Shown here: positions 1-64,000 of the stretch, in pieces
How positions within the stretch are numbered: position 1 is the first letter of the stretch
How the letters are laid out: every line of letters starts with the position of its first letter
Assembly: GCA_022823225.1 (NCBI GenBank)
Contig: JAJDXM010000086.1
Coordinates: 1 to 64,000, forward strand
Direction: 5' to 3'
Length of the DNA stretch: 64,000 nt
Origin: Gemmatimonadota bacterium
GTDB taxonomy: Bacteria; Gemmatimonadota; Gemmatimonadetes; Longimicrobiales; Gaopeijiaceae
Translations under genes and position numbers: made by a program
The notes under the pieces: model-generated
The model's input: the letters and a program-made list of their open reading frames with translations, nothing else
Databases searched by the model: none
What the model was told of the DNA's origin: nothing

Positions 1-87
1 CCCTTGAAATGCGAAGGAAAGCGGCTTACACTGTGTTGGCATCGGTCCTCCGGTGTCGTCGCTGTCAAGTTGTTCGCCCACATAAAC

Positions 88-729
88 TTAACAGCTCCCG
101 GAGGCCGGTGCCGCTCTATCGGTATGAGAAATCCGGGCTAGTGGTTCTGGTGGTGGTGCTGGTGGCGACGGCGTCCGGGTAGCGGCACGCGGGCAGGACT
201 CCGCGTCGCTCGCCAGCGCGCGCAGAACCGGTTCCAGCGCGAGTTCGGCCAGCTGTTCCAGCTCCTCGGGGCGGCGGTTCTGGATGGGGTGGGCCACCCA
301 GACGACCGCCGGGTCGAAGCCCAGGGACCTTGCCTGGAACGCGGCCGCTTCGCGAAACGCGTCGGTGGCGATCAGGAGGCCGGGAAGGCCGAGGTCGTCG
401 AGCGCCCTGATGTCATGCAGACCGCATGATACGCACGATCCTCAGTCGGCGAGGGCCTCCACGACCGCGTCGGCGCCGGACGCGATGTCTGCCAGGATCG
501 CGGCGGTGGCGGGCTTGGCGTTGGTCGGCTTCGCGAAGCGCGCCGTGGTGACGCCCCTGGCGCACAGCCGGGCCTCCAGGTGGTCGAGAAACTCGCCGGC
601 GCGCGACTTGCCGATGTCGAAGAGCGCGACGGTGCGGCCGTGCAGGGTGGGAAGCGGGGGGCGGCGGGGCCGGGAGGCGGGGGCGGCCTCGGAGGTGGGG
701 TCGTGCAGCGTGACGGGTGCGATGCTCAT
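88..729 (-). CDS. UGSC-family selenoprotein (in-frame TGA read as selenocysteine)
   Basis: A normal reading stops at TGA 442-444, but the same frame continues without interruption to TAA at 88-90, giving 213 residues with Sec at position 96. The residues around the TGA read ALAD-Sec-GSCVSCG, the signature of the UGSC (seleno)protein family. The family is known by its motif; its reaction is not established as far as I know. The Sec-G-S-C motif suggests a redox centre (inference). A hairpin directly after the TGA resembles the bacterial SECIS. The ATG (727-729) overlaps the stop of the upstream thioredoxin-like gene (ATGA), so the two are co-translated. The product looks cytosolic; I see no signal peptide. 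A gene caller that treats TGA as stop will split this into a 95-residue fragment and a C-terminal remnant starting near 297. SelA/SelB/SelC are not in the window. Confidence 0.9.
413..429 (-). promoter_or_regulatory. bacterial SECIS-like hairpin after the Sec TGA
   Basis: Counting the U of UGA as 1, RNA positions 16-32 fold as UCAUGC-GGUCU-GCAUGA: a perfect 6-bp stem with a 5-nt loop. The loop GGUCU and the flanking GC pair fall at the same distance from the UGA as in the E. coli fdhF SECIS as I recall it (G23, U24 in the loop). A mismatch (A15/C33) and then U14-A34 and G13-U35 could extend the stem. The hairpin lies within coding sequence, as bacterial SECIS elements do, and would recruit SelB. 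Confidence 0.8.
442..444 (-). other. Selenocysteine codon (TGA)
   Basis: In-frame TGA between GAC (Asp) and GGA-TCG-TGC (Gly-Ser-Cys). It is read as Sec because the reading frame stays open for 117 more sense codons, the downstream residues match the UGSC motif, and a SECIS-like stem-loop follows at the correct distance. Confidence 0.88.
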
Positions 730-2171
730 TCCGCGATCTCCCTTGTGACGGGGTGGGATTCTTCGAAGAGGCGTCCCCCGGGCCACCCCGACAGGATGGC
801 CGAGAAGAGGCCTGCCGGACCGCCCGCCCGAACGAGCAGGAGGGCGCCGGGGTGGAACTTGGAGATGGTTTCGTGGGCGCGCGACGAGGGCATTCCTTCG
901 GCCACCCCGCCCGCACCGGCGGCCACCTCGGCGCCCGGGCGGCGAAGCCGTTGGTGGAGCGCCGTCGTGATCCGGGCCCGGCCCCACCCCGCGTCGCGGT
1001 AGATGGCGTAGTGTTCGGGGGATAGCACGAGCAGCGCGGGAGCCCATTCGCACAGCCTGGGATGCCCCACCGCGAGCAGCGACATGGCCAGGGAGCGGGT
1101 GAGTTCGTCGGGACTGCGCGCCTTCTGGTCGGTCACGCCCTGAATGCCGTCTCCGGCGAATACGGTCACGGCGCTCCGGCCCGGGGCCACGCCGCGCGAC
1201 ACGGCGAGCGGCTCCCACCCGGCGTCGCTCTCGTCCTCGGCGAAGCAGAAGGTGTACTTGCCCGGCGATCCCAGCGTCGCCCGGTCGATCTCGCCCGGGC
1301 GCGCGCCGCCGACGTTGCGCACGACCAGGTTGACCGCCCGGCCGATGGTGGCGTTGGCGCGGTTCCCCTGGCCGAGCGCGTTCAGCCCGGAGTTCATGCC
1401 GAGGCGCGCGGCGATGGGGCCGTTGACGATGATCACGGGGCTCGAGAAGCAGGTGCTGCACGTCACCCCGTGCAGGGTGAAGCCGGGATCGAGGGCCGCT
1501 TCCAGCGCCGCGAGGACGACGGGCATGTGCTCGGGCAGGCAGCCGGCCATCACCGCGTTGATCGCCACCTTCTCGACGGTGCAGGGTGCCATGTCCGGGG
1601 GGATCCGCCCGATCACTTCGGCCCGGTCGCGGCGGGTGCCGCCCAGCATGCGCAGGATGCGCCCGGACGTCGGGGGCACGACCGGCAGTCCGTCCGTCCA
1701 GCCGCGCTCGTAGCAGGCTTCGACGGGGTCCGCACCGGCGGCCAATTCGATCTGCCGTGCCCGGATGCGATTGGCGCCGAAACGGGCATCGAGCGCCTCG
1801 GAGACGCCCGGTTCCACCGACCGGGAGCCGCAGCCGGGCCGGTAGGAAGGAAGCTCCGCGCCGAGTCCGGGAAGGCCGGTCAGGGCGCGCCAGTCGTCCC
1901 GGGACCAGCCCGCCACGCGACCGGATTCGTCGCCGCGATCGTGTCGAATCAGCGTCGGGACGGCCTCGATTCCCAGGCGGAACGACTGCTCCAGCTCGCG
2001 GTCGTCGATCGACGCGCCGGAGAGGGCGGAGCCGAGGAAGGCACCGTCATCCTGCCAATACACGGTGAAGGAGTGGCCCGCCGCGGCGATCTCCCGCAGG
2101 ACGGGGACCACGAGGTGGCAGGTCTCGCACTCGTCCTTGACGATGACCACGAAGGTTGTCGACGCGCTCAT
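726..2171 (-). CDS. Thioredoxin-fold protein fused to a large UGSC-associated domain
   Basis: 481 residues. Residues about 1-85 look like a thioredoxin fold: a beta strand, a CETC redox motif at 15-18, and a cis-Pro-like AVPTLI near 72. The rest (about 120-481) is one larger domain I cannot name, with conserved-looking stretches: ERGWTDGLPVVPPT, a CTVEKVAINAVMAGC segment and a CSTCFSSPVIIVNGP segment containing a CxxC. It ends in a 4-nt overlap with the UGSC selenoprotein, so the pair probably forms one redox pathway, with this protein perhaps reducing or loading the selenoprotein (inference). No signal peptide or membrane segment is seen. The start ATG lacks a strong Shine-Dalgarno sequence. 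It follows the DUF5916 barrel gene on the same strand by 87 bases. Confidence 0.75.
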   Translation of the reverse strand: MSASTTFVVIVKDECETCHLVVPVLREIAAAGHSFTVYWQDDGAFLGSALSGASIDDRELEQSFRLGIEAVPTLIRHDRGDESGRVAGWSRDDWRALTGLPGLGAELPSYRPGCGSRSVEPGVSEALDARFGANRIRARQIELAAGADPVEACYERGWTDGLPVVPPTSGRILRMLGGTRRDRAEVIGRIPPDMAPCTVEKVAINAVMAGCLPEHMPVVLAALEAALDPGFTLHGVTCSTCFSSPVIIVNGPIAARLGMNSGLNALGQGNRANATIGRAVNLVVRNVGGARPGEIDRATLGSPGKYTFCFAEDESDAGWEPLAVSRGVAPGRSAVTVFAGDGIQGVTDQKARSPDELTRSLAMSLLAVGHPRLCEWAPALLVLSPEHYAIYRDAGWGRARITTALHQRLRRPGAEVAAGAGGVAEGMPSSRAHETISKFHPGALLLVRAGGPAGLFSAILSGWPGGRLFEESHPVTREIAE

Positions 2172-2258
2172 TGCCGTGGGAAGATGGCCCCCCGCATTCC
2201 GGGCGGCAACGGCGGTGGCGCTGCCGGCTCGCCACCGCCGCTGCGCGTCAGCTGCCCC

Positions 2259-4997
2259 TCAGCCGATCCAGTAGCTCGCCTTCAGCATGAAGACGTCGTC
2301 GCCGGGCTGCCGGAGCAGGGTGCCCAGGTCGCTGCCGAAGGAGAAGTCGCCCTGGCGCGTGTAGTGATCCCGGCCCTGCGACCACACCGCAAAGAGGGTG
2401 GAGCCGGGACGGTACTCCCAGCGGAGCACGAGGTTCGACCTGAACTGCTTGACGTTGAAGTCCGGGGCTCCGTACGACTCGGTCCTGCCGTCGCCGTCGA
2501 TGTCGGCGCGGACCGTGCCATCCTCGCCGGCTTCGGTGGGCACCGGGGCGAACCGCTCGGCGTAGGAGCGCGCCCGCGGATCGGCGACGCGCTTGAAGTC
2601 GCCGTAGGAGCCTGCCGACACGAAAGGCTGGGCGTACAGCTGGAGCGACAGGGAGGGCGAAAAGGTCCAGTCGGCGCGGGCCGTGATTCCGGCGGTGGTC
2701 TGCGCCAGCCGCCCGAAGAGGTACACGGGGTCTTCCGGGTTGAAGCGGCCGACCCACTGCAGGTCCTCGCGCCGCCAGTTCACGAACGGGCCGGCCGACA
2801 CGGTCGCCCGGGAGGATGGCCGCAAGCGCAGGCCCATGTCGGCCCCGTAGCTCCACGACCCGGTCTCCGGGGTCACCTGCCAGTTGTTGCCGGTTTCGAT
2901 CTGCAGTGGCTTGCGCGAGTCGGAGAAGAAGCCGAACCAGCCGCCCCAGAAGGGGTCCTGGCGGAGCATGGGGCCGCCGCGGAGCGCGACGTTGCTGTAT
3001 CCGCCGGTCTGCCGCATGACGCCGGCGAACCCGCCCCAGAAGTTCTTCAATGTGAAGCTGCCGTTGACGTTTCCGCCTTTCCGGAAGGGCTCGCCGCCGA
3101 AGCTGTAGGGCGCCCACGCGTTCACGTTGAGGTTCCAGCGCTGAAATGGTCCGGACGGCCGGAAGCGGTTGTAGCCCGCCCATATCCAGGGAGCCACGAA
3201 GTCCGCCTCGCGCATGAACCCCAGGTCGTTGGCCTCGAAGCCGGGCGAACGCGCCATGACGCCGCCGCCATAGCGCCAGTAGCCGCCGGAGATCTTCGCG
3301 AAGGAGGCGGCGCCGGCCCACCCGCTCAAGCTCGTGCGGCCAGGGTCGAAGTCGGTGTGGTCCGCGTCCGGCCGCTGGAAGTAGCGCGCCGGAGAGCGCT
3401 GCGTGCGGGTGACCGCGGCGGCCGAACCCCGCACGGCCGACCCCAGCACATAGCCGGATACGATGAAGCGGTCGTCGCCGAAGCGGTGACGGGCATCGAG
3501 GCCCGCCGTGTAGGCCTGGTCATGGAGGGCGAGGGACCTGGCGGCGCCGGACTCGCGCACGGTCCAGGTTGAGATGACGCCGAGGGCGCTCCGTCCTTCG
3601 CGGAAGTCCCGGCTGACACGCGCCATTCCGTACTGCGCGAACGGCTCGACGAGCTGTTCGCCGAGCGGGCCGGACCCGTCCGCCAGCCGTGCCTCTTCGG
3701 AGTTGGTGAGCGCGTGGAGCAGCCCCACGGTCCACCCGGAGCGGGTCTTGCCGGAGAGCTTCATCGCGCCGAGGATCCGCGTCTGCTCGGGCGAGTCCGC
3801 ATACGGCGCCGGAGCGTGCCCTCGCGGGGCCCTCCCGATGCGGCGGGAGTAGAACAGGCCCTCGCTGGCCATGTCGCCGTCGCCTTCGGAGAAGCGGAAG
3901 GTGAAGATGTTCGAACCCTCGACGAAGAAGGGCCGCCGCTCGGGGAAGAAGGTCTCGAAGGCCGTGAGATTGACCTGAGCGGGGTCCGCCTCGACCTGCC
4001 CGAAGTCCGGGTTGACAGTGACGTCCAGGGTGAGATCGGTGGTGATGCCGTACTTGACATCGGCCCCCGCCGTGGCGGAGAGGTCGTTCGGGCTGTGGAA
4101 GGGATCGCCCGGGCTGCTCGGGGCGCGCTGCAGCCGCGCAAGCGAGTATGGCAACACCTCGAGCCGGGTGGGCGGGGAGAGGTCTCGCAGACCGTGGAGA
4201 TCTCCGAAACGCGAGACCAGGGCCCCGTCCCCGCGCGAAATCGGTGCCCACAGGCTCCGCTCCAGGTGCCTCCCGATGAAGCGCGCGAAATTGATCCCCC
4301 AGGTCTGCACCGCGCCGCCGTCGAAGCGGAGCTGGGAGTAGGGGATGCGGAACTCGGCGGTCCAGCCCTCTTCGTCGATGCGGGTCGCGACGTCCCACAC
4401 GGCGTCCCAGGAGTCGTCCTCCTCGACGTCGTCGTAGAGGTATCCGTCGGACTTCACGCCGGCCGGGTTCACGCCGAAGCGGAAGGCGGTGCGCCGGTCG
4501 TGGTAGCTGTCGATGACCACGTCCAGCCAGTCCGAGTGCGGCCGTTCGTCGCGCCGGGCCAGCCGCGCCACGATGGAATCCGGCGCGCTGTCGAAGGCCC
4601 GGACGCCTACGTACAGGGCGTCGTCGCCGTAGAGTACACGCGCCTCGGTGGCCTGGGAGGCCGGCATCCCCTCGTTCGGTTCGAACACGATGAACCCCGC
4701 GGCTACCATCGCCGACGTCCAGTCGGGCTCGTCGAGTACGCCGTCGATCGCCGGTGCCGGCCCGGTCAGGCGCAGGGCCTCCAGTGAAGGCGGAACGGCG
4801 CGTCCGCCCTGGCCGGCGGGCGGAGAATCCGCGCCGAGGGCCTGTCCCTGGAGCGGGGCGGGCGCCGCTCCCCAGATGGCTGCGATCGCGGCCAACAGCA
4901 GTCCCGTGTTGGCCCCCGACGCGGTTGTGGCGGCCGCGGGCGGTCCTGCGTTGGCCTCCGCTCCGTGCGCGGCGGCCTGTCTTATCGTCATCCCCAT
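2259..4997 (-). CDS. Outer-membrane beta-barrel protein with CBM9-like N-terminal domain (DUF5916 type)
   Basis: 912 residues. A hydrophobic stretch around residues 30-50 ending in LQGQA is the likely signal peptide, although the n-region is long and a later start is possible. Residues about 72-270 form a carbohydrate-binding family-9-like domain (AIDGVLDEPDWTSA, then LYGDDALYVGVRAFDS and DVVIDSYHDRR). The remainder is rich in alternating aromatic/polar strands and ends with KASYWIG, as expected for a barrel of the DUF5916 family. These are common in Bacteroidota and Gemmatimonadota outer membranes; the cargo is unknown. GAGGAGG lies a few bases before the ATG, a strong ribosome binding site. 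A paralogue with the same architecture is at 60381-62588. Confidence 0.8.
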   Translation of the reverse strand: MGMTIRQAAAHGAEANAGPPAAATTASGANTGLLLAAIAAIWGAAPAPLQGQALGADSPPAGQGGRAVPPSLEALRLTGPAPAIDGVLDEPDWTSAMVAAGFIVFEPNEGMPASQATEARVLYGDDALYVGVRAFDSAPDSIVARLARRDERPHSDWLDVVIDSYHDRRTAFRFGVNPAGVKSDGYLYDDVEEDDSWDAVWDVATRIDEEGWTAEFRIPYSQLRFDGGAVQTWGINFARFIGRHLERSLWAPISRGDGALVSRFGDLHGLRDLSPPTRLEVLPYSLARLQRAPSSPGDPFHSPNDLSATAGADVKYGITTDLTLDVTVNPDFGQVEADPAQVNLTAFETFFPERRPFFVEGSNIFTFRFSEGDGDMASEGLFYSRRIGRAPRGHAPAPYADSPEQTRILGAMKLSGKTRSGWTVGLLHALTNSEEARLADGSGPLGEQLVEPFAQYGMARVSRDFREGRSALGVISTWTVRESGAARSLALHDQAYTAGLDARHRFGDDRFIVSGYVLGSAVRGSAAAVTRTQRSPARYFQRPDADHTDFDPGRTSLSGWAGAASFAKISGGYWRYGGGVMARSPGFEANDLGFMREADFVAPWIWAGYNRFRPSGPFQRWNLNVNAWAPYSFGGEPFRKGGNVNGSFTLKNFWGGFAGVMRQTGGYSNVALRGGPMLRQDPFWGGWFGFFSDSRKPLQIETGNNWQVTPETGSWSYGADMGLRLRPSSRATVSAGPFVNWRREDLQWVGRFNPEDPVYLFGRLAQTTAGITARADWTFSPSLSLQLYAQPFVSAGSYGDFKRVADPRARSYAERFAPVPTEAGEDGTVRADIDGDGRTESYGAPDFNVKQFRSNLVLRWEYRPGSTLFAVWSQGRDHYTRQGDFSFGSDLGTLLRQPGDDVFMLKASYWIG

Positions 4998-5110
4998 CGT
5001 CCCCTCCTCGTTGACGGTCCGCCTCGGGACCGATTGGTGGTGGTTGCGTGACTTGCTTGCGGGGCGCGGTAGATTTCCCGAACCCGCGACGCCAACCTTT
5101 GACGAGACGA

Positions 5111-6019
5111 GTGTCGAAAAAGTTGCGAGAGCCCCTGCGGATCCTGCCCGGCTTCTTCAAGGCCCACGGCCACGGCAACGACTATCTGGTCTTCGAGGAA
5201 GGGAACGGAGTCGCGTTGACGGCGGGGCTGGTCCGGCGGATCTGCGACCGGCATCGCGGTCCGGGGGCCGACGGCATCGTGGTGGTGGAGGCGAGCGGTG
5301 GTGGGGCGGCGAAGGGCGAAGAGGTGCGGCTGCGGATGTTCAACCCCGACGGGGGCGAATTCGAGCGCAGCGGGAACGGTCTTCGGATCGCGGGGGTGTT
5401 TCTGCGCCGCCGCGGGAGGGTGGGGGAGGGTTGGTTCCCGGTGGTGGTCGGGGGGGAGCGGGTGCGGGTGCGCGTGCCGGGGACGGGTGTGGGCGGGGTG
5501 TGGGACGCCAGCGTGGAGATGGGGAGGGTCGCTTTTCCGTCCGGGCCGCCGTTCGTTGCGGTGGGAGCGGTGGGCGAACGGGGCCGTGTGTCGCTGGCGC
5601 TGCCTTCTCCGGACGGGGCGGGCGAGGTCCTAATGCGGGCCGTTCCGGTGTCGGTGGGCAACCCCCACGCGGTGGTGTTCGGGCGGCGCCGCAGCCGCGC
5701 CGAAGTGGAGCACTACGGGCCGCTGATCGGGGGCGCGCCGGCGTTTCCGCGGGGCACCAATGTGCAGTTTGTGGAGGTGGGGGGTGGGATCCGCGCGCGG
5801 ATCTGGGAGCGGGGGGTGGGGTGGACCTCCGCGTCGGGGACGTCGGCGTGCGCGGTCGTGGCGGCCGCCGTGAAGACCGGGCTGATTCCGTTTGGGCGGG
5901 TCGCCGTGCGGATGGAGGGCGGCGCGATGGAGGTGGAGCTGGACGACGACTGGGCGGCGCGTCTCCACGGGCCGGTCGAGGAGGTCTGCGAAGGAGTGCT
6001 CGCCGGGGGGCTAGACTAG
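5111..6019 (+). CDS. dapF: Diaminopimelate epimerase-like protein, both catalytic Cys replaced by Ser
   Basis: 302 residues from GTG 5111; an in-frame GTG at 5048 would add 21 residues. DapF interconverts LL- and meso-diaminopimelate for lysine and peptidoglycan synthesis, using two cysteines as acid and base. Family motifs are present: KAHGHGND at the start, NPDGGEFE, NPHAVVF and GTNVQFVEV. At the two active-site positions the usual MCGNG reads RSGNG (Ser87) and the usual ACGTGA reads ASGTSA (Ser242). A Cys occurs at 247, but not at the catalytic place. It may be a divergent DapF with a Ser/Ser pair or an epimerase-fold enzyme of other function. Its stop overlaps the convergent lptG end by 4 bases. 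Confidence 0.75.
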   Translation: MSKKLREPLRILPGFFKAHGHGNDYLVFEEGNGVALTAGLVRRICDRHRGPGADGIVVVEASGGGAAKGEEVRLRMFNPDGGEFERSGNGLRIAGVFLRRRGRVGEGWFPVVVGGERVRVRVPGTGVGGVWDASVEMGRVAFPSGPPFVAVGAVGERGRVSLALPSPDGAGEVLMRAVPVSVGNPHAVVFGRRRSRAEVEHYGPLIGGAPAFPRGTNVQFVEVGGGIRARIWERGVGWTSASGTSACAVVAAAVKTGLIPFGRVAVRMEGGAMEVELDDDWAARLHGPVEEVCEGVLAGGLD

Positions 6020-7083
6020 GTCCGCACCCGCCACAAAAGGATGATTCCCACTGCCAGGAAGAAGAAGTTGGGGGTCCAGGCGGCCCAGAAGGGTGACATT
6101 CCGCCCGACGCGCCGATCGCCTGGAAGAGCCGCAGCAGCATCATGTAGAGGATCGTGGAGCTCAGCGACAATCCCACGCCGACCGATGGCCCCCCTTTCT
6201 TCACGGTTGTGGCCAGGGGCGCGCCGAAGAGGACGATGATCAGGGTGGCCGCGGGGATGGACAGCTTCTGGGCGCGCTTCACGAGGAGCTTGTCGGGGTT
6301 GCCCCCGGAGCGCTCGAGGGCGTTCGCGCGCTTCCCCAGCGCCAGGTAGCCCAGTTCCTCGTCCTCCGGGGGTTCGTCCAGCATCTCCTCCGGGGGAACG
6401 TCCAGTCCGCTTCGCCAGTAGCGCTCAAAGCTGTAGGAGGTTTCCGTGCCCTCGGGATGGATGACCCGGAGCCAGCCTTCCCGCAGCGTCCAGCCCTGGC
6501 CCCGGGAGTAGTCGCCTGCGCGGGCCCACACATGCTGCAGGGCGCCATCGTCCCCGCGGCCCTCCACGGCGATGACGTCCGCCGATCGGTTGGAGACCCA
6601 GAGCTGCTGCACGCTCAGAGTCTCCCCGTTCTCGGTCTGATGCACGAAGTCGGTGCGGAAGTCCCCGCTGACCTGCCTGTCCCGGTGAACCTCGGCAGCC
6701 TTGCGGTTGGTCGTGGGGACCAGGGTGCTCAGCATGAAGGTGCCCGCGGTAAGGAGGATTCCCACGGGCAGGAAGGGCAGGACCAGCCGATGGAAGGAGA
6801 CTCCCCCCGCCTTGGCAGCCATGATCTCGCGGTGCACGGTCATCGAATGTACGGTGAAGACGGTCGCGATCAGGGCGGCAATGGGTGCCGACCACACGAT
6901 GAAGTGCGGAAACTGGAAAAGGTATCCCAGCGCGATCTCGCCGATCGACAGACCGCGTTCAAGGAACTCCTCTGTTCGCTCGGAGAGGTCGCTGAGCACG
7001 AAGATGACCGGGACGCAGGCGATGAACACAAGGAAGAGCGTGGTGAAGCTCCTCGCCACCATCCGGTCGAGCGTACGGATCAT
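6016..7083 (-). CDS. lptG: LPS export ABC transporter permease LptG
   Basis: 355 residues. LptG pairs with LptF and the LptB ATPase to extract lipopolysaccharide from the inner membrane. The sequence shows the YjgP/YjgQ layout: N-terminal amphipathic helix and three membrane segments (about 15-35, 55-80, 100-120), a soluble beta-jellyroll-like periplasmic domain (about 130-260), then three more membrane segments ending at the C-terminus. The motif EIMAAKAGGVSF in the cytoplasmic loop is typical. The start is ATG at 7081-7083, overlapping the lptF stop (ATGA), so the two are translationally coupled. Confidence 0.88.
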   Translation of the reverse strand: MIRTLDRMVARSFTTLFLVFIACVPVIFVLSDLSERTEEFLERGLSIGEIALGYLFQFPHFIVWSAPIAALIATVFTVHSMTVHREIMAAKAGGVSFHRLVLPFLPVGILLTAGTFMLSTLVPTTNRKAAEVHRDRQVSGDFRTDFVHQTENGETLSVQQLWVSNRSADVIAVEGRGDDGALQHVWARAGDYSRGQGWTLREGWLRVIHPEGTETSYSFERYWRSGLDVPPEEMLDEPPEDEELGYLALGKRANALERSGGNPDKLLVKRAQKLSIPAATLIIVLFGAPLATTVKKGGPSVGVGLSLSSTILYMMLLRLFQAIGASGGMSPFWAAWTPNFFFLAVGIILLWRVRT

Positions 7084-8513
7084 GCCGCGGCTCTGCGCCG
7101 GCGCCCCACAATCCGGAAGCGGCTCAACAGGTTCCTGGTCGCCAGCCAGATCTCGCGCCAGTCGCTGCCGCGCACGGCCGCGGTCCATTGGCCCATGCGG
7201 GAGACCAGGAACACGCCAAGAACGAGGAAGATGATGCTTGGCGCCCACATCGTCCAGAACGGATTCGCCATTCCGCGATCGGCCCACTTCTCTCCGGTCG
7301 TGAGGCCGACCTGGTAGACCCCGATCACGACCGACGAAACCACGATCACCATGTTCACCCCGCCCCGCGGAAAGCGGATGCCGATCGGCACGCCGATCAG
7401 CACGAAGATCACGCAGGCCGTCGAAATCACGATCTTCTTGTTGATCTCGACCCCCACCTGATTGGCGAAGCGATAGGTGGTCGAATAGCGGCCCATTTCG
7501 GCGCGCGAGGCGCTGGCCGTCGACCGCACCAGCTCGTCGCGCGGGAGCAGGGGCCCTCCCGGGACCACGCCAATCGGGGGCCGGCCGGCCCCGGCGCGGG
7601 CGGAATCGGAGACCGCCCCCAGGCCCAATGCGCGTTCAACCGCCCTCTTTGCCGTCTCGCGCGACTCCGAACGGATGCCCTCCAGTTGGCCCAGCCGCTC
7701 CTCGCGCGCATCCAGGAGCATGGCGACCGACATCTCCCTGTCGCTGCGCTGGTCGCTCCCGGCGTCCTCGAAGAGGTTGCCCACGCCGCGCATCACATAG
7801 AGCTGCTCTTCGAAGTTCGTCCGGCGAAAGCTCCCTTCCTCACGGCTGTCGAATTCGTACGAGTATCCGTCGAACAGTCGCAGGTGCAGGTCCGTGAACG
7901 TAGAGTTGAGATCCATCGTCCCGCGTACGGCGTAGGTGGTGCGCCGGATGCCATATTGGCTCATATCATGGATGCGAACGTTGCCCAGCTCCGAGGTCTC
8001 CGGATCGATGACATCGACGAACAGGAAGTATGGACCGACGCCGTCCTCCGCTTCGATCCGGTTGACGATCTGTTCCTTCAGCTGGAAGGTGGGACTCTTC
8101 TGCTGGATGGAGAGGCGAAGGTTCTTGAGTTCGTGGTTGGCTTCGGGAAGGATCCTGTCGTTGAAGAGGAAGGTCACGCCGCTGGTGAAGAAGCCGAGCA
8201 GCAGAATGGGGAGGAAGAGCCTGCGGGGCTCGGTGCCGGCCCCGGACATGGCCACGATCTCGTTGTGCGTGGCCAACTCGCTGAAGGTGTAGAGAACCGC
8301 CGTGAGGAGTGCCATGGGCAGCGTGACCGCGATGGTGTGGGGCAGCACCAGCGCCACGGCCTTGAGTATGATCTCGATCGGCAGGCCTTTCCCGACCAGG
8401 CCCTCGAGGCGCTGCGCGACCGTGTTGATGAAGAGCAGTCCCGTCAGCGCGGCGAAGGCGAACAGGAAGGGAGCCAGGTGCGCGCGCAGCAGGTATCGGG
8501 TCAGTATGGTCAT
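7080..8513 (-). CDS. lptF: LPS export ABC transporter permease LptF
   Basis: 477 residues from ATG 8511-8513 (MTILTRYLLRAH). Same six-helix plus periplasmic domain architecture as the adjacent LptG: helices at about 15-35, 55-80 and 100-120, a periplasmic domain, and helices from about 375 onward. NEIVAMSGAGTEPRR corresponds to the conserved cytoplasmic loop. The periplasmic region carries an extra segment of about 100 residues (around 250-350) rich in Arg, Glu and Ser, longer than in the E. coli proteins. The start lies only 57 bases from the divergent SprA-like gene, so both promoters must be compact or lie inside coding sequence. Confidence 0.88.
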   Translation of the reverse strand: MTILTRYLLRAHLAPFLFAFAALTGLLFINTVAQRLEGLVGKGLPIEIILKAVALVLPHTIAVTLPMALLTAVLYTFSELATHNEIVAMSGAGTEPRRLFLPILLLGFFTSGVTFLFNDRILPEANHELKNLRLSIQQKSPTFQLKEQIVNRIEAEDGVGPYFLFVDVIDPETSELGNVRIHDMSQYGIRRTTYAVRGTMDLNSTFTDLHLRLFDGYSYEFDSREEGSFRRTNFEEQLYVMRGVGNLFEDAGSDQRSDREMSVAMLLDAREERLGQLEGIRSESRETAKRAVERALGLGAVSDSARAGAGRPPIGVVPGGPLLPRDELVRSTASASRAEMGRYSTTYRFANQVGVEINKKIVISTACVIFVLIGVPIGIRFPRGGVNMVIVVSSVVIGVYQVGLTTGEKWADRGMANPFWTMWAPSIIFLVLGVFLVSRMGQWTAAVRGSDWREIWLATRNLLSRFRIVGRRRRAAA

Positions 8514-8570
8514 GATGAATCGCTTATGGGATGCGCAGCCGGCTCGGTCCGTTGCCTGGGACAGGGCCCC

Positions 8571-11500
8571 ATGGCCATGAAATATATAGTGGCCGGGGCG
8601 ACCGTTGCGCTGCTGGTCCCGGCGGGCGCGGCCGGGGCGGCCGTCCAGCAGGGGGGACCGCCGCGTCTCGACACCGTCCTGTGGGTCATTCCCGAATTGC
8701 GGGCGCCACCTCGCCCGCTCCTTTCGGCGCCGCCCGTCCCGGTGCCGTTCGTACGGGTCGGAAGGGCCCGCATACCGGTAACGCGCTTTGGCACCGGGCT
8801 CGCTCCGCTCGACCCTGGGCCACTGCTCCCCTGGATCCGGGGCGATGGCCTGCGCGACTACGGGCTCTCCGATCCGGCCCCGCCGCGACCCTTGCCGGTT
8901 CTGGACTGGCGACGGGATCGGTCGTTGCGTTTCGGAGCCCTGGGACGCCCGATCGGCTATCGGGACGTGCCGGACCGCGCACGGGGTGGGGCGATGCGGC
9001 CCTCGCCGGGGGTGCCGGGCCGGTTCGTGAACGAATACGCGGACCTCGGTTTCGAGTTGCAGGGGATCGGAGACATGCAGGGCGACTGGACCGCATTCCG
9101 GCCCTGCGACGAGACCGTCCAGGTGACCTGCGAGGTGTCGCTCGTCCCGCAGCTGACTCCCGACATCCGGTTCGTCGCGCGGGCCGACGGGACGATAGCG
9201 GACCGAATCCTCGTCGACGTCGACTACGACCAGAGCCGGGAGGAGGCCGGCGCGAACCGGCTGAACATCCACTACCGGGGCCTGCCCGGGGAGATCCTCC
9301 AGCGATTCGAAGTGGGCGACGTCCAGTTCGATCTTCCGTCCTCCCGCTTCCTGCGCGAGGGAGTGCCGGCGGGCAACTTCGGATTCCAGGCGACGATGCG
9401 CGCAGGACCCGTGGACATTCAGTCGGTCTGGGCCCAGCAGGCCGGGGAGGTCACCTCCAGACGGTTCCGCCTCGAGGGCGCCGGGAGGGGGTATTCCAGG
9501 ACCGATACGCTGGTTCTCGACGATGCGGACCATGTCTCCGGGCAGTTCTTCTTCCTTTTCGACCCGGTGGCGCTATTCGACTATCCCCATGTCGACGTGC
9601 TGGCCCTGTCCCGCTCCGACGCGCCGCCCGCGATCTCGCCCGGCGCGCTGCCGGTGCAGCTCTACCGTTCGGAGATCGACCTGTACGCGCGGCAGCAGGT
9701 GGAGGGATACATCCAGGCCGACGCGATCGCCGGCGCCGGCGCGGACACCGTGAGCGAGGCGGGCTGGTTTCGCTACCTGCGTCCCGGCGAGGACTACGTG
9801 GTGCACCCGAGTGGGCTGTGGGTGGCCCTGCGGGTGCCGCTCGGCCCCGGCGAGATCCTGGGGGTGACGTACTTGACCGAGGCGGGGGACACCGTTGGCA
9901 CGTACAATCCCGAGCAGCTCTACCAGGCGGGTGGAAGGCCGCGCCTGAGGATGCTCAAGGCGTCGTCCGCCCTGCACCAGCCCGGCCGGCCCACGTGGCG
10001 AACCGAGATGCGCCAGGTGTACCGCGTCACTTCGACGGGCGACGTGGCTCCGGGCTCGGTCGAACTCTCGATCTCCCTGGGCGAAATCAGCGCCGGGCGC
10101 ACCTTCGCACGCCGTTCGAACGGGGACGACATCACCTATCTGCGACTCTTCGGACTGGACGAGGAGACACCGACGGACCGCGTGGACGAATCCCAGATTT
10201 ATCGTCCGGCGCTCGATTCGTTCGAAGACCTGCCCCCGGTCGCCGGCACCTTCATCGTCTTCCCCACCCTCGAGCCGTTCGCATCTCCGGCGCCGCTGCG
10301 CAGTGTCCAGGTCGATACGGTGGAGGTGAGCCGGATCCTCGGCTCGAACCGGAACGAGCGCATCTACCGTGATCCCGACCCCTTCGAGCGGGAGAACGGC
10401 GCCGTCTTCAGGCTCAACCTGTCCTACGAAGTCGAGGGGGACGGTCCGGTATCGACCTTTGTCCTCGGCGCGGTCGGAATTCGCGAGGGAACGGAGCGCG
10501 TTGCGCTGGCTGGCCGCGCGCTGATCCGGGGCGTGGACTACACGATCGACTACGACACCGGACTGCTCACGCTCCTCGACCCGGAGGCGCTCCTTGCCGC
10601 CGACCCGGGGCCGTTCCTGGACGTCTCGTGGGAGCAGCGCACCTTCTTCCAGGTGGCGTCTTCGTCGGTCTTCGGGATGAATGCGCGCTACGACATGGGC
10701 AGCTATGGTGCGCTCAACATGGTCGGGCTGTACCAGATGGAGGATGCCCTGGTCCGGCGGCCCCAGCTGGGTGTCGAAGCGGGTGCGGTCGGCCTCGGGG
10801 GCGTGAACGCCAACCTCAACGTCGGCGCACCACTCCTGGACCGGCTCCTGAATGCCGTCCCGGGACTCGATCCCGGCGGCGAAGCCAGCTTTCACCTTAC
10901 CGGAGAGGCGGCGGTCTCCCTCCCGAACCCGAACACCCAGGGCGATGTCTACCTGGACGACTTCGACGGGCTCAACGCGCGCCCGCTGTCGCTGCAGAGC
11001 CAGGAGTGGCGCAGGGGGAGCGCCCCGGCCTTTCCGGACGGTGCGGAGGAGCTGCTCCCGCCGGCCATGTCCGCCGAAACCCTGGCCGGACTCACCTGGC
11101 AGCACACCTGGGTACGGGAGGATGTGGGAGGTGACAGCCTGGGCGTCTTCCAGGGCTTCAATCCCACCGCCGAGATCGACCGGCAGATCCGGGCGACCGG
11201 GAGCCTGCTACGTGAAACCGGTCTCTTCGTACGGTTCATGCCGGCGAGCGGAGATGTGCAGGCGGAGCAGGGGTGGGCTTCGGTCACAACGGTGCTGAGC
11301 CCGACCGGATCGGATCTGACGAAGAGCGACTTCATCGAGTTCTATGTCCGTGACGGCAGCTTCCTCAATCTGGTCCTGGATCTCGGGATCGTGAGCGAGG
11401 ATGCCTTTTTCGCCGACACGACCGGCGCGGTCAACGGGTCCAAGGCCGGGTCGGGTGTCCCGTGGGGTCTGGGGATCCTGGACCAGGAGGCGGATCCGCG

Positions 11501-14500
11501 CCGGCGGGAGGTGTGGGGCACCGTCACCGACGGGCGCGGCGTGTGGGACGAGGACTGCTTTGCCGAGCGGGGGCGGATCTACCGCCTCGGAGACCCCAAC
11601 GCCAACTGCACCCGCGGCAACGGCAGGCCGGACTCCGAGGATCTCGATGAGGACGGGAACCTCGACACGCTCGAGCGCTACCGGCGCTTCGTCATCCCGC
11701 TGGACGGATCGTCTCCGTTCCTGGTCCGCGACCGGGACGAAACGGGGACCGATTTCCGGCTCTACCGCGTACCCGTGCGGGACCCCGGGGGCATCGACGT
11801 GGGCGGGGCCATCTCCGATGCGGAACTGCGCGCGGTGCGGCACCTGCGGCTGACGGTGACCGGACGCCGCGCGGACTCGTTCGTGCTTGCGCGGATGTCG
11901 ATCGTGGGTTCGACCTGGATCAAGCGTTCCGCAAGCGGGGTGCTCGCCGGGATGGCCGGTGACACGGCATCCTTCGCCGGACGGGTGGAGGTGACGCCCG
12001 TCTCCAGGCTGACGGCGGGCGACGACTACGCTTCGCCGCCCGGCGTGATCGAACAACTCGACGATCCCACCGCGGCGTTCGGAGGACAGGGGATCGAGTT
12101 CAACGAACGGTCGCTGTCCGTGCGCTTCGAGGACGTTCCCGCGGGGGACCGGGTGGAGGTGTACAACCGGTTCTCGCAGCGCCCCAGGGATCTCCTGTCG
12201 TACCAGGAGGCCCGCATCTGGGCGGTCGCCGCGAACGGCGACTTCGGGCTGTCGAGGCCGCTGTATTTCTTCGTCAAGATCGGAACCGACGACAGGAACT
12301 TCTACATGTACCGCACCCCCCTGGAGTTGGCTGACTCTCCAGGCAGGGTGCACGAGGGCGACTGGCTGCCCGAGATCGTCGTCCGATTCGAGGAATTCCT
12401 GACCCTGCGGAGGGAGGCCGAGGAGCGCCTGATCCTGGAACCTCCGAGGCCGGGCGATCCGCCGCTGGTGCTGTGGTCGGCAGACTCCACCTATTCGGTG
12501 ATTCTGCAGGACAGGGGCCGCGCACCCAACCTGGCCTCGGTGCGGGAGATGAGCGTCGGGATACTCAACGAGACGGGGACGCCCGTTTCGGGGGAGTTCT
12601 GGATCGACGAACTGCGCCTGTCACGCGGGATCCGCGATGCCGGGATGGTGTCCGCGTTCGACGCGGAGCTGCGCGGCGGGGAGTTCCTCCTGTCCCGGGC
12701 CACCCTGCGCACCCGCGGTGGCTATTTCCGCCAGCTCCGGACGGCTCCCACCTTTCAGAACGACCACGCTCTGGACGTGCGCACAACGCTGCAGCTCGCC
12801 CGGCTGGCCCCCTCCGAATGGGGACTGCAGGCGCCCCTGTCGATCAGCTATGAGCGAGACGAGCAGGCTCCGCTCTTCCTGAGCCGGAGCGACGTGCGCG
12901 CGGACCAGCTCCAGGGGTTGCGCGATCCCGGGTTCGACCGGACCCGGGTGGACCTGTCGCTGCGCCGATCGGTTCCGGACGCCGGCAGCGCCTGGGACGC
13001 CGTCCTCGGTGGCTTGCAGTTCAGGGCGGGCTGGGTCCGGTCGTCGCTGAGGACGATCACGACCGAGAGCTCGGGCGACGGAGTCGACGCGTTTCTCGGT
13101 TACAATGCCAGTCCGGTCCGCCGGGACGTGCCGCTGTTTCCCGGTCGGGCGGGTTCGATTCTGCGTGCCTTCCTGCCGTCTTTCCTGGAGGACCGGATCG
13201 CCGGCGCCAGACTTCGCTGGACACCGGAGAGCGTGAGCTTTCAGAGCGCCATGACGAACCGGGACCTCAGCACCTTCCGGTTCGACCGGATCATCCGCAG
13301 CGACGAGGATTCCCTCGCTGTAGCCGCCGAAGCCCCCTACCGCAACGTCACTGCAACGGCGGGCGTCACCTTCCGTCCCCTCGAGTCGCTGGGGGCCGAG
13401 GCCCACCTGGTCAGCGGGAGGGACCTGCTGGCAGTCGAGGAACTGGCCTCCGACCCGGATACGAGGGAATTGCTTGCCAGCGAGCGATTGATGATGGGGG
13501 GATTCGATCTGGGCTGGGAGATGGAACGCCACGTCAGAACGGGGGTGTCGTTCCAGCCCCGGTTGTCCGACTGGGCAAGCACCAGCGTCCAGGTGAACAC
13601 GTTCTTCCACACCAATCGAAACCCGGATCTGATCGGCACGCGCCACACCCCCTGGGACACGACCCTGGTGCTGCTGCGGAACGTGGACGGCCACAGGGAT
13701 ATGAGCGCGAGCTTCTCGCTGGACCCGGGTCAGATGGGACGTGCCGACCCCGCGAGCGAACCCGGCTGGTGGACTCGGGCATTCGACCCCGTGGTCATCA
13801 CCTATTCGAACGGCATCACTTCGCGCTTCAACCGCGATGCCGTCGACCCCGGGGCCATCTACGAACTGGGCTGGGGCGGTCGAGGGGATTTCCTCATGAT
13901 CGGGCAGGACTCCGCTGCGACGCTCAATGAGCGTGACCGCATCCGCGTACGCGGCGGCGTCACCTTTCCGGGCTCGGGTTCCGTCACGGCCAGGTACGAC
14001 CGTAGCCTGAGCCAGACGCTTGACACCCGTTCGGACCGCGAAGTGCTGGAGAAGAGGTGGCCGGATCTGACCGGTGCGGTGAGGAATGTGCCGCTTCCTT
14101 CGTTGCTGAAGCCCGCAATCATGCGGCTCTCCGTCGGGTCGGGGTATACCAGGCGGACCCGTGGGCTGGAGTTCGGTGCGCGAACGCTGCAGGACCGCTA
14201 TCGAGAGGACCACACCGTTCCGTTTTCAACCGGCCTCACTCTGGCCGGAGGCGTGATCCTGGACTATCGGGGAAGCGCGGGCTGGGGGAACAGCCGCGAT
14301 CCGATCGGCAAGACGAGCCGGAGACGGGACTCGCACCAGCTCGAGGTATCCGGCAGACTGCGCTCGCCGATCAGGGCGTTGCACGAGCGAGGAGCCCCGA
14401 TGCGGATTTCGGTGATCCTGAGATACCTCGAAGTGGAGGAGTGTCGCGTGCCCGGCGTCATTGGCGAGTGCGTGGCGTTCATCGACGAGCTGGAGCGGGA

Positions 14501-14678
14501 TGCATCGCTGTCAGTGGATTCCACGGTCCGTGATCTTCGGCTCGGCGTCCGGCTCAGGTACCTGGACCGGCGGTCTTTCGTGGGCCAGAAGGCGGGCTCG
14601 ACGCAGTTTCAGCTCAACATCGAAGGGCAGTTCAAGCTGACTCCCGCATCGCTCCCGGACGGGGTTGCCGGAAGATAG
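8571..14678 (+). CDS. sprA: SprA-like giant outer-membrane protein
   Basis: 2,035 residues beginning MAMKYIVAG with a signal peptide cleaved near AGAA-VQQG; an upstream in-frame ATG at 8526 is less likely. The protein resembles the SprA (Sov) family, the giant beta-barrel channel of the type IX secretion system in Bacteroidota. The most telling feature is a NPNTQGDVYLDDFDGL segment (near residue 785), matching the family's conserved 'DDFE/D' region, followed by WRRGSAP. The rest is beta-rich with repeated Asp/Arg/Thr strands and no further transmembrane helices. No other type IX component is nearby. Gemmatimonadota carry SprA-like proteins; whether they secrete cargo is not known from this sequence. 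The downstream gene for an HhH protein starts 80 bases later. Confidence 0.75.
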   Translation: MAMKYIVAGATVALLVPAGAAGAAVQQGGPPRLDTVLWVIPELRAPPRPLLSAPPVPVPFVRVGRARIPVTRFGTGLAPLDPGPLLPWIRGDGLRDYGLSDPAPPRPLPVLDWRRDRSLRFGALGRPIGYRDVPDRARGGAMRPSPGVPGRFVNEYADLGFELQGIGDMQGDWTAFRPCDETVQVTCEVSLVPQLTPDIRFVARADGTIADRILVDVDYDQSREEAGANRLNIHYRGLPGEILQRFEVGDVQFDLPSSRFLREGVPAGNFGFQATMRAGPVDIQSVWAQQAGEVTSRRFRLEGAGRGYSRTDTLVLDDADHVSGQFFFLFDPVALFDYPHVDVLALSRSDAPPAISPGALPVQLYRSEIDLYARQQVEGYIQADAIAGAGADTVSEAGWFRYLRPGEDYVVHPSGLWVALRVPLGPGEILGVTYLTEAGDTVGTYNPEQLYQAGGRPRLRMLKASSALHQPGRPTWRTEMRQVYRVTSTGDVAPGSVELSISLGEISAGRTFARRSNGDDITYLRLFGLDEETPTDRVDESQIYRPALDSFEDLPPVAGTFIVFPTLEPFASPAPLRSVQVDTVEVSRILGSNRNERIYRDPDPFERENGAVFRLNLSYEVEGDGPVSTFVLGAVGIREGTERVALAGRALIRGVDYTIDYDTGLLTLLDPEALLAADPGPFLDVSWEQRTFFQVASSSVFGMNARYDMGSYGALNMVGLYQMEDALVRRPQLGVEAGAVGLGGVNANLNVGAPLLDRLLNAVPGLDPGGEASFHLTGEAAVSLPNPNTQGDVYLDDFDGLNARPLSLQSQEWRRGSAPAFPDGAEELLPPAMSAETLAGLTWQHTWVREDVGGDSLGVFQGFNPTAEIDRQIRATGSLLRETGLFVRFMPASGDVQAEQGWASVTTVLSPTGSDLTKSDFIEFYVRDGSFLNLVLDLGIVSEDAFFADTTGAVNGSKAGSGVPWGLGILDQEADPRRREVWGTVTDGRGVWDEDCFAERGRIYRLGDPNANCTRGNGRPDSEDLDEDGNLDTLERYRRFVIPLDGSSPFLVRDRDETGTDFRLYRVPVRDPGGIDVGGAISDAELRAVRHLRLTVTGRRADSFVLARMSIVGSTWIKRSASGVLAGMAGDTASFAGRVEVTPVSRLTAGDDYASPPGVIEQLDDPTAAFGGQGIEFNERSLSVRFEDVPAGDRVEVYNRFSQRPRDLLSYQEARIWAVAANGDFGLSRPLYFFVKIGTDDRNFYMYRTPLELADSPGRVHEGDWLPEIVVRFEEFLTLRREAEERLILEPPRPGDPPLVLWSADSTYSVILQDRGRAPNLASVREMSVGILNETGTPVSGEFWIDELRLSRGIRDAGMVSAFDAELRGGEFLLSRATLRTRGGYFRQLRTAPTFQNDHALDVRTTLQLARLAPSEWGLQAPLSISYERDEQAPLFLSRSDVRADQLQGLRDPGFDRTRVDLSLRRSVPDAGSAWDAVLGGLQFRAGWVRSSLRTITTESSGDGVDAFLGYNASPVRRDVPLFPGRAGSILRAFLPSFLEDRIAGARLRWTPESVSFQSAMTNRDLSTFRFDRIIRSDEDSLAVAAEAPYRNVTATAGVTFRPLESLGAEAHLVSGRDLLAVEELASDPDTRELLASERLMMGGFDLGWEMERHVRTGVSFQPRLSDWASTSVQVNTFFHTNRNPDLIGTRHTPWDTTLVLLRNVDGHRDMSASFSLDPGQMGRADPASEPGWWTRAFDPVVITYSNGITSRFNRDAVDPGAIYELGWGGRGDFLMIGQDSAATLNERDRIRVRGGVTFPGSGSVTARYDRSLSQTLDTRSDREVLEKRWPDLTGAVRNVPLPSLLKPAIMRLSVGSGYTRRTRGLEFGARTLQDRYREDHTVPFSTGLTLAGGVILDYRGSAGWGNSRDPIGKTSRRRDSHQLEVSGRLRSPIRALHERGAPMRISVILRYLEVEECRVPGVIGECVAFIDELERDASLSVDSTVRDLRLGVRLRYLDRRSFVGQKAGSTQFQLNIEGQFKLTPASLPDGVAGR

Positions 14679-14758
14679 TCCCAATCCGCCATGGAGGCGC
14701 CCACCCGGTCGGTGCACTGTTGTCGTCAGACAATCCACACCACCAAAAGGGGGCAGAC

Positions 14759-15448
14759 GTGACGGACAGGGAGCGAAAGAGCATGATGGGAGCGGCGGTC
14801 CTGCTTCTCGGGGCGGCTGCGGTTCGGTTCGCGGTGGCCGCGCCCGGTCCGGCGGATCCACTCCTCGGAGACCGGCCCTCCATTGCGGACAGCCTGCTCG
14901 TGGCCGGCGACTCCGCCGTGCAGGAGAAGGAGCGGAGGAGTCGCCCGTTTGAGTCCGGCGAGAGGATCGATCCCAACCTGGCGGGTGACGAGGAACTGGA
15001 CCGTCTGCCGGGAGTGGGGCCGGCCCGGGCACTGCAGATTGTGCGTGAGCGGGAGGAGCGCGGACCCTTCGCAAGCATCGACGACCTGGCTCGCGTGCGG
15101 GGGATCGGTTCGAGCTCGGTGGAGCGAATGCGACCGTTTCTGCGCATCGATCCAGCGGTGGTCCGCAGGGCGCAGCCGGCCGCCGCGAGCGCTGTCGGGC
15201 GGTTTGCCTCGGGCGCCGAGGCGGGGCCGCGCGCGGGGTCGGGCCGTACCGGCCGACTCGACCTGAACCGGGCGACCGTGGAGGAACTCCAGGCCATTCC
15301 CGGGATCGGGCCGGTGATCGCACAGCGGATTGTGGCCTACCGCAACGAGAACGGAGCCTTTCGCGAGCCCGGGGACCTCATGGAGGTCGCCGGCGTTGGC
15401 GAAAAGACATTTGCGCGGATTGCGCCGCTGGTCACGGTGGGACGATGA
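14759..15448 (+). CDS. ComEA-like helix-hairpin-helix protein
   Basis: 229 residues from GTG 14759, preceded by an AAAAGGGGG ribosome binding site. A hydrophobic N-terminal segment (about 9-28) looks like a signal anchor. Two HhH modules follow: about 75-120 (LPGVGPARA) and about 167-226 (LDLNRATVEELQAIPGIG). This is the ComEA arrangement, binding double-stranded DNA at the cell surface during type IV pilus-dependent uptake. Its position directly before pilT and pilC, with a 4-nt overlap into pilT, supports a natural-transformation role (inference). Confidence 0.78.
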   Translation: MTDRERKSMMGAAVLLLGAAAVRFAVAAPGPADPLLGDRPSIADSLLVAGDSAVQEKERRSRPFESGERIDPNLAGDEELDRLPGVGPARALQIVREREERGPFASIDDLARVRGIGSSSVERMRPFLRIDPAVVRRAQPAAASAVGRFASGAEAGPRAGSGRTGRLDLNRATVEELQAIPGIGPVIAQRIVAYRNENGAFREPGDLMEVAGVGEKTFARIAPLVTVGR

Positions 15449-16572
15449 GCCAGGACGCAGGAGATCGGTTCGTGGGCCCGATCGAGTCGCTCCTTCGGGA
15501 AATGGTGCGACGAGGTGCTTCCGACCTCCACATCACCGCGGGCCATCCGCCGATGTTGCGCGTCGACGGAGCCTTGGTGCATTCCGACGAAGGGGAGCGG
15601 ATCCTGCCCGGCGACGCCGAGCGCCTGGCCGGTTCGGTCCTGACGCCTGAACAGAAGGCACGTTTCGAGAGGGAAAACGAACTGGATTTTTCCTTTGTCG
15701 TGGACGGATTGGCGCGGTTCCGGGGAAACTGCTTCCGTCAGCGCGGCGCTGTGGCCATGTCGCTGCGGCAGATCCCCTTCCACGCCGGCTCCCTGGGTGA
15801 GCTGGGGCTCCCGCCGATCCTCAACCGCCTGGCTCGGCGGCCGAGGGGTCTGGTTCTGGTCACAGGACCGACGGGGGCCGGGAAGTCCACGACGCTGGCG
15901 GCCATGGTCGACCAGATCAACGGTCGTCAGAGGGGCCACATACTCACCGTCGAGGATCCGATCGAGTTTGTTCACGGCAACCGGCGGTGCATCGTCAGCC
16001 AGCGTGAGGTCGGTACCGACACGCGCAGCTTCGGCGTCGCGCTGAAGCACGCGCTGCGCCAGGATCCGGACGTGATTCTGATCGGGGAGATGCGGGATGC
16101 GGAGGCGATGGGGGCGGCGCTCGGCATTGCAGAGACCGGGCATCTCGTCCTTTCCACGCTGCACACGAATTCGGCGGCCGACTCGGTCAATCGCATCATC
16201 GACGCGTTCGAGTCGCACCGTCAGCCGCAGGTCCGTGGCCAACTTGCCTCGGTCCTGGAGGGGGTCGTGACGCAGATCCTCCTGCCGCGCGCCAGCGGAC
16301 CCGGAAGGGTGGTCGCGGTGGAGGTCATGGTGTGCACCGGCGCGATCCGGGCGGTGATTCGCGACGACAAGGTGCATCAGATCCGCTCTCTCATGCAGGC
16401 TGGAAGGAAGCATGGCATGCAGACCATGAACGACGCGCTAGCCAGACTCTATCTGAATGGTGAGGTTGCCCTGGAGGCAGCCCTGCAGAGGAGCTCTGAT
16501 CCGTCGGAGCTGTTGCGGGCCGTTGGGGAACCGGTCCCCGAAGGGATCGACTACATCGCGCGGGGCGGATGA
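15445..16572 (+). CDS. pilT: Type IV pilus retraction ATPase PilT
   Basis: 375 residues. An N-terminal PAS-like domain (GASDLHITAGHPP near 25) is followed by the RecA-like ATPase domain with Walker A GPTGAGKST (141-149), an Asp box around 165 (EDPIEFVH), Walker B near DVILIGEMRD (about 210) and a His box (HLVLSTLHTNSA). PilT powers pilus retraction from the cytoplasmic face of the inner membrane. The length matches PilT and is too short for PilB/GspE. It overlaps the upstream HhH gene and downstream pilC by 4 bases each. Confidence 0.92.
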   Translation: MSQDAGDRFVGPIESLLREMVRRGASDLHITAGHPPMLRVDGALVHSDEGERILPGDAERLAGSVLTPEQKARFERENELDFSFVVDGLARFRGNCFRQRGAVAMSLRQIPFHAGSLGELGLPPILNRLARRPRGLVLVTGPTGAGKSTTLAAMVDQINGRQRGHILTVEDPIEFVHGNRRCIVSQREVGTDTRSFGVALKHALRQDPDVILIGEMRDAEAMGAALGIAETGHLVLSTLHTNSAADSVNRIIDAFESHRQPQVRGQLASVLEGVVTQILLPRASGPGRVVAVEVMVCTGAIRAVIRDDKVHQIRSLMQAGRKHGMQTMNDALARLYLNGEVALEAALQRSSDPSELLRAVGEPVPEGIDYIARGG

Positions 16573-17615
16573 TTCCCCTGACGCGCGTGAGCCAGAGCGA
16601 CGTGGTGATCTTCACGCGCCTGTTCGCGACCATGATCGGCGCCGGACTGCCACTTGTGCAGAGCTTGCGCATCCTGGGGCGCCAGACCGACAACAAGGCG
16701 TTCCGCAAGGTGATCGGAGACCTGGTCTACGACGTGGAGACGGGCCGAACGCTGGCCGGAGCGATGGGCCGTCACCCCAGGGTTTTCTCGCGGCTCAGTG
16801 TTAACATGGTGGCCGCCGGCGAGGCCGCCGGGGCGCTCGACACCATCCTTGGCCGCCTGTCGGATTTCCTCGAGAAGAGCAGCGCGCTCACCCGCAAGGT
16901 GCGTTCGGCCATGGTATACCCGGCGATGATCCTCGGCGTCTCCGTGCCGACCGTGGCGATCCTGCTGGTCTTCGTGATCCCCACCTTCCAGACGATGTTC
17001 GCGACATCGGGCGTCGCGCTGCCGCTGCCGACCCGCATGGTGATCGGCGCCTCCGCCGCGGTCCAGGACTTCTGGTGGGCAATGCTGGCGGGTGGTCTGG
17101 CCGCGTTGTTCGCGCTTGACCGGGCGCGCAGGACGCAGCGGGGCCGGCTTCTGGCGGACCGCCTGCTCCTTTCCATCCCGGTGCTGGGCAGTCTCCTTCG
17201 CAAGGCTGCCGTGGCCCGCTTCACGCGGACTCTCGGGACCCTGGTCGCCTCCGGCGTGTCGATCCTGGAAGGACTCGAAGTCACGGCCAAGACCGCGGGC
17301 AATCGCGTCATCCACGACGCGGTGATGAAGTCCCGGGCTTCGATTGCCAGCGGGGATACGATCGCGGGTCCGCTGGAAGAGTCGGGGGCCTTCACGCCGA
17401 TGGTCGTCAGGATGGTGGAGGTGGGCGAGCAGACGGGTGGTCTCGACGAAATGCTGGCGCGGGTCGCCGACTTCTACGATCAGGAGGTGGACAGCGCGCT
17501 GGAGGCGCTGATTGCCGCGATCGAGCCGCTGATGATCATCGTCCTGGGTGTACTGGTCGGTGGCATGATTGTGGCGATGTATCTGCCGATTTTCGACATG
17601 ATCAACGCCTTGTGA
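16569..17615 (+). CDS. pilC: Type IV pilus inner-membrane platform protein PilC (GspF family)
   Basis: 348 residues. Two GspF domains (about 15-140 and 215-340) with membrane segments near 115-140, 155-180 and 310-345. The SVNMVAAGEAAGAL and VVRMVEVGEQTGGL motifs are the duplicated GspF signatures. PilC forms the platform on which the PilB/PilT ATPases turn. PilB and the prepilin peptidase PilD are not in the window, so those genes must lie elsewhere. Confidence 0.9.
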   Translation: MIPLTRVSQSDVVIFTRLFATMIGAGLPLVQSLRILGRQTDNKAFRKVIGDLVYDVETGRTLAGAMGRHPRVFSRLSVNMVAAGEAAGALDTILGRLSDFLEKSSALTRKVRSAMVYPAMILGVSVPTVAILLVFVIPTFQTMFATSGVALPLPTRMVIGASAAVQDFWWAMLAGGLAALFALDRARRTQRGRLLADRLLLSIPVLGSLLRKAAVARFTRTLGTLVASGVSILEGLEVTAKTAGNRVIHDAVMKSRASIASGDTIAGPLEESGAFTPMVVRMVEVGEQTGGLDEMLARVADFYDQEVDSALEALIAAIEPLMIIVLGVLVGGMIVAMYLPIFDMINAL

Positions 17616-17806
17616 GGTCGTGAAGCCCTGCGGTCGGCTCCGTCGCGCGGCGCGCGAGCCCGGGCCTGTTGCGATGCCGGGAACCGGATCGCCCCGGGCA
17701 GCCGCGCCGGTTGTCCAAATGGTGGCGATGGCGGTAGTTTGCCCGGCGCAATCCGTCGGCCCCGCGACAGGGCTGCCGCAACCTCCGCAAAAGGACCCGA
17801 CCAGCC

Positions 17807-19501
17807 ATGGATTTCCTACAGAGCGTCACCGACTTCCTGACCACCTACGTCGTCGAGGCGGGCATCCCGATCGGAGGCGAGCGGATCCCCTACATGGTGA
17901 TCATCCTGCTGGGGATCGGGACCTACCTGACCCTTCGGCTGGGATTCGTCCAGGTCAAGCGACTGGGGCACGGAATCGCCGTCGCGTCCGGCAAGTATGA
18001 CGATCCCGATGACGAGGGCGACGTCACGCATTTCCAGGCGCTGACCACAGCGCTATCGGCGACGGTCGGCATCGGCAACATCGCCGGTGTCGCGCTTGCC
18101 ATCCACTGGGGTGGTCCGGGTGCGCTTTTCTGGATGTGGGTGACGGCGGCGCTTGGGATGGCGACCAAGTACTCGGAAGTCACCCTCGCGCAGAAGTACC
18201 GGGTGAGCGAACACGAGGGCGAGTGGGCCGGTACGGTCTCCGGCGGTCCCATGTACTACATCGAGCGGGGGCTCGGGCCAAACTGGAAGTGGATGGCCGT
18301 CTTCTTCGCCTTCATGCTGGGCGTCACCGCCTTCCTCACCGGGAACGCGGTGCAGGCGAACACCGTCGCGGACAACCTCGAAACCCAGTTCAGCATTCCG
18401 ACCTGGGTGAGCGGACTGATCACTTCGGGCGTGGTGGCAGCGGTCATCCTCGGGGGAATCAGCCGAATCGGCCGGGTGACTTCGATCCTGGCTCCGGCAA
18501 TGGCTGTGATCTATGTCCTGGGCGCCCTGATCGTCATCTTCCTCAACGTCGGCGAGGTCCTGCCGACCTTCGGCCTCATCTTCCGGGAGGCGTTCAACCC
18601 GACCGCCGGGGTGGCGGGAACGGGGGTGGGCGCCTTCCTGGTCACGCTCATGTACGGCGTCCGCCGAGGGCTCTTCTCGAACGAGGCGGGGCAGGGGTCG
18701 GCGCCGATCGCACACTCTGCGGCAAAGACCGACGAGCCCGTGTCGGAGGGCGTCGTCGCCCTCCTGGAACCCTTCATTGACACCATCCTGATCTGCACCA
18801 TGACCGGAATGCTGATCGTTATGACCGGGGTATGGCACGAACGCTTCGACACCGAGATCACGCTCGTCGGCGGCGACCTGTCGTACAGAGCCGTTCAGGC
18901 GGACGGGGGCTACGTCGACATGACACCCGACGCGGGCATCCGCTTCGAGGACGGTGCGCACACTGCCACCGGCCCATCGGATCCCCAGGTCTCCTGGCAC
19001 GAAGTCCCAGTGGAGCGGCTCTACGTGGACGCGGAGCGGACGCAGCCGTTCACAGGCGTGGTCGATCCCGCGATGGGGGTCGCGAACGGCGACGACGGAC
19101 AGGTCTACTCCTCACTGTACGGCATGGCGGTGGAGAGCGGCGCGCCACTGACGATGGCGGCGTTCCGCGAGGGGCTGGCCCCGCTCGGCGACTGGGGACA
19201 CTACATCGTGGTGTTCTCCGTTCTCCTCTTCGCCATCTCGACGGCGATCGCGTGGAGCTACTACGGAGACCGGTGCGCCAACTACCTCTTCGGGGCGAAG
19301 GCCGTGATACCGTACAAGGTCATCTTCGTGGCCGCCCACTTCGTCGGGGCGACACTTCCGCTCGCCGTGATCTGGAATATGGGAGACGTGTTCCTCGGGA
19401 TCGTGATCTGGCCGAACCTGATCGCTCTCGGGCTCCTGGCGCCGAAGGTGGTGGAGATGACGCGCGACTACTTCGAAAGGAAGCCCTGGCGGGAGAAGTA
19501 G
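17807..19501 (+). CDS. Sodium:alanine/glycine symporter (AGCS family) with long extracytoplasmic insertion
   Basis: 564 residues; the family is usually about 450-490. Family motifs are seen: TALSATVGIGNIAGVALAI near 81-99, the GPMYYIERGLG segment and SNEAGQGSAPIAHSAA near 291-306. About 120 residues (roughly 343-463) between two membrane segments are hydrophilic and acidic (DADGGYVDMTP-like, VSWHEVPVERLYVD), where relatives have a short loop. Transport then resumes with the FAISTAIAWSYYGDRC helix. It imports small neutral amino acids with Na+. The ribosome binding site is AAAAGGA, 9 bases before the ATG. It stands alone between pilC and convergent dinB. Confidence 0.85.
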   Translation: MDFLQSVTDFLTTYVVEAGIPIGGERIPYMVIILLGIGTYLTLRLGFVQVKRLGHGIAVASGKYDDPDDEGDVTHFQALTTALSATVGIGNIAGVALAIHWGGPGALFWMWVTAALGMATKYSEVTLAQKYRVSEHEGEWAGTVSGGPMYYIERGLGPNWKWMAVFFAFMLGVTAFLTGNAVQANTVADNLETQFSIPTWVSGLITSGVVAAVILGGISRIGRVTSILAPAMAVIYVLGALIVIFLNVGEVLPTFGLIFREAFNPTAGVAGTGVGAFLVTLMYGVRRGLFSNEAGQGSAPIAHSAAKTDEPVSEGVVALLEPFIDTILICTMTGMLIVMTGVWHERFDTEITLVGGDLSYRAVQADGGYVDMTPDAGIRFEDGAHTATGPSDPQVSWHEVPVERLYVDAERTQPFTGVVDPAMGVANGDDGQVYSSLYGMAVESGAPLTMAAFREGLAPLGDWGHYIVVFSVLLFAISTAIAWSYYGDRCANYLFGAKAVIPYKVIFVAAHFVGATLPLAVIWNMGDVFLGIVIWPNLIALGLLAPKVVEMTRDYFERKPWREK

Positions 19502-19558
19502 GCGCCGGCGCAGGACCCCGGGGGAGGTTCGGTGGCTCGCAGTCTGCCGACGGGTCGT

Positions 19559-20785
19559 TCACCTGTCGGGCCGGTCCAGAACCCGGGCAGGCCGCAGCGC
19601 CTCGCTCCCGTACCGGTCGCGGATCCGGTCCACCGCTCGCGCGACAATCCGGTCGCGCTCGGATTCCCGCGCGTCCTGCCCGCCGAACAGATCGAGCTGG
19701 TCCGCCGGCACCTGGCGAACGAGGTTGGACACGCCCACGCCCAGGAGCCGGGCCGGGGTCCTCCTGCGGTGTCGGAGATCGTGTAGCAGGGTAGCCGCCA
19801 CCGCAAAGATCGCACGGTCGGTTTCGACGCCGTCGGGCTGGGTGCTGCCTGCCTGGCGCGTCTTGTAGTCGTGGTCCCGGATCTTGACGGTGACCGTTCG
19901 CGCTCGCAGCTCCTTCGCGCGAAGCTGGCGGCCGACGTTGCCGCTCAGTTCCAGGATCCGCCGCTCCAGTTCGTCGTGATCGTCGATATCCTCGAAGAAG
20001 GTTCGCTCGGAGCTGATCGACTTGCGCGACTCCCTGGCGTCCACCTCGGTCGGGTCGATGCCGCGCACGCGCTCCCACAGCCAGGCGCCCCGGCCGGGGC
20101 CGAACCACCGGGCCAGCCACTCGACTTCGACCGCGGCCGCGTCCTCCACGGTACGCAGCCCCTTCTCCTTCAGTTGGCCAAGGAACGCGGGACCGATACC
20201 CGGGAGGTCGCGCAGGCGAAACCGGGACATGAATTCGGCCTCCTCGCCCGGCGGCACCACATGGACGCCGTCGGGCTTGGCCAGTCTTGTGGCGACTTTG
20301 GCGACCACGCGCTGGGTTCCCCCGCCCAGCGAGACCGCGATCTCCGTTCTCTGCCGCACCACCCGGCGTATCCGGTCGGCCGTTTCGTCCAGACCTTCAC
20401 CCTTCAGCATCCTCTCGGTTCCGGACAGGTCCAGGTAGAACTCGTCGATGGACGCCGACTGCACAACCGGGGACAGCTCCTTCAACACGGCACGCACCGC
20501 CCGGCTCCGCTCCACGCACGCCCCCCTCGGCACCGGCACGACCACGGCCTCGGGGCAGAGCACTCGCGCCTGCCGCGTGGGCATGCCGGAGCGAACCCCG
20601 AACTTCCTGGCCTCGTACGAAGCGGAAGTGATCACACCTCTGTTGCTCCGGCCCCCCACGAGCAGAAAAGGCTGGCTTCCCGCGCCATCGGGGTCCTCCA
20701 GCCGCGCGACCTGCACGAAAAACATGTCGCAGTCGACCAGCAGGATTCTGCGGGGACCTTGCGAGGGCGTCCCGGTTTCTGACAC
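19559..20785 (-). CDS. dinB: Y-family DNA polymerase IV (DinB)
   Basis: 408 residues. The palm begins [12 protein letters not shown] (the usual DMDAFF motif with Met for Ala), and the second metal site is [10 protein letters not shown] near 115. Two HhH elements are recognisable ([15 protein letters not shown] near 195) followed by the little-finger domain ([13 protein letters not shown]). It performs translesion synthesis. The C-terminus keeps an LDLFGG-like segment resembling a clamp-binding peptide. The start is ATG at 20783-20785, 65 bases from the divergent superoxide dismutase gene, so both may respond to oxidative or DNA damage (inference). Confidence 0.9.
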
Positions 20786-20850
20786 GTTCTACCTCCCGCC
20801 CGGCGCTACGGGCTGCCAGGCAAGGTAACCGCGCTCAGGAGATTGCACAG

Positions 20851-21468
20851 ATGGCCTATCCCTTTCAGCTCCCCGACCTGGGGTATCCGCACGACGCCCT
20901 CGAGCCCCACATCGACGCCCGCACGATGGAGATCCATCACGGAGAGCACCATGCGGCCTACACCGCCAACCTGAACGCCGCGCTTGCGGCCCACCCCGGA
21001 CTTCACGGAACCGCCGCCGAGGCCCTGATCGCGGATCTTGAAGCACTCCCTGAAGGAATCCGGACGGCCGTGCGCAACAATGGAGGAGGCTACGTCAATC
21101 ACGACTTCTTCTGGCGGCTCATGACTCCGGGCGGAGCGAGCGCGCCGCAGGGGGAGCTGGCGGCTGACATCGATGCGACCTTCGGTTCCTTCCAGGAGTT
21201 CCAGAAGCAGTTCGCGGCTGCCGCGGTGGGACGCTTCGGCTCGGGGTGGGCCTGGCTTGCCGCCGGAGAGGGCGGAGCGCTCGAAGTGTGCTCCACGGCG
21301 AATCAGGACACGCCGATCATGGAGGGCAAGGTCCCGGTCGTGGGTGTCGACGTCTGGGAGCACGCCTACTACCTGAACTACCAGAATCGCCGCCCGGACT
21401 ATGTGGCGGCCTTCTGGAACGTGGTTAACTGGAACGTCGCGGCGGACAATTACGCGGGGGCGCTCTGA
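20851..21468 (+). CDS. Fe/Mn superoxide dismutase
   Basis: 205 residues. Family landmarks are intact: [11 protein letters not shown] with the first metal His, [13 protein letters not shown] with the second, and [15 protein letters not shown] with the Asp and last His. It converts superoxide to oxygen and peroxide. The residue before the second ligand is Tyr (GGYVNH) where many have His; the ligand itself is kept. Metal choice cannot be fixed from the sequence, although the GGG and MTPGG context leans to Mn or cambialistic. The ribosome binding site is AGGAGA, 8-9 bases ahead of the ATG. No signal peptide, so cytosolic. Confidence 0.93.
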
Positions 21469-21550
21469 CCGGTTGACGCGGTGGCGGCGGGTGCCCCGGT
21501 CGCCGCGACGCGCGAGCCACCACCCCGACTCCCTCGAACCGCATTCAGGC

Positions 21551-22195
21551 ATGCAACAGGATCTGGCCTTCGCCGTAGTCGCCTTCACGTCGCTCCTGAT
21601 TGTCTACAATCCGCTAAGCGCGATGCCGATGTTCGCGTCGCTCACGGCGGAGGACAGCTACCGGCAGCGCTTCAGGACGGCGGCCGTGGGCGTCCTCACC
21701 TCGGTGATCGTGATGGTGGTCTTCACCTTCGCGGGATTCGGGATCCTGAGATTCTTCGGGATCACGACCGAGGCGTTTCAGATCACTGCAGGCGTGATCT
21801 TCTTCGGAATCGGTTCCGACATGCTTCAGGCGAAGCGCTCCAGGCTGAAGACGACGCAGAGGGAGCAGGACGAAGCGGCCGAGCGCGAGAATCTCGCTGT
21901 CATTCCACTCGGCCTGCCGACGCTCGCCGGCCCCGGGACCATCGTCACCGTGATCACGCTCGCAGGCCAGTCGGTGAACCCGTTTCAGCTGGGGTCGGTG
22001 TACGTCGCCGCGCTTCTGGTCGGTGCGGTGACGCTGCCGTGCCTGATGCTCGCGCCGACGCTGCTGGGCGCACTTGGGCGGACCGGCCTCAACGTGGTCA
22101 CGCGGATCATGGGACTGCTGGTCATGGTCGTGGGGGTACAGCTGGCCATCAACGGCGTGGGGACGGTGGTCCGGTCGTGGGGCATCGACGCCTGA
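21551..22195 (+). CDS. MarC-family integral membrane protein
   Basis: 214 residues from ATG 21551. Six membrane segments are evident (about 7-27, 42-64, 70-88, 115-135, 148-168, 185-205). The PLSAMPMFASL motif in the first helix region and the PLGLPTLAGPGTI motif before helix four are typical of MarC/UPF0056. The family was once linked to multidrug resistance, but its function is unresolved. The gene follows sod by 82 bases and may share its transcript. Confidence 0.85.
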   Translation: MQQDLAFAVVAFTSLLIVYNPLSAMPMFASLTAEDSYRQRFRTAAVGVLTSVIVMVVFTFAGFGILRFFGITTEAFQITAGVIFFGIGSDMLQAKRSRLKTTQREQDEAAERENLAVIPLGLPTLAGPGTIVTVITLAGQSVNPFQLGSVYVAALLVGAVTLPCLMLAPTLLGALGRTGLNVVTRIMGLLVMVVGVQLAINGVGTVVRSWGIDA

Positions 22196-22327
22196 TCCGC
22201 CCGGGAACGCGGTGCAGGTGGCGCGGGTTTCCGTATGTTCATATGTTTCGTTGTCGTGCGAACCAGGATGAGGAGGCGGCGAGTCTTGAGAGTTCGGCCT
22301 TTGGCGCGTAACGTGCGGTCGGCGGCG

Positions 22328-23125
22328 ATGGCCGTCATCAGGTCGCGGGTGCCTGCCGTGGCGGGCGTTCTGCTCGCAGTGACGGTGGCGGGGTGGCCCG
22401 GTGTTGCGTCGGCGCAGAGTCTGCGCGGCGGAAAGGGCGCGATGGCGGAGCAGTACCGCCAGGCCCAGATTCACGACTTCACCAAGCTCAGGGATCCGTC
22501 GCACGTCCACCGGTTCGTCGAGTTGGGACTTCTGGTCCCGCTGAAGGGGAACCGGGACTACCGCCTGCACGACGTGTCGTTTCCGTACGCGCGCGAGGAG
22601 GTTCGGCTGTTCGTCGAACGGCTCGCGAGACAATACCGGCTTGCCTGCGGGGAACAGCTGGTGGTGACCAGCCTGACCCGGCCCGTGTCCCACCAGCCCG
22701 GGAATTCGTCCGAGGACTCCGTACATCCCATGGGGATGGCTGTCGACCTGAGGTACAGCACCACGCGGGCATGCCGGGTCTGGCTCGAAAACGAGGTGCT
22801 TCTTCCCCTGGAGAGGCAGGGGGCGCTGCAGGCGACCCTCGAGTTCCGCCCGCTCCACTACCACATTGCGGTGTATCCGCGGCAGTACGCCCAATACGTT
22901 GCGCAGTTGGAGTCGCGCCAGGCGGATGTGGCGGAGGCCACGGCCCAGGGCGAGTCGGGCGCGTCCCACGCTCCACCGACGCATCACACGGTCCGCTCGG
23001 GCGATTCGCTTTGGGGGATTGCCAGGTCCTACGGAACCACGGTGGACAAGCTGAAGGCCGCCAACAATCTCAGGAGTTCGCGCATCTACGCCGGTCAGCG
23101 GCTCCAGCTGCCGGTGGGTGCCTGA
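22328..23125 (+). CDS. Secreted LysM protein with DUF5715/M15-like domain
   Basis: 265 residues from ATG 22328, chosen because it directly precedes a clean signal peptide ([21 protein letters not shown]); upstream starts at 22268 (ATG) or 22286 (TTG, with GAGGAGG before it) would lengthen the n-region. The central domain (about 40-195) has [27 protein letters not shown] and later [11 protein letters not shown], the His/Asp pattern of DUF5715 and D,D-carboxypeptidase-like M15 folds, suggesting a Zn site and peptidoglycan hydrolysis. A single C-terminal LysM domain (about 217-262, [17 protein letters not shown]) would bind peptidoglycan. Periplasmic. Confidence 0.75.
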
Positions 23126-23173
23126 CGGCGCCGGGCGCAACACCGCCGCCGCACTGACCGCACCCGCGAATCG

Positions 23174-23974
23174 ATGAAAGAGGATGCGGGAACCGGGTCT
23201 GGACTCGCGCGATCGGCGAGGCCCGGGATGACCGTTTCGATCGTGGTTCCGGTCTACAACGAAGCTCGCACGGTCGAGCGCCTGCTGCGGCGGGTCGCCG
23301 CGGTCGATCTTCACAAGGAGGTCATCGTCGTTGACGACGGGTCGACGGACGGTACGCGCGATCTGCTGCCGGAGCTGCAGAGCCGGGGTCTGATCGACCG
23401 CCTGTTCCTCCACGACCGGAACCGGGGCAAGGGCGCGGCGGTGCGCACCGGGTTCGGGAGCGCCACCGGGGACGTGACGGTCGTGCAGGACGCCGACCTG
23501 GAGTACGATCCCCACGAGATTCCCGGGCTGCTCGTTCCGATTCTGGAAGGGAAGGCGGACGCGGTCTACGGATCGCGGTTCCTGGGGGGGCCTCGCCGGG
23601 TCCTCTTCTTCTGGCATACCGCGGGGAACAGGTTCCTGACGCTGCTCAGCAACGTCCTGACGAACCTGAACCTGACCGACATGGAGACCTGTCAGAAGAT
23701 GATCCGCACCGAACTTCTGCAGTCCTTGCCGCTGACCGTGAACCGCTTCGGGATCGAGCCCGAGATCACCGCGCGGCTGGCGCAGGCGGGAGCGCGGGTG
23801 TACGAACTGCCGGTCAGCTACGACGGGCGGACCTACGCGGAGGGCAAGAAGATCGGGTGGAAGGACGGAGTCTCCGCGATCTGGTACATCCTGCGGTGCA
23901 ATCTTGTGGGCCCCAGGGCACGCCCGTGGAAGGGCGGCTCGGCCGAGGGTCCGTCCAGAGGCGAGTCGCGGTAG
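23174..23974 (+). CDS. Family 2 glycosyltransferase (dolichyl/undecaprenyl-phosphate sugar synthase-like)
   Basis: 266 residues. GT-A fold features: [18 protein letters not shown] near 20, [16 protein letters not shown] near 55, a DADLEYDP metal-binding DxD-type motif near 110, and [11 protein letters not shown] near 135. It lacks C-terminal membrane segments, so it resembles the DPM1-like branch that charges polyprenyl phosphate with a hexose. The substrate is unknown. It sits before the pilin gene; a role in pilin or surface glycosylation is only suggested by position. Confidence 0.82.
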
Positions 23975-24143
23975 GACGGGCTTCGGCTCCTGCGGCCGCG
24001 GCCAGAAAAATCAGGCCGATTCCACCATACCAGCGCCCCCCCGTTCGCCCGATCTTGGGAACGACCATTCGATGTCCGCCGTGCCCGACACCTGTTTCTG
24101 TTGTCGACACACGGCGATAAACAACTAGAAGGAAACCAGATAA

Positions 24144-24539
24144 ATGATTGACAAAAAAGGCTTTACACTAATCGAACTATTGATAGTTCTCGTGATCATC
24201 GGAATCCTGGCGGCGATCGCGATCCCACAGTTTTCCGCGACAAGGGAGAAGGCCTACTTCGCAGCGATGAAATCGGACGTGCGCAATCTTGCCGCGCAGC
24301 AGGAACTCTACTACGCGACCAACTACGCGTACAGCAATTCCCTGACGGACCTGGGCTTCGTGGCTTCCGAAGCCGTCAACGTCACCGCGACTGCGACGCG
24401 CGCGGGGTGGAGCGCGGTAGCGACGCATGATGCCTTGAGCGATGCGGAGGGTTGCGCTATCGACTACGGCGACATCGCAGCGCCAACCATCGGTACCGCG
24501 ACTCCGGAGGCGGAGGGGCATGTCGCATGCACCGGCTAG
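24144..24539 (+). CDS. pilA: Type IV major pilin (PilA)
   Basis: 131 residues. A short leader (MIDKKG) is followed by the prepilin peptidase site G^FTLIELLIVLVIIGILAA, with Glu5 and the hydrophobic alpha-1 helix. After cleavage by PilD, it would polymerise into the pilus fibre. Two Cys (about 111 and 129) near the C-terminus could form the D-loop disulfide. AGAAGGA precedes the ATG by about 12 bases. The first 20 codons are unusually AT-rich (AAA, ACA, CTA, TTG, ATA), unlike the GC-rich codons of the rest of the gene and of its neighbours. Confidence 0.92.
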   Translation: MIDKKGFTLIELLIVLVIIGILAAIAIPQFSATREKAYFAAMKSDVRNLAAQQELYYATNYAYSNSLTDLGFVASEAVNVTATATRAGWSAVATHDALSDAEGCAIDYGDIAAPTIGTATPEAEGHVACTG

Positions 24540-25057
24540 TCGCGGATGCGTTGGCGCGCCCGGCTGCCCACCCCCGGGCCGGTCGGGCGTCCGGCGCGGA
24601 TTCGCCCAGGCAGACCGGAACGGCGACACCTCGGTCCGGATACTCGATCATCGAGATCGCCGCACTGCTGGCCATTCTCGCAGCGCTGGCCCCCCCACTC
24701 CTCGCCTCCGCCACTCGACTCCGCACCGCGTTCTACCTGAGCCGGTCCCAGGAGGACGCCGCGCGACTCTTCGCGGAGGCGAGGTGGGTCGCGATCGGGG
24801 AGGGAGGGGCGACGCTGGAATTCGTAGCCGACCCACCACGCGGGATCGTGATCTCGGCCCTGGGAGATACGGTGGCAGAGGCGGGGGTCGGGGAGGGAGG
24901 TGTGGTGCTGCAGTTGTCGCGTGGCAGGTCCACGGCCCGGATCCGGTACGGTCCATTGGGCCTGGGGCTGGTTTCGAGCCAGACCATGCGCTTCCATCTC
25001 GGTGGAGAGGAACGCTCGCTGGTGGTATCCTCGCTCGGCCGGGTTTCAAGGCGTTGA
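24527..25057 (+). CDS. Minor pseudopilin (FimT/GspH-like)
   Basis: 176 residues from ATG 24527, overlapping the pilA stop by 13 bases. A long basic leader of about 45 residues ends in a prepilin-like site, SG^YSIIEIAALLAILAALAPP, with Glu at the fifth mature position. The C-terminal part (RLFAEARWVAIGEGGATLEF, then SQTMRFHLGG) resembles GspH/FimT pseudopilins of the pilus tip. The order pilA, FimT-like, then three more minor pilin genes matches a pilus-priming cluster. Confidence 0.7.
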   Translation: MHRLVADALARPAAHPRAGRASGADSPRQTGTATPRSGYSIIEIAALLAILAALAPPLLASATRLRTAFYLSRSQEDAARLFAEARWVAIGEGGATLEFVADPPRGIVISALGDTVAEAGVGEGGVVLQLSRGRSTARIRYGPLGLGLVSSQTMRFHLGGEERSLVVSSLGRVSRR

Positions 25058-25407
25058 GCCGGTCAGGGGTCACGATCGTGGAACTCGTCGTGGCGGTTGC
25101 CATCGTCAGCCTGGGTGTGGCCGGAGTGGCATCTCTCACGGCCGCGGCGGCGCGCAGCCTGGTGCACGCACGTGCTCTGGACGAAACGCACGTCCTGCTG
25201 CGGAACTTCGTGGATTCGGTTTCCGCGGAACGCGAATCGGGATCGGGGAGTTCCGTGCTGGCGTCCGGCACACTGAGCTGGAGCGTCCCGCAGACCCCGG
25301 GGCTGGGCGCGTGGGTGAGCTTTGAGCATGTGGCCCTGCCGACCGCGATTCGCCTGGATTTCATTGTGCCCCCCGTCGTGCCGGCGGTGAGCGAGGAGGG
25401 CGGATGA
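25054..25407 (+). CDS. Minor pilin-like protein (PilV/GspI-like)
   Basis: 117 residues starting at TTG 25054, which overlaps the previous stop (TTGA). The leader is very short: LSRSG^VTIVELVVAVAIVSLGVAGVASL, a prepilin cleavage site with Glu5 and the alpha-1 helix. The rest is a small hydrophilic domain. The size and position suggest a PilV/GspI-class minor pilin; the exact class is not provable here. It ends in a 4-nt overlap with the next gene. Confidence 0.68.
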   Translation: MSRSGVTIVELVVAVAIVSLGVAGVASLTAAAARSLVHARALDETHVLLRNFVDSVSAERESGSGSSVLASGTLSWSVPQTPGLGAWVSFEHVALPTAIRLDFIVPPVVPAVSEEGG

Positions 25408-26117
25408 CGCGTTCCTCATCCCGCCGGGCGGGAGTTGCCCTGACGGAGGCGATCGTTGCCGCTACTCTGCTTCTGCTCGTGGTACAGGTCAGCTGGTGGG
25501 TGACCGCGGTGCAGAGTGTGGTGGCCACGAGGGTTGTGGCGGGTGCGAGGGTTCTCGACGAAACCCGGCTGATCCACCATGTGCTGTCTGCGGAGGTCGG
25601 CCAGGGCAGGGCCGGGGTCGACTGGGTGTTGGATAACGGAGAGCTCCACCTTCGGGCCTTCCGCGGTACCGGCTTCCGCTGCCACACGCAGCCGGCCGAC
25701 GGGTTGGGAGTGGCCGTGTCCGGGTACCGGGAGCCCGATCCCGACAAGGACTCGGTTCTTGTGCTGAGCGCCGACGGGCGGTGGGAACCCTCAGCGCTCG
25801 TCGGCCGAAGACGCAACGCGAGCATTGAATGTCAGCGTCTGGCGGGATTCCGAACGGAAGTATGGCATCTTGATCCTCCGCGGCCGGAGGGTCTCATCGG
25901 CACGTATTTCGAGCGGGGAGCGTACCGTTTTTCGGCCGGGGCGTTTCGCTATCGCCGCGGCAACAGTGGGTGGCAGCCGCTGACAGGCACCGGGATTGCG
26001 GTGGACTCCACCGGGCTGGAGGCGGCGGGGACGGGGGCGGTCTCCGCCGTGCTCACCTGGGAGGGGTCCAACCCGCTGCCTCCCTCCTTCCATTGGACGG
26101 TTTGGGGGCAGCGCTGA
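25404..26117 (+). CDS. Minor pilin-like protein (PilW/GspJ-like)
   Basis: 237 residues. Near the N-terminus AG^VALTEAIVAATLLLLVVQV resembles a prepilin site with Glu at the fifth position. The larger C-terminal domain, with Cys near 92 and 141, fits the size of PilW/GspJ proteins. It overlaps the gene before by 4 bases and the gene after by one base, so the cluster is one transcript. Confidence 0.68.
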   Translation: MTRSSSRRAGVALTEAIVAATLLLLVVQVSWWVTAVQSVVATRVVAGARVLDETRLIHHVLSAEVGQGRAGVDWVLDNGELHLRAFRGTGFRCHTQPADGLGVAVSGYREPDPDKDSVLVLSADGRWEPSALVGRRRNASIECQRLAGFRTEVWHLDPPRPEGLIGTYFERGAYRFSAGAFRYRRGNSGWQPLTGTGIAVDSTGLEAAGTGAVSAVLTWEGSNPLPPSFHWTVWGQR

Positions 26118-27157
26118 TGCGGTGCGGGGCGGGGGACCAGAATGGCTTTGCCCTGGTGCTGGCACTTCTGGCGCTGATGGTACTGGCCGGGATCGTCTCC
26201 GCGGCTCTGGCCGCGGGATTGGGGCAGGTTCGCGCGGCCAATCGGGCGGGTGAGGTGTTGGCGCGGCAGACATGGGCCAGGGCAAGCGTGGACGAGGCCA
26301 TCCAGGGAACGCGCGGATGGTCGCCGGCGGTGCTCGGGGATTCGGCCATCGAGGTCGCCCGGGACATGGTTGGCGCCCACGGCGAACGCCGTGTTCTCGA
26401 CCTCAGGATCTCTGCGGAGTTCCACCTCTTCATCGGCGAGGCGGCGGTGGGCAGCGGCGTTCCCATGCGATCCGTCAGGGTCGTATGGTGGATGGATCCC
26501 GAATACCGGGTTGGCGTTCAGCGCGCCGTGGTGGAAGCCCGATCGGTCACGATCTCCTCCGGTGGCCGGATACGTTCGGACGCGCTCCTGGGAGCACGAC
26601 CGGGGGTCCCGGCGTGCGGGCTCTCCGAGATCCTCCGGAACGCCTTCGCGGATTCGGGCATTCCGGCCAGCGGGCCGCTCCCGAATCCGCCCGAGTGGGG
26701 CTCCACCGCGGATGCCGTGCACAATGGCGGCATGAGGCTGGGGTGGTTCGATGCCGCGATGCTGGAGGAGTTCGCGAACGCCAGGGTTTCCTCGGGCGCC
26801 AACCCCGCACCGGGCTGCCCGGGGTGCTGGTCGGGTCTCGTCTTCGGTGGTGGCGGCACTCGGGTGGACGACCGGGGCGCGGGCGTGCTGATCGTCAATG
26901 GAGACCTGGTGGTGTCCACAGGATCGTCCTGGACGGGCCTGGTCATCGCGGCGGGGGATGTGACACTTGCCGGCGGTTCACTGGTAACGGGTCTCTTGCG
27001 GGCGGGCGGATCGATCACTGTGGAAGCGGGTGCGTCGGTGGACGGGTCCGCCTGTGCGGCCCTCGAGGCCCTGCGCAACGCAACCGTTCTGGCGCGGCCG
27101 GTTGACCTGTCCGGGCGGGCGTCGGCCGGGCCGGTGGTACCGGCGGGGGGTTGGTAG
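26117..27157 (+). CDS. PilX-like pilus assembly protein
   Basis: 346 residues from ATG 26117 (TGATG overlap with the previous gene). One N-terminal hydrophobic segment (NGFALVLALLALMVLAGIVSAAL) follows a short leader, but the fifth position has no Glu. This is typical of PilX/GspK-like proteins. The C-terminal part (about 250-330) has repeated Gly-rich strands (VLIVNGDLVVS, TGLVIAAGDVTLAGGS, LLRAGGSITVEAGASVDG), a short beta-helix-like pattern. Cys pairs near 170 and 231-236 may be disulfides. Function in pilus assembly is inferred from position. Confidence 0.65.
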   Translation: MRCGAGDQNGFALVLALLALMVLAGIVSAALAAGLGQVRAANRAGEVLARQTWARASVDEAIQGTRGWSPAVLGDSAIEVARDMVGAHGERRVLDLRISAEFHLFIGEAAVGSGVPMRSVRVVWWMDPEYRVGVQRAVVEARSVTISSGGRIRSDALLGARPGVPACGLSEILRNAFADSGIPASGPLPNPPEWGSTADAVHNGGMRLGWFDAAMLEEFANARVSSGANPAPGCPGCWSGLVFGGGGTRVDDRGAGVLIVNGDLVVSTGSSWTGLVIAAGDVTLAGGSLVTGLLRAGGSITVEAGASVDGSACAALEALRNATVLARPVDLSGRASAGPVVPAGGW

Positions 27158-27159
27158 AG

Positions 27160-28197
27160 ATGGGACTGTTCGGGGCAAGGAGAACCACGGTCGGTCTCGA
27201 CATCGGAAGTGGTTTCGTGAAGCTCGCCGAGGTGGGGCACGATGGCGACCGGCCCGAACTTCGCCGGGTGGCGGCAGTGCCTACGCCGGCGGGCGCCATC
27301 GTTGATGGTGAGATCACGAACCCCGGACTGGTCGCGGATGCAGTTCGGCAACTGGTCGATGAGGCGGGACTCGGGATGCGGGAGGTGGTTGCCGCGCTCG
27401 GTGGGCACCATGTGTTCATCAAGAGGCTGCGACTTCCCCGCTCGAAGGCACGAGAAGCACGTGACGCGGTTCGCCGGGAGGCCGAACGGCATGTGCCCTT
27501 CGATATCGCGGGGGTGCAACTGGACTTTCAGATGCTTGACCCCCGCGGCGATGGTCCGCACATGGACGTGTTGCTTGTCGCCGCGAAGCGGCGGCAGGTG
27601 GAAGAGCGGATCACCCTGTTGCAGGACGCTGGAATCGGTGCGGTGCTCCTGGATGTCGAGGCGCTGGCGCTGTGCAACGCTTTCGCGCACAACTACCCGT
27701 CCACGTCGCAGGGGCTCGTGGCGGTGGTCGATTGCGGTCACGAAACGACCGGCATCAACGTTCTCCAGGACGGAATCCCGATTGCGGCCAACGATCATCA
27801 CTTCGGCCTTGGACAGTTGACCGAGTCCATGGTGGGTGACCGGGCCCAGTCGGTCGAGCAGGCGGAGGACGTGGCGGAGGGTCGGCTGGAGCCGTCGTTG
27901 CCCAATCCGGTGCTGGAAGAAGCGGCCAGGCAGATCGCCTCCGGTCTGGAGCGGGCAGGTGCGATGCTGCGTACGCGATTCCCCGGCATCGGCATGGGCA
28001 GGGTCTATCTCGGTGGCGGAGGAGCCTGCGTCCCGGACCTGGCGGCCACCGTCGGTCGCCGCATCAAGGTGGAGACTCGGGTTGTCCATCCCTTCGAAAG
28101 AGTAGCTGTGCGGACCGATCCCGCAGCTCAGGCCCTGCTTGCGCGATCGGCGCCACTCTTCCTTCTCACCCTTGGACTCGCCTTGCGGACGGCGTGA
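27160..28197 (+). CDS. pilM: Type IV pilus assembly protein PilM
   Basis: 345 residues from ATG 27160; a TTG three codons earlier is less likely. It has the actin-like ATPase fold: phosphate-1 TVGLDIGSGFVKLAEV near the N-terminus, a connect motif VAVVDCGHETTGINVL near 190, and an adenosine motif GRVYLGGGGACVPDL near 280. PilM is a cytoplasmic protein that binds the N-terminus of PilN. It begins the pilMNOPQ set. Confidence 0.9.
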   Translation: MGLFGARRTTVGLDIGSGFVKLAEVGHDGDRPELRRVAAVPTPAGAIVDGEITNPGLVADAVRQLVDEAGLGMREVVAALGGHHVFIKRLRLPRSKAREARDAVRREAERHVPFDIAGVQLDFQMLDPRGDGPHMDVLLVAAKRRQVEERITLLQDAGIGAVLLDVEALALCNAFAHNYPSTSQGLVAVVDCGHETTGINVLQDGIPIAANDHHFGLGQLTESMVGDRAQSVEQAEDVAEGRLEPSLPNPVLEEAARQIASGLERAGAMLRTRFPGIGMGRVYLGGGGACVPDLAATVGRRIKVETRVVHPFERVAVRTDPAAQALLARSAPLFLLTLGLALRTA

Positions 28198-28215
28198 GCG
28201 GAGCGGTGGTCGAAC

Positions 28216-28887
28216 GTGATTGAAATCGATCTGTCACCGGGCGGTGGACGATCCGGAAACGGCGCGGCTGCCCGGGCGTCAGCCGGGCGGATGCCACTGC
28301 GCATTTACCTGCGGGACGCCTGGATCGTGGCCTCGGGGTTGGTCGTCGTCCTGTGCATTGTCGTGTCGACCGCGCTGCTGGTTTCCGGGCGTGGACGCGC
28401 GGCGTTGGTTGCGAGCGCGCTCGACAGCGCGGCTCGGGATTCGCTTCGAATCGCCACGGTCGTGTCCGAGTCCCGTTCGATGGAGTCTCGTTTGGACTCG
28501 CTCGGTGATCGGGCGTCGGCCATCAGGCGGCTGGACTCCCGGCGATACCTGTGGCCGCGGCTCCTTGACGAAGTGGCGAGAGCGCTCCCCGACGAAGCCT
28601 GGCTGGTTCAGATCGCCGAGCTGGATGCCGACGAAGGCGCAACCCGCTTCAGCGTCGAAGGGAGGTCCATCGGCACGATCGCACTCTCCCGGTTCTGGGA
28701 CGGGCTCGAAGTGTCGGACTTCATCCGGAACGTGCGCTTGCTGAGCACCGAACATCTGGAGGAGCCACTCTCCGGGTTGCGACCGCCCCGGACCCGATAT
28801 TCGTTCGTGCTTGAGGCCGAATACGAGGCCGGAGCGTCGCATTCAGCGGATTCGCTGCCCCTGACGGCGCGACCGGAGTTTCCATGA
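28216..28887 (+). CDS. pilN: Type IV pilus assembly protein PilN
   Basis: 223 residues from GTG 28216, 18 bases after pilM. The cytoplasmic tail starts with IEIDLSP, a version of the INLLP motif that docks on PilM. One membrane segment (about 37-58) and a predicted helix/coiled-coil region (60-110) precede a small periplasmic alpha/beta domain. PilN and PilO form the inner-membrane alignment complex. Ends with ATGA overlap into pilO. Confidence 0.82.
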   Translation: MIEIDLSPGGGRSGNGAAARASAGRMPLRIYLRDAWIVASGLVVVLCIVVSTALLVSGRGRAALVASALDSAARDSLRIATVVSESRSMESRLDSLGDRASAIRRLDSRRYLWPRLLDEVARALPDEAWLVQIAELDADEGATRFSVEGRSIGTIALSRFWDGLEVSDFIRNVRLLSTEHLEEPLSGLRPPRTRYSFVLEAEYEAGASHSADSLPLTARPEFP

Positions 28888-29492
28888 CGCTGCTCCCGCG
28901 AGACCCCGTTCGGAGAACCGCCGTGCTGTTGGCGTTTCTTTCCGCCGCGGCCTTGTACTTTGTGCACACCTACTCCTATGGGCCGCGGATGGAGAGCCTT
29001 GTTCGGCACGAATCCAGGCTGCTCGACCTGGAAGACCAGGGCCTGAAAGTCGAGCGGGCGGAGCCTGCAAGCCGGGAGGACCTGGAGCGGCAGCTCGCGG
29101 TCGCCGGACAGGTTGTGGAGCGTCTGGAGGCCCTTGTCCCTTCCCGTGACCAGGTCCCGGGTCTGATCGAGGAAGTCACAGCCGAGGGGCGCCGCTCCGG
29201 GGTCGAGCTGACCATGCTGCGTCCCGAGTCCACGGAGCCGGACCCGCCCTATGAGCGGTGGACCTACCAACTGGCGGTCAGGGGAAGCTATCATGCGATC
29301 GGGTCCTTTCTGGCCGCCGTCGGGTCCCTGGATCACATCGTCGTCACCGACGACCTGCTCCTGGCCGCCGAAGGAGAGTCGCCCGTGCCCCGGGGTGGAG
29401 GACCCGTACCCGTCGTTGCCAGCATCCGGGTCCACATTCGCGTCGCCCGGCCGAGTAATACCGAACCACCAGCTTCCAACGAAGGAAAGTGA
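28884..29492 (+). CDS. pilO: Type IV pilus assembly protein PilO
   Basis: 202 residues. One membrane segment near the N-terminus (about 12-30), a coiled coil (SLVRHESRLLDLEDQGLKVERAE, then EDLERQLAVAGQVVERLEAL) and a C-terminal ferredoxin-like domain (GVELTMLRPE, then WTYQLAVRGSYHAIGSFLAAVGSLDHIVV). This is the standard PilO arrangement. The partner of PilN in the periplasmic alignment ring. Confidence 0.85.
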   Translation: MTLLPRDPVRRTAVLLAFLSAAALYFVHTYSYGPRMESLVRHESRLLDLEDQGLKVERAEPASREDLERQLAVAGQVVERLEALVPSRDQVPGLIEEVTAEGRRSGVELTMLRPESTEPDPPYERWTYQLAVRGSYHAIGSFLAAVGSLDHIVVTDDLLLAAEGESPVPRGGGPVPVVASIRVHIRVARPSNTEPPASNEGK

Positions 29493-29502
29493 GGTTTGCA
29501 CG

Positions 29503-30015
29503 GTGAGGAGAAGATTGGTTGCTCACACCCTGTTCGCACTCCTGGGCGTGGCGGGAGCGGACATCCCGGACCCGGTCCGGAGCCCGCAAGCCATCGAGGC
29601 ACAGCGCTCAAGCGGAGGCCCGGCCTGGCTCTATCCTCCGCCGGAAAGAGAAGTCTTCACCTATGTCGTGGCGGGGCGAAGAGACCCGTTCCTCCCGCTG
29701 TCGCCTCCCGTGGCCGCTGCTACCCGCTTCCACAGAGTGAGGCTGCTGGGGATCATCAGTCACCATGACTCTCGCCGGAGCATCGCGCTGATCAGGTTTC
29801 ACGCGGAGGAGGAGCAGTCGCGTGCCGACGGGGACGGGTCAGGCCCGGGATCGAACGCTGGCGAGAGTCATCGAGCGAGCATCGGGGACCGTATTGGCAA
29901 CCTCCGCATCATGGCCATCGGCACGCAGCAGGTGGTCGTGGCACTCGACGGGCCCGCGGGTACGTCAATGCGAATCATCGAGCTTGACAGCGAAGCGCGG
30001 AGCGACTCCCGATGA
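29503..30015 (+). CDS. pilP: PilP-like pilus assembly protein
   Basis: 170 residues from GTG 29503, preceded by GAAGGAAAG. A signal-like hydrophobic N-terminus lacks an obvious lipobox Cys, unlike classical PilP lipoproteins. The VVAGRRDPFLPL stretch near residue 55 matches the PilP/GspC motif (RRDPF), followed by a beta-sheet domain (RLLGIISHHDSRRSIALI, then GDRIGNLRIMAIGTQQVVV). It would link the PilN/O ring to the secretin PilQ. Overlaps pilQ by 4 bases. Confidence 0.78.
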   Translation: MRRRLVAHTLFALLGVAGADIPDPVRSPQAIEAQRSSGGPAWLYPPPEREVFTYVVAGRRDPFLPLSPPVAAATRFHRVRLLGIISHHDSRRSIALIRFHAEEEQSRADGDGSGPGSNAGESHRASIGDRIGNLRIMAIGTQQVVVALDGPAGTSMRIIELDSEARSDSR

Positions 30016-31425
30016 ACCGGACCACAGTCTGCACGATGGTTGCGTTCGCGGTGACCGCGGCCCTGGCATGCGTTACGCCCCGGTCCGGCGCCGCCCGGCA
30101 GGATGAGGAGGCGCCGCCGGTGGTTGCGGAATCAGTGGGAGACTCGATCACGGTGTCATTTCACGACGCGCCGATCCGCGATGTCCTCTTCGCTTTCGCG
30201 GAGTTTGCAGGACGTTCGATCGTGGCCGGAGAAGCCGTAGACGCGACGATATCCGCCGAAATCCGCGACCAGCCCTGGGATGTGGCACTCCGAACGCTTG
30301 TCGAGGCGCACGGCCTCGTGATCCGGGAGCGTGAAGACGGAATCATCCTGGTGGAGGACGCCCGGCACCTCTTCGATCTGGAAGCGGTCTTGCCCTTGCA
30401 CACCAGGTCTTTCCGGCTCAGCTACGTGGAAGCGGTCGAACTGGAATCCCTGGTGGCCGCGCTGCTCACCCAGCGAGGCACCACGTCGATCGGGTTTGCC
30501 ACCAACGCCCTGGTCGTCACCGACGTCCCGCGCGTGTTGGACGCCGTCGCGGAACTGGTGCGCGAACTGGACGTGCGTGTCATGCAGGTTGATATCGCCG
30601 CCAAGATCGTATTCGTCAACCGGACCGCCCTCGATGGATTCGGGATTACGTATGACCTCAAGGACGCGGGGGGAAACCAGCTCAACCTTCTGACACCGGG
30701 AGTGGTGGACACGGACGGGGACGGCGTGATCACCTACCCGGATGAGCAGCTCCCCGACCGGGCCGATGTCGTACTGGTTGGCGGCAATTCGATCGCCGCG
30801 CTGGGGAACGCCTCAAACCGGATCGCGGGCCCCACGATCTCGCTGCTGACGTCTCTTGTGCTGGGGAGAAGCACGCTGGTCGGATTCGTCGATGCGCTGG
30901 AATCGCTGGAACTTGTCGATGTGGAGGCCCAGCCCTCGGTTCGCGTCATGGACAATCGGACGGCCAGGATTCTGGTTGGCGAAGAGACACCGGTCCGCGT
31001 CATCGATGCCGGGACCCAACTGCAGTCGGGCACGAGCGATGGAAGTGGAGGCGGCCTTCCTGTCGCGACGGTGGACTACATGGAGACGGGGGTCATTCTG
31101 GAAGTGTCGCCGCGCATCACCGACGCCGGCGACATTCTGCTCGATCTCTCGGGCCGAGCGGTCGTCGGCGGACCTGGCGCCCTCCGATGTCGGGCTGATC
31201 TTTCGCAGGCAGAAGGCTGAGTCCCAGGTTCTGCTCGAGGATGGGGAAACCGCGGTGATCGGTGGGCTTACCGTAACGGAGGCGGGAGAGGTGCGCTCGG
31301 GGATTCCGCTGCTGATGGATCTTCCGCTGGTTGGGCGGCTCTTCGCCACCCGGAGGAAGTCCTCCGTCCAGCGCGATCTTCTGATCATGGTGACGCCCAG
31401 GATCGTGCGTGGAGCTTCCCCGTAG
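30012..31425 (+). pseudogene. pilQ: Type IV pilus secretin PilQ, split by a one-base frameshift
   Basis: The first frame (30012-31220) encodes a signal peptide, an STN-like domain (VSFHDAPIRDVLFAFAEFAGRS) and secretin repeats, then fails after DILLDLSG. The expected secretin C-terminus (ERSSADLAP, then AESQVLLEDGETAVIGGL, PLLMDLPLVGRLF, LLIMVTPRIV) continues in the +1 frame to a stop at 31423-31425. Removing one G from the GGG at 31151-31153 restores LDLSAERSSAD, close to the canonical 'L.V.PERSSA'. The repaired protein would have about 470 residues, a short but complete secretin forming the outer-membrane pore. With an otherwise complete pilMNOP set, a sequencing or assembly error is at least as likely as a true mutation. 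Confidence 0.85.
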
Positions 31426-31502
31426 GCTGGCCCTTTGCTATCTATGGACAATCGCGCGTCCGTCGATCGCAACTCAGGAGCGGCAATCCCCGTCACTTGC
31501 CA

Positions 31503-32735
31503 ATGTCACTGAAGCACCTGTCGTTTCGAACGGCCGGGGAGTCCCATGGCCGCGGCCTGGTTGCCGTGGTCGAGGGGATCCCCGCCGGTCTGCCGCTGGA
31601 TCCGTCCGCGGACATCGACCCGGATCTCCGACGCCGGATGGGAGGATATGGGCGGGGTCGGCGGATGAAGATCGAGTCGGACCGGGCGGAGATCATGTCG
31701 GGGCTGCGGCTTGGCGTCACCCTCGGCTCCCCGGTCTCCATGATCATCTGGAACCGCGACTGGCGGAACTGGACGACGGCCATGGCTCACGCCCGGCCGG
31801 ACGCGGATGTCAACCCGAAGGCGCTGCGTCCGGTCTACCTGCCCAGGCCCGGACATGCGGACCTGACCGGGGTCCTGAAATACGACCGCCGCGACGCGCG
31901 CGATGTCCTGGAGCGGGCTTCAGCTCGCGAAACCGCGGCACGGGTCGCCTGTGGCGCGGTGGCGCGAAAGCTGCTCAGTGAACTGGGGATCACCGTGGGC
32001 AGCCACGTGATCCGGATCGGAGACGTGGAGGCGCGCACCCGGGACGACCTCCCCGGCGACCTCAACGCCGCTGTCGACGATTCACCGCTGCGCACCCTGG
32101 ACCACGATGCCGAGAACCGGATGATCGCCGCGATCGATGCCGCGCGTGAGGAGGGGGACACCGTCGGCGGGTGCTTCGAGGTGGTCGTCCGGGGTCTCCC
32201 GGTGGGGCTCGGCAGCTACGTGTCCTGGGATCGCAAGCTGGACGGCCGGCTGGCGCAGGCGGTGATGTCGGTGCACGCGATCAAGGGCGTCGAGATCGGG
32301 CCCGCGTTCGTCAACGCGAGTCGTCCGGGCTCGCGCGTGCACGACCCGATCCACCGGGATCCGGCGGAAGCGCGCGCCGGAGGGTTCGGGAGGGCCGGCA
32401 ACCGGGCCGGGGGCCTGGAGGGCGGGATCACGACGGGGGCGCCGCTGGTAATGCGGGGGGCGATGAAACCCATCTCGACGCTGCTGAAGAAACGGCTGCC
32501 GAGCGTGGACCTGCGGGACGGAAGCACCAGGGCCGCCACGGTCGAGCGAAGCGACGTCTGTGCCGTGCCTGCGGCCGCGGTCGTCGCGGAAGCGATGGTC
32601 GCGCTCGTTGCCACCGATGCGATCCTGGAGAAGTTCGGGGGCGATTCGCTTGGCGAGCTGCGAAGAAACCTCGATTCGTACGTGGAGCACCTGGCCGCGA
32701 GGGGCTTCCGAGGCCGGGAAGCGGACGGCGAATGA
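31503..32735 (+). CDS. aroC: Chorismate synthase
   Basis: 410 residues from ATG 31503 (a TTG two codons earlier is possible). AroC makes chorismate from EPSP using reduced FMN, the last step of the shikimate pathway. The family signatures are present: FRTAGESHGRGLVAVVEGIPAG, GGYGRGRRM, RPGHADLTGVLKYDRRDARDVLERASARETA and GGFGRAGNRAGGLEGGIT. The length is that of Gram-positive-type AroC rather than the 360-residue E. coli type. Next to pilQ, and overlapping aroK by ATGA, echoing the pilQ-aroK linkage of proteobacteria. Confidence 0.93.
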   Translation: MSLKHLSFRTAGESHGRGLVAVVEGIPAGLPLDPSADIDPDLRRRMGGYGRGRRMKIESDRAEIMSGLRLGVTLGSPVSMIIWNRDWRNWTTAMAHARPDADVNPKALRPVYLPRPGHADLTGVLKYDRRDARDVLERASARETAARVACGAVARKLLSELGITVGSHVIRIGDVEARTRDDLPGDLNAAVDDSPLRTLDHDAENRMIAAIDAAREEGDTVGGCFEVVVRGLPVGLGSYVSWDRKLDGRLAQAVMSVHAIKGVEIGPAFVNASRPGSRVHDPIHRDPAEARAGGFGRAGNRAGGLEGGITTGAPLVMRGAMKPISTLLKKRLPSVDLRDGSTRAATVERSDVCAVPAAAVVAEAMVALVATDAILEKFGGDSLGELRRNLDSYVEHLAARGFRGREADGE

Positions 32736-33271
32736 CCAGGTTGGTGCTCATGGGGTTCATGGGCGCGGGCAAGTCCACCGTTGGCCGGCTGCTTGCAGAA
32801 GCGCTCGGTTGGAGTTTCGTTGACCTGGACGACGAGGTGGCCCGGCGCGAAGGGAGACCTGTTGACGAGATCATCCGCCGTGACGGCCTCAAGCACTTCC
32901 GCCGCGTCGAATCGGCGGCCGGCCGCGAAGCGGTCAGGCAGACGCGCGCGGTGATCGCGGTGGGCGGCGGATGGCCCGCGGAGCCGGGGAATCTGGACCT
33001 GCTCGATGGCGGCACGGTCTCGGTCTGGTTGCGGGTGAGACCGCGGACCGCCCTGGCCCGCATCGCGGCCTCGGGAACGTCCAGACCTCTGCTGGAGGTC
33101 CCCGACCCGGTCCGGCGGGCCGAGGCGCTCCTGCGCCGCCGCCGCGCATACTATCGGTGTGGCCATATTGGAATCGACACCGACGACCTGTCGCCGGACG
33201 AGATCGTCCGGGGCATCCTCGAACGAGTGACCCCGCGCAACGGGGACAAGGAAAGGGAAGAAACCGCGTGA
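32732..33271 (+). CDS. aroK: Shikimate kinase
   Basis: 179 residues. It phosphorylates shikimate with ATP. Walker A is MGFMGAGKSTVGRLLA near 8-22; the shikimate-binding Asp lies in WSFVDLDDEVARREG, and VIAVGGGWPAE matches the GGG motif. The lid contains TSRPLLE. The usual FR-x-x-E appears as HFRRVES. The ATG overlaps the aroC stop, and its own stop overlaps the GTG of topA (GTGA). Confidence 0.92.
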   Translation: MTRLVLMGFMGAGKSTVGRLLAEALGWSFVDLDDEVARREGRPVDEIIRRDGLKHFRRVESAAGREAVRQTRAVIAVGGGWPAEPGNLDLLDGGTVSVWLRVRPRTALARIAASGTSRPLLEVPDPVRRAEALLRRRRAYYRCGHIGIDTDDLSPDEIVRGILERVTPRNGDKEREETA

Positions 33272-35937
33272 AGCTGGTGATTGTGGAGTCGCCCGCCAAG
33301 GCCAAGACAATCAAGAGGTTCCTCGGGCCGGAGTACACGGTCGAAGCTTCCTTTGGACACATTCGTGACCTGCCCCGGACCGCGACCGAGATTCCCAGCG
33401 CCATTCGCGACAAGGCCTGGGGCCGCATGGCCGTGGACACGGAGGGGGATTTTCGGCCCTACTACATCGTCCCGGCCGAGAGCAGGGAACACGTGCGGCA
33501 GCTGAAGAAAAAGCTGTCCAGGGCGGACGAGGTGGTGCTCGCCACCGACGAAGACCGCGAGGGCGAGTCCATCAGCTGGCATCTCCTCCAGGTTCTGAAG
33601 CCCCGCGTGCCCGTGCGGAGGATCGCGTTCCACGAAATCACGCGGCCGGCGATCCGGGAGGCGCTGCGCCATCCGCGAGACGTGAACGAGAGGCTCGTGC
33701 GGGCGCAGGAAGCGCGCCGGGTGCTCGATCGTCTCTACGGTTACAGCCTCTCGCCCGTCCTGTGGAAGAAGGTGCGGACCAAGCTCAGCGCGGGCCGCGT
33801 CCAGAGCGTGGCGCTCAGGCTCATCGTCGATCGCGAGGAGGAGCGTCGCCGCTACAAGGTCTCGGAGTATTGGCGGGCCAAGGCGACCCTGGCATCCGAA
33901 GCCGGAGAATTCACGGCACTGCTGACGCGCGTGGGTGACCGCCGCGTTGCCATGGGCAACGACTTCGATTCCAGAACGGGGGAGCTTTTCCGTTCATCCC
34001 GGGCCCTCGCCCTCGACGAAACCGCTGCCACCGGGATTGCCGAGGCATCCTTCCTGGCGGTTCCTTGGCGGGTCGAACGCGTGGAGCGTCGCTCGAGCCT
34101 GAAGAGGCCCGCGCCCCCGTTCACCACTTCGACTCTCCAGCAGGCCGCGAGCAGCAGACTCAACATGTCGCCGAAGAGGACGATGCAGCTTGCACAGCGC
34201 CTGTACGAAGGCGTCGATCTCGGAGGTGGAGACCGCGAAGGACTGATCACCTACATGCGGACCGACTCGGTGACACTCTCCAACAAGGCGCTGGGGGATG
34301 CCGGACGAACCATAGAGCGCGCGTTTGGCGCCGGCTACTACGGGGGACCCCGGCGGTACAAGACCAGATCCAGGACGGCCCAGGAGGCCCATGAAGCGAT
34401 CCGTCCCACCGAGATCAGCCGAACTCCGGACCAGCTCGAGAAGTTCCTCGACGGCCCCGAGCTTTCGCTCTATCGGCTTGTCTGGAGCCGAACGATGGCG
34501 TCCCAGATGACAGATGCCCGCCTCGAGCGGACGACTGTGGACATGGCGGCCCGCTTCGACGGCCCCGAGCACACCTTCACGGCGAAGGGCACCGTGGTGC
34601 GCTTTCCCGGCTTCATGAAGGCCTACGGAGAGTCCCGCAAGGATCAGATCCTCCCGCGCCTGGAAGAGGGTGACCGAATCCACGCCGCAGGCAGCGGGGT
34701 GGCGGCGCCGGGGTTGCCGGATGCCTCCGGAGACACACGCACGGCTGTCGTCGTGCGCTCGGTCGAGCCTGATCGGCGCGAGACCAGGCCCCCTTCCCGC
34801 TACACCGAGGCCTCGCTGATCAGGAAGCTGGAAGAGGAGGGAATCGGCCGCCCGTCGACCTACACCCCGACGATCTCCACCATCCAGGAGCGTGACTACG
34901 TCCGCAAGCGCGGCGGAAGCCTGGTCCCGACCTACACCGGAATGGCGGTGAACCAGCTGCTCCGCGCCCATTTCGAGAAATATGTCGACATCGAGTTTAC
35001 GGCCCGCATGGAGGATTCGCTCGACGACATCGCAACCGGACAGGTGGATTCGGAGCGTTTTCTCCGGGACTTCTACAACGGCGCGGGCAAGAGTGCGGGC
35101 CTCGCGCGCGAGATCGAAGAAAGATTGCCCGAAATCGGCTACCCCGCGGTAAAGGTCGGTGACGATCCCGACACCGGGCAGCCGATCCGGATCCGGATCG
35201 GAAGAAACTCCGTCTATGCCGAGCGCGGCGATGCGGAAGGGGTGGCGCGCGCCACGATTCCCGGCGACCTGCTGATCGATGAATTGACGCTCGAACGCGT
35301 GACGGAGCTGCTGAACAGGCGGCCTGACGCGGAAGAGCCGATCGGCACGGACCCGGCCACCGGGCTTCCAGTCTTCATCAAGGTCGGCCAGTACGGCCCG
35401 TATGTGCAGCTCGGGACGGCGAAGCCAGGCAAGAAACCCCGCTGGGTCGGCTTGCCCCAGGGGATGGAGCCGGCGGACGTCACGCTGGAGTACGCGCTCA
35501 GGCTGCTCGCTTTGCCGCGGACCCTCGGCCGGGACCCCGGGAGCGGGGAAGAGATCAGGGCGGGGCTCGGGCGCTACGGTCCCTACGTGCAGCGGGCCCG
35601 CGAATTCCGCAACCTCCAGTCCGCCGACCAGGTCTTCACGGTGACGCTTGACGAAGCGCTCGACCTGCTTGCGCGAAAGAAGGTCGCAAGGCGTGCGGGC
35701 AGAAAGGTCCTGAAGGAGTTGGGACTCCACCCCGAGACCGGCCTGGAAGTCCGGCTCCTGGAGGGGCGCTACGGGCCCTACGTCTCGGACGGCACGACAA
35801 ACGCGAGCATTCCCAGGGGCCAGGACCCGGCCGAGGCGACGATCGACCAGGCCGTGCAGTTGCTGGCCTCGGCGGCGCGGCGGAAGAAGACGCACCGGAC
35901 GCGCGGCCGGCGACGGGCCTCGGCCCCGCGGCGGTGA
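33268..35937 (+). CDS. topA: DNA topoisomerase I
   Basis: 889 residues from GTG 33268 with AAAGGGAAG before it. It relaxes negative supercoils by cutting one strand. The TOPRIM domain begins KLVIVESPAKAKTIKRFLG and has ATDEDREGESISWHL (acidic triad). The active Tyr lies in GLITYMRTDSVTLS near residue 330, and PPFTTSTLQQAAS is typical. The C-terminal region lacks tetracysteine zinc ribbons; instead three repeats built around G(Q/R)YGPYV (near 710, 770 and 832) form topoisomerase C-terminal repeats, ending in a basic tail (RRKKTHRTRGRRR). Confidence 0.93.
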   Translation: MKLVIVESPAKAKTIKRFLGPEYTVEASFGHIRDLPRTATEIPSAIRDKAWGRMAVDTEGDFRPYYIVPAESREHVRQLKKKLSRADEVVLATDEDREGESISWHLLQVLKPRVPVRRIAFHEITRPAIREALRHPRDVNERLVRAQEARRVLDRLYGYSLSPVLWKKVRTKLSAGRVQSVALRLIVDREEERRRYKVSEYWRAKATLASEAGEFTALLTRVGDRRVAMGNDFDSRTGELFRSSRALALDETAATGIAEASFLAVPWRVERVERRSSLKRPAPPFTTSTLQQAASSRLNMSPKRTMQLAQRLYEGVDLGGGDREGLITYMRTDSVTLSNKALGDAGRTIERAFGAGYYGGPRRYKTRSRTAQEAHEAIRPTEISRTPDQLEKFLDGPELSLYRLVWSRTMASQMTDARLERTTVDMAARFDGPEHTFTAKGTVVRFPGFMKAYGESRKDQILPRLEEGDRIHAAGSGVAAPGLPDASGDTRTAVVVRSVEPDRRETRPPSRYTEASLIRKLEEEGIGRPSTYTPTISTIQERDYVRKRGGSLVPTYTGMAVNQLLRAHFEKYVDIEFTARMEDSLDDIATGQVDSERFLRDFYNGAGKSAGLAREIEERLPEIGYPAVKVGDDPDTGQPIRIRIGRNSVYAERGDAEGVARATIPGDLLIDELTLERVTELLNRRPDAEEPIGTDPATGLPVFIKVGQYGPYVQLGTAKPGKKPRWVGLPQGMEPADVTLEYALRLLALPRTLGRDPGSGEEIRAGLGRYGPYVQRAREFRNLQSADQVFTVTLDEALDLLARKKVARRAGRKVLKELGLHPETGLEVRLLEGRYGPYVSDGTTNASIPRGQDPAEATIDQAVQLLASAARRKKTHRTRGRRRASAPRR

Positions 35938-37280
35938 GGGACGTTCCCCTGGGCAGCGTGGCCGTCGTTGGCGGAGGGTTGGCCGGCTGTGAAGCTGCGC
36001 TGGCCCTCGCACGGAGGGATCGAAGGGTGGCGCTGTACGAAATGCGTCCGATGCGCACGACCCCGGCGCACCGGACGGACGCGCTCGGGGAGCTGGTTTG
36101 CACGAACTCCTTCAAGAGCGAGGCGCCCACGACGGCGCATGGCCAGTTGAAGCGCGAGATGAGGTGTCTCGATTCGGCGCTGCTCGACGCCGCGGACGAG
36201 AGCCGCGTGCCCGCCGGAGCCGCGCTGGCGGTCGACCGCCACCTGTTTGCCGCGGCGTTGACGAGGTGCGTGCACGCCCATCCCGCCATCACCATCCTCC
36301 GCGAAGAGGTGACGTCGATCCCGGAGGGGCCCGCGGTCGTGGCAACCGGTCCGCTCACTTCTTCCGGGATGACCGCCAGCATCGGGGCGGAGTTGGGCGA
36401 CGAGGAGCTGGCCTTCTACGACGCCATCGCGCCGATCGTGCATGCGGATTCGCTCGACCGCAGCGTCGTCTACGCGGCCGGCCGCTACGGGCAGGAGGCC
36501 GACTACCTCAACTGCCCCATGACCGGGACCGAGTATCGCAGCTTTGTTGAGGCGCTCCTCGAGGCCGATGTCTACGAGGGACACGATTGGGAGGAGATCC
36601 CCTACTTCGAGGGGTGCCTGCCGATCGAGGTCATGGCGCGGAGAGGGCTGGACACGCTGCGCTTCGGACCGATGCGGCCGGTGGGACTCCGGGATCCGCG
36701 CACCGGCAGGCGCCCCCACGCCGTCGTGCAGCTGCGGCGCGAGGACAGGGCCGGACAGATGTGGAATCTGGTCGGATTCCAGACTCGTCTGCGCACGGGT
36801 CACCAGCGCCGGGTGTTCTCCATGATTCCGGGGCTGCAGGACGCGGAGTTCCTGCGCTGGGGGTCCATCCACCGCAACACCTACCTGAATTTTCCCGGGT
36901 GCCTCACGCCTTTCGGGACATCGCGCCGCCGCGAGGACCTGTTCCTTGCCGGTCAGCTTACGGGTGTGGAGGGGTATACGGAATCCGCGGCCTCCGGTAT
37001 CATGGCCGGGATCAACCTGCACAGGGTGCTGAACGGCGAGAAGCCCGTGCTGCCCCCGCCGGTCACCATGCTCGGCGGCCTCTACCGCTATCTGCGCGAA
37101 GCCGACCCCGCGAACTTCCAGCCGATGAATTCCAACTGGGGACTGGTGGACCCGCTCCCGGGAGCGCCCCGGAAGAAGATCCAGCGCCGTGAGGCGCTCG
37201 CCGCCCGTGCCGACCGTCACCTCAGGCGGTGGATCGCCGCGGAGAACATCGCGCCGCTGGCGGCGGCGGCGGTTCCATGA
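35934..37280 (+). CDS. trmFO: tRNA (uracil-54-C5) methyltransferase TrmFO, folate-dependent
   Basis: 448 residues from GTG 35934, overlapping topA by 4 bases. TrmFO uses methylene-THF and FADH2 to make ribothymidine at tRNA position 54. The FAD site is VAVVGGGLAGCEAALALA, followed by LVCTNSFKSEAPTTAHGQLKREM and YDAIAPIVHADSLD, then FAGQLTGVEGYTESAASG near 350, all characteristic of the GidA-like TrmFO group. The topA-trmFO-xerC order is conserved in several phyla. Confidence 0.92.
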   Translation: MRDVPLGSVAVVGGGLAGCEAALALARRDRRVALYEMRPMRTTPAHRTDALGELVCTNSFKSEAPTTAHGQLKREMRCLDSALLDAADESRVPAGAALAVDRHLFAAALTRCVHAHPAITILREEVTSIPEGPAVVATGPLTSSGMTASIGAELGDEELAFYDAIAPIVHADSLDRSVVYAAGRYGQEADYLNCPMTGTEYRSFVEALLEADVYEGHDWEEIPYFEGCLPIEVMARRGLDTLRFGPMRPVGLRDPRTGRRPHAVVQLRREDRAGQMWNLVGFQTRLRTGHQRRVFSMIPGLQDAEFLRWGSIHRNTYLNFPGCLTPFGTSRRREDLFLAGQLTGVEGYTESAASGIMAGINLHRVLNGEKPVLPPPVTMLGGLYRYLREADPANFQPMNSNWGLVDPLPGAPRKKIQRREALAARADRHLRRWIAAENIAPLAAAAVP

Positions 37281-38206
37281 CCGCCGAGGCCGCGCGCTTC
37301 CTGGCGCACATGGAGACGGGACGCAATCTGTCCCCGCACACGATCGCCGCCTACCGGCGCGATCTCCGCGACCTCGAGACCTTTCTCGGCGGCCATCTTG
37401 GCCGCGACGACTGGCGCTGGAGCGACATCGACCGGCGCGATCTCCGCGCATTCCTCGGCGATGCCGGGCGCCGCGGCCTCGCCCCGCGAACCATCACGCG
37501 CAAACTGTCCGCGGCGCGCGCATTCTTCCGCCACATGCACCACGAGGGGGAGATCCCCGCCAACCCGGCGCGCCTTGTGCGCGGGCCGAAGCTCGACCGC
37601 ACCCTCCCGGGACACATGCACACCGAGGAGATGGCCGCGCTCTTTCGCTGGGCGGAGGAAGCGGCCGAGCAGCAGGGCGGCTTCACCGAAACCCGGATTC
37701 TCGCAGCGCTGGAGCTGTTTTACGGAAGCGGGCTGCGGCTCTCCGAACTGACCTCGCTGGACACGGGCTCGCTGGACCTCGCGACAGGACAGCTTCGCGT
37801 GCTCGGCAAGGGCAGGAAGGAGCGCATCGTTCCGGTGACCGCATCGGCCGTCAGGGCGCTCCGCAACTACCTTCGCCACCGCGTCGAGATGGCCCGGCCG
37901 GGGTGCGACGCGCTCTTCGTGGGACGCCACGGGCACCGGCTCTCCAACCGGTACGTGCAGAAGTCGATTCAGCGCGTGCTCGATGGCTGCGCGTCGGCCA
38001 GGGGGCTCTCGGTCCACTCGCTGCGCCACTCGTTCGCCACGCACCTCCTTGACGCGGGAGCGGATCTCATGGCGGTGAAGGAACTTCTCGGCCACGCGTC
38101 GCTGGGAACCACGCAGATCTACGCGCATACCTCCCGGGAGCGGCTCCGCAGAGTATACAGGGATGCGCACCCCCGCGCCCGGGAGCCGGGGGACAAGCCG
38201 GGGTGA
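37277..38206 (+). CDS. xerC: Tyrosine recombinase XerC/XerD
   Basis: 309 residues from ATG 37277 (ATGA overlap with trmFO). It resolves chromosome dimers at dif. The N-terminal SAM-like core-binding domain covers about 1-95; the catalytic domain shows the tetrad: Arg in GSGLRLSELTSL, Lys in GKGRKERIVPV, HSLRHSFATHLLDAGA (His, Arg), LGHASLGTTQIYAH (His and nucleophile Tyr). The linkage with topA/trmFO upstream and hslVU downstream matches the codVWX-type operon, supporting a housekeeping Xer rather than a phage integrase. Confidence 0.9.
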   Translation: MTAEAARFLAHMETGRNLSPHTIAAYRRDLRDLETFLGGHLGRDDWRWSDIDRRDLRAFLGDAGRRGLAPRTITRKLSAARAFFRHMHHEGEIPANPARLVRGPKLDRTLPGHMHTEEMAALFRWAEEAAEQQGGFTETRILAALELFYGSGLRLSELTSLDTGSLDLATGQLRVLGKGRKERIVPVTASAVRALRNYLRHRVEMARPGCDALFVGRHGHRLSNRYVQKSIQRVLDGCASARGLSVHSLRHSFATHLLDAGADLMAVKELLGHASLGTTQIYAHTSRERLRRVYRDAHPRAREPGDKPG

Positions 38207-38275
38207 GAATCGGGGAGCGGCGCAGCGGGCAACCGGCCCTACCCGGCGCTTTCGGACGTATCTACCTTTAATGGC

Positions 38276-38926
38276 TTGACAGGTAACGGCCTTCTCACTG
38301 CCAGGCCGTTCAGGCCCAGGCTCCCGGAATTGGATCTGCCGATCTCGCCCTATCAGCGCACCACCGCCGCCGCCCTTCAGCCCGGCACTCCCGTGCATGC
38401 CACGACCGTCATCGCCGTGGCCCGCGACGGCCGGGTGGCCATGGCGGGCGACGGACAGGTGACGATGGGGGAAACCGTGGTGAAGGGTGCGGCGCGCAAG
38501 GTGCGCCTGCTTCGCGACGGGAACATCCTTGCCGGCTTCGCGGGGGCGGTGGCGGACGCCTTTACCCTCTTCGCGAAGCTGGAAGGCAAGCTTGAACGCT
38601 GGCCCGCGAACCTTCCCCGCGCCTGCGTGGAGCTGGCGAAGGAGTGGCGCACCGACCGCTACCTTCGCCGTCTCGAGGCCCTGCTGGCGGTCGCCGACAA
38701 GGATCACCTCTTCCTGGTCGGCGGCGACGGAAACGTGATCGAGCCCGACAAGCCCGTCCTGGCGATCGGCTCGGGCGGTGCCTACGCCCTCGCGGCGGCG
38801 CGCTCGCTCTACGAATCCACCGAAATGGACGCCCCCACCATCGCGCGCCGCTCGCTGGAGATCGCTGCCGACATCTGCGTCTTCACCAATCGGGAAATCA
38901 CCGTGCTGGAGCTGGATTCCCCATGA
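38276..38926 (+). CDS. hslV: ATP-dependent protease peptidase subunit HslV
   Basis: The outer limit of the frame is TTG 38276 (216 residues). The proteolytic core begins at HATTVIAV, matching B. subtilis ClpQ (FHATTIFAV), where Thr is the nucleophile. A later start such as GTG 38393 (VHATTV) or TTG 38330 would give a much shorter propeptide, and none has a clear Shine-Dalgarno sequence. Core motifs include [38 protein letters not shown] and [16 protein letters not shown]. HslV forms a dodecameric peptidase with HslU. Its stop overlaps the hslU ATG. Confidence 0.85.
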
Positions 38927-40476
38927 AGTCAACATCCGTTTCCGCCCCTTCCCCTCCCGCTGCCACACCGGCCGCGCCGGCCCGCGACGAGCCCCCCCAC
39001 TGGCTCGACCAGCTCACACCGCGCGAGGTCGTTGCCGAGCTGGACAAGTACATCGTGGGACAGTCCGAGGCGAAGAAGGCTGTGGCGATCGCGCTCAGGA
39101 ACCGATGGCGGCGCCAGCAGGTCGAGGACGAGCTGCGCGACGAGATCCTCCCCAACAACCTGATCATGATCGGGCCGACCGGGGTGGGGAAGACCGAGAT
39201 CGCGCGGCGGCTCGCGCGCCTGGCCGGCTCGCCGTTCGTCAAGGTGGAGGCGTCCAAGTTCACCGAGGTGGGGTACGTGGGCCGCGATGTCGAGTCGATG
39301 GTGCGCGACCTGGTGGACACGGCGGTCGCCATGGTAAGGGCCGCCCGCGAGGACGAGGTGGAGGAGGAGGCCGTGCGCCGCGCGGAGGAGCGAATGCTGG
39401 ATCTGCTCCTCCCGGATCCCAGGCCGGCGGACAAGCCGAAGCAATCCGGAACGGAAGACGGCGAGGTCGCCGAACACGTCGATCCGGTGGACGCGTCCGC
39501 GCACCCCCAGGTTTTCGTCGCGGGCCCCCCGGGGGGCGCCGGAAAGACCGAGCGGGTAGACCCGAACGGCGACGCTTCGATGGCGCAGCGGAGGGCCCGC
39601 ACGCGCGAGAAGCTGCGGCGCCTGCTCCAGGACGGCCACCTGGAGGACCGGACCGTGGACCTGGACGTGCAGCAGGGCTCCTCGATCAGCGGCATGATGT
39701 TCCCGGTCGGGGGCATGGAGGGAATGGACCTCAACTTCACCGAGATGCTCCAGGACATGCTGCCCAGGCGCTCAAAGCGGCGCACGGTCACCGTCGCGGA
39801 GGCGCGCCGAATCCTGATCCAGGAGGAGCTGGAACGTCTGGTGGACATGGACGAGGTGGTGAACGAGGCGCTGGACCGGGCCGAGGAGATCGGAATCATC
39901 TTTCTCGACGAGCTCGACAAGGTTGCCGGCCGGCGCGGCGGGGCGGGTCCCGACGTGAGCCGCGAAGGTGTGCAGCGCGACCTCCTCCCCATCGTGGAGG
40001 GGTGCAATGTCCAGACCAAGTACGGCTTCGTGCGCACGGACCACATACTTTTCATCGCGGCAGGTGCCTTCCATGTGGCCAAGCCGGCCGACCTGATCCC
40101 CGAATTGCAGGGACGATTCCCCATTCGCGTGGAGCTGCAGAGCCTCAGCGCTCCGGAATTCGTCCGGATCCTGCGCGAACCGCGCAATGCGCTCGTGCGC
40201 CAGTACGCGGCCCTGGTCGAGACCGAGGGTGCCGCGCTGGAGTTCACCGATGGCGGTATCCGGGAGATCGCGCGCATCGCGGCCGACCTGAACGACCGGA
40301 TGGAGAACATCGGGGCGCGGAGGCTGCGCACTGTGCTCACCACCCTCCTCGAAGATCTGCTCTTCGGCCTCCCGGACGACGGCGTCGGCGAGAAGGTGGT
40401 CGTCACCTCCGACTTCGTGCGGTCCCGGCTCGAGAAGATCGCGTCCGACGACGACCTGAGCCGCTACATCCTCTGA
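38923..40476 (+). CDS. hslU: ATP-dependent protease ATPase subunit HslU
   Basis: 517 residues from ATG 38923. An AAA+ unfoldase for HslV. Walker [17 protein letters not shown] near 76, the GYVGRDVE pore loop near 107, an I-domain insertion (about 125-290) longer than in E. coli (443 aa) and rich in charged residues, Walker [14 protein letters not shown] near 325, and the C-terminal RYIL peptide that docks into HslV. Together with ClpXP and Lon, the window carries three cytosolic AAA proteases. Confidence 0.92.
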
Positions 40477-40490
40477 CCGGCCAGGGCGGC

Positions 40491-41417
40491 ATGCGATCCG
40501 ATCGGGCACGCCACTTCATCGACCTCTCCCGGCACGATGGCGACCACCTCCGCCATTTGCTGGACCTCGCCGGGCGCCTCAAGTCCGGTGCGCCGCCGGG
40601 ACGCCCCCTCCGGGGCCGGTGCCTCGCGATGATCTTTCGCAAGAGCTCGACCCGGACCCGGGTCAGCACCGAGGTGGGGATGGCCCAGCTGGGGGGACAC
40701 GCCCTGATGATCGCCGACCGGGACTCCCAGATGGGGCGCGGCGAGAGCGTGCGCGACACCGCGCGGGTCCTGAGCCGGTACGTCGACGCCATCCTGATCC
40801 GCACCTTCGCCCACGACGAGGTCGTCGAGCTGGCGCGCGAGGCCACCGTTCCGGTGATCAACGGCCTGACCGATCTCCTCCACCCGTGTCAGGTCATGGC
40901 CGACCTCCTCACCGCGATGGAGGAGTTCGGCGGGGACCTCCGGCGGCTGCGGGTGGCGTGGATCGGCGACGGAAACAATATGGCCCACTCGTGGCTCAAC
41001 GCCGCGGCGCAACTCGGGTTTTCCCTCCGTCTCGCGTGTCCGTCCGGATACGGCCCCGATCCGGAGATCCTGGCGCACGCCCGCGCGGCGAGCGACGTGG
41101 AGCTCTGCCCATCCCCGTCCGAGGCGGCGGAGGACGCGCTGGTGGTTGCGACCGACGTGTGGGCGTCGATGGGACAGGAGAACGAGCAGCGCGCCCGCGG
41201 GAAGGCGTTCGCGGGCTATCGGGTGGACGAGGGCGTGATGGCGCGGGCCCATCCGTCCGGTATCTTCCTGCACTGCCTTCCGGCACACCGGGGCGAGGAA
41301 GTCTCCGCCGGGGTGATCGATGGGCCCCGCTCGCGCGTATACCGGGAAGCCGAAAACCGTCTGCACGTGATCAAGGCGATCCTGCTGGACCTCATCGGCC
41401 ACGCACCCCGTGGATAA
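40491..41417 (+). CDS. argF: Ornithine carbamoyltransferase
   Basis: 308 residues from ATG 40491. It forms citrulline from ornithine and carbamoyl phosphate in arginine synthesis. Motifs: FRKSSTRTRVS (carbamoyl-phosphate site), HPCQVMADLLTAMEEFG, and HCLPAHRGEEVS with the active Cys near the end. Cytosolic. It follows hslU by 14 bases, within the same transcript. No other arg gene is present in the window. Confidence 0.92.
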   Translation: MRSDRARHFIDLSRHDGDHLRHLLDLAGRLKSGAPPGRPLRGRCLAMIFRKSSTRTRVSTEVGMAQLGGHALMIADRDSQMGRGESVRDTARVLSRYVDAILIRTFAHDEVVELAREATVPVINGLTDLLHPCQVMADLLTAMEEFGGDLRRLRVAWIGDGNNMAHSWLNAAAQLGFSLRLACPSGYGPDPEILAHARAASDVELCPSPSEAAEDALVVATDVWASMGQENEQRARGKAFAGYRVDEGVMARAHPSGIFLHCLPAHRGEEVSAGVIDGPRSRVYREAENRLHVIKAILLDLIGHAPRG

Positions 41418-41459
41418 TCCCCGCTTGGCACCGAGGGAGGCGAGCCGCCAGGAGCGAAA

Positions 41460-42569
41460 ATGGACACGACGCTGATCAGCACACCTCTTCACGACATTCA
41501 CGCCGCGCTCGGGGCCAGGATGGTGCCCTTCGCCGGCTACGCGATGCCGATTCAGTATCCGACCGGCATCCGTGCGGAGCACGCGGCCGTGCGTATTGCC
41601 GCCGGGATCTTCGATGTCTCCCACATGGGAGAATTCACCGTGCGCGGACCGGGGGCGGAGGCACTGGTGCAGTACCTCACGGTGAATGACGTGTCCCGCG
41701 TCGCGGTCGGGCAGGCCCAGTACTCGGCGTTCTGCAACGAGGACGGCGGCGTCCTGGACGACCTCCTCGTCTACCGATTCGCCGACCGGTTCATGCTCGT
41801 CGTGAACGCCGGCAACCGCGCCCGGGACTGGGAGTGGGTGACGGGGCACTCCGCCGGCTTCGACGTCGCCCTGTCGGACGACTCCGACGATACCGCCCTG
41901 ATCGCGGTGCAGGGGCCGGCAAGCCAGAGGATCCTCGATCCGATTACGGACATCGACCTCGGCGGCGTGGGCTACTACCGGTTCGGGGAGGGGTCGGTCG
42001 GTCCCGGCGAGGGGGTGATCAGCCGCACCGGGTACACGGGCGAGGACGGGTTCGAACTCTACGTTCCGGCGGAAGCGGCCGAAGCCGTCTGGAACGCGGT
42101 CTCGGACGCGGGAGCCGCGCACGGACTGACGCCCGCCGGACTTGGCGCCCGCGATTCACTGCGCCTCGAAATGGGGTACGCCCTCTACGGCAACGATCTT
42201 GACGAGGAGCACACCGCTCTGGAATCCGGCCTGGGCTGGATCGTCAAGCTGGAAGCCGGCGATTTCGTCGGCCGCGATGCCCTCGCGGCCGAGAAGGCGC
42301 GGGGCGTTCGCCGGCGCCTTGCCGGAATCCGTCTCACGGAGCGCGGTTTCCCCCGTCCCGGCTACCCGATCGTGCTGGACGGCGAGGACGTGGGCACGGT
42401 CACCTCGGGCGTGGCGAGTCCTTCGCTCGGCGAGGGAGTCGCGCTCGGCTACGTGCCCGCCGCAGTCGCTCGTCCCGGCACCGGAATCGGGATCCGCATA
42501 CGGGGCCGCATCATCGGGGCGCACATCCAGCGGCCCCCCTTCTACACCCAGGGATCGATCCGGAGGTAG
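41460..42569 (+). CDS. gcvT: Glycine cleavage system T protein (aminomethyltransferase)
   Basis: 369 residues; CCAGGAGCG precedes the ATG. It transfers the methylene group from the H-protein lipoyl arm to tetrahydrofolate and releases ammonia. Family features: MVPFAGYAMPIQYPTGI, FDVSHMGEFTVRGPGAEA, CNEDGGVLDDLLVYR with the conserved Asp, SRTGYTGEDGFELYVP and GYVP near the C-terminus. The H and P proteins are not linked here. Confidence 0.92.
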   Translation: MDTTLISTPLHDIHAALGARMVPFAGYAMPIQYPTGIRAEHAAVRIAAGIFDVSHMGEFTVRGPGAEALVQYLTVNDVSRVAVGQAQYSAFCNEDGGVLDDLLVYRFADRFMLVVNAGNRARDWEWVTGHSAGFDVALSDDSDDTALIAVQGPASQRILDPITDIDLGGVGYYRFGEGSVGPGEGVISRTGYTGEDGFELYVPAEAAEAVWNAVSDAGAAHGLTPAGLGARDSLRLEMGYALYGNDLDEEHTALESGLGWIVKLEAGDFVGRDALAAEKARGVRRRLAGIRLTERGFPRPGYPIVLDGEDVGTVTSGVASPSLGEGVALGYVPAAVARPGTGIGIRIRGRIIGAHIQRPPFYTQGSIRR

Positions 42570-42580
42570 GCGGCGGAACC

Positions 42581-44191
<1,611 letters not shown>

Positions 44192-44855
44192 GCGCGGCGG
44201 CGCACGTTGCCCGCGGTACGGGCCGAAGCCCTCGGAAGCGTTCGCCCGATCCTCACCCGCTCAGCTTCGATCACCGTCAACCTGGCCGACCAAGACGAGT
44301 CCTCGGTCCCCTGGTACGCGACGGTCAGGTCGCGGGTCAGGTCGATCGCGTCCCCGTAGGCGTACACCGCCGTCTCCGTGGACCTCTGCGCCAGCCGCTG
44401 CCGTCCCCAGCCGGGCGTGATCGCCCGGATTGCAACGGGTCTTTCCCGCAACCCCCTCGAAAGCAGATGCAGATCGCCGGGCTGGAATCCGGCCCCGGGC
44501 TCGCGGCTCGTGAACGAAACCAGGAAGAGTGCCGGCTCCTCCACGCCCGACCGGCGGACGAGCTCGGCCCGGTGTGTCTCGGCGACCCGCCGCAGCCGGT
44601 CCCGCGTGTCCGGGGCGGCGGTGGCAAGGATCCACTCGGCGAGGGGAGTCACCTGGATCTGCACCGGACCCGCGGTCACGCGCACCGAGATCTGGTCCTG
44701 GCGCAGCGATCCGGAGCCTGCCGGATCGGCCTCGGCGCCGGGACGGGGCGCCGGGCCGGGACGCGCGCCCGCCGCCGGTGCCGGGGGCGGCGCGCATCCG
44801 GCCCATACGAGCATCGCGGCGCCCAGCAGTCCGGGGGCCGTCCGGTCAATCCGTC

Positions 44856-45464
44856 TCACGATCCGTCCTCCGTTTCCAGCAGCGCTGCGATGGCGTCCAG
44901 CAACTCTTCCGCGCCCTCCCCGGTGCGTGCCGAAGAGGTCACGACCTGGTCCGCGGATATGCCCAGTTCGTTCAGTACCCCGGCCGCCGGAAGGCCGCGG
45001 GCACGCGCGCTCGCCTTCAGCTTGTCGACCTTGGTGAGCGCAATCAGCGTCGGGGTTCCGGTTTCCGCCAGATACCCGACGAATTCACGGTCTCCGGCCG
45101 TCGGCGGGTGCCGCGAATCCACCAGGTAGACGACGCCGCGCAACTCCGCGCTGCCGGCAAGATGGCTGCGCACCAGGTGCTGCCACGAATCCCGCACCGC
45201 TGCCGGGGCCTTCGCATACCCGGATCCGGGCAGGTCCACCAGAAGAAAAGCGCCGTTGACTTCGTAGAAATTGAGGGTCTGCGTCTTCCCGGGTGACGAC
45301 GAGACGCGTGCGATCTTCTGGCGCGGCCTCCCCAGCAGGCGGTTGATCAGCGACGACTTGCCGACATTGGACCGCCCCGCGAAGGCGACCTGGGGGAGCC
45401 GGGAAGGGGGAGGCTGGTCCGGCGAGGCCAGCGAACCGACGAATTCCACGCTCCGGATGACCAA
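44856..45464 (-). CDS. engB: Ribosome biogenesis GTPase EngB (YsxC/YihA)
   Basis: 202 residues from TTG 45462-45464, chosen because GAGGA lies just upstream and the family begins soon after with SVEFVGS. G1 is FAGRSNVGKSSLIN, G3 DLPGSGYA, G4 TKVDKL and G5 SSARTGEG. EngB assists 50S assembly. It starts 10 bases after the lon stop, the usual lon-engB arrangement. Confidence 0.9.
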   Translation of the reverse strand: MVIRSVEFVGSLASPDQPPPSRLPQVAFAGRSNVGKSSLINRLLGRPRQKIARVSSSPGKTQTLNFYEVNGAFLLVDLPGSGYAKAPAAVRDSWQHLVRSHLAGSAELRGVVYLVDSRHPPTAGDREFVGYLAETGTPTLIALTKVDKLKASARARGLPAAGVLNELGISADQVVTSSARTGEGAEELLDAIAALLETEDGS

Positions 45465-45474
45465 CGGGCGGTCC

Positions 45475-47895
<2,421 letters not shown>

Positions 47896-47903
47896 CGCGC
47901 CCG

Positions 47904-49175
47904 TCAGGCCTCCTTCCTCTGTGCCTCGGGAAGGAGAACGAGCAGAGGAGGAACCTTCCCGCTCACCGATTCGGGGGTGACGACCACCTCGCGTACGTCA
48001 CCGCGGGAGGGAAGCTCGAACATCACGTCGCGCATCGCCCTCTCCAGCACGGCGCGCAGGCCGCGCGCGCCCGTTCCGCGCTCGAGCGTCTGCCGCGCGA
48101 TCTCGCTTAGCGCTCCCGGATCGAAGGTCAGCCCGACGCCCTCCAGCTCGAACATCTTCTGGTACTGCCTGACCAGCGCGTTCTTCGGCTCCCGCAGGAT
48201 CTGCACGAGCGAGTCCTCGTCGAGGTCCTCCAGCTGCACGGTGACCGGCAGCCGTCCCACCAGTTCGGGGATCAGCCCGAATCGCTGCAGGTCCTCCGGT
48301 TCGAGCCAGATCATCGGATCGTCCTCCCCGGCATCGGCCGCGGAAATATCCGGTTCCTCTTCCGGCGCGTCCGTCCCGGTCACGTCGACGAAGCCGATCT
48401 GCCGGCGGCCGAGACGGTGCTCGACGATCTTGTCGAGCCCCTCGAAGGCTCCTCCGCAGATGAAGAGGATGCTCGTGGTGTCGATCTGGATGTACTCCTG
48501 CTGGGGGTGTTTGCGGCCTCCCTGGGGCGGCACGTTCGCCACCGTCCCCTCCAGGATCTTGAGGAGCGCCTGCTGGACCCCCTCGCCGGAAACGTCGCGC
48601 GTGATCGAGGGGTTCTCCGATTTGCGGGCGATCTTGTCGAGTTCGTCGATATAGACGATGCCGCGCTCGCAGTCGGCGATGTTGAAGTCGCTGGCCTGCA
48701 GCAGGCGCACCAGGATGTTCTCGACATCCTCGCCCACGTATCCGGCCTCGGTGAGGGTCGTGGCGTCGGCGATCGTGAAGGGGACCTGGAGAATCCGCGC
48801 CAGCGTCTGCGCCAGCAGCGTCTTCCCGACCCCCGTAGGCCCGACCAGGAGCACGTTCGCCTTGTCGATCTCCACGCCGCCGAGCTTGTCGCCCTGGTGC
48901 ACGCGCTTGTAGTGGTTGTAGACCGCGACCGAAAGCGCCCGTTTCGCCTGCTCCTGCCCGATCACGTACTCGTCGAGCGCCGCCTTGATCTCCTCCGGCT
49001 TGAGCGTCTCGATCGACGCGTCCTGGTTCTCGCGCTCCTCCTCTTCGGCGAGGATTTCATTGCACAGCGAGATGCACTCGTTGCAGATGTAGACCGAGGG
49101 GCCGGAAATGAACTTCTTGACGGACTCCTTCGACTTTCCGCAGAAGCTGCACCTGAGGTGTCTGTCGCTCGACAT
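47904..49175 (-). CDS. clpX: ATP-dependent Clp protease ATP-binding subunit ClpX
   Basis: 423 residues. An N-terminal zinc-binding domain (CSFCGKS then CNECISLC, four Cys), AAA+ Walker [17 protein letters not shown] near 125, pore loop GYVGEDVE, Walker [14 protein letters not shown] near 190, and sensor-2 region [16 protein letters not shown] near 380. It unfolds ssrA-tagged and other substrates for ClpP. A short acidic insertion ([15 protein letters not shown], about 290-305) is longer than in E. coli. 8-base spacing to clpP. Confidence 0.95.
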
Positions 49176-49183
49176 TGGGCCTC

Positions 49184-49798
49184 CTATTCCGACGGCTCGC
49201 CGCCGTTGCGGCTCACGCCCTTGCGCAGGACCTGGTCGACCAGCCCGTACTCGACCGCCTCCCCCGCGCTCATCCAGCGGTCGCGGTCGACGTCGGTGTT
49301 GATCTTGCCGATCTTCTGGCCGGTGACGTCGGCCAGGATCCGGTTCAGCCGCTCGCGGGTCCCCAGGATCTCCTTCGCGGCGATCTCGATGTCGGCCGCG
49401 GTGCCCTGGTAGCCGGAAGACGGCTGGTGGAGCATGATCCGCGCATTGGGCAGCGCGTTGCGCTTTCCCTTGTCCCCCGCGGCGAGCAGCAGCGCCCCCA
49501 TCGAGGCGGCCATCCCGACGCAGAATGTGGAAACCGGGGCGCGCAGGTGGTTCATCGTGTCGTAGATCGCCAGGCCCGCGTACACGCTGCCCCCGGGGGA
49601 GTTGATGTACAGGTAGACGTCGCGGTCCGGGTCGTCGGCGTCGAGGAACAGCAGCTGCGCGACGATGATGTTCGCCACGTGGTCGTCGATCGAGCTGCCC
49701 AGAAAGACGATGCGGTCCATCAGCAGCCGGCTGAAGATGTCGTAGCTGCGCTCGCCGCGGCTGGTGCGCTCGATCACGTAGGGCGGATAGATCGCCAT
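49184..49798 (-). CDS. clpP: ATP-dependent Clp protease proteolytic subunit ClpP
   Basis: 204 residues from ATG 49796-49798, picked because GGAGGAG lies 8-14 bases before it and the family starts PPYVIERT; an in-frame TTG at 49828 would add ten residues. The catalytic Ser is in [11 protein letters not shown], the His in MLHQPSSG, and an Asp follows in the DVDRDRW region. Tetradecameric peptidase partner of ClpX. Gap to tig is 37 bases. Confidence 0.94.
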
Positions 49799-49835
49799 CC
49801 TTGAAGGCTCCTCCGTCACGGCAGTCAACGTTCTC

Positions 49836-51155
49836 TCATTGGGCGTCCGTGATGTCCGACCGGCTCTTCAGGAAATCGAAAAGCCGCGCCTCGGTCAACG
49901 TCCGCTCGATGTTGCGGATTCCCCCGGACTTCCTCAGGCGGGCCAGCAGGCGTCCGCGGGACTGGTTGGTGCCCTGCGCGAGTTCGTCCACCCTCGCGTT
50001 CACATCCTCCTCCGTCGGGCGCAGGCCATGCTCGTCCAGGATCCGCTCGACCAGCAGCTCGCGCTTCACCGCCAGCTGCGAGGCCGGCAGGAGTTCGTTG
50101 CGCAGCTCGCCGAGCTTTTCCGGGTCCACGCCCTCCGCTTCGCCGATCACGACGTCGGTATAGCCCTCCACCATGGAGTCGGGCACCTCGAAGTCGTTGG
50201 CCTCGACGACCAGGCGCAGCAGACGGTCGCGAAGCTCGGACTCCGCCCGCGCCCGGGCATCGCTGTCCAGGTCCTCTCCGATGCGGGCCCTCAGCGCCTC
50301 GAGATCCTCGAAATCGCCGACCGATCCGGCGAAAGCGTCGTCGAGTTCGGGCAGCTCGGGGACGCGCCGGGAGAGCAGGTCGATTCGGATCCGGCGGCTC
50401 TGGCCGCGCCGCTCCTCGTCGGGGAAGTCCTCGGGGAAGGCGATGTCGAACTCGCCGCCCGCACCGGGCTCCAGGGCGCGGATGGCCTCTTCCACGTCCG
50501 GGAGCGCGTGGCCCTGCCCGAGGACCAGGTCGTACCGGCGGTCCACGTCCGAATCGTCCGCGTCCGCGGCGTCCCCGTCCAGGCGGGTGAGCAGCACCGT
50601 CACCGAATCTCCGGTGTCCGGCCTGCCGGTCCCTTCGGTCCGCCAGGCGGCGTGCTCCCGCTGCAGCCGGGCCAGAATCTCGTCGACCGCCCCGTTGGGA
50701 ACGACCGGCCGGGGCCGCTCGACCTTGAAGCCGCCGAGCCTTCCCAGGGGAACATCCGGGCGGTTGTCGAAGGATGCCTCGAAGGAGAGATCCTCTCCCG
50801 GCTCGAAGCGGAGCCCCTTCACCTCGACATCGGTGACCGGGTGCAGGCCGTTGGCCGCGATCGCGCCGTCGCAGGCCTTCCGCACGGACGCCTCCACGGT
50901 CTCCTCGTCGATCGCGCGGCCGTAGTGCCGCAGGATCACGCGCGACGGGATCCGCCCCTTCCTGAAGCCCCGCATCTTCACGCGGGACGCGTACCTGCGC
51001 ACGACGGCCATCCGCTCCGCGTCCACCACCTCGGTTGGAACCGCCACCCTGATCGTGCGCCGGCAGCGCTCTCCCTCGGTGACCGTCACGTCGAGCAAGG
51101 ACGCGTCGAACCGCTCGGCGGCCCGTCCCGCCGTCCCCTTCGCAGCCGCGGTCAC
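49836..51155 (-). CDS. tig: Trigger factor (ribosome-associated chaperone)
   Basis: 439 residues from GTG 51153-51155, just after the tRNA. The ribosome-binding motif appears as [12 protein letters not shown] near residue 65 (family GFRxGKxP). An FKBP-like PPIase core is seen at about 150-245 ([13 protein letters not shown], then [10 protein letters not shown]), and a long C-terminal helical domain follows. It folds nascent chains. Frames extending further upstream run into the tRNA and are not credible. Part of the classical tig-clpP-clpX-lon order. Confidence 0.9.
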
Positions 51156-51173
51156 GACTCCCGCCCCCGCGCA

Positions 51174-51256
51174 TGCGAAAGGGGGGACTCGAACCCCCAC
51201 GGCCAGGGGCCACAAGATCCTAAATCTTGCGCGTCTACCAGTTCCGCCACTTTCGC
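51174..51256 (-). tRNA. tRNA-Leu (anticodon UAG)
   Basis: Reading the minus strand, a 7-bp acceptor stem (GCGAAAG/CTTTCGC) ends with discriminator A at 51174. The anticodon arm is CAAGA-TTTAGGA-TCTTG, so the anticodon is TAG (reads CUN, mainly CUA). The variable arm is long, as in class II leucine tRNAs, and the T arm is GGGGG-TTCGAGT-CCCCC. CCA is not encoded. It lies between htrA and tig on the same strand and may be processed from a common transcript. Confidence 0.93.
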
Positions 51257-51345
51257 TCCTCCTCGGGATCGTTCCACGAACCCTTAAGGTAACGTAGCGG
51301 CCCGTGGAACAGGTTCCCGCTTCCTTCGGGTGGCGATCCCCCCTT

Positions 51346-52905
51346 CTACCGGGGCACGCGGAGGTTGACCATCGTGGACTGCCACTGCGACTCCCCGACC
51401 GGGCAGGAGGCGATCATCGAGACCACCTCTCCGGCGTCCACGCCCCTCAGCGCGTCCTCGTAGTCACCGGTGCCGCCGATCGTCCGCCCGTCGATCTCCT
51501 GGATGACGCACGGCCAGCCGAGCCCCTTACGGTGGGCCGGACCCCCCATCTGCACCTCTCCGATCACGACGCCGGCGGTACTTTCGAGTCCCCAGTCGCG
51601 GGCGATGTCGGTCGTAATGTCGGCGACCACGACGCCGATCTTGTCGGCGGTGCTGGTCGCCGGCGCGACGGTCTCGGCTACCGGGCGGGGGTATTCCAGC
51701 TCTTCCAGCCGCACCGTCACGTCCATGGGTTCACCGTCCCGGTAGAGGGTGATCCGCACCCTGTCTCCCGGCTCCTTGAGCGCGACGATGTGCTGCAGGT
51801 CGTTCGCCTGGCCGACCCTCTCGCCGTCGACGGCCACGATCACGTCTCCCATCCGGATCCCTGCCCGGTCCGCCGGACCTCTCGCCGCCACCGTCTGGAT
51901 GAGCGCACCGGAGACGTCCGGCAGACTCAGCGCCTCGGCGTCCTCGGACGCGACGTCTTGCAGGCTGACGCCCAGCAGGGCGCGCCGGATCCGCCCATGC
52001 GCGATCAGGTCCTCCATGACCCCGTGGGCGAGGTCGATCGGGATCGCGAAGCCGTACCCCTGGTAGACCCCGGTCCGCGAAACGAGCGCCGAGTTGATCC
52101 CGATGACCTGTCCGCGGAGGTTCACCATGGGGCCGCCCGAATTGCCCGAATTGATCACGGCGTCCGTCTGGATGAAGTCCTCGACCGCGTAGCGCGGGTT
52201 CACCTCCCGGAAGGCGGGGTTCTGCCGCAGGCTCTCATCGATAAGGTCCAGCGACCGGCCCACCGCCGAGACGATCCCGGCGGTCACCGTGTAGTCGAGA
52301 CGGGTCGAACTCCGGCGGAATCCCGGGTTTCCGATCGCCAGAACCCACTCTCCGACCTCGACCTCGGCGGACGATCCCAGAGACACGGCGGGGAAGTCAT
52401 CGCCGTCGATCCTGATCACCGCGACATCGGTAGTCGGATCGGCCCCCCCCACCCGAGCTCCGAATTCGCGTCCGTCGGGCAGCGTCACGCTGATGCGCTC
52501 GGCGTTCTGGATGACGTGGTTGTTCGTCATCACGTATCCGTCCGGGGAGATGATGAACCCGCTTCCGCTGGCCGGCTGGATCTCCGGCAGGCCCCGCTGC
52601 GGCTGCTGGCGCTGGCGGAACCAGTCCCGCGTGTCCGGTTCCCGCACCAGCCGCCGCGTGGTCTCGATTCTCACGACCGAGGGCGTTACCGCCTCCGCGA
52701 CGTTCACGAACGCTTCGCTGAGGTCGAGGGCGGGGCGCACGGCCTCCTCGCCGACGGCCGGAGCGGTCTGGACCGCCGGCAACCTGCCCGCCGTCTCCAC
52801 GAAACCGAACTGGGACGCCAGCCCCAGTCCGAAGAGAAAACAGGCCGCCACCGCGAGCGCGGCCCTGGTCTTTGCCTTCAGCGGGTCGTACATCTTTCCC
52901 CTCAT
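51346..52905 (-). CDS. HtrA/Deg-family periplasmic serine protease with two PDZ domains
   Basis: 519 residues. A membrane anchor or signal peptide at about 13-32 (AALAVAACFLFGLGLASQF). The trypsin-like domain carries the triad: His in VMTNNHVIQN, Asp in DPTTDVAVIRI, Ser in VINSGNSGGPMVN. Two PDZ domains follow (about 300-390, LLGVSLQDVASEDAEAL; about 410-510, VVADITTDIARDWGLESTAG). It degrades or refolds envelope proteins under stress. Only 9 bases after dnaK, so cytosolic and envelope stress genes share a transcript. Confidence 0.9.
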   Translation of the reverse strand: MRGKMYDPLKAKTRAALAVAACFLFGLGLASQFGFVETAGRLPAVQTAPAVGEEAVRPALDLSEAFVNVAEAVTPSVVRIETTRRLVREPDTRDWFRQRQQPQRGLPEIQPASGSGFIISPDGYVMTNNHVIQNAERISVTLPDGREFGARVGGADPTTDVAVIRIDGDDFPAVSLGSSAEVEVGEWVLAIGNPGFRRSSTRLDYTVTAGIVSAVGRSLDLIDESLRQNPAFREVNPRYAVEDFIQTDAVINSGNSGGPMVNLRGQVIGINSALVSRTGVYQGYGFAIPIDLAHGVMEDLIAHGRIRRALLGVSLQDVASEDAEALSLPDVSGALIQTVAARGPADRAGIRMGDVIVAVDGERVGQANDLQHIVALKEPGDRVRITLYRDGEPMDVTVRLEELEYPRPVAETVAPATSTADKIGVVVADITTDIARDWGLESTAGVVIGEVQMGGPAHRKGLGWPCVIQEIDGRTIGGTGDYEDALRGVDAGEVVSMIASCPVGESQWQSTMVNLRVPR

Positions 52906-52914
52906 CGTTCTCTG

Positions 52915-54843
52915 CTACCGTCCTTCGTCCACGATTTCGTAGTCGGCCTCCACCACGTCCTCGTCCTCCTCCGCGGCGGCCTCCGCGGGCTCGGCCGGCG
53001 CCTCGTCCGCCTCCGCGCCCTCCTGTGCCGCCTCGGCCGCCTGCGCCTGGTACATCTCCTGGCCCGCCGCGCTGAAGGCCTGCATCAGCTCGTCCCGCGC
53101 CTCGTTGATCTCGGCGGTGTCGCTGCCCTTGAGCGCCTGCCTGCCGCGTTCCAGCGCCGCGTCGAGCCGCTCACGCGTCTCGGACGACACCTTGTCTCCC
53201 CATTCGGCCGTGTCCTTCTCGACCTGATACACCAGCGAGTCCAGATGGTTGCGGGCCTCGACCTCCTCGCGCCGCCGCTTGTCCTCCGCCTCGTTCTTCT
53301 CGGCGTCCACGACCATCTTGTCGATCTCCGCGTCGCTCAGCCCGCTCGACGCGTCGATCCGCACCTTCTGCTCCTTCTCGGTCGCGCGGTCCTTGGCGGT
53401 CACGTGCAGGATGCCGTTGGCATCGATGTCGAAGGTGACCTCGACCTGCGGCACGCCCCGGGGCGCCGGCGGGATCCCGGTCAGCTGGAACTTCCCGATG
53501 GTGCGGTTGTCCAGCGCCATCTTGCGCTCGCCCTGCAGCACGTGGATCTCGACCGTCGTCTGGTTGTCCTCGGCGGTCGAGAAGACCTCCATCTTGCGCG
53601 TGGGGATGGTCGTGTTGCGCTCGATCAGCGAGGTCATCACGCCCCCGAGCGTCTCGATGCCGAGCGACAGCGGGGTCACGTCGAGCAGCAGCACGTCCTT
53701 GACGTCGCCGGCCAGCACGCCGCCCTGGATCGCGGCGCCGACCGCCACCACCTCGTCCGGGTTCACCCCACGGTGCGGCTCCTGCCCGAAGAACTCCTCC
53801 ACGACCTCCTGGATCTTCGGGATCCGCGTCGAGCCGCCGACCAGCACGACCTCGTCGATCTCGTCCGGGTTCATGCCCGCGTCCTCGAGCGCCTTGCCCA
53901 TGGGCGGGATGGTCCGCTGGATGAGGTGGTCGACCAGCTGCTCGAACTTCGCGCGCGAGAGCGTGTAGTTGAGGTGCTTCGGCCCCTCCTGGGTGGCGGT
54001 GATGAAGGGCAGGTTGATGTCGGTCGAAGTGGTCGACGAGAGCTCCATCTTGGCCTTCTCGGCGGCCTCCTTGAGCCGCTGCAGCGCCATCGAGTCCTTC
54101 GACAGGTCGATCCCCTGGTCCTTCTTGTACTCGGCCACCAGCCAGTCGATCAGCACCTGGTCGAAGTCGTCGCCGCCCAGGTGGGTGTCGCCGTTGGTCG
54201 CCTTCACCTCGAAGACCCCGTCGCCGATCTCGAGGATCGAGATGTCGTAGGTCCCGCCGCCGAGGTCGAAGACGGCGATCTTCTCGTCGGTCTTCTTGTC
54301 GAGCCCGTAGGCCAGGGCGGCCGCGGTCGGCTCGTTGATGATCCGCTTGACCTGAAGGCCGGCGATCTTGCCCGCGTCCTTGGTGGCCTGCCGCTGCGCG
54401 TCGTTGAAGTACGCCGGCACGGTGACCACCGCGTCGGTGACGGACTCGCCCAGGTAGTCCTCTGCGGTCTGCCGCATCTTCTGCAGGATGATCGCGGAGA
54501 TCTCGGGCGGCGTGAAGCTCTTGCCGCCGTTGGGAAGGTTGACCACGACCCTGTCCTTGCTGTCGCGCGCCACCTTGTAGGGGACCCGCTTGCGCTCGGT
54601 CTCCACCTCCGAGTAGCGCATGCCCATGAAGCGCTTGATCGAGAAGACGGTGTTCTCGGGGTTGGTGATCGCCTGGCGCCGCGCGACCTGTCCGACGAGC
54701 CGCTCCCCGTCCTTCGCGAATGCGACCACCGAGGGGGTCGTGCGGCCGCCCTCCGAGTTGGCGATGACCGTGGGTTCGCCGCCCTCCATGACCGCGACCA
54801 CGGAGTTGGTGGTGCCCAGGTCGATTCCTATGGTCTTGCCCAT
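52915..54843 (-). CDS. dnaK: Molecular chaperone DnaK (Hsp70)
   Basis: 642 residues from ATG 54841-54843, preceded by CAAGGAAGAC. Nucleotide-binding domain starts [20 protein letters not shown] and contains [13 protein letters not shown] and [14 protein letters not shown]; substrate-binding domain begins near 390 ([15 protein letters not shown]). The lid is helical and ends in an acidic tail. No grpE or dnaJ neighbours: the downstream gene is htrA. Upstream lie a sigma-54-like promoter and the five-copy palindrome array. Confidence 0.96.
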
Positions 54844-54932
54844 CTGTCTTCCTTGTTCGGTGCCGGCGCGCGGCCGGCGGGGTCTGTTTCGGTGCATGTG
54901 GATGCACCTTCGAAGCTAACCGGAATACGGGG

Positions 54933-54948
54933 AGCAAGTAGTGTGCCG
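54933..54948 (-). promoter_or_regulatory. Candidate sigma-54 (-24/-12) promoter of dnaK
   Basis: The minus strand reads CGGCACACTACTTGCT. Compared with the consensus TGGCACG-N4-TTGC[AT], only the first T and the last G of the -24 box differ, and the strictly required GG-N10-GC spacing is exact (GG at 54947-54946, GC at 54935-54934). Transcription would begin about 12 bases past the GC, near 54922, leaving a leader of about 80 bases before dnaK. No equally good sigma-70 site was seen in this interval. Confidence 0.6.
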
Positions 54949-54979
54949 GAACGGTGGAGGCCGGGAGCGGCCGGGAAGT

Positions 54980-55147
54980 CTGCCATTTTGGCAGGTTTCG
55001 CGCCGGGGTCTGCCATTTTGGCAGGTTTTCGAGGGCGCGGATGACGGGGACTGCCATTTTGGCAGGTTTCACGGGGGCGGGCCACGGGGGCTGCCATTTT
55101 GGCCGCTTCCGAACCGGGCGGGGAACCGGCGGCGGCCATTTCGGCGG
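54980..55147. repeat. Five helically phased imperfect palindromes (CTGCCATTTTGGCAG) upstream of dnaK
   Basis: Copies start at 54980, 55010, 55051, 55091 and 55133. The first three are identical 15-mers with arms CTGCCA/TGGCAG around TTT and are followed by GTTT; the fourth has a degraded right arm (GGCCG) and the fifth is further diverged (CGGCCATTTCGGCGG). Spacings of 30, 41, 40 and 42 are close to whole helical turns, so all sites face one side of the DNA. Their centres lie about 65-218 bases upstream of the predicted dnaK start, the range used by enhancer-binding activators. They could alternatively serve the plus-strand gene at 55391. Confidence 0.85.
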
Positions 55148-55390
55148 CCCGAGTGCTGCGGAACCCGCAACGGAATGGAGAGCGCCGGTGCTTCTCCGCA
55201 GGAAGCCAATCGGGTGTTCATTGAGAGGTGTCGCAACATGATCCACTCTCCGCGCACCCTTCGGCATTCATTAAGGGTGAGCGCCCGTGTAACAGGCTCG
55301 CATGGGCGGCCCGCCTGGCCGGCGCCGAGCACCGGATTGCACGGCTGGGCGGCGGAGAGGAGTCTATTGCTGAAGGAGGATGGTTCGCAC
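55148..55390. other. Intergenic remainder between the palindrome array and the next gene
   Basis: I see no convincing gene here. Two related segments, TTCATTGAGAGGTG (55217) and TTCATTAAGGGTGAG (55267), repeat 50 bases apart and might mark start sites for the plus-strand gene. An in-frame ATG at 55239 could extend that gene's product N-terminally by about 50 residues, but it has no ribosome binding site, whereas GAAGGAGGA precedes ATG 55391. Confidence 0.4.
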
Positions 55391-55615
55391 ATGAAGCCCA
55401 GGGAGACGGACGATATGGTGAAAGGCGTCCAGATTGCGCTGGTGGACGGTGAGCCGAAGCTGGTGTTCTGGCGCATTGAGGACTTCCTCAGGGCGCTGAA
55501 CGCGCGCCGGGACACCGGTCTGCCGCTAACCAGCCCCAAGAGGGTCTGGGACGAGATCCACGATCGCTTCTGGCATTTGCTCAAGGACCCGGAGTTCAGG
55601 GAGGAACCCGAGTGA
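55391..55615 (+). CDS. Small hypothetical protein
   Basis: 74 residues. GAAGGAGGA lies about 10 bases before the ATG, a strong ribosome binding site. The product is charged and helical, with IALVDGEPKLVFWRIEDFLRALNARR in the middle and KRVWDEIHDRFWHLLKDPEF at the end; no signal peptide, membrane segment or Cys. I do not recognise the family. It overlaps the next gene by GTGA, so the two are translated together, suggesting a partner or regulator of the HD-domain protein. Confidence 0.6.
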   Translation: MKPRETDDMVKGVQIALVDGEPKLVFWRIEDFLRALNARRDTGLPLTSPKRVWDEIHDRFWHLLKDPEFREEPE

Positions 55616-56262
55616 CGGACATGGACGACACGCCAAAGCCGAACCCACCGACCGTGAGCTTCACCGCCATGGCGGACGGCACCCGCGAAGACTACGAGCT
55701 GCTCGATCGGCTGGAGGAGGAGTTCGCCGCCGGCACCGCCGACCGGGTGCTGGCGCACCTCCGCGAGCTGTCCGGTTCGCTGGCCGGATACCAGGTCGAC
55801 CGGCTGGAGCATTCCCTGCAGACCGCGACCCGCGCCTGGCGCGACGACGCCGACGAAGAGATGGTGGTGGCGGCGCTCCTGCACGACATCGACGACCTGC
55901 TGGCCCCGCACAGCCACGGCGAGCTGGCCGCCCTGCTGCTCCGCCCCTTCGTGACCGAGCGAACGCACTGGATCGTCCGGCACCACGGCCTGTTCCAGTA
56001 CTACTACTACGGCCACCACGTCGGTGGCGACCGCAACGCGCGCGACCGGTTCCGCGACCATCCCTGGTATCAGGACGCCGTCGACTTCTGTCACCGCTGG
56101 GACCAGTGCGCTTTCGATCCCGACTACGATTCGCTGCCGCTGGAGTTCTTCGAGCCGATGGTGCGGCGGGTTTTTGCGCGGAAGCCGTTTGGTTTGGTGG
56201 GGCGGGGGGGATTCATGATCACGGCGCCCGGTCGCCTTGATCGGCCAACCGACTCCACGTAA
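55612..56262 (+). CDS. HD-domain protein, PhnZ/TmpB-like (possible diiron oxygenase)
   Basis: 216 residues from GTG 55612. The HD motif is AALLHDIDD near 89, preceded by HSLQTATRAW (first His) and followed by SHGELAALLLRP, WIVRHHGLFQYYYYGHHVGGD and a final Asp in CHRWDQCAFDPDYD. This spacing resembles the PhnZ/TmpB/MIOX-type HD oxygenases that cleave phosphonates or related compounds with a mixed-valent diiron site, rather than phosphohydrolases. The substrate is not predictable here. The paired small upstream gene is unusual. Confidence 0.7.
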   Translation: MTDMDDTPKPNPPTVSFTAMADGTREDYELLDRLEEEFAAGTADRVLAHLRELSGSLAGYQVDRLEHSLQTATRAWRDDADEEMVVAALLHDIDDLLAPHSHGELAALLLRPFVTERTHWIVRHHGLFQYYYYGHHVGGDRNARDRFRDHPWYQDAVDFCHRWDQCAFDPDYDSLPLEFFEPMVRRVFARKPFGLVGRGGFMITAPGRLDRPTDST

Positions 56263-56326
56263 CATCCGTGTCGGCGCCGGTCTCGCGAGACCGGATATCG
56301 TCCGCGGGGTACGGGAGAGCGAAGAT

Positions 56327-56641
56327 ATGGCCCACCTGATCGGTCTTCGACGATCACATGCGTGCGTGCGCGCGCCGATGGGAGCGGCCATTGCCCTTTC
56401 GCTGCTCATGGTAACCGCCGTCGAGGGGTCCCACACGCACACGGAGGACGAGCTGCCAGCCGTGTGTGCCGTCTGCGACCTCGGTCACCAGAGTGTGCCG
56501 ACATCCGCGATGGGCACAGCGGTCATCGTCGAACCGGGCCTGGTGCACGCCCCCGCGTTTCCCGGGCGCCGGTCGGTTTCCGGGACGGTCCATCTCTCCG
56601 CTCACCGCAGTCGCGCTCCGCCGCCCACCATCTCTCTGTAG
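56327..56641 (+). CDS. Small secreted His/Cys-rich protein (paralogue of 63191-63550)
   Basis: 104 residues from ATG 56327 with GGAGAG before it. A basic n-region and hydrophobic segment (GAAIALSLLMVTAVEG) are followed by SHTHTEDE, a CAVC pair with LGH, and a C-terminal SRAPP. The same order of motifs (EASHNHDD, CVLCGH, SRAPP) occurs in the protein at 63191-63550. The His cluster plus CxxC suggests periplasmic metal binding (inference). It precedes the ABC exporter genes by 93 bases, with a strong hairpin between. Confidence 0.6.
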   Translation: MAHLIGLRRSHACVRAPMGAAIALSLLMVTAVEGSHTHTEDELPAVCAVCDLGHQSVPTSAMGTAVIVEPGLVHAPAFPGRRSVSGTVHLSAHRSRAPPPTISL

Positions 56642-56653
56642 CGACAAGCCCCT

Positions 56654-56676
56654 CTGCCGGCCCCGTGCGCCGGCAG
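56654..56676 (+). terminator. Intergenic hairpin (terminator or attenuator)
   Basis: A perfect 8-bp inverted repeat CTGCCGGC/GCCGGCAG with a 7-base loop lies 13 bases after the stop of the small His/Cys protein and about 58 before the ABC ATPase gene. There is no T-run, so it may act as a Rho-dependent pause, an attenuator or an mRNA end protecting the upstream message. Confidence 0.4.
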
Positions 56677-56734
56677 CAGACCTGTCCAGCCGGTGCGTCG
56701 ATGACGGCGTACCCAACACGAGAGATGGAAACCC

Positions 56735-57475
56735 ATGCACACCGCCGAATCGCGGGCGGGGCACGCGCCCCTTCTGGAGGCCCGCGGACTCAGCAAGGAC
56801 TACGGTGACACGCGAGCCCTTGACTCCCTCGACCTGGCCATAGCGCCGGGAGACGTCTATTGCCTCCTCGGCCCCAACGGCGCGGGGAAAACCACCACCA
56901 TCAACCTCTTCCTCGGATTCGTGGCGCCCTCGGGTGGCCAGGCCCTCGTTTCCGGCCTGGACGTATCCACGCACGACCGCGAGACGAAGCAGCAGCTCGC
57001 CTACATACCCGAGCAGGTGATGTTGTACCGCAATCTCAGCGGACTCGAAAACCTGGAGTACTTCGCCGCGTTGGGCGGGAGGGGATCGCTGGGCCGGGGA
57101 CGGCTCGCCGACATCCTGGTCGAAGCCGGCCTGGAGCCTGACGCGGTCGACCGGCGCGTATCCGATTACTCGAAGGGGATGCGGCAGAAGGTCGGCATCG
57201 CGATCGCCATGGCGAAGGAGGCCGCCGTGCTGCTGCTGGACGAGCCGACCTCCGGCCTCGATCCCAAGGCCTCGAACGAGTTCTCGGCCCTTGTCGAGCG
57301 GCTCAGGGAACGAGGCGTCGCAGTGCTCATGGCGACTCACGACCTGTTTCGCGCCAAGGACACCGGGACCCGCGTGGGCATCATGCGATACGGGCGCCTC
57401 GTCACGGAGCTGAGCACCGACGAGATCGGCCACGCCGACCTCGAGCGCATCTACCTGGAACACATGCACGATTAG
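56735..57475 (+). CDS. ABC transporter ATP-binding protein
   Basis: 246 residues. Walker A LLGPNGAGKTTTINLFLG near 44, Q-loop region YIPEQVMLYRNLSG, signature YSKGMRQKVGIA (a YSxGM variant of LSGGQ), Walker B VLLLDEPTSGLD and switch His in MATHDLF. This is the ABC-2 exporter type, like NosF or CcmA ATPases. It is followed by two DUF3526 permeases and would energise export of an unknown substrate across the inner membrane. Confidence 0.9.
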   Translation: MHTAESRAGHAPLLEARGLSKDYGDTRALDSLDLAIAPGDVYCLLGPNGAGKTTTINLFLGFVAPSGGQALVSGLDVSTHDRETKQQLAYIPEQVMLYRNLSGLENLEYFAALGGRGSLGRGRLADILVEAGLEPDAVDRRVSDYSKGMRQKVGIAIAMAKEAAVLLLDEPTSGLDPKASNEFSALVERLRERGVAVLMATHDLFRAKDTGTRVGIMRYGRLVTELSTDEIGHADLERIYLEHMHD

Positions 57476-57484
57476 GGGACACCG

Positions 57485-58897
57485 ATGATCAGACACATAA
57501 TCCGCAAGGAGTTCACCGACATCGTTCGGGACGGGCGCTTCCGCTGGTGCTCGATCCTGGTGGGCGCGCTGCTGCTGGTCGCCCTCGGCCACGGGTGGGT
57601 TCAGGCCCGCAACGCGCAGCAGGAGCACGCGGCCGCGCAGGCCACCGCCCGCGACCACTGGGAAACGCAGGGCGAGAAGAATCCGCATTCGGCGGCCCAC
57701 TACGGCATCTACGCGTTCAAGCCCCGCCTGGCGCTGTCCTTCGTCGACGAGGGGGTTGATCCGTACACCGGTACGTCGGTCTGGCTGGAGGCCCACCGGC
57801 AGAACGACTTCCTCCTGCGCCCGGCCCAGGACGCGACGGCCGCACAGCGGATCGGCGTGCTCACCGCTGCCCAGGTGCTTCAGCATCTCGTGCCCTTGCT
57901 CATCATCCTGCTCACCTTCGGCGCATTCGCCGGCGAGCGGGAGAGCGGCACGCTTCGCCAACTGCTGGCCAGCGGGATCGGTCGGCGCGAGCTGGCCGCG
58001 GGCAAGGCACTGGGCGTCAGCGGGGCGCTGGCGTTGATGCTGGTGCCCGCCGCCCTGGTAGGAGCTGCGGCCCTGGTCGTCGGGAGTCCCGGTCCGGCGG
58101 CATCCCCCCTGGCCCGGGGCGTGGTCCTGGCCGGTGTCTACCTGGCCTACTTCACCGTATTCCTCGCGCTCTCCCTGGCCGTGTCCGCCTGGGCCCGCTC
58201 GGCGCGCACCGCGCTCGTGATCCTGCTGGGCGTGTGGGTGGTGAACGGGTTGGTGGCGCCGCGCGTCGCGGTGGATCTGTCGAAGTGGCTGCACCCGACG
58301 CCGTCGGCGATCGAGTTCGCCCGCACCATCGAACGCGAAATGGCCTCCGGCGCGGGGGACATCTCTCCTCCCGACCGGGATGCGTCCACGGAACGCCTGC
58401 TGGCCGAGTACGGAGTGGAACAGGTCGAGGATCTGCCCATCAACGCTGTGGGCGTCTACCTGCAGGAGAGCGAGGAGTTCGGCAACCGGATCTTCGACCG
58501 GAACTACAGCGCGTTGTGGGACACCTTCGAACGCCAGGGCGTCGTGCACGAGACGCTGGCGGTGGCGGCGCCGCTGCTCGCGGTGCGCACGCTTTCAATG
58601 GGACTGGCCGGGACGGATGTCGAACAGCACCGTCACTTCGCCACGGCCGCGGAGACGTACCGCCGGGACCTGATGCGCAGGATGAACGGCGACATGGCCG
58701 AGAATTCCCGAACGGGCGACTTCTCGTACGCCGCCGACTCCGAGCTTTGGGAATCGGTGCCTCCGCTGCAGTACGCCGCCCCGACGCTGGGCTGGGTGCT
58801 GGGCAACCGCATCCTGTCACTCCTGGTTCTGGGGACATGGCTGGTCGGGACCGTCCTGGTGGCTGCGGCGCGCGTCCGGCGCGCGGAGGTCGGATAG
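57485..58897 (+). CDS. ABC-2 type permease (DUF3526), first subunit
   Basis: 470 residues, 9 bases after the ATPase gene. One membrane segment near 22-42, then a large extracytoplasmic domain (about 45-130), a cluster of five helices (about 133-260), a second soluble domain (about 265-430) and a last helix near 440-460. GERESGTLRQLLASGIGRREL in the first cytoplasmic loop is typical of ABC-2/DUF3526 permeases. It forms the membrane part of the exporter with the next gene product. Confidence 0.83.
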   Translation: MIRHIIRKEFTDIVRDGRFRWCSILVGALLLVALGHGWVQARNAQQEHAAAQATARDHWETQGEKNPHSAAHYGIYAFKPRLALSFVDEGVDPYTGTSVWLEAHRQNDFLLRPAQDATAAQRIGVLTAAQVLQHLVPLLIILLTFGAFAGERESGTLRQLLASGIGRRELAAGKALGVSGALALMLVPAALVGAAALVVGSPGPAASPLARGVVLAGVYLAYFTVFLALSLAVSAWARSARTALVILLGVWVVNGLVAPRVAVDLSKWLHPTPSAIEFARTIEREMASGAGDISPPDRDASTERLLAEYGVEQVEDLPINAVGVYLQESEEFGNRIFDRNYSALWDTFERQGVVHETLAVAAPLLAVRTLSMGLAGTDVEQHRHFATAAETYRRDLMRRMNGDMAENSRTGDFSYAADSELWESVPPLQYAAPTLGWVLGNRILSLLVLGTWLVGTVLVAAARVRRAEVG

Positions 58898-58898
58898 C

Positions 58899-60329
58899 AT
58901 GGCCGCGCGCACTGTGCTGCGGAACGAGTGGCGTCTGCTCATGGCCGACCGGGCGCTTCGGATCGTGCTGGGGCTCTTTGCCGTCCTGCTCCTCTACGCG
59001 CTGGCCAACGGCGTGGTCTGGTTGCGGTTTCAGGAGCGCATCGTGGAGACCGTGCAGACCGGCAACGCCGAGCGCGCCAGCGCCATCGAGCAGGAGCTGG
59101 CCGCCATTGCGAACGGCGCCGAGCCGGCTTCGCGCTTCTCCGATCCCCGGGACCCCTACGTGCTGGGCGGGGGCCGCGGCACCCACACGGCAGTCCTGAC
59201 GCCGGGTCCGCTGACGGCCCTGGCGGTCGGACAAAGCGATCTGCTGCCGTACTACTACGATGTCAACATCTACACGAACGAGTCGTCGTTCCAGCAGAAC
59301 GGCGAGGTCGAGAATCCGCTCAACCTGATGGTCGGACGCTTCGACCTGGCCTTCGTGGTCATCTACCTGCTGCCGCTACTCGTGCTGGCGCTCGGCTACA
59401 ACGTCCTGTCGGAGGAGCGCGAGCAGGGGACGCTGGCGCTGACGCTTTCGCAGCCGGTGTCGGCCCGCGGCGTCGTAGTGGCGAAGCTGGCTTTCCGGGC
59501 GCTTCTGGTCGTGGGAATGGTGCTGGCGGCCTCGCTGCTCGGCACTCTTGTCACCGGGGGCTTCGGCTCGCCCGGCCGGGTGCTTCTCTGGTGCGCCGCG
59601 GTCGTCATCTACGCGCTCTTCTGGTTCGTGCTCGCGGCGTGGGTGAACAGCCTGCGGCGTTCATCCGCCTGGAACGCCACGGTTCTGGTGGGCGCCTGGC
59701 TGGTCCTGGTGGTGGTGCTGCCGGCCACCATCAACATTGCGTCGGGACTGTTGCACCCGCTGCCGTCCCGCGTTCAGATGGTCTCCGCCCAGCGCGAGGC
59801 ATCGAACGACGCCGTGAACCGCCGCAGCGAACTCCTCGCCCGGTACCTGGAGGACCATCCGGAGATGGCGGAGGGCGTGGTGGCCGACGTCACGTTCTCG
59901 GGCGCGCTTGCCTGGGCCGCCACGGACGCGGTGAACAGCCGCCTGGAGGAGGTCACGGGGGAACACGATGCCCGCCGCGCCGAGCAGATCGCGCTGGTGC
60001 GCCGCTACCGGTTCCTGTCGCCGGCGCTCCTGGCCCAGGAGGTCCTCGTCGACGCCGCGGGGACGGGCGACGCGCGCTATGCCAGCTTCCAGTCGCAGGT
60101 GCGCGCGTTCGCGGAGCGATGGCGGGGGTTCTTCGTGCCCGCAATCCTCGCCGGCGAACAGATGGACGCCAGCGTCCTTCCCGATCTGCCCCGGTTCAGT
60201 CTCGCGGACGAGGAGGGCGCCGACGTTGCCCGCCGCGCGGCTGTTCCGCTGGCGGTCCTGGGCGGACTCCTCGTGTTGGTGAGCGCTGGCGCGGGGGTTG
60301 GCCTCGGTCGGGTGCGAGGCGCGGACTGA
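58899..60329 (+). CDS. ABC-2 type permease (DUF3526), second subunit
   Basis: 476 residues, starting one base after the previous stop. The layout is the same as its neighbour: N-terminal helix (about 20-40), extracytoplasmic loop, membrane cluster (about 145-290) with SEEREQGTLALTLSQPVSARG in the cytoplasmic loop, a soluble domain and a C-terminal helix (about 440-470). The two permeases are diverged duplicates that would form a heterodimer. Confidence 0.83.
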   Translation: MAARTVLRNEWRLLMADRALRIVLGLFAVLLLYALANGVVWLRFQERIVETVQTGNAERASAIEQELAAIANGAEPASRFSDPRDPYVLGGGRGTHTAVLTPGPLTALAVGQSDLLPYYYDVNIYTNESSFQQNGEVENPLNLMVGRFDLAFVVIYLLPLLVLALGYNVLSEEREQGTLALTLSQPVSARGVVVAKLAFRALLVVGMVLAASLLGTLVTGGFGSPGRVLLWCAAVVIYALFWFVLAAWVNSLRRSSAWNATVLVGAWLVLVVVLPATINIASGLLHPLPSRVQMVSAQREASNDAVNRRSELLARYLEDHPEMAEGVVADVTFSGALAWAATDAVNSRLEEVTGEHDARRAEQIALVRRYRFLSPALLAQEVLVDAAGTGDARYASFQSQVRAFAERWRGFFVPAILAGEQMDASVLPDLPRFSLADEEGADVARRAAVPLAVLGGLLVLVSAGAGVGLGRVRGAD

Positions 60330-60351
60330 TCCGGATGACCGCATCGAATGT

Positions 60352-60379
60352 CTGGCCCGCAAGGGCGGAGCCGGGCCAG
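60352..60379. terminator. Convergent-gene hairpin, possible bidirectional terminator
   Basis: Perfect 8-bp inverted repeat CTGGCCCG/CGGGCCAG with a 12-base loop, located exactly between the end of the second permease (60329) and the stop of the convergent barrel gene (60381). It lacks a T-tract on either strand, so factor-independent termination would be weak. Confidence 0.45.
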
Positions 60380-60380
60380 G

Positions 60381-62588
60381 TCAGGGCTGCCACAACCACG
60401 TCCCCTTGACGATGAGCTGGCGGCGGGTCGGGAATGGATCGAGAGCCCCGTCGTGCGAGGCGTTCTCGTTGTAGACGACGTAGAGGAACGAGAGCGGCCG
60501 GAACTCCCACGAGAGGCGTGCGTTCAGACTGGAAGCCTCGACCGCGGTGTTGTATTGCCAGATGCCGGAGACTTCGAAGCGGGGGTTCGGGGCCAGGCGG
60601 AGTTCGGGCGTGAGGAGGTGGGTGGTGCCGTCCGAGCCGCCGACGCCGCGGAACCGGTTGCGCTCCCAGGAAGCGAAGCCGACGACGTGCGGGGAGAGGA
60701 TGACCTTCGCCGAGAGCTCGCTCCTGTCGAGAGAGCCGTCGTAGAAGGGTCCGGTCGTGAAGCTTGCGCTGCCGGTCACATTCGCGGAGGGGTCGTACGA
60801 AGCCGCCGCGGTCCACCGGGTGAAGCTGTAGTCGCCGGGGGGCACGGTGATCCCCGGGATGGGCCGGAAGGGCCGCTTGAAACGCTGCCATTCCGGCCGC
60901 AGGGAGACGGCCACTTCGCCCCCGTTCTCCAGGAGGAAGGTGAGCGGCCGCACATTCCCGTATCCGGAGAAGAAGTCGCCCGAGGACGCCTCGTTGAAGA
61001 AGTAGAAGATGGCGGCCGGGGCGTAGGACCGCACCCACTCCGGCAGCCATTTCGGGCGGAGATCCAGGATGACGGCCGGACCCGTCAGGATGACGTCGTT
61101 CGCGAAGCGGAAGCCGGAGCGCGGCTCCCACTGGGGGCCCACGTACTCCTGCAGCCACCCGATGTATCCCCAGGGCGCGTAGTTTCCCACGAGCGCGTGC
61201 GCCGCCCAGCCGTCGCCTCCGTTTCCCTCGGTGAACGAGCGCGAGACCATCCCCCGCGCGACGAGGTTCGTCGTCGGGCGCAGGAACCAGTCGGCGGCTG
61301 CGACGGTGTTGAGCGCGGAGGCGCCAGCCGGCAGGCCCTGATCGTGCCGGGTGGCGACCAGCCCCCCGAGGCGCCCCATCGCGCCGACGTTTCGCACGTA
61401 GCGGCCCACGCCGAAGACGCTGCCGTCAACCGGCCCGACGCCCTCCTGCCGCAGGAGGAGCGCGCCGGCGCTGGACCTCGTCGATCGGTGCGTCACGCGG
61501 GCCCCGGCCGTTACCGGAACCGGCCGCCCCTCGCTGTCGAGTCCGATGCGGCGGCTGTAGAAGGGCGAGATGAGGTCGAGGCCCGTGTGGAAGAGGCCCG
61601 CGCTCTCCAGAAAGAAGGTGCGCCGCTCGGGGAAGAAGACCGGGAAGCGGTCGAGGTTGACCACCTGCCGGTCCACCTCGGCCTGGGCGAAGTCCATGTT
61701 GTAGGTCAGGTCGAGCACCGTGTTGGGCGTCATCGCCCACTTCAGGTCGACGCCTATGTCGCCCGTGGACGAACCGTCGCTGAACAACGCGCTTCCGGTC
61801 GACTCGGTGCGCCCCGCCATGTACGGCTGGATCTGCGCGTTGATGCCCGGCGGCGGCGGCGCGATCCCTTCGAGGCGTCCGGCGAAGGCCATGTCCCACG
61901 GTTCGACGCCGCGATGCCAGGGAGACCAGCCGCTCGTCTCCTGTATGGCGCGCGCCTCCCGGATGAAGTTGACCCGCCACCCTTCGCTGCCCGCGTAGCG
62001 GAGCGTCTTCCACGGGATGAACATCTCCACGGTCCATCCTCCTTCCACACGGGCGGTGCCCACGCGCCAGATCCCGTTCCACGACTCGTCAGCGTCACGT
62101 CCGTCGAAGACCAGCAGGTCGCGCTGCACCCCGTCGGGGGTCGTCATGAACGCCATGGCGAAGCGGCCGTCGCCAAAGCCGTCGAGCAGTACACCGAAAA
62201 CGTCGCTGGTCTCGTAGGCGAAGTCGCGGCGCAACCCTTCCGCCCGTGTGGCTCCGGGGGCGTCCGGTTCGGTCATCTCGGCCCCGACGTAGAGCCCCGC
62301 GCCGTCCCAGAGGAGTCGCACGACGGTGGGGGCGCGGCTCGGGGCTCCGGCCGCCGGGTCGACCTGGACGAAGGAGCCGATTCCCCGGGCCGCATCCCAG
62401 GTATCGTCGTCGAGACGCCCGTCGACCACCAGCGTACCGGTCGCCCGTGTTGCGTGGGCGACCGGGACCTCCTGTCCGGCGGCGGCGGATGGGAGGAAGG
62501 ACGCTGTGAGCGCACCGAATGCGAGGATGCACGAACGGTTCCCCCGATGGGATGGCGTCAGACGGGAAGGCACGCGGAAGCAGCGCAT
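60381..62588 (-). CDS. Outer-membrane beta-barrel with CBM9-like domain (DUF5916 type), second copy
   Basis: 735 residues from ATG 62586-62588. A signal peptide (ILAFGALTASFLPSAAAGQ) is followed by the CBM9-like domain (about 45-215: LVVDGRLDDDTWDAARG, LLWDGAGLYVGAEM, GWTVEMFIPWKTLRY) and a long barrel region (YNMDFAQAEVDRQVVNLDRFPVFFPERRTFFLE near 320, typical of DUF5916), ending KGTWLWQP with a C-terminal aromatic region. It is homologous to the protein at 2259-4997. Located beside an exporter, it may form an outer-membrane partner, but DUF5916 proteins are widespread and their role is not established. Confidence 0.8.
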   Translation of the reverse strand: MRCFRVPSRLTPSHRGNRSCILAFGALTASFLPSAAAGQEVPVAHATRATGTLVVDGRLDDDTWDAARGIGSFVQVDPAAGAPSRAPTVVRLLWDGAGLYVGAEMTEPDAPGATRAEGLRRDFAYETSDVFGVLLDGFGDGRFAMAFMTTPDGVQRDLLVFDGRDADESWNGIWRVGTARVEGGWTVEMFIPWKTLRYAGSEGWRVNFIREARAIQETSGWSPWHRGVEPWDMAFAGRLEGIAPPPPGINAQIQPYMAGRTESTGSALFSDGSSTGDIGVDLKWAMTPNTVLDLTYNMDFAQAEVDRQVVNLDRFPVFFPERRTFFLESAGLFHTGLDLISPFYSRRIGLDSEGRPVPVTAGARVTHRSTRSSAGALLLRQEGVGPVDGSVFGVGRYVRNVGAMGRLGGLVATRHDQGLPAGASALNTVAAADWFLRPTTNLVARGMVSRSFTEGNGGDGWAAHALVGNYAPWGYIGWLQEYVGPQWEPRSGFRFANDVILTGPAVILDLRPKWLPEWVRSYAPAAIFYFFNEASSGDFFSGYGNVRPLTFLLENGGEVAVSLRPEWQRFKRPFRPIPGITVPPGDYSFTRWTAAASYDPSANVTGSASFTTGPFYDGSLDRSELSAKVILSPHVVGFASWERNRFRGVGGSDGTTHLLTPELRLAPNPRFEVSGIWQYNTAVEASSLNARLSWEFRPLSFLYVVYNENASHDGALDPFPTRRQLIVKGTWLWQP

Positions 62589-62604
62589 CGCCCGCACTGA
62601 TCGT

Positions 62605-63042
62605 TCAGAACTGTGGACGCGGTTGATCCAGGTGCTCCTCGTCGGCGCATGCCGAGCACGAGCCGGCCTGACAGACACGGGCACTCCGCACCAGTGCGCC
62701 GGCGAGGATCAGGCTGCCGCCGGCCGACGTCACGTTCTCGGGCAGCGGTTCGAGCCAGCCGGCGAGGGAGGCCGCCCAGATCGCGGCCCCCCCTGCAAAG
62801 GTGAGGATCAGGGCCGCGTTCCGGCGGGCCGGGCCCATGACGAGTATCACCGCTCCGAGCAGGACGGTCCCAAGCCAAACGGCTCGCTCGACACCTTCGG
62901 AGAGCGCGAGCGCGGGTGCCGCCACGGCCAGGAACGGTGTGAGCGCACAGTGCAGGCCGCACCAGGCCGCGGCACACGCCGTCAGGCGCGATCCGGAAAC
63001 CAGATACGTCCTCGACGGGATAATCGCGAGAGAGTCTTTCAT
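62605..63042 (-). CDS. MerC-like membrane protein
   Basis: 145 residues. Four hydrophobic segments (about 20-47, 53-70, 75-95, 102-120). CGLHCALTPFLAVAAPAL near 28-45 matches the conserved MerC helix with its Cys pair, and a Cys-rich tail (CQAGSCSACADEEH) ends the protein. MerC proteins take up mercuric ion in mer operons, but many chromosomal homologues lie outside them. No merA or merR here. It lies 16 bases upstream of the DUF5916 barrel on the same strand, so they are probably co-transcribed. Confidence 0.72.
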   Translation of the reverse strand: MKDSLAIIPSRTYLVSGSRLTACAAAWCGLHCALTPFLAVAAPALALSEGVERAVWLGTVLLGAVILVMGPARRNAALILTFAGGAAIWAASLAGWLEPLPENVTSAGGSLILAGALVRSARVCQAGSCSACADEEHLDQPRPQF

Positions 63043-63190
63043 CGTGTCGGACTCCTGCTCCCGAGACCGCTGCGGGACCCCGGGGCTCCGGACGAGTCGT
63101 TTACGGGTCGGAGTGTGTCTCCGCCAGGACGACCGCGTCGGTGAGGGTGGCCCAGCGGCTGCATGAGCGCCGGCCGGGCTGGGACTCTGA

Positions 63191-63550
63191 TCAGATCAGG
63201 TGACCCGGGGGAGCCCTGGATTGAGTCGAGAAGCCGGGGTCGACCGCGACGAGGCGGGAACTCGCCTGAGGGTTGGCGCGGATGCCGTGGATCGCCGACC
63301 CGGGGATGACACCGGCGCGATTCGGGACCGACATGCACGTACCGGCATGGCCGCAGAGAACGCACTGAACGTGGGCGGACTGGCCGTCGCCCGGGTGGTC
63401 ATCGGTATCGCCGTGCCACTGGACGGCGTGCCGGTCGTCGTGGTTGTGGGATGCCTCGACGACCGACAACCCGAAGATCGCTGCAAGCTGGAAGAGAAGC
63501 GCAACGGCGGCGGTCTTCCGGATCCGGAACAGGTGGCTCGTCCTCAACAT
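63191..63550 (-). CDS. Small secreted His/Cys-rich protein (paralogue of 56327-56641)
   Basis: 119 residues. A signal-like segment (TAAVALLFQLAAIFGLSVVEA) leads to SHNHDD and a stretch rich in His and Asp (about 33-58), then CVLCGHAGTC and a C-terminal SRAPPGHLI. The order of motifs equals that of the protein at 56327-56641. The sequence suggests periplasmic metal binding (inference). It lies 148 bases upstream of merC on the same strand, so the two may be in one metal-related unit. Confidence 0.6.
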   Translation of the reverse strand: MLRTSHLFRIRKTAAVALLFQLAAIFGLSVVEASHNHDDRHAVQWHGDTDDHPGDGQSAHVQCVLCGHAGTCMSVPNRAGVIPGSAIHGIRANPQASSRLVAVDPGFSTQSRAPPGHLI

Positions 63551-63638
63551 GGGGGCAAAGGTAGTGCCGGCGACCGCCGCCCTACAAGGCTGTGCGAGTG
63601 ATGACTTCCGGTGGGCGGGCTTCGCTGGCCTCGAGTCA

Positions 63639-63704
63639 GTTAGGTATTGACATAAAATTATATTATATACTAACGTTGTGTTTCATCCTAACGACACCTA
63701 ACGA
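63639..63704 (+). promoter_or_regulatory. AT-rich promoter region with repeated CCTAACGA boxes
   Basis: About 29 bases (63645-63673) are almost all A/T in a very GC-rich window. TTGACA (63647-63652) looks like a -35 box, but the TATACT that follows (63666-63671) is only 13 bases away, so the -10 is uncertain. GTTAGG (63639) is inverted relative to CTAACG (63670), and two direct CCTAACGA copies (63687, 63697) lie 10 bases apart before the ATPase gene. This looks like an operator set for a DNA-binding repressor or activator. Confidence 0.5.
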
Positions 63705-63716
63705 TCAGGCGGACCC

Positions 63717-64000
63717 ATGGAAGCTGCAACCGTATTCCGGAACCCGTTCCGTCCCGGAGCTGGCCACACGCCCCCTTATCTGGCTGGAAGGAAGGAGGAG
63801 CGGAGGGAGTTTCGCAAGCTCCTCAGCCAGGAGACCGTCCTTTCCAATCTCGTCCTTACCGGGCTCCGCGGTGTCGGCAAGACGGTTCTTCTCGACACCT
63901 TCAAGCCACTGGCGGTGCAGGAAGGCTGGCTCTGGGTGGGCGCGGACCTTTCCGAGAGCACGACGGTCGACGAAGAGCGTCTGGCCACAAGGATCCTCAC
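63717..64000 (+). CDS. AAA-family ATPase, partial (runs off the window end)
   Basis: Open from ATG 63717 to the window edge, 94 residues visible. It starts with NPFRPGAGHTPPYLAGRKEE and has Walker A TGLRGVGKTVLL near 50-60, then a strand with GADLSES. This matches the orphan/archaeal-type ATP-binding proteins often found in accessory or mobile regions. CAGGCGG precedes the ATG. Its promoter is the AT-rich, repeat-bearing segment just upstream, which differs in composition from neighbours and suggests acquisition (inference). Confidence 0.65.
   Translation, partial: MEAATVFRNPFRPGAGHTPPYLAGRKEERREFRKLLSQETVLSNLVLTGLRGVGKTVLLDTFKPLAVQEGWLWVGADLSESTTVDEERLATRIL

Follow-up and report, generated by a model that had tools for sequence, protein, structure and literature searches.

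A phased palindrome array and a -24/-12 box upstream of dnaK point to sigma-54 control of chaperone and protease genes in Gemmatimonadota

The DNA upstream of dnaK in this Gemmatimonadota genome is judged, with good confidence, to be the control region of a sigma-54-dependent chaperone and protease regulon, for which the activator is most likely the protein encoded at 42581-44191. The window, i.e. the whole stretch of 64 kb that was analysed, contains dnaK on the minus strand (52915-54843, start codon 54843, 642 aa; NCBIfam PRK00290 and TIGR02350 above cut-off). Three exact copies of the putative enhancer palindrome TGCCATTTTGGCA were located upstream of it by site and shuffle counts (54981-54993, 55011-55023 and 55052-55064). 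A fourth, TGCCATTTTGGCC (55092-55104), is imperfect, and a fifth, GGCCATTTCGGCG (55134-55146), is decayed and keeps the helical register at 42 bp from the fourth. The consensus is TGCCA-N3-TGGCA and the spacing 30, 41, 40 and 42 bp. Five phased palindromes had been claimed in the initial annotation; positions and spacing agreed and all five sites were located, but since sites 4 and 5 are imperfect, the number has to be read as three exact and two decayed copies. The exact sequence TGCCANNNTGGCA occurs three times in the 64 kb, always upstream of dnaK (expected 0.04; three copies were reached in 0 of 100 shuffles).

The -24/-12 box CGGCACACTACTTGCT (54933-54948, minus strand) is placed between the palindromes and the start codon, with the centre of the first palindrome 40 bp from its -24 GG. 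The claim of a sigma-54-like box with exact GG-N10-GC spacing proved correct. The elements are close to TGGCACGN4TTGCW, and the box is the single match to the strict pattern YGGCACRNNNNTTGCW in the window (expected 0.08). Palindrome array and box were confirmed as real.

The source genome (4.19 Mb, 97 contigs) was scanned for further sites. Fifteen exact copies of CTGCCANNNTGGCAG were found, compared with 0.49 expected from base composition and 0.24 from a first-order chain. Thirteen of them form the arrays before dnaK (three), clpB (two), an hsp20 gene on contig C61 (seven) and a second hsp20 gene on C92 (one); near-exact sites accompany them in every array except that on C61. The remaining two (C32; C42:83345) are solitary. 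Furthermore, lon on C52 is preceded by three near-exact palindromes. A search near other stress genes had been proposed earlier, and the palindrome is indeed concentrated at dnaK, clpB, two hsp20 genes and lon and not scattered. Boxes of the -24/-12 type stand between array and gene at the first hsp20 gene (TGGCACGAAGCCTGCC), the second hsp20 gene (TGGCACACTCCCTGCA) and lon (TGGCAAGGATCGTGCA). RpoN is encoded in the genome (PF04552, E 4e-61) with a visible RpoN box ARRTVAKYR. The sigma-54 route for chaperone and protease control suggested beforehand is supported by this clustering, by the conservation of the boxes, by the phasing and by the genes for RpoN and an activator.

A search for paired palindromes covered 298 genomes of the phylum. 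The pattern was found in 22 of them besides the source genome, all but one belonging to the same family, and the reversed pattern used as control gave zero. Genes flanking these arrays were identified by homology to the chaperones of the source genome itself; dnaK, clpB, hsp20 and lon recurred, and boxes were detected at dnaK, at hsp20 and at lon. Genomes from all over the phylum that are without arrays nevertheless have a -24/-12 box at dnaK, in most cases together with one palindrome. For 26 genomes the 254 bp upstream of dnaK were scored. A box reaching at least 6/8 was detected in 22 of them (mean 0.49 and maximum 3 in 200 shuffled sets), with none in 104 further-upstream control intervals on the same strand and four on the opposite strand. 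A palindrome of at least 8/10 was detected in 23 (shuffles: mean 3.65, maximum 8; 16 of 104 control intervals). Both occur together in 20 of the 26 genomes, with G052 counted as negative although TGGCACATGCGTTGCA stands farther upstream there.

The candidate activator gene (42581-44191, plus strand) is predicted to encode an enhancer-binding protein with pseudo-receiver, AAA+ domain and Fis-type HTH (PF00158, PF02954). The Walker A motif GESGTGKE and the GAFTGA motif, which mark enhancer-binding proteins, are intact. The N-terminal domain is receiver-like (hhalign probability 97%), and it carries Thr at the position of the phosphoacceptor Asp, as in nearly all relatives; it thus lacks the phosphorylation site of NtrC-type response regulators. 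The gene lies within a cluster for proteostasis, in which all names except dnaK were assigned by sequence inspection. On one side are hslV-hslU (38276-40476, plus strand, upstream of the activator gene), argF and gcvT. On the other side follows a run with engB, a second Lon-type protease gene (45475-47895), clpX (47904-49175), clpP (49184-49828), a trigger-factor-like gene, a DegP/HtrA-like protease gene (51346-52905) and dnaK, the protease genes with coordinates being on the minus strand. The DegP/HtrA-like gene starts 9 bp after dnaK, stands in the same order in several relatives and is probably co-transcribed with dnaK. Among family members checked with both genes on one contig, the activator gene and dnaK are mostly separated by about 11-12 kb, and by 9 kb in genus g4. 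Some other families have the two genes 7-9 kb or much farther apart.

The source genome encodes about seven enhancer-binding proteins. It is hence conceivable, albeit unlikely, that the -24/-12 promoters are real and the palindromes are bound by a different one, for example a phosphorylatable NtrC-type protein encoded on C49 or C9, as both types are also widespread in the family. Presence or absence of such proteins was uninformative alone, both the window protein and the C49 type being near-universal. This was solved by the relative G034 (2.0 Mb, 95% complete), in which the orthologue of the window protein is the only enhancer-binding protein found (E <1e-20). Its dnaK has the box TGGCATGGACATTGCA with the palindrome TGCCAGAATGGCG 28 bp upstream; this box is one of two strict -24/-12 matches in the whole genome, the other being without a clear downstream gene. 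Orthologues of the C49 type were found neither in G034 nor in G134, and G034 yielded none of the C9 type either, but both genomes keep box and palindrome at dnaK. Of the candidates, the window protein alone was found in all 31 genomes tested (31/31), and it alone belongs to the proteostasis cluster and has orthologues linked to groESL in Bacteroidota. By elimination, synteny and orthology, the protein encoded at 42581-44191 is most likely the activator acting at the palindromes.

Two other proteins of this class were observed in the source genome. The C49 protein (L022; orthologues in G017, G064 and G160), the second near-universal one in the family, is encoded next to a gene for a sigma-70-family factor. 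A divergent AAA+ protein of the enhancer-binding type (C95:41341-41742, L028) gave a weaker Sigma54_activat match (E 2e-30) and had no clear orthologues in the relatives compared.

The distance from palindrome centre to -24 GG was determined for 22 genomes and amounts to 16, 16, 27, 27, 28, 28, 40, 48, 57, 57, 58 (six times), 59, 68, 69, 79, 80 and 91 bp. The best period is 10.45 bp (R=0.87, n=22), and none of 2000 random sets reached this R. G052 (wrong box), G001 (no palindrome) as well as G136 and G004 (weak palindrome or box) were left out; the distances in G136 and G004, 59 and 16 bp, agree with the phase as well. As the genomes are related, these statistics overstate independence; with one genome per genus, R is 0.89. 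Many different whole-turn distances are in use, a variety that common descent alone does not give. The spacing between sites inside arrays at sigma-54 promoters is likewise periodic (R=0.82 at 10.5 bp, n=39). Thus the sites are helically aligned, both among themselves and relative to the promoter, as in arrays of upstream activating sequences.

Some arrays do not conform. At clpB no canonical -24/-12 box stands between array and gene in the source genome or in most relatives, G225 being the exception. A conserved element TGGYCCG-N5-CTT lies upstream of this array, which is thus situated between the element and the start codon. A degenerate sigma-54 promoter at clpB, with the enhancers downstream of it, would be one possibility, a different use of the sites the other. 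The missing box at clpB counts against the main reading, as do arrays of genus g4 near amidohydrolase/HutF-like genes without a box and sites only 16-17 bp from the -24 GG, closer than classical enhancers. The clpB and g4 cases could be accommodated if the palindromes were operators of a regulator outside the sigma-54 system, repressor or classical activator, with the boxes incidental or serving other signals: the position of the clpB arrays is operator-like, and box-less g4 arrays near metabolic genes would fit. We consider this improbable, given that palindrome and -24 element are strictly in helical phase in 22 genomes, and that box and palindrome occur jointly at dnaK and at chaperone genes of other phyla.

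In genus g4, the palindrome pairs beside amidohydrolase/HutF-like genes are in helical spacing of 31 or 42-43 bp (L067, L072, L076, L073, L077, L092). In genera g6 and g16, a three-site array was observed between genes for a Fic-domain protein and an MFS transporter (L059 around 3950-4050; L087 around 3750-3850), where no strong box was found. Two further arrays in bins labelled Gammaproteobacteria (L140, L172) are probably binning errors, as they resemble the clpB regions of genus g4.

Bacterial heat-shock control is commonly exerted by sigma-32, HrcA, HspR or CtsR. RpoH was rejected as heat-shock sigma factor, as no match above cut-off was obtained in 19 genomes. CIRCE was detected neither in the window nor near hrcA-grpE-dnaJ in five genomes, and HAIR gave no match in the window with up to three mismatches. 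A gene for HrcA is present in 29 of 31 genomes; sigma-54 is therefore probably not the sole heat-shock regulator. Expression of dnaK from a housekeeping sigma-70 promoter or under HrcA/CIRCE, with the array of little effect, is very improbable: the presence of HrcA would favour it, but neither CIRCE nor HAIR was detected as described and no sigma-70-type promoter was found at 54780-55450, a weak test in this phylum. In five Gemmatimonadota genomes (L393-L397), hrcA lies near a dnaJ-like gene, with no CIRCE within four mismatches in stretches of 8-14 kb; the HrcA operator of Gemmatimonadota may differ from CIRCE.

The initial annotation held that the arrangement differs from the known heat-shock controls. 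This is only partly right, since sigma-54 chaperone promoters have been mapped in Flavobacterium psychrophilum (PMC9723704). There, according to the sections of that report covered here, -24/-12 promoters with mapped starts precede groESL, lon, dnaK, grpE-dnaJ, htpG and clpB; its authors noted three enhancer-binding proteins and in those sections assigned none as activator. Mapped promoters at the same set of genes count in favour of the main reading. Unlike the covered sections of that report, which give no enhancer motif, the present system has a motif, phased arrays, a proposed activator and an hsp20 member, and it belongs to another phylum. A position-specific matrix predicted GroEL, GroES, IbpA, GrpE, DnaJ and DnaK to be sigma-54-dependent in Bacteroidota and Planctomycetota (PMC12316311); Gemmatimonadota are not mentioned in its text, and in the parts covered neither an enhancer nor an activator is assigned. 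In a heat-shock array study of R. baltica, no rpoN regulation was reported, which neither supports nor refutes the present reading (PMC2754498).

Promoters of the NtrC/PspF type share the AAA+ activator with GAFTGA, the Fis-type HTH, palindromes upstream of a -24/-12 box and helical phasing. In contrast to them, the sites described here approach the -24 GG to 16-17 bp and number up to seven in register, the genes encode chaperones and proteases, and the receiver lacks the phosphoacceptor Asp. Control of dnaK, clpB, lon and hsp20 is shared with RpoH (sigma-32) and HrcA/CIRCE, whereas here RpoH is absent above cut-off and HrcA occurs without CIRCE at the genes examined. For the palindrome string, one unrelated human-genetics paper and no relevant one was found in the literature searched, which excluded most subscription journals. 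Given the mapped promoters of F. psychrophilum, the principle of sigma-54 chaperone promoters is known; the enhancer, the activator and the phylum-wide extent appear new, provisionally, in view of the scope of that search.

For the sigma-54 regulon we infer heat induction and propose the following mechanism. At dnaK, hsp20 and lon, RNA polymerase with RpoN would form a closed complex on the -24/-12 box, and degP behind dnaK would probably be served by the dnaK box as well. A dimeric AAA+ enhancer-binding protein, most likely that encoded at 42581-44191, would bind the TGCCA-N3-TGGCA palindromes. With the sites on one face of the helix, several dimers could come together and contact the polymerase, and the promoter would be opened through ATP hydrolysis by the activator. 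The activator is probably not regulated by a kinase, as the receiver lacks the phosphoacceptor Asp and Bacteroidota orthologues lack the whole domain; control by free chaperone or by proteolysis would be the most plausible input. Heat-shock control in Gemmatimonadota probably runs through this activator encoded near dnaK. Formerly, the sigma-54 chaperone route consisted of the promoters of one fish pathogen and a matrix prediction, with neither activator nor enhancer known. A putative enhancer and activator are now added to it, together with a phase rule and a pattern that spans the phylum. It thereby becomes directly testable how bacteria without RpoH might sense protein damage via an ATP-driven activator, and the palindrome is a motif by which the regulon can be sought in uncultured phyla.

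The best matches of the activator in Bacteroidota mostly extend from the AAA+ domain through the HTH with 38-43% identity and no N-terminal domain; two of them end before the HTH in the search. A match in Latescibacterota is similar (45% identity). Orthologues of Bacteroidota share the HTH motif LGIxERTLYRKIKEY, the HTH ending with LGISERTLYRKIKEY or close to it. On two Bacteroidota contigs (L384, L390) the order is activator, lptE-like gene, hypothetical gene and groES-groEL; on our reading, a secG gene lies between the activator gene and groES-groEL.

A blind scan of 84,980 species for palindrome pairs yielded at least 80 loci. When Gemmatimonadota-like loci are set aside, the start of a ClpB, Hsp20, DnaK or GroEL gene is within 500 bp at nine of the loci listed, and all but one of the other chaperone matches in 600 kb of listed loci fall within the same nine. 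A -24/-12 box between palindromes and gene was detected, among the loci listed, in Planctomycetota (hsp20, groEL, dnaK), Kuenenia (hsp20) and one member of the Latescibacterota (hsp20). The nearest palindrome is 75-112 bp upstream of the box, the classical enhancer distance. Bacteroidota arrays among the matches listed (e.g. L103, L148, L163) do not adjoin the chaperone genes tested; hence the same palindrome is not yet established for Bacteroidota promoters. We suggest tentatively, leaning slightly against it, that TGCCA-N3-TGGCA and one orthologous, non-phosphorylated activator family constitute an ancient sigma-54 heat-shock regulon of Gemmatimonadota, Bacteroidota, Latescibacterota and Planctomycetota. 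It would rank with RpoH and HrcA, and the activator would be a sensor of proteotoxic stress.

Finally, a hairpin element of about 56 bp (core GCAGATCGTGCAGTCC), with a few compensatory changes in its arms and no match in Rfam, was observed before a TGCCANNNTGGCA site. Copies were located in L007 (9250-9360), L009 (4442-4552), L063, L066, L078, L086 and L094. In every copy, across genera, exactly 64 bp separate the start of the hairpin core from that of the palindrome. An integrase-like ORF lies near the element in L007 and L010, and the hairpin may be a mobile element, with the palindrome as its target or its cargo.
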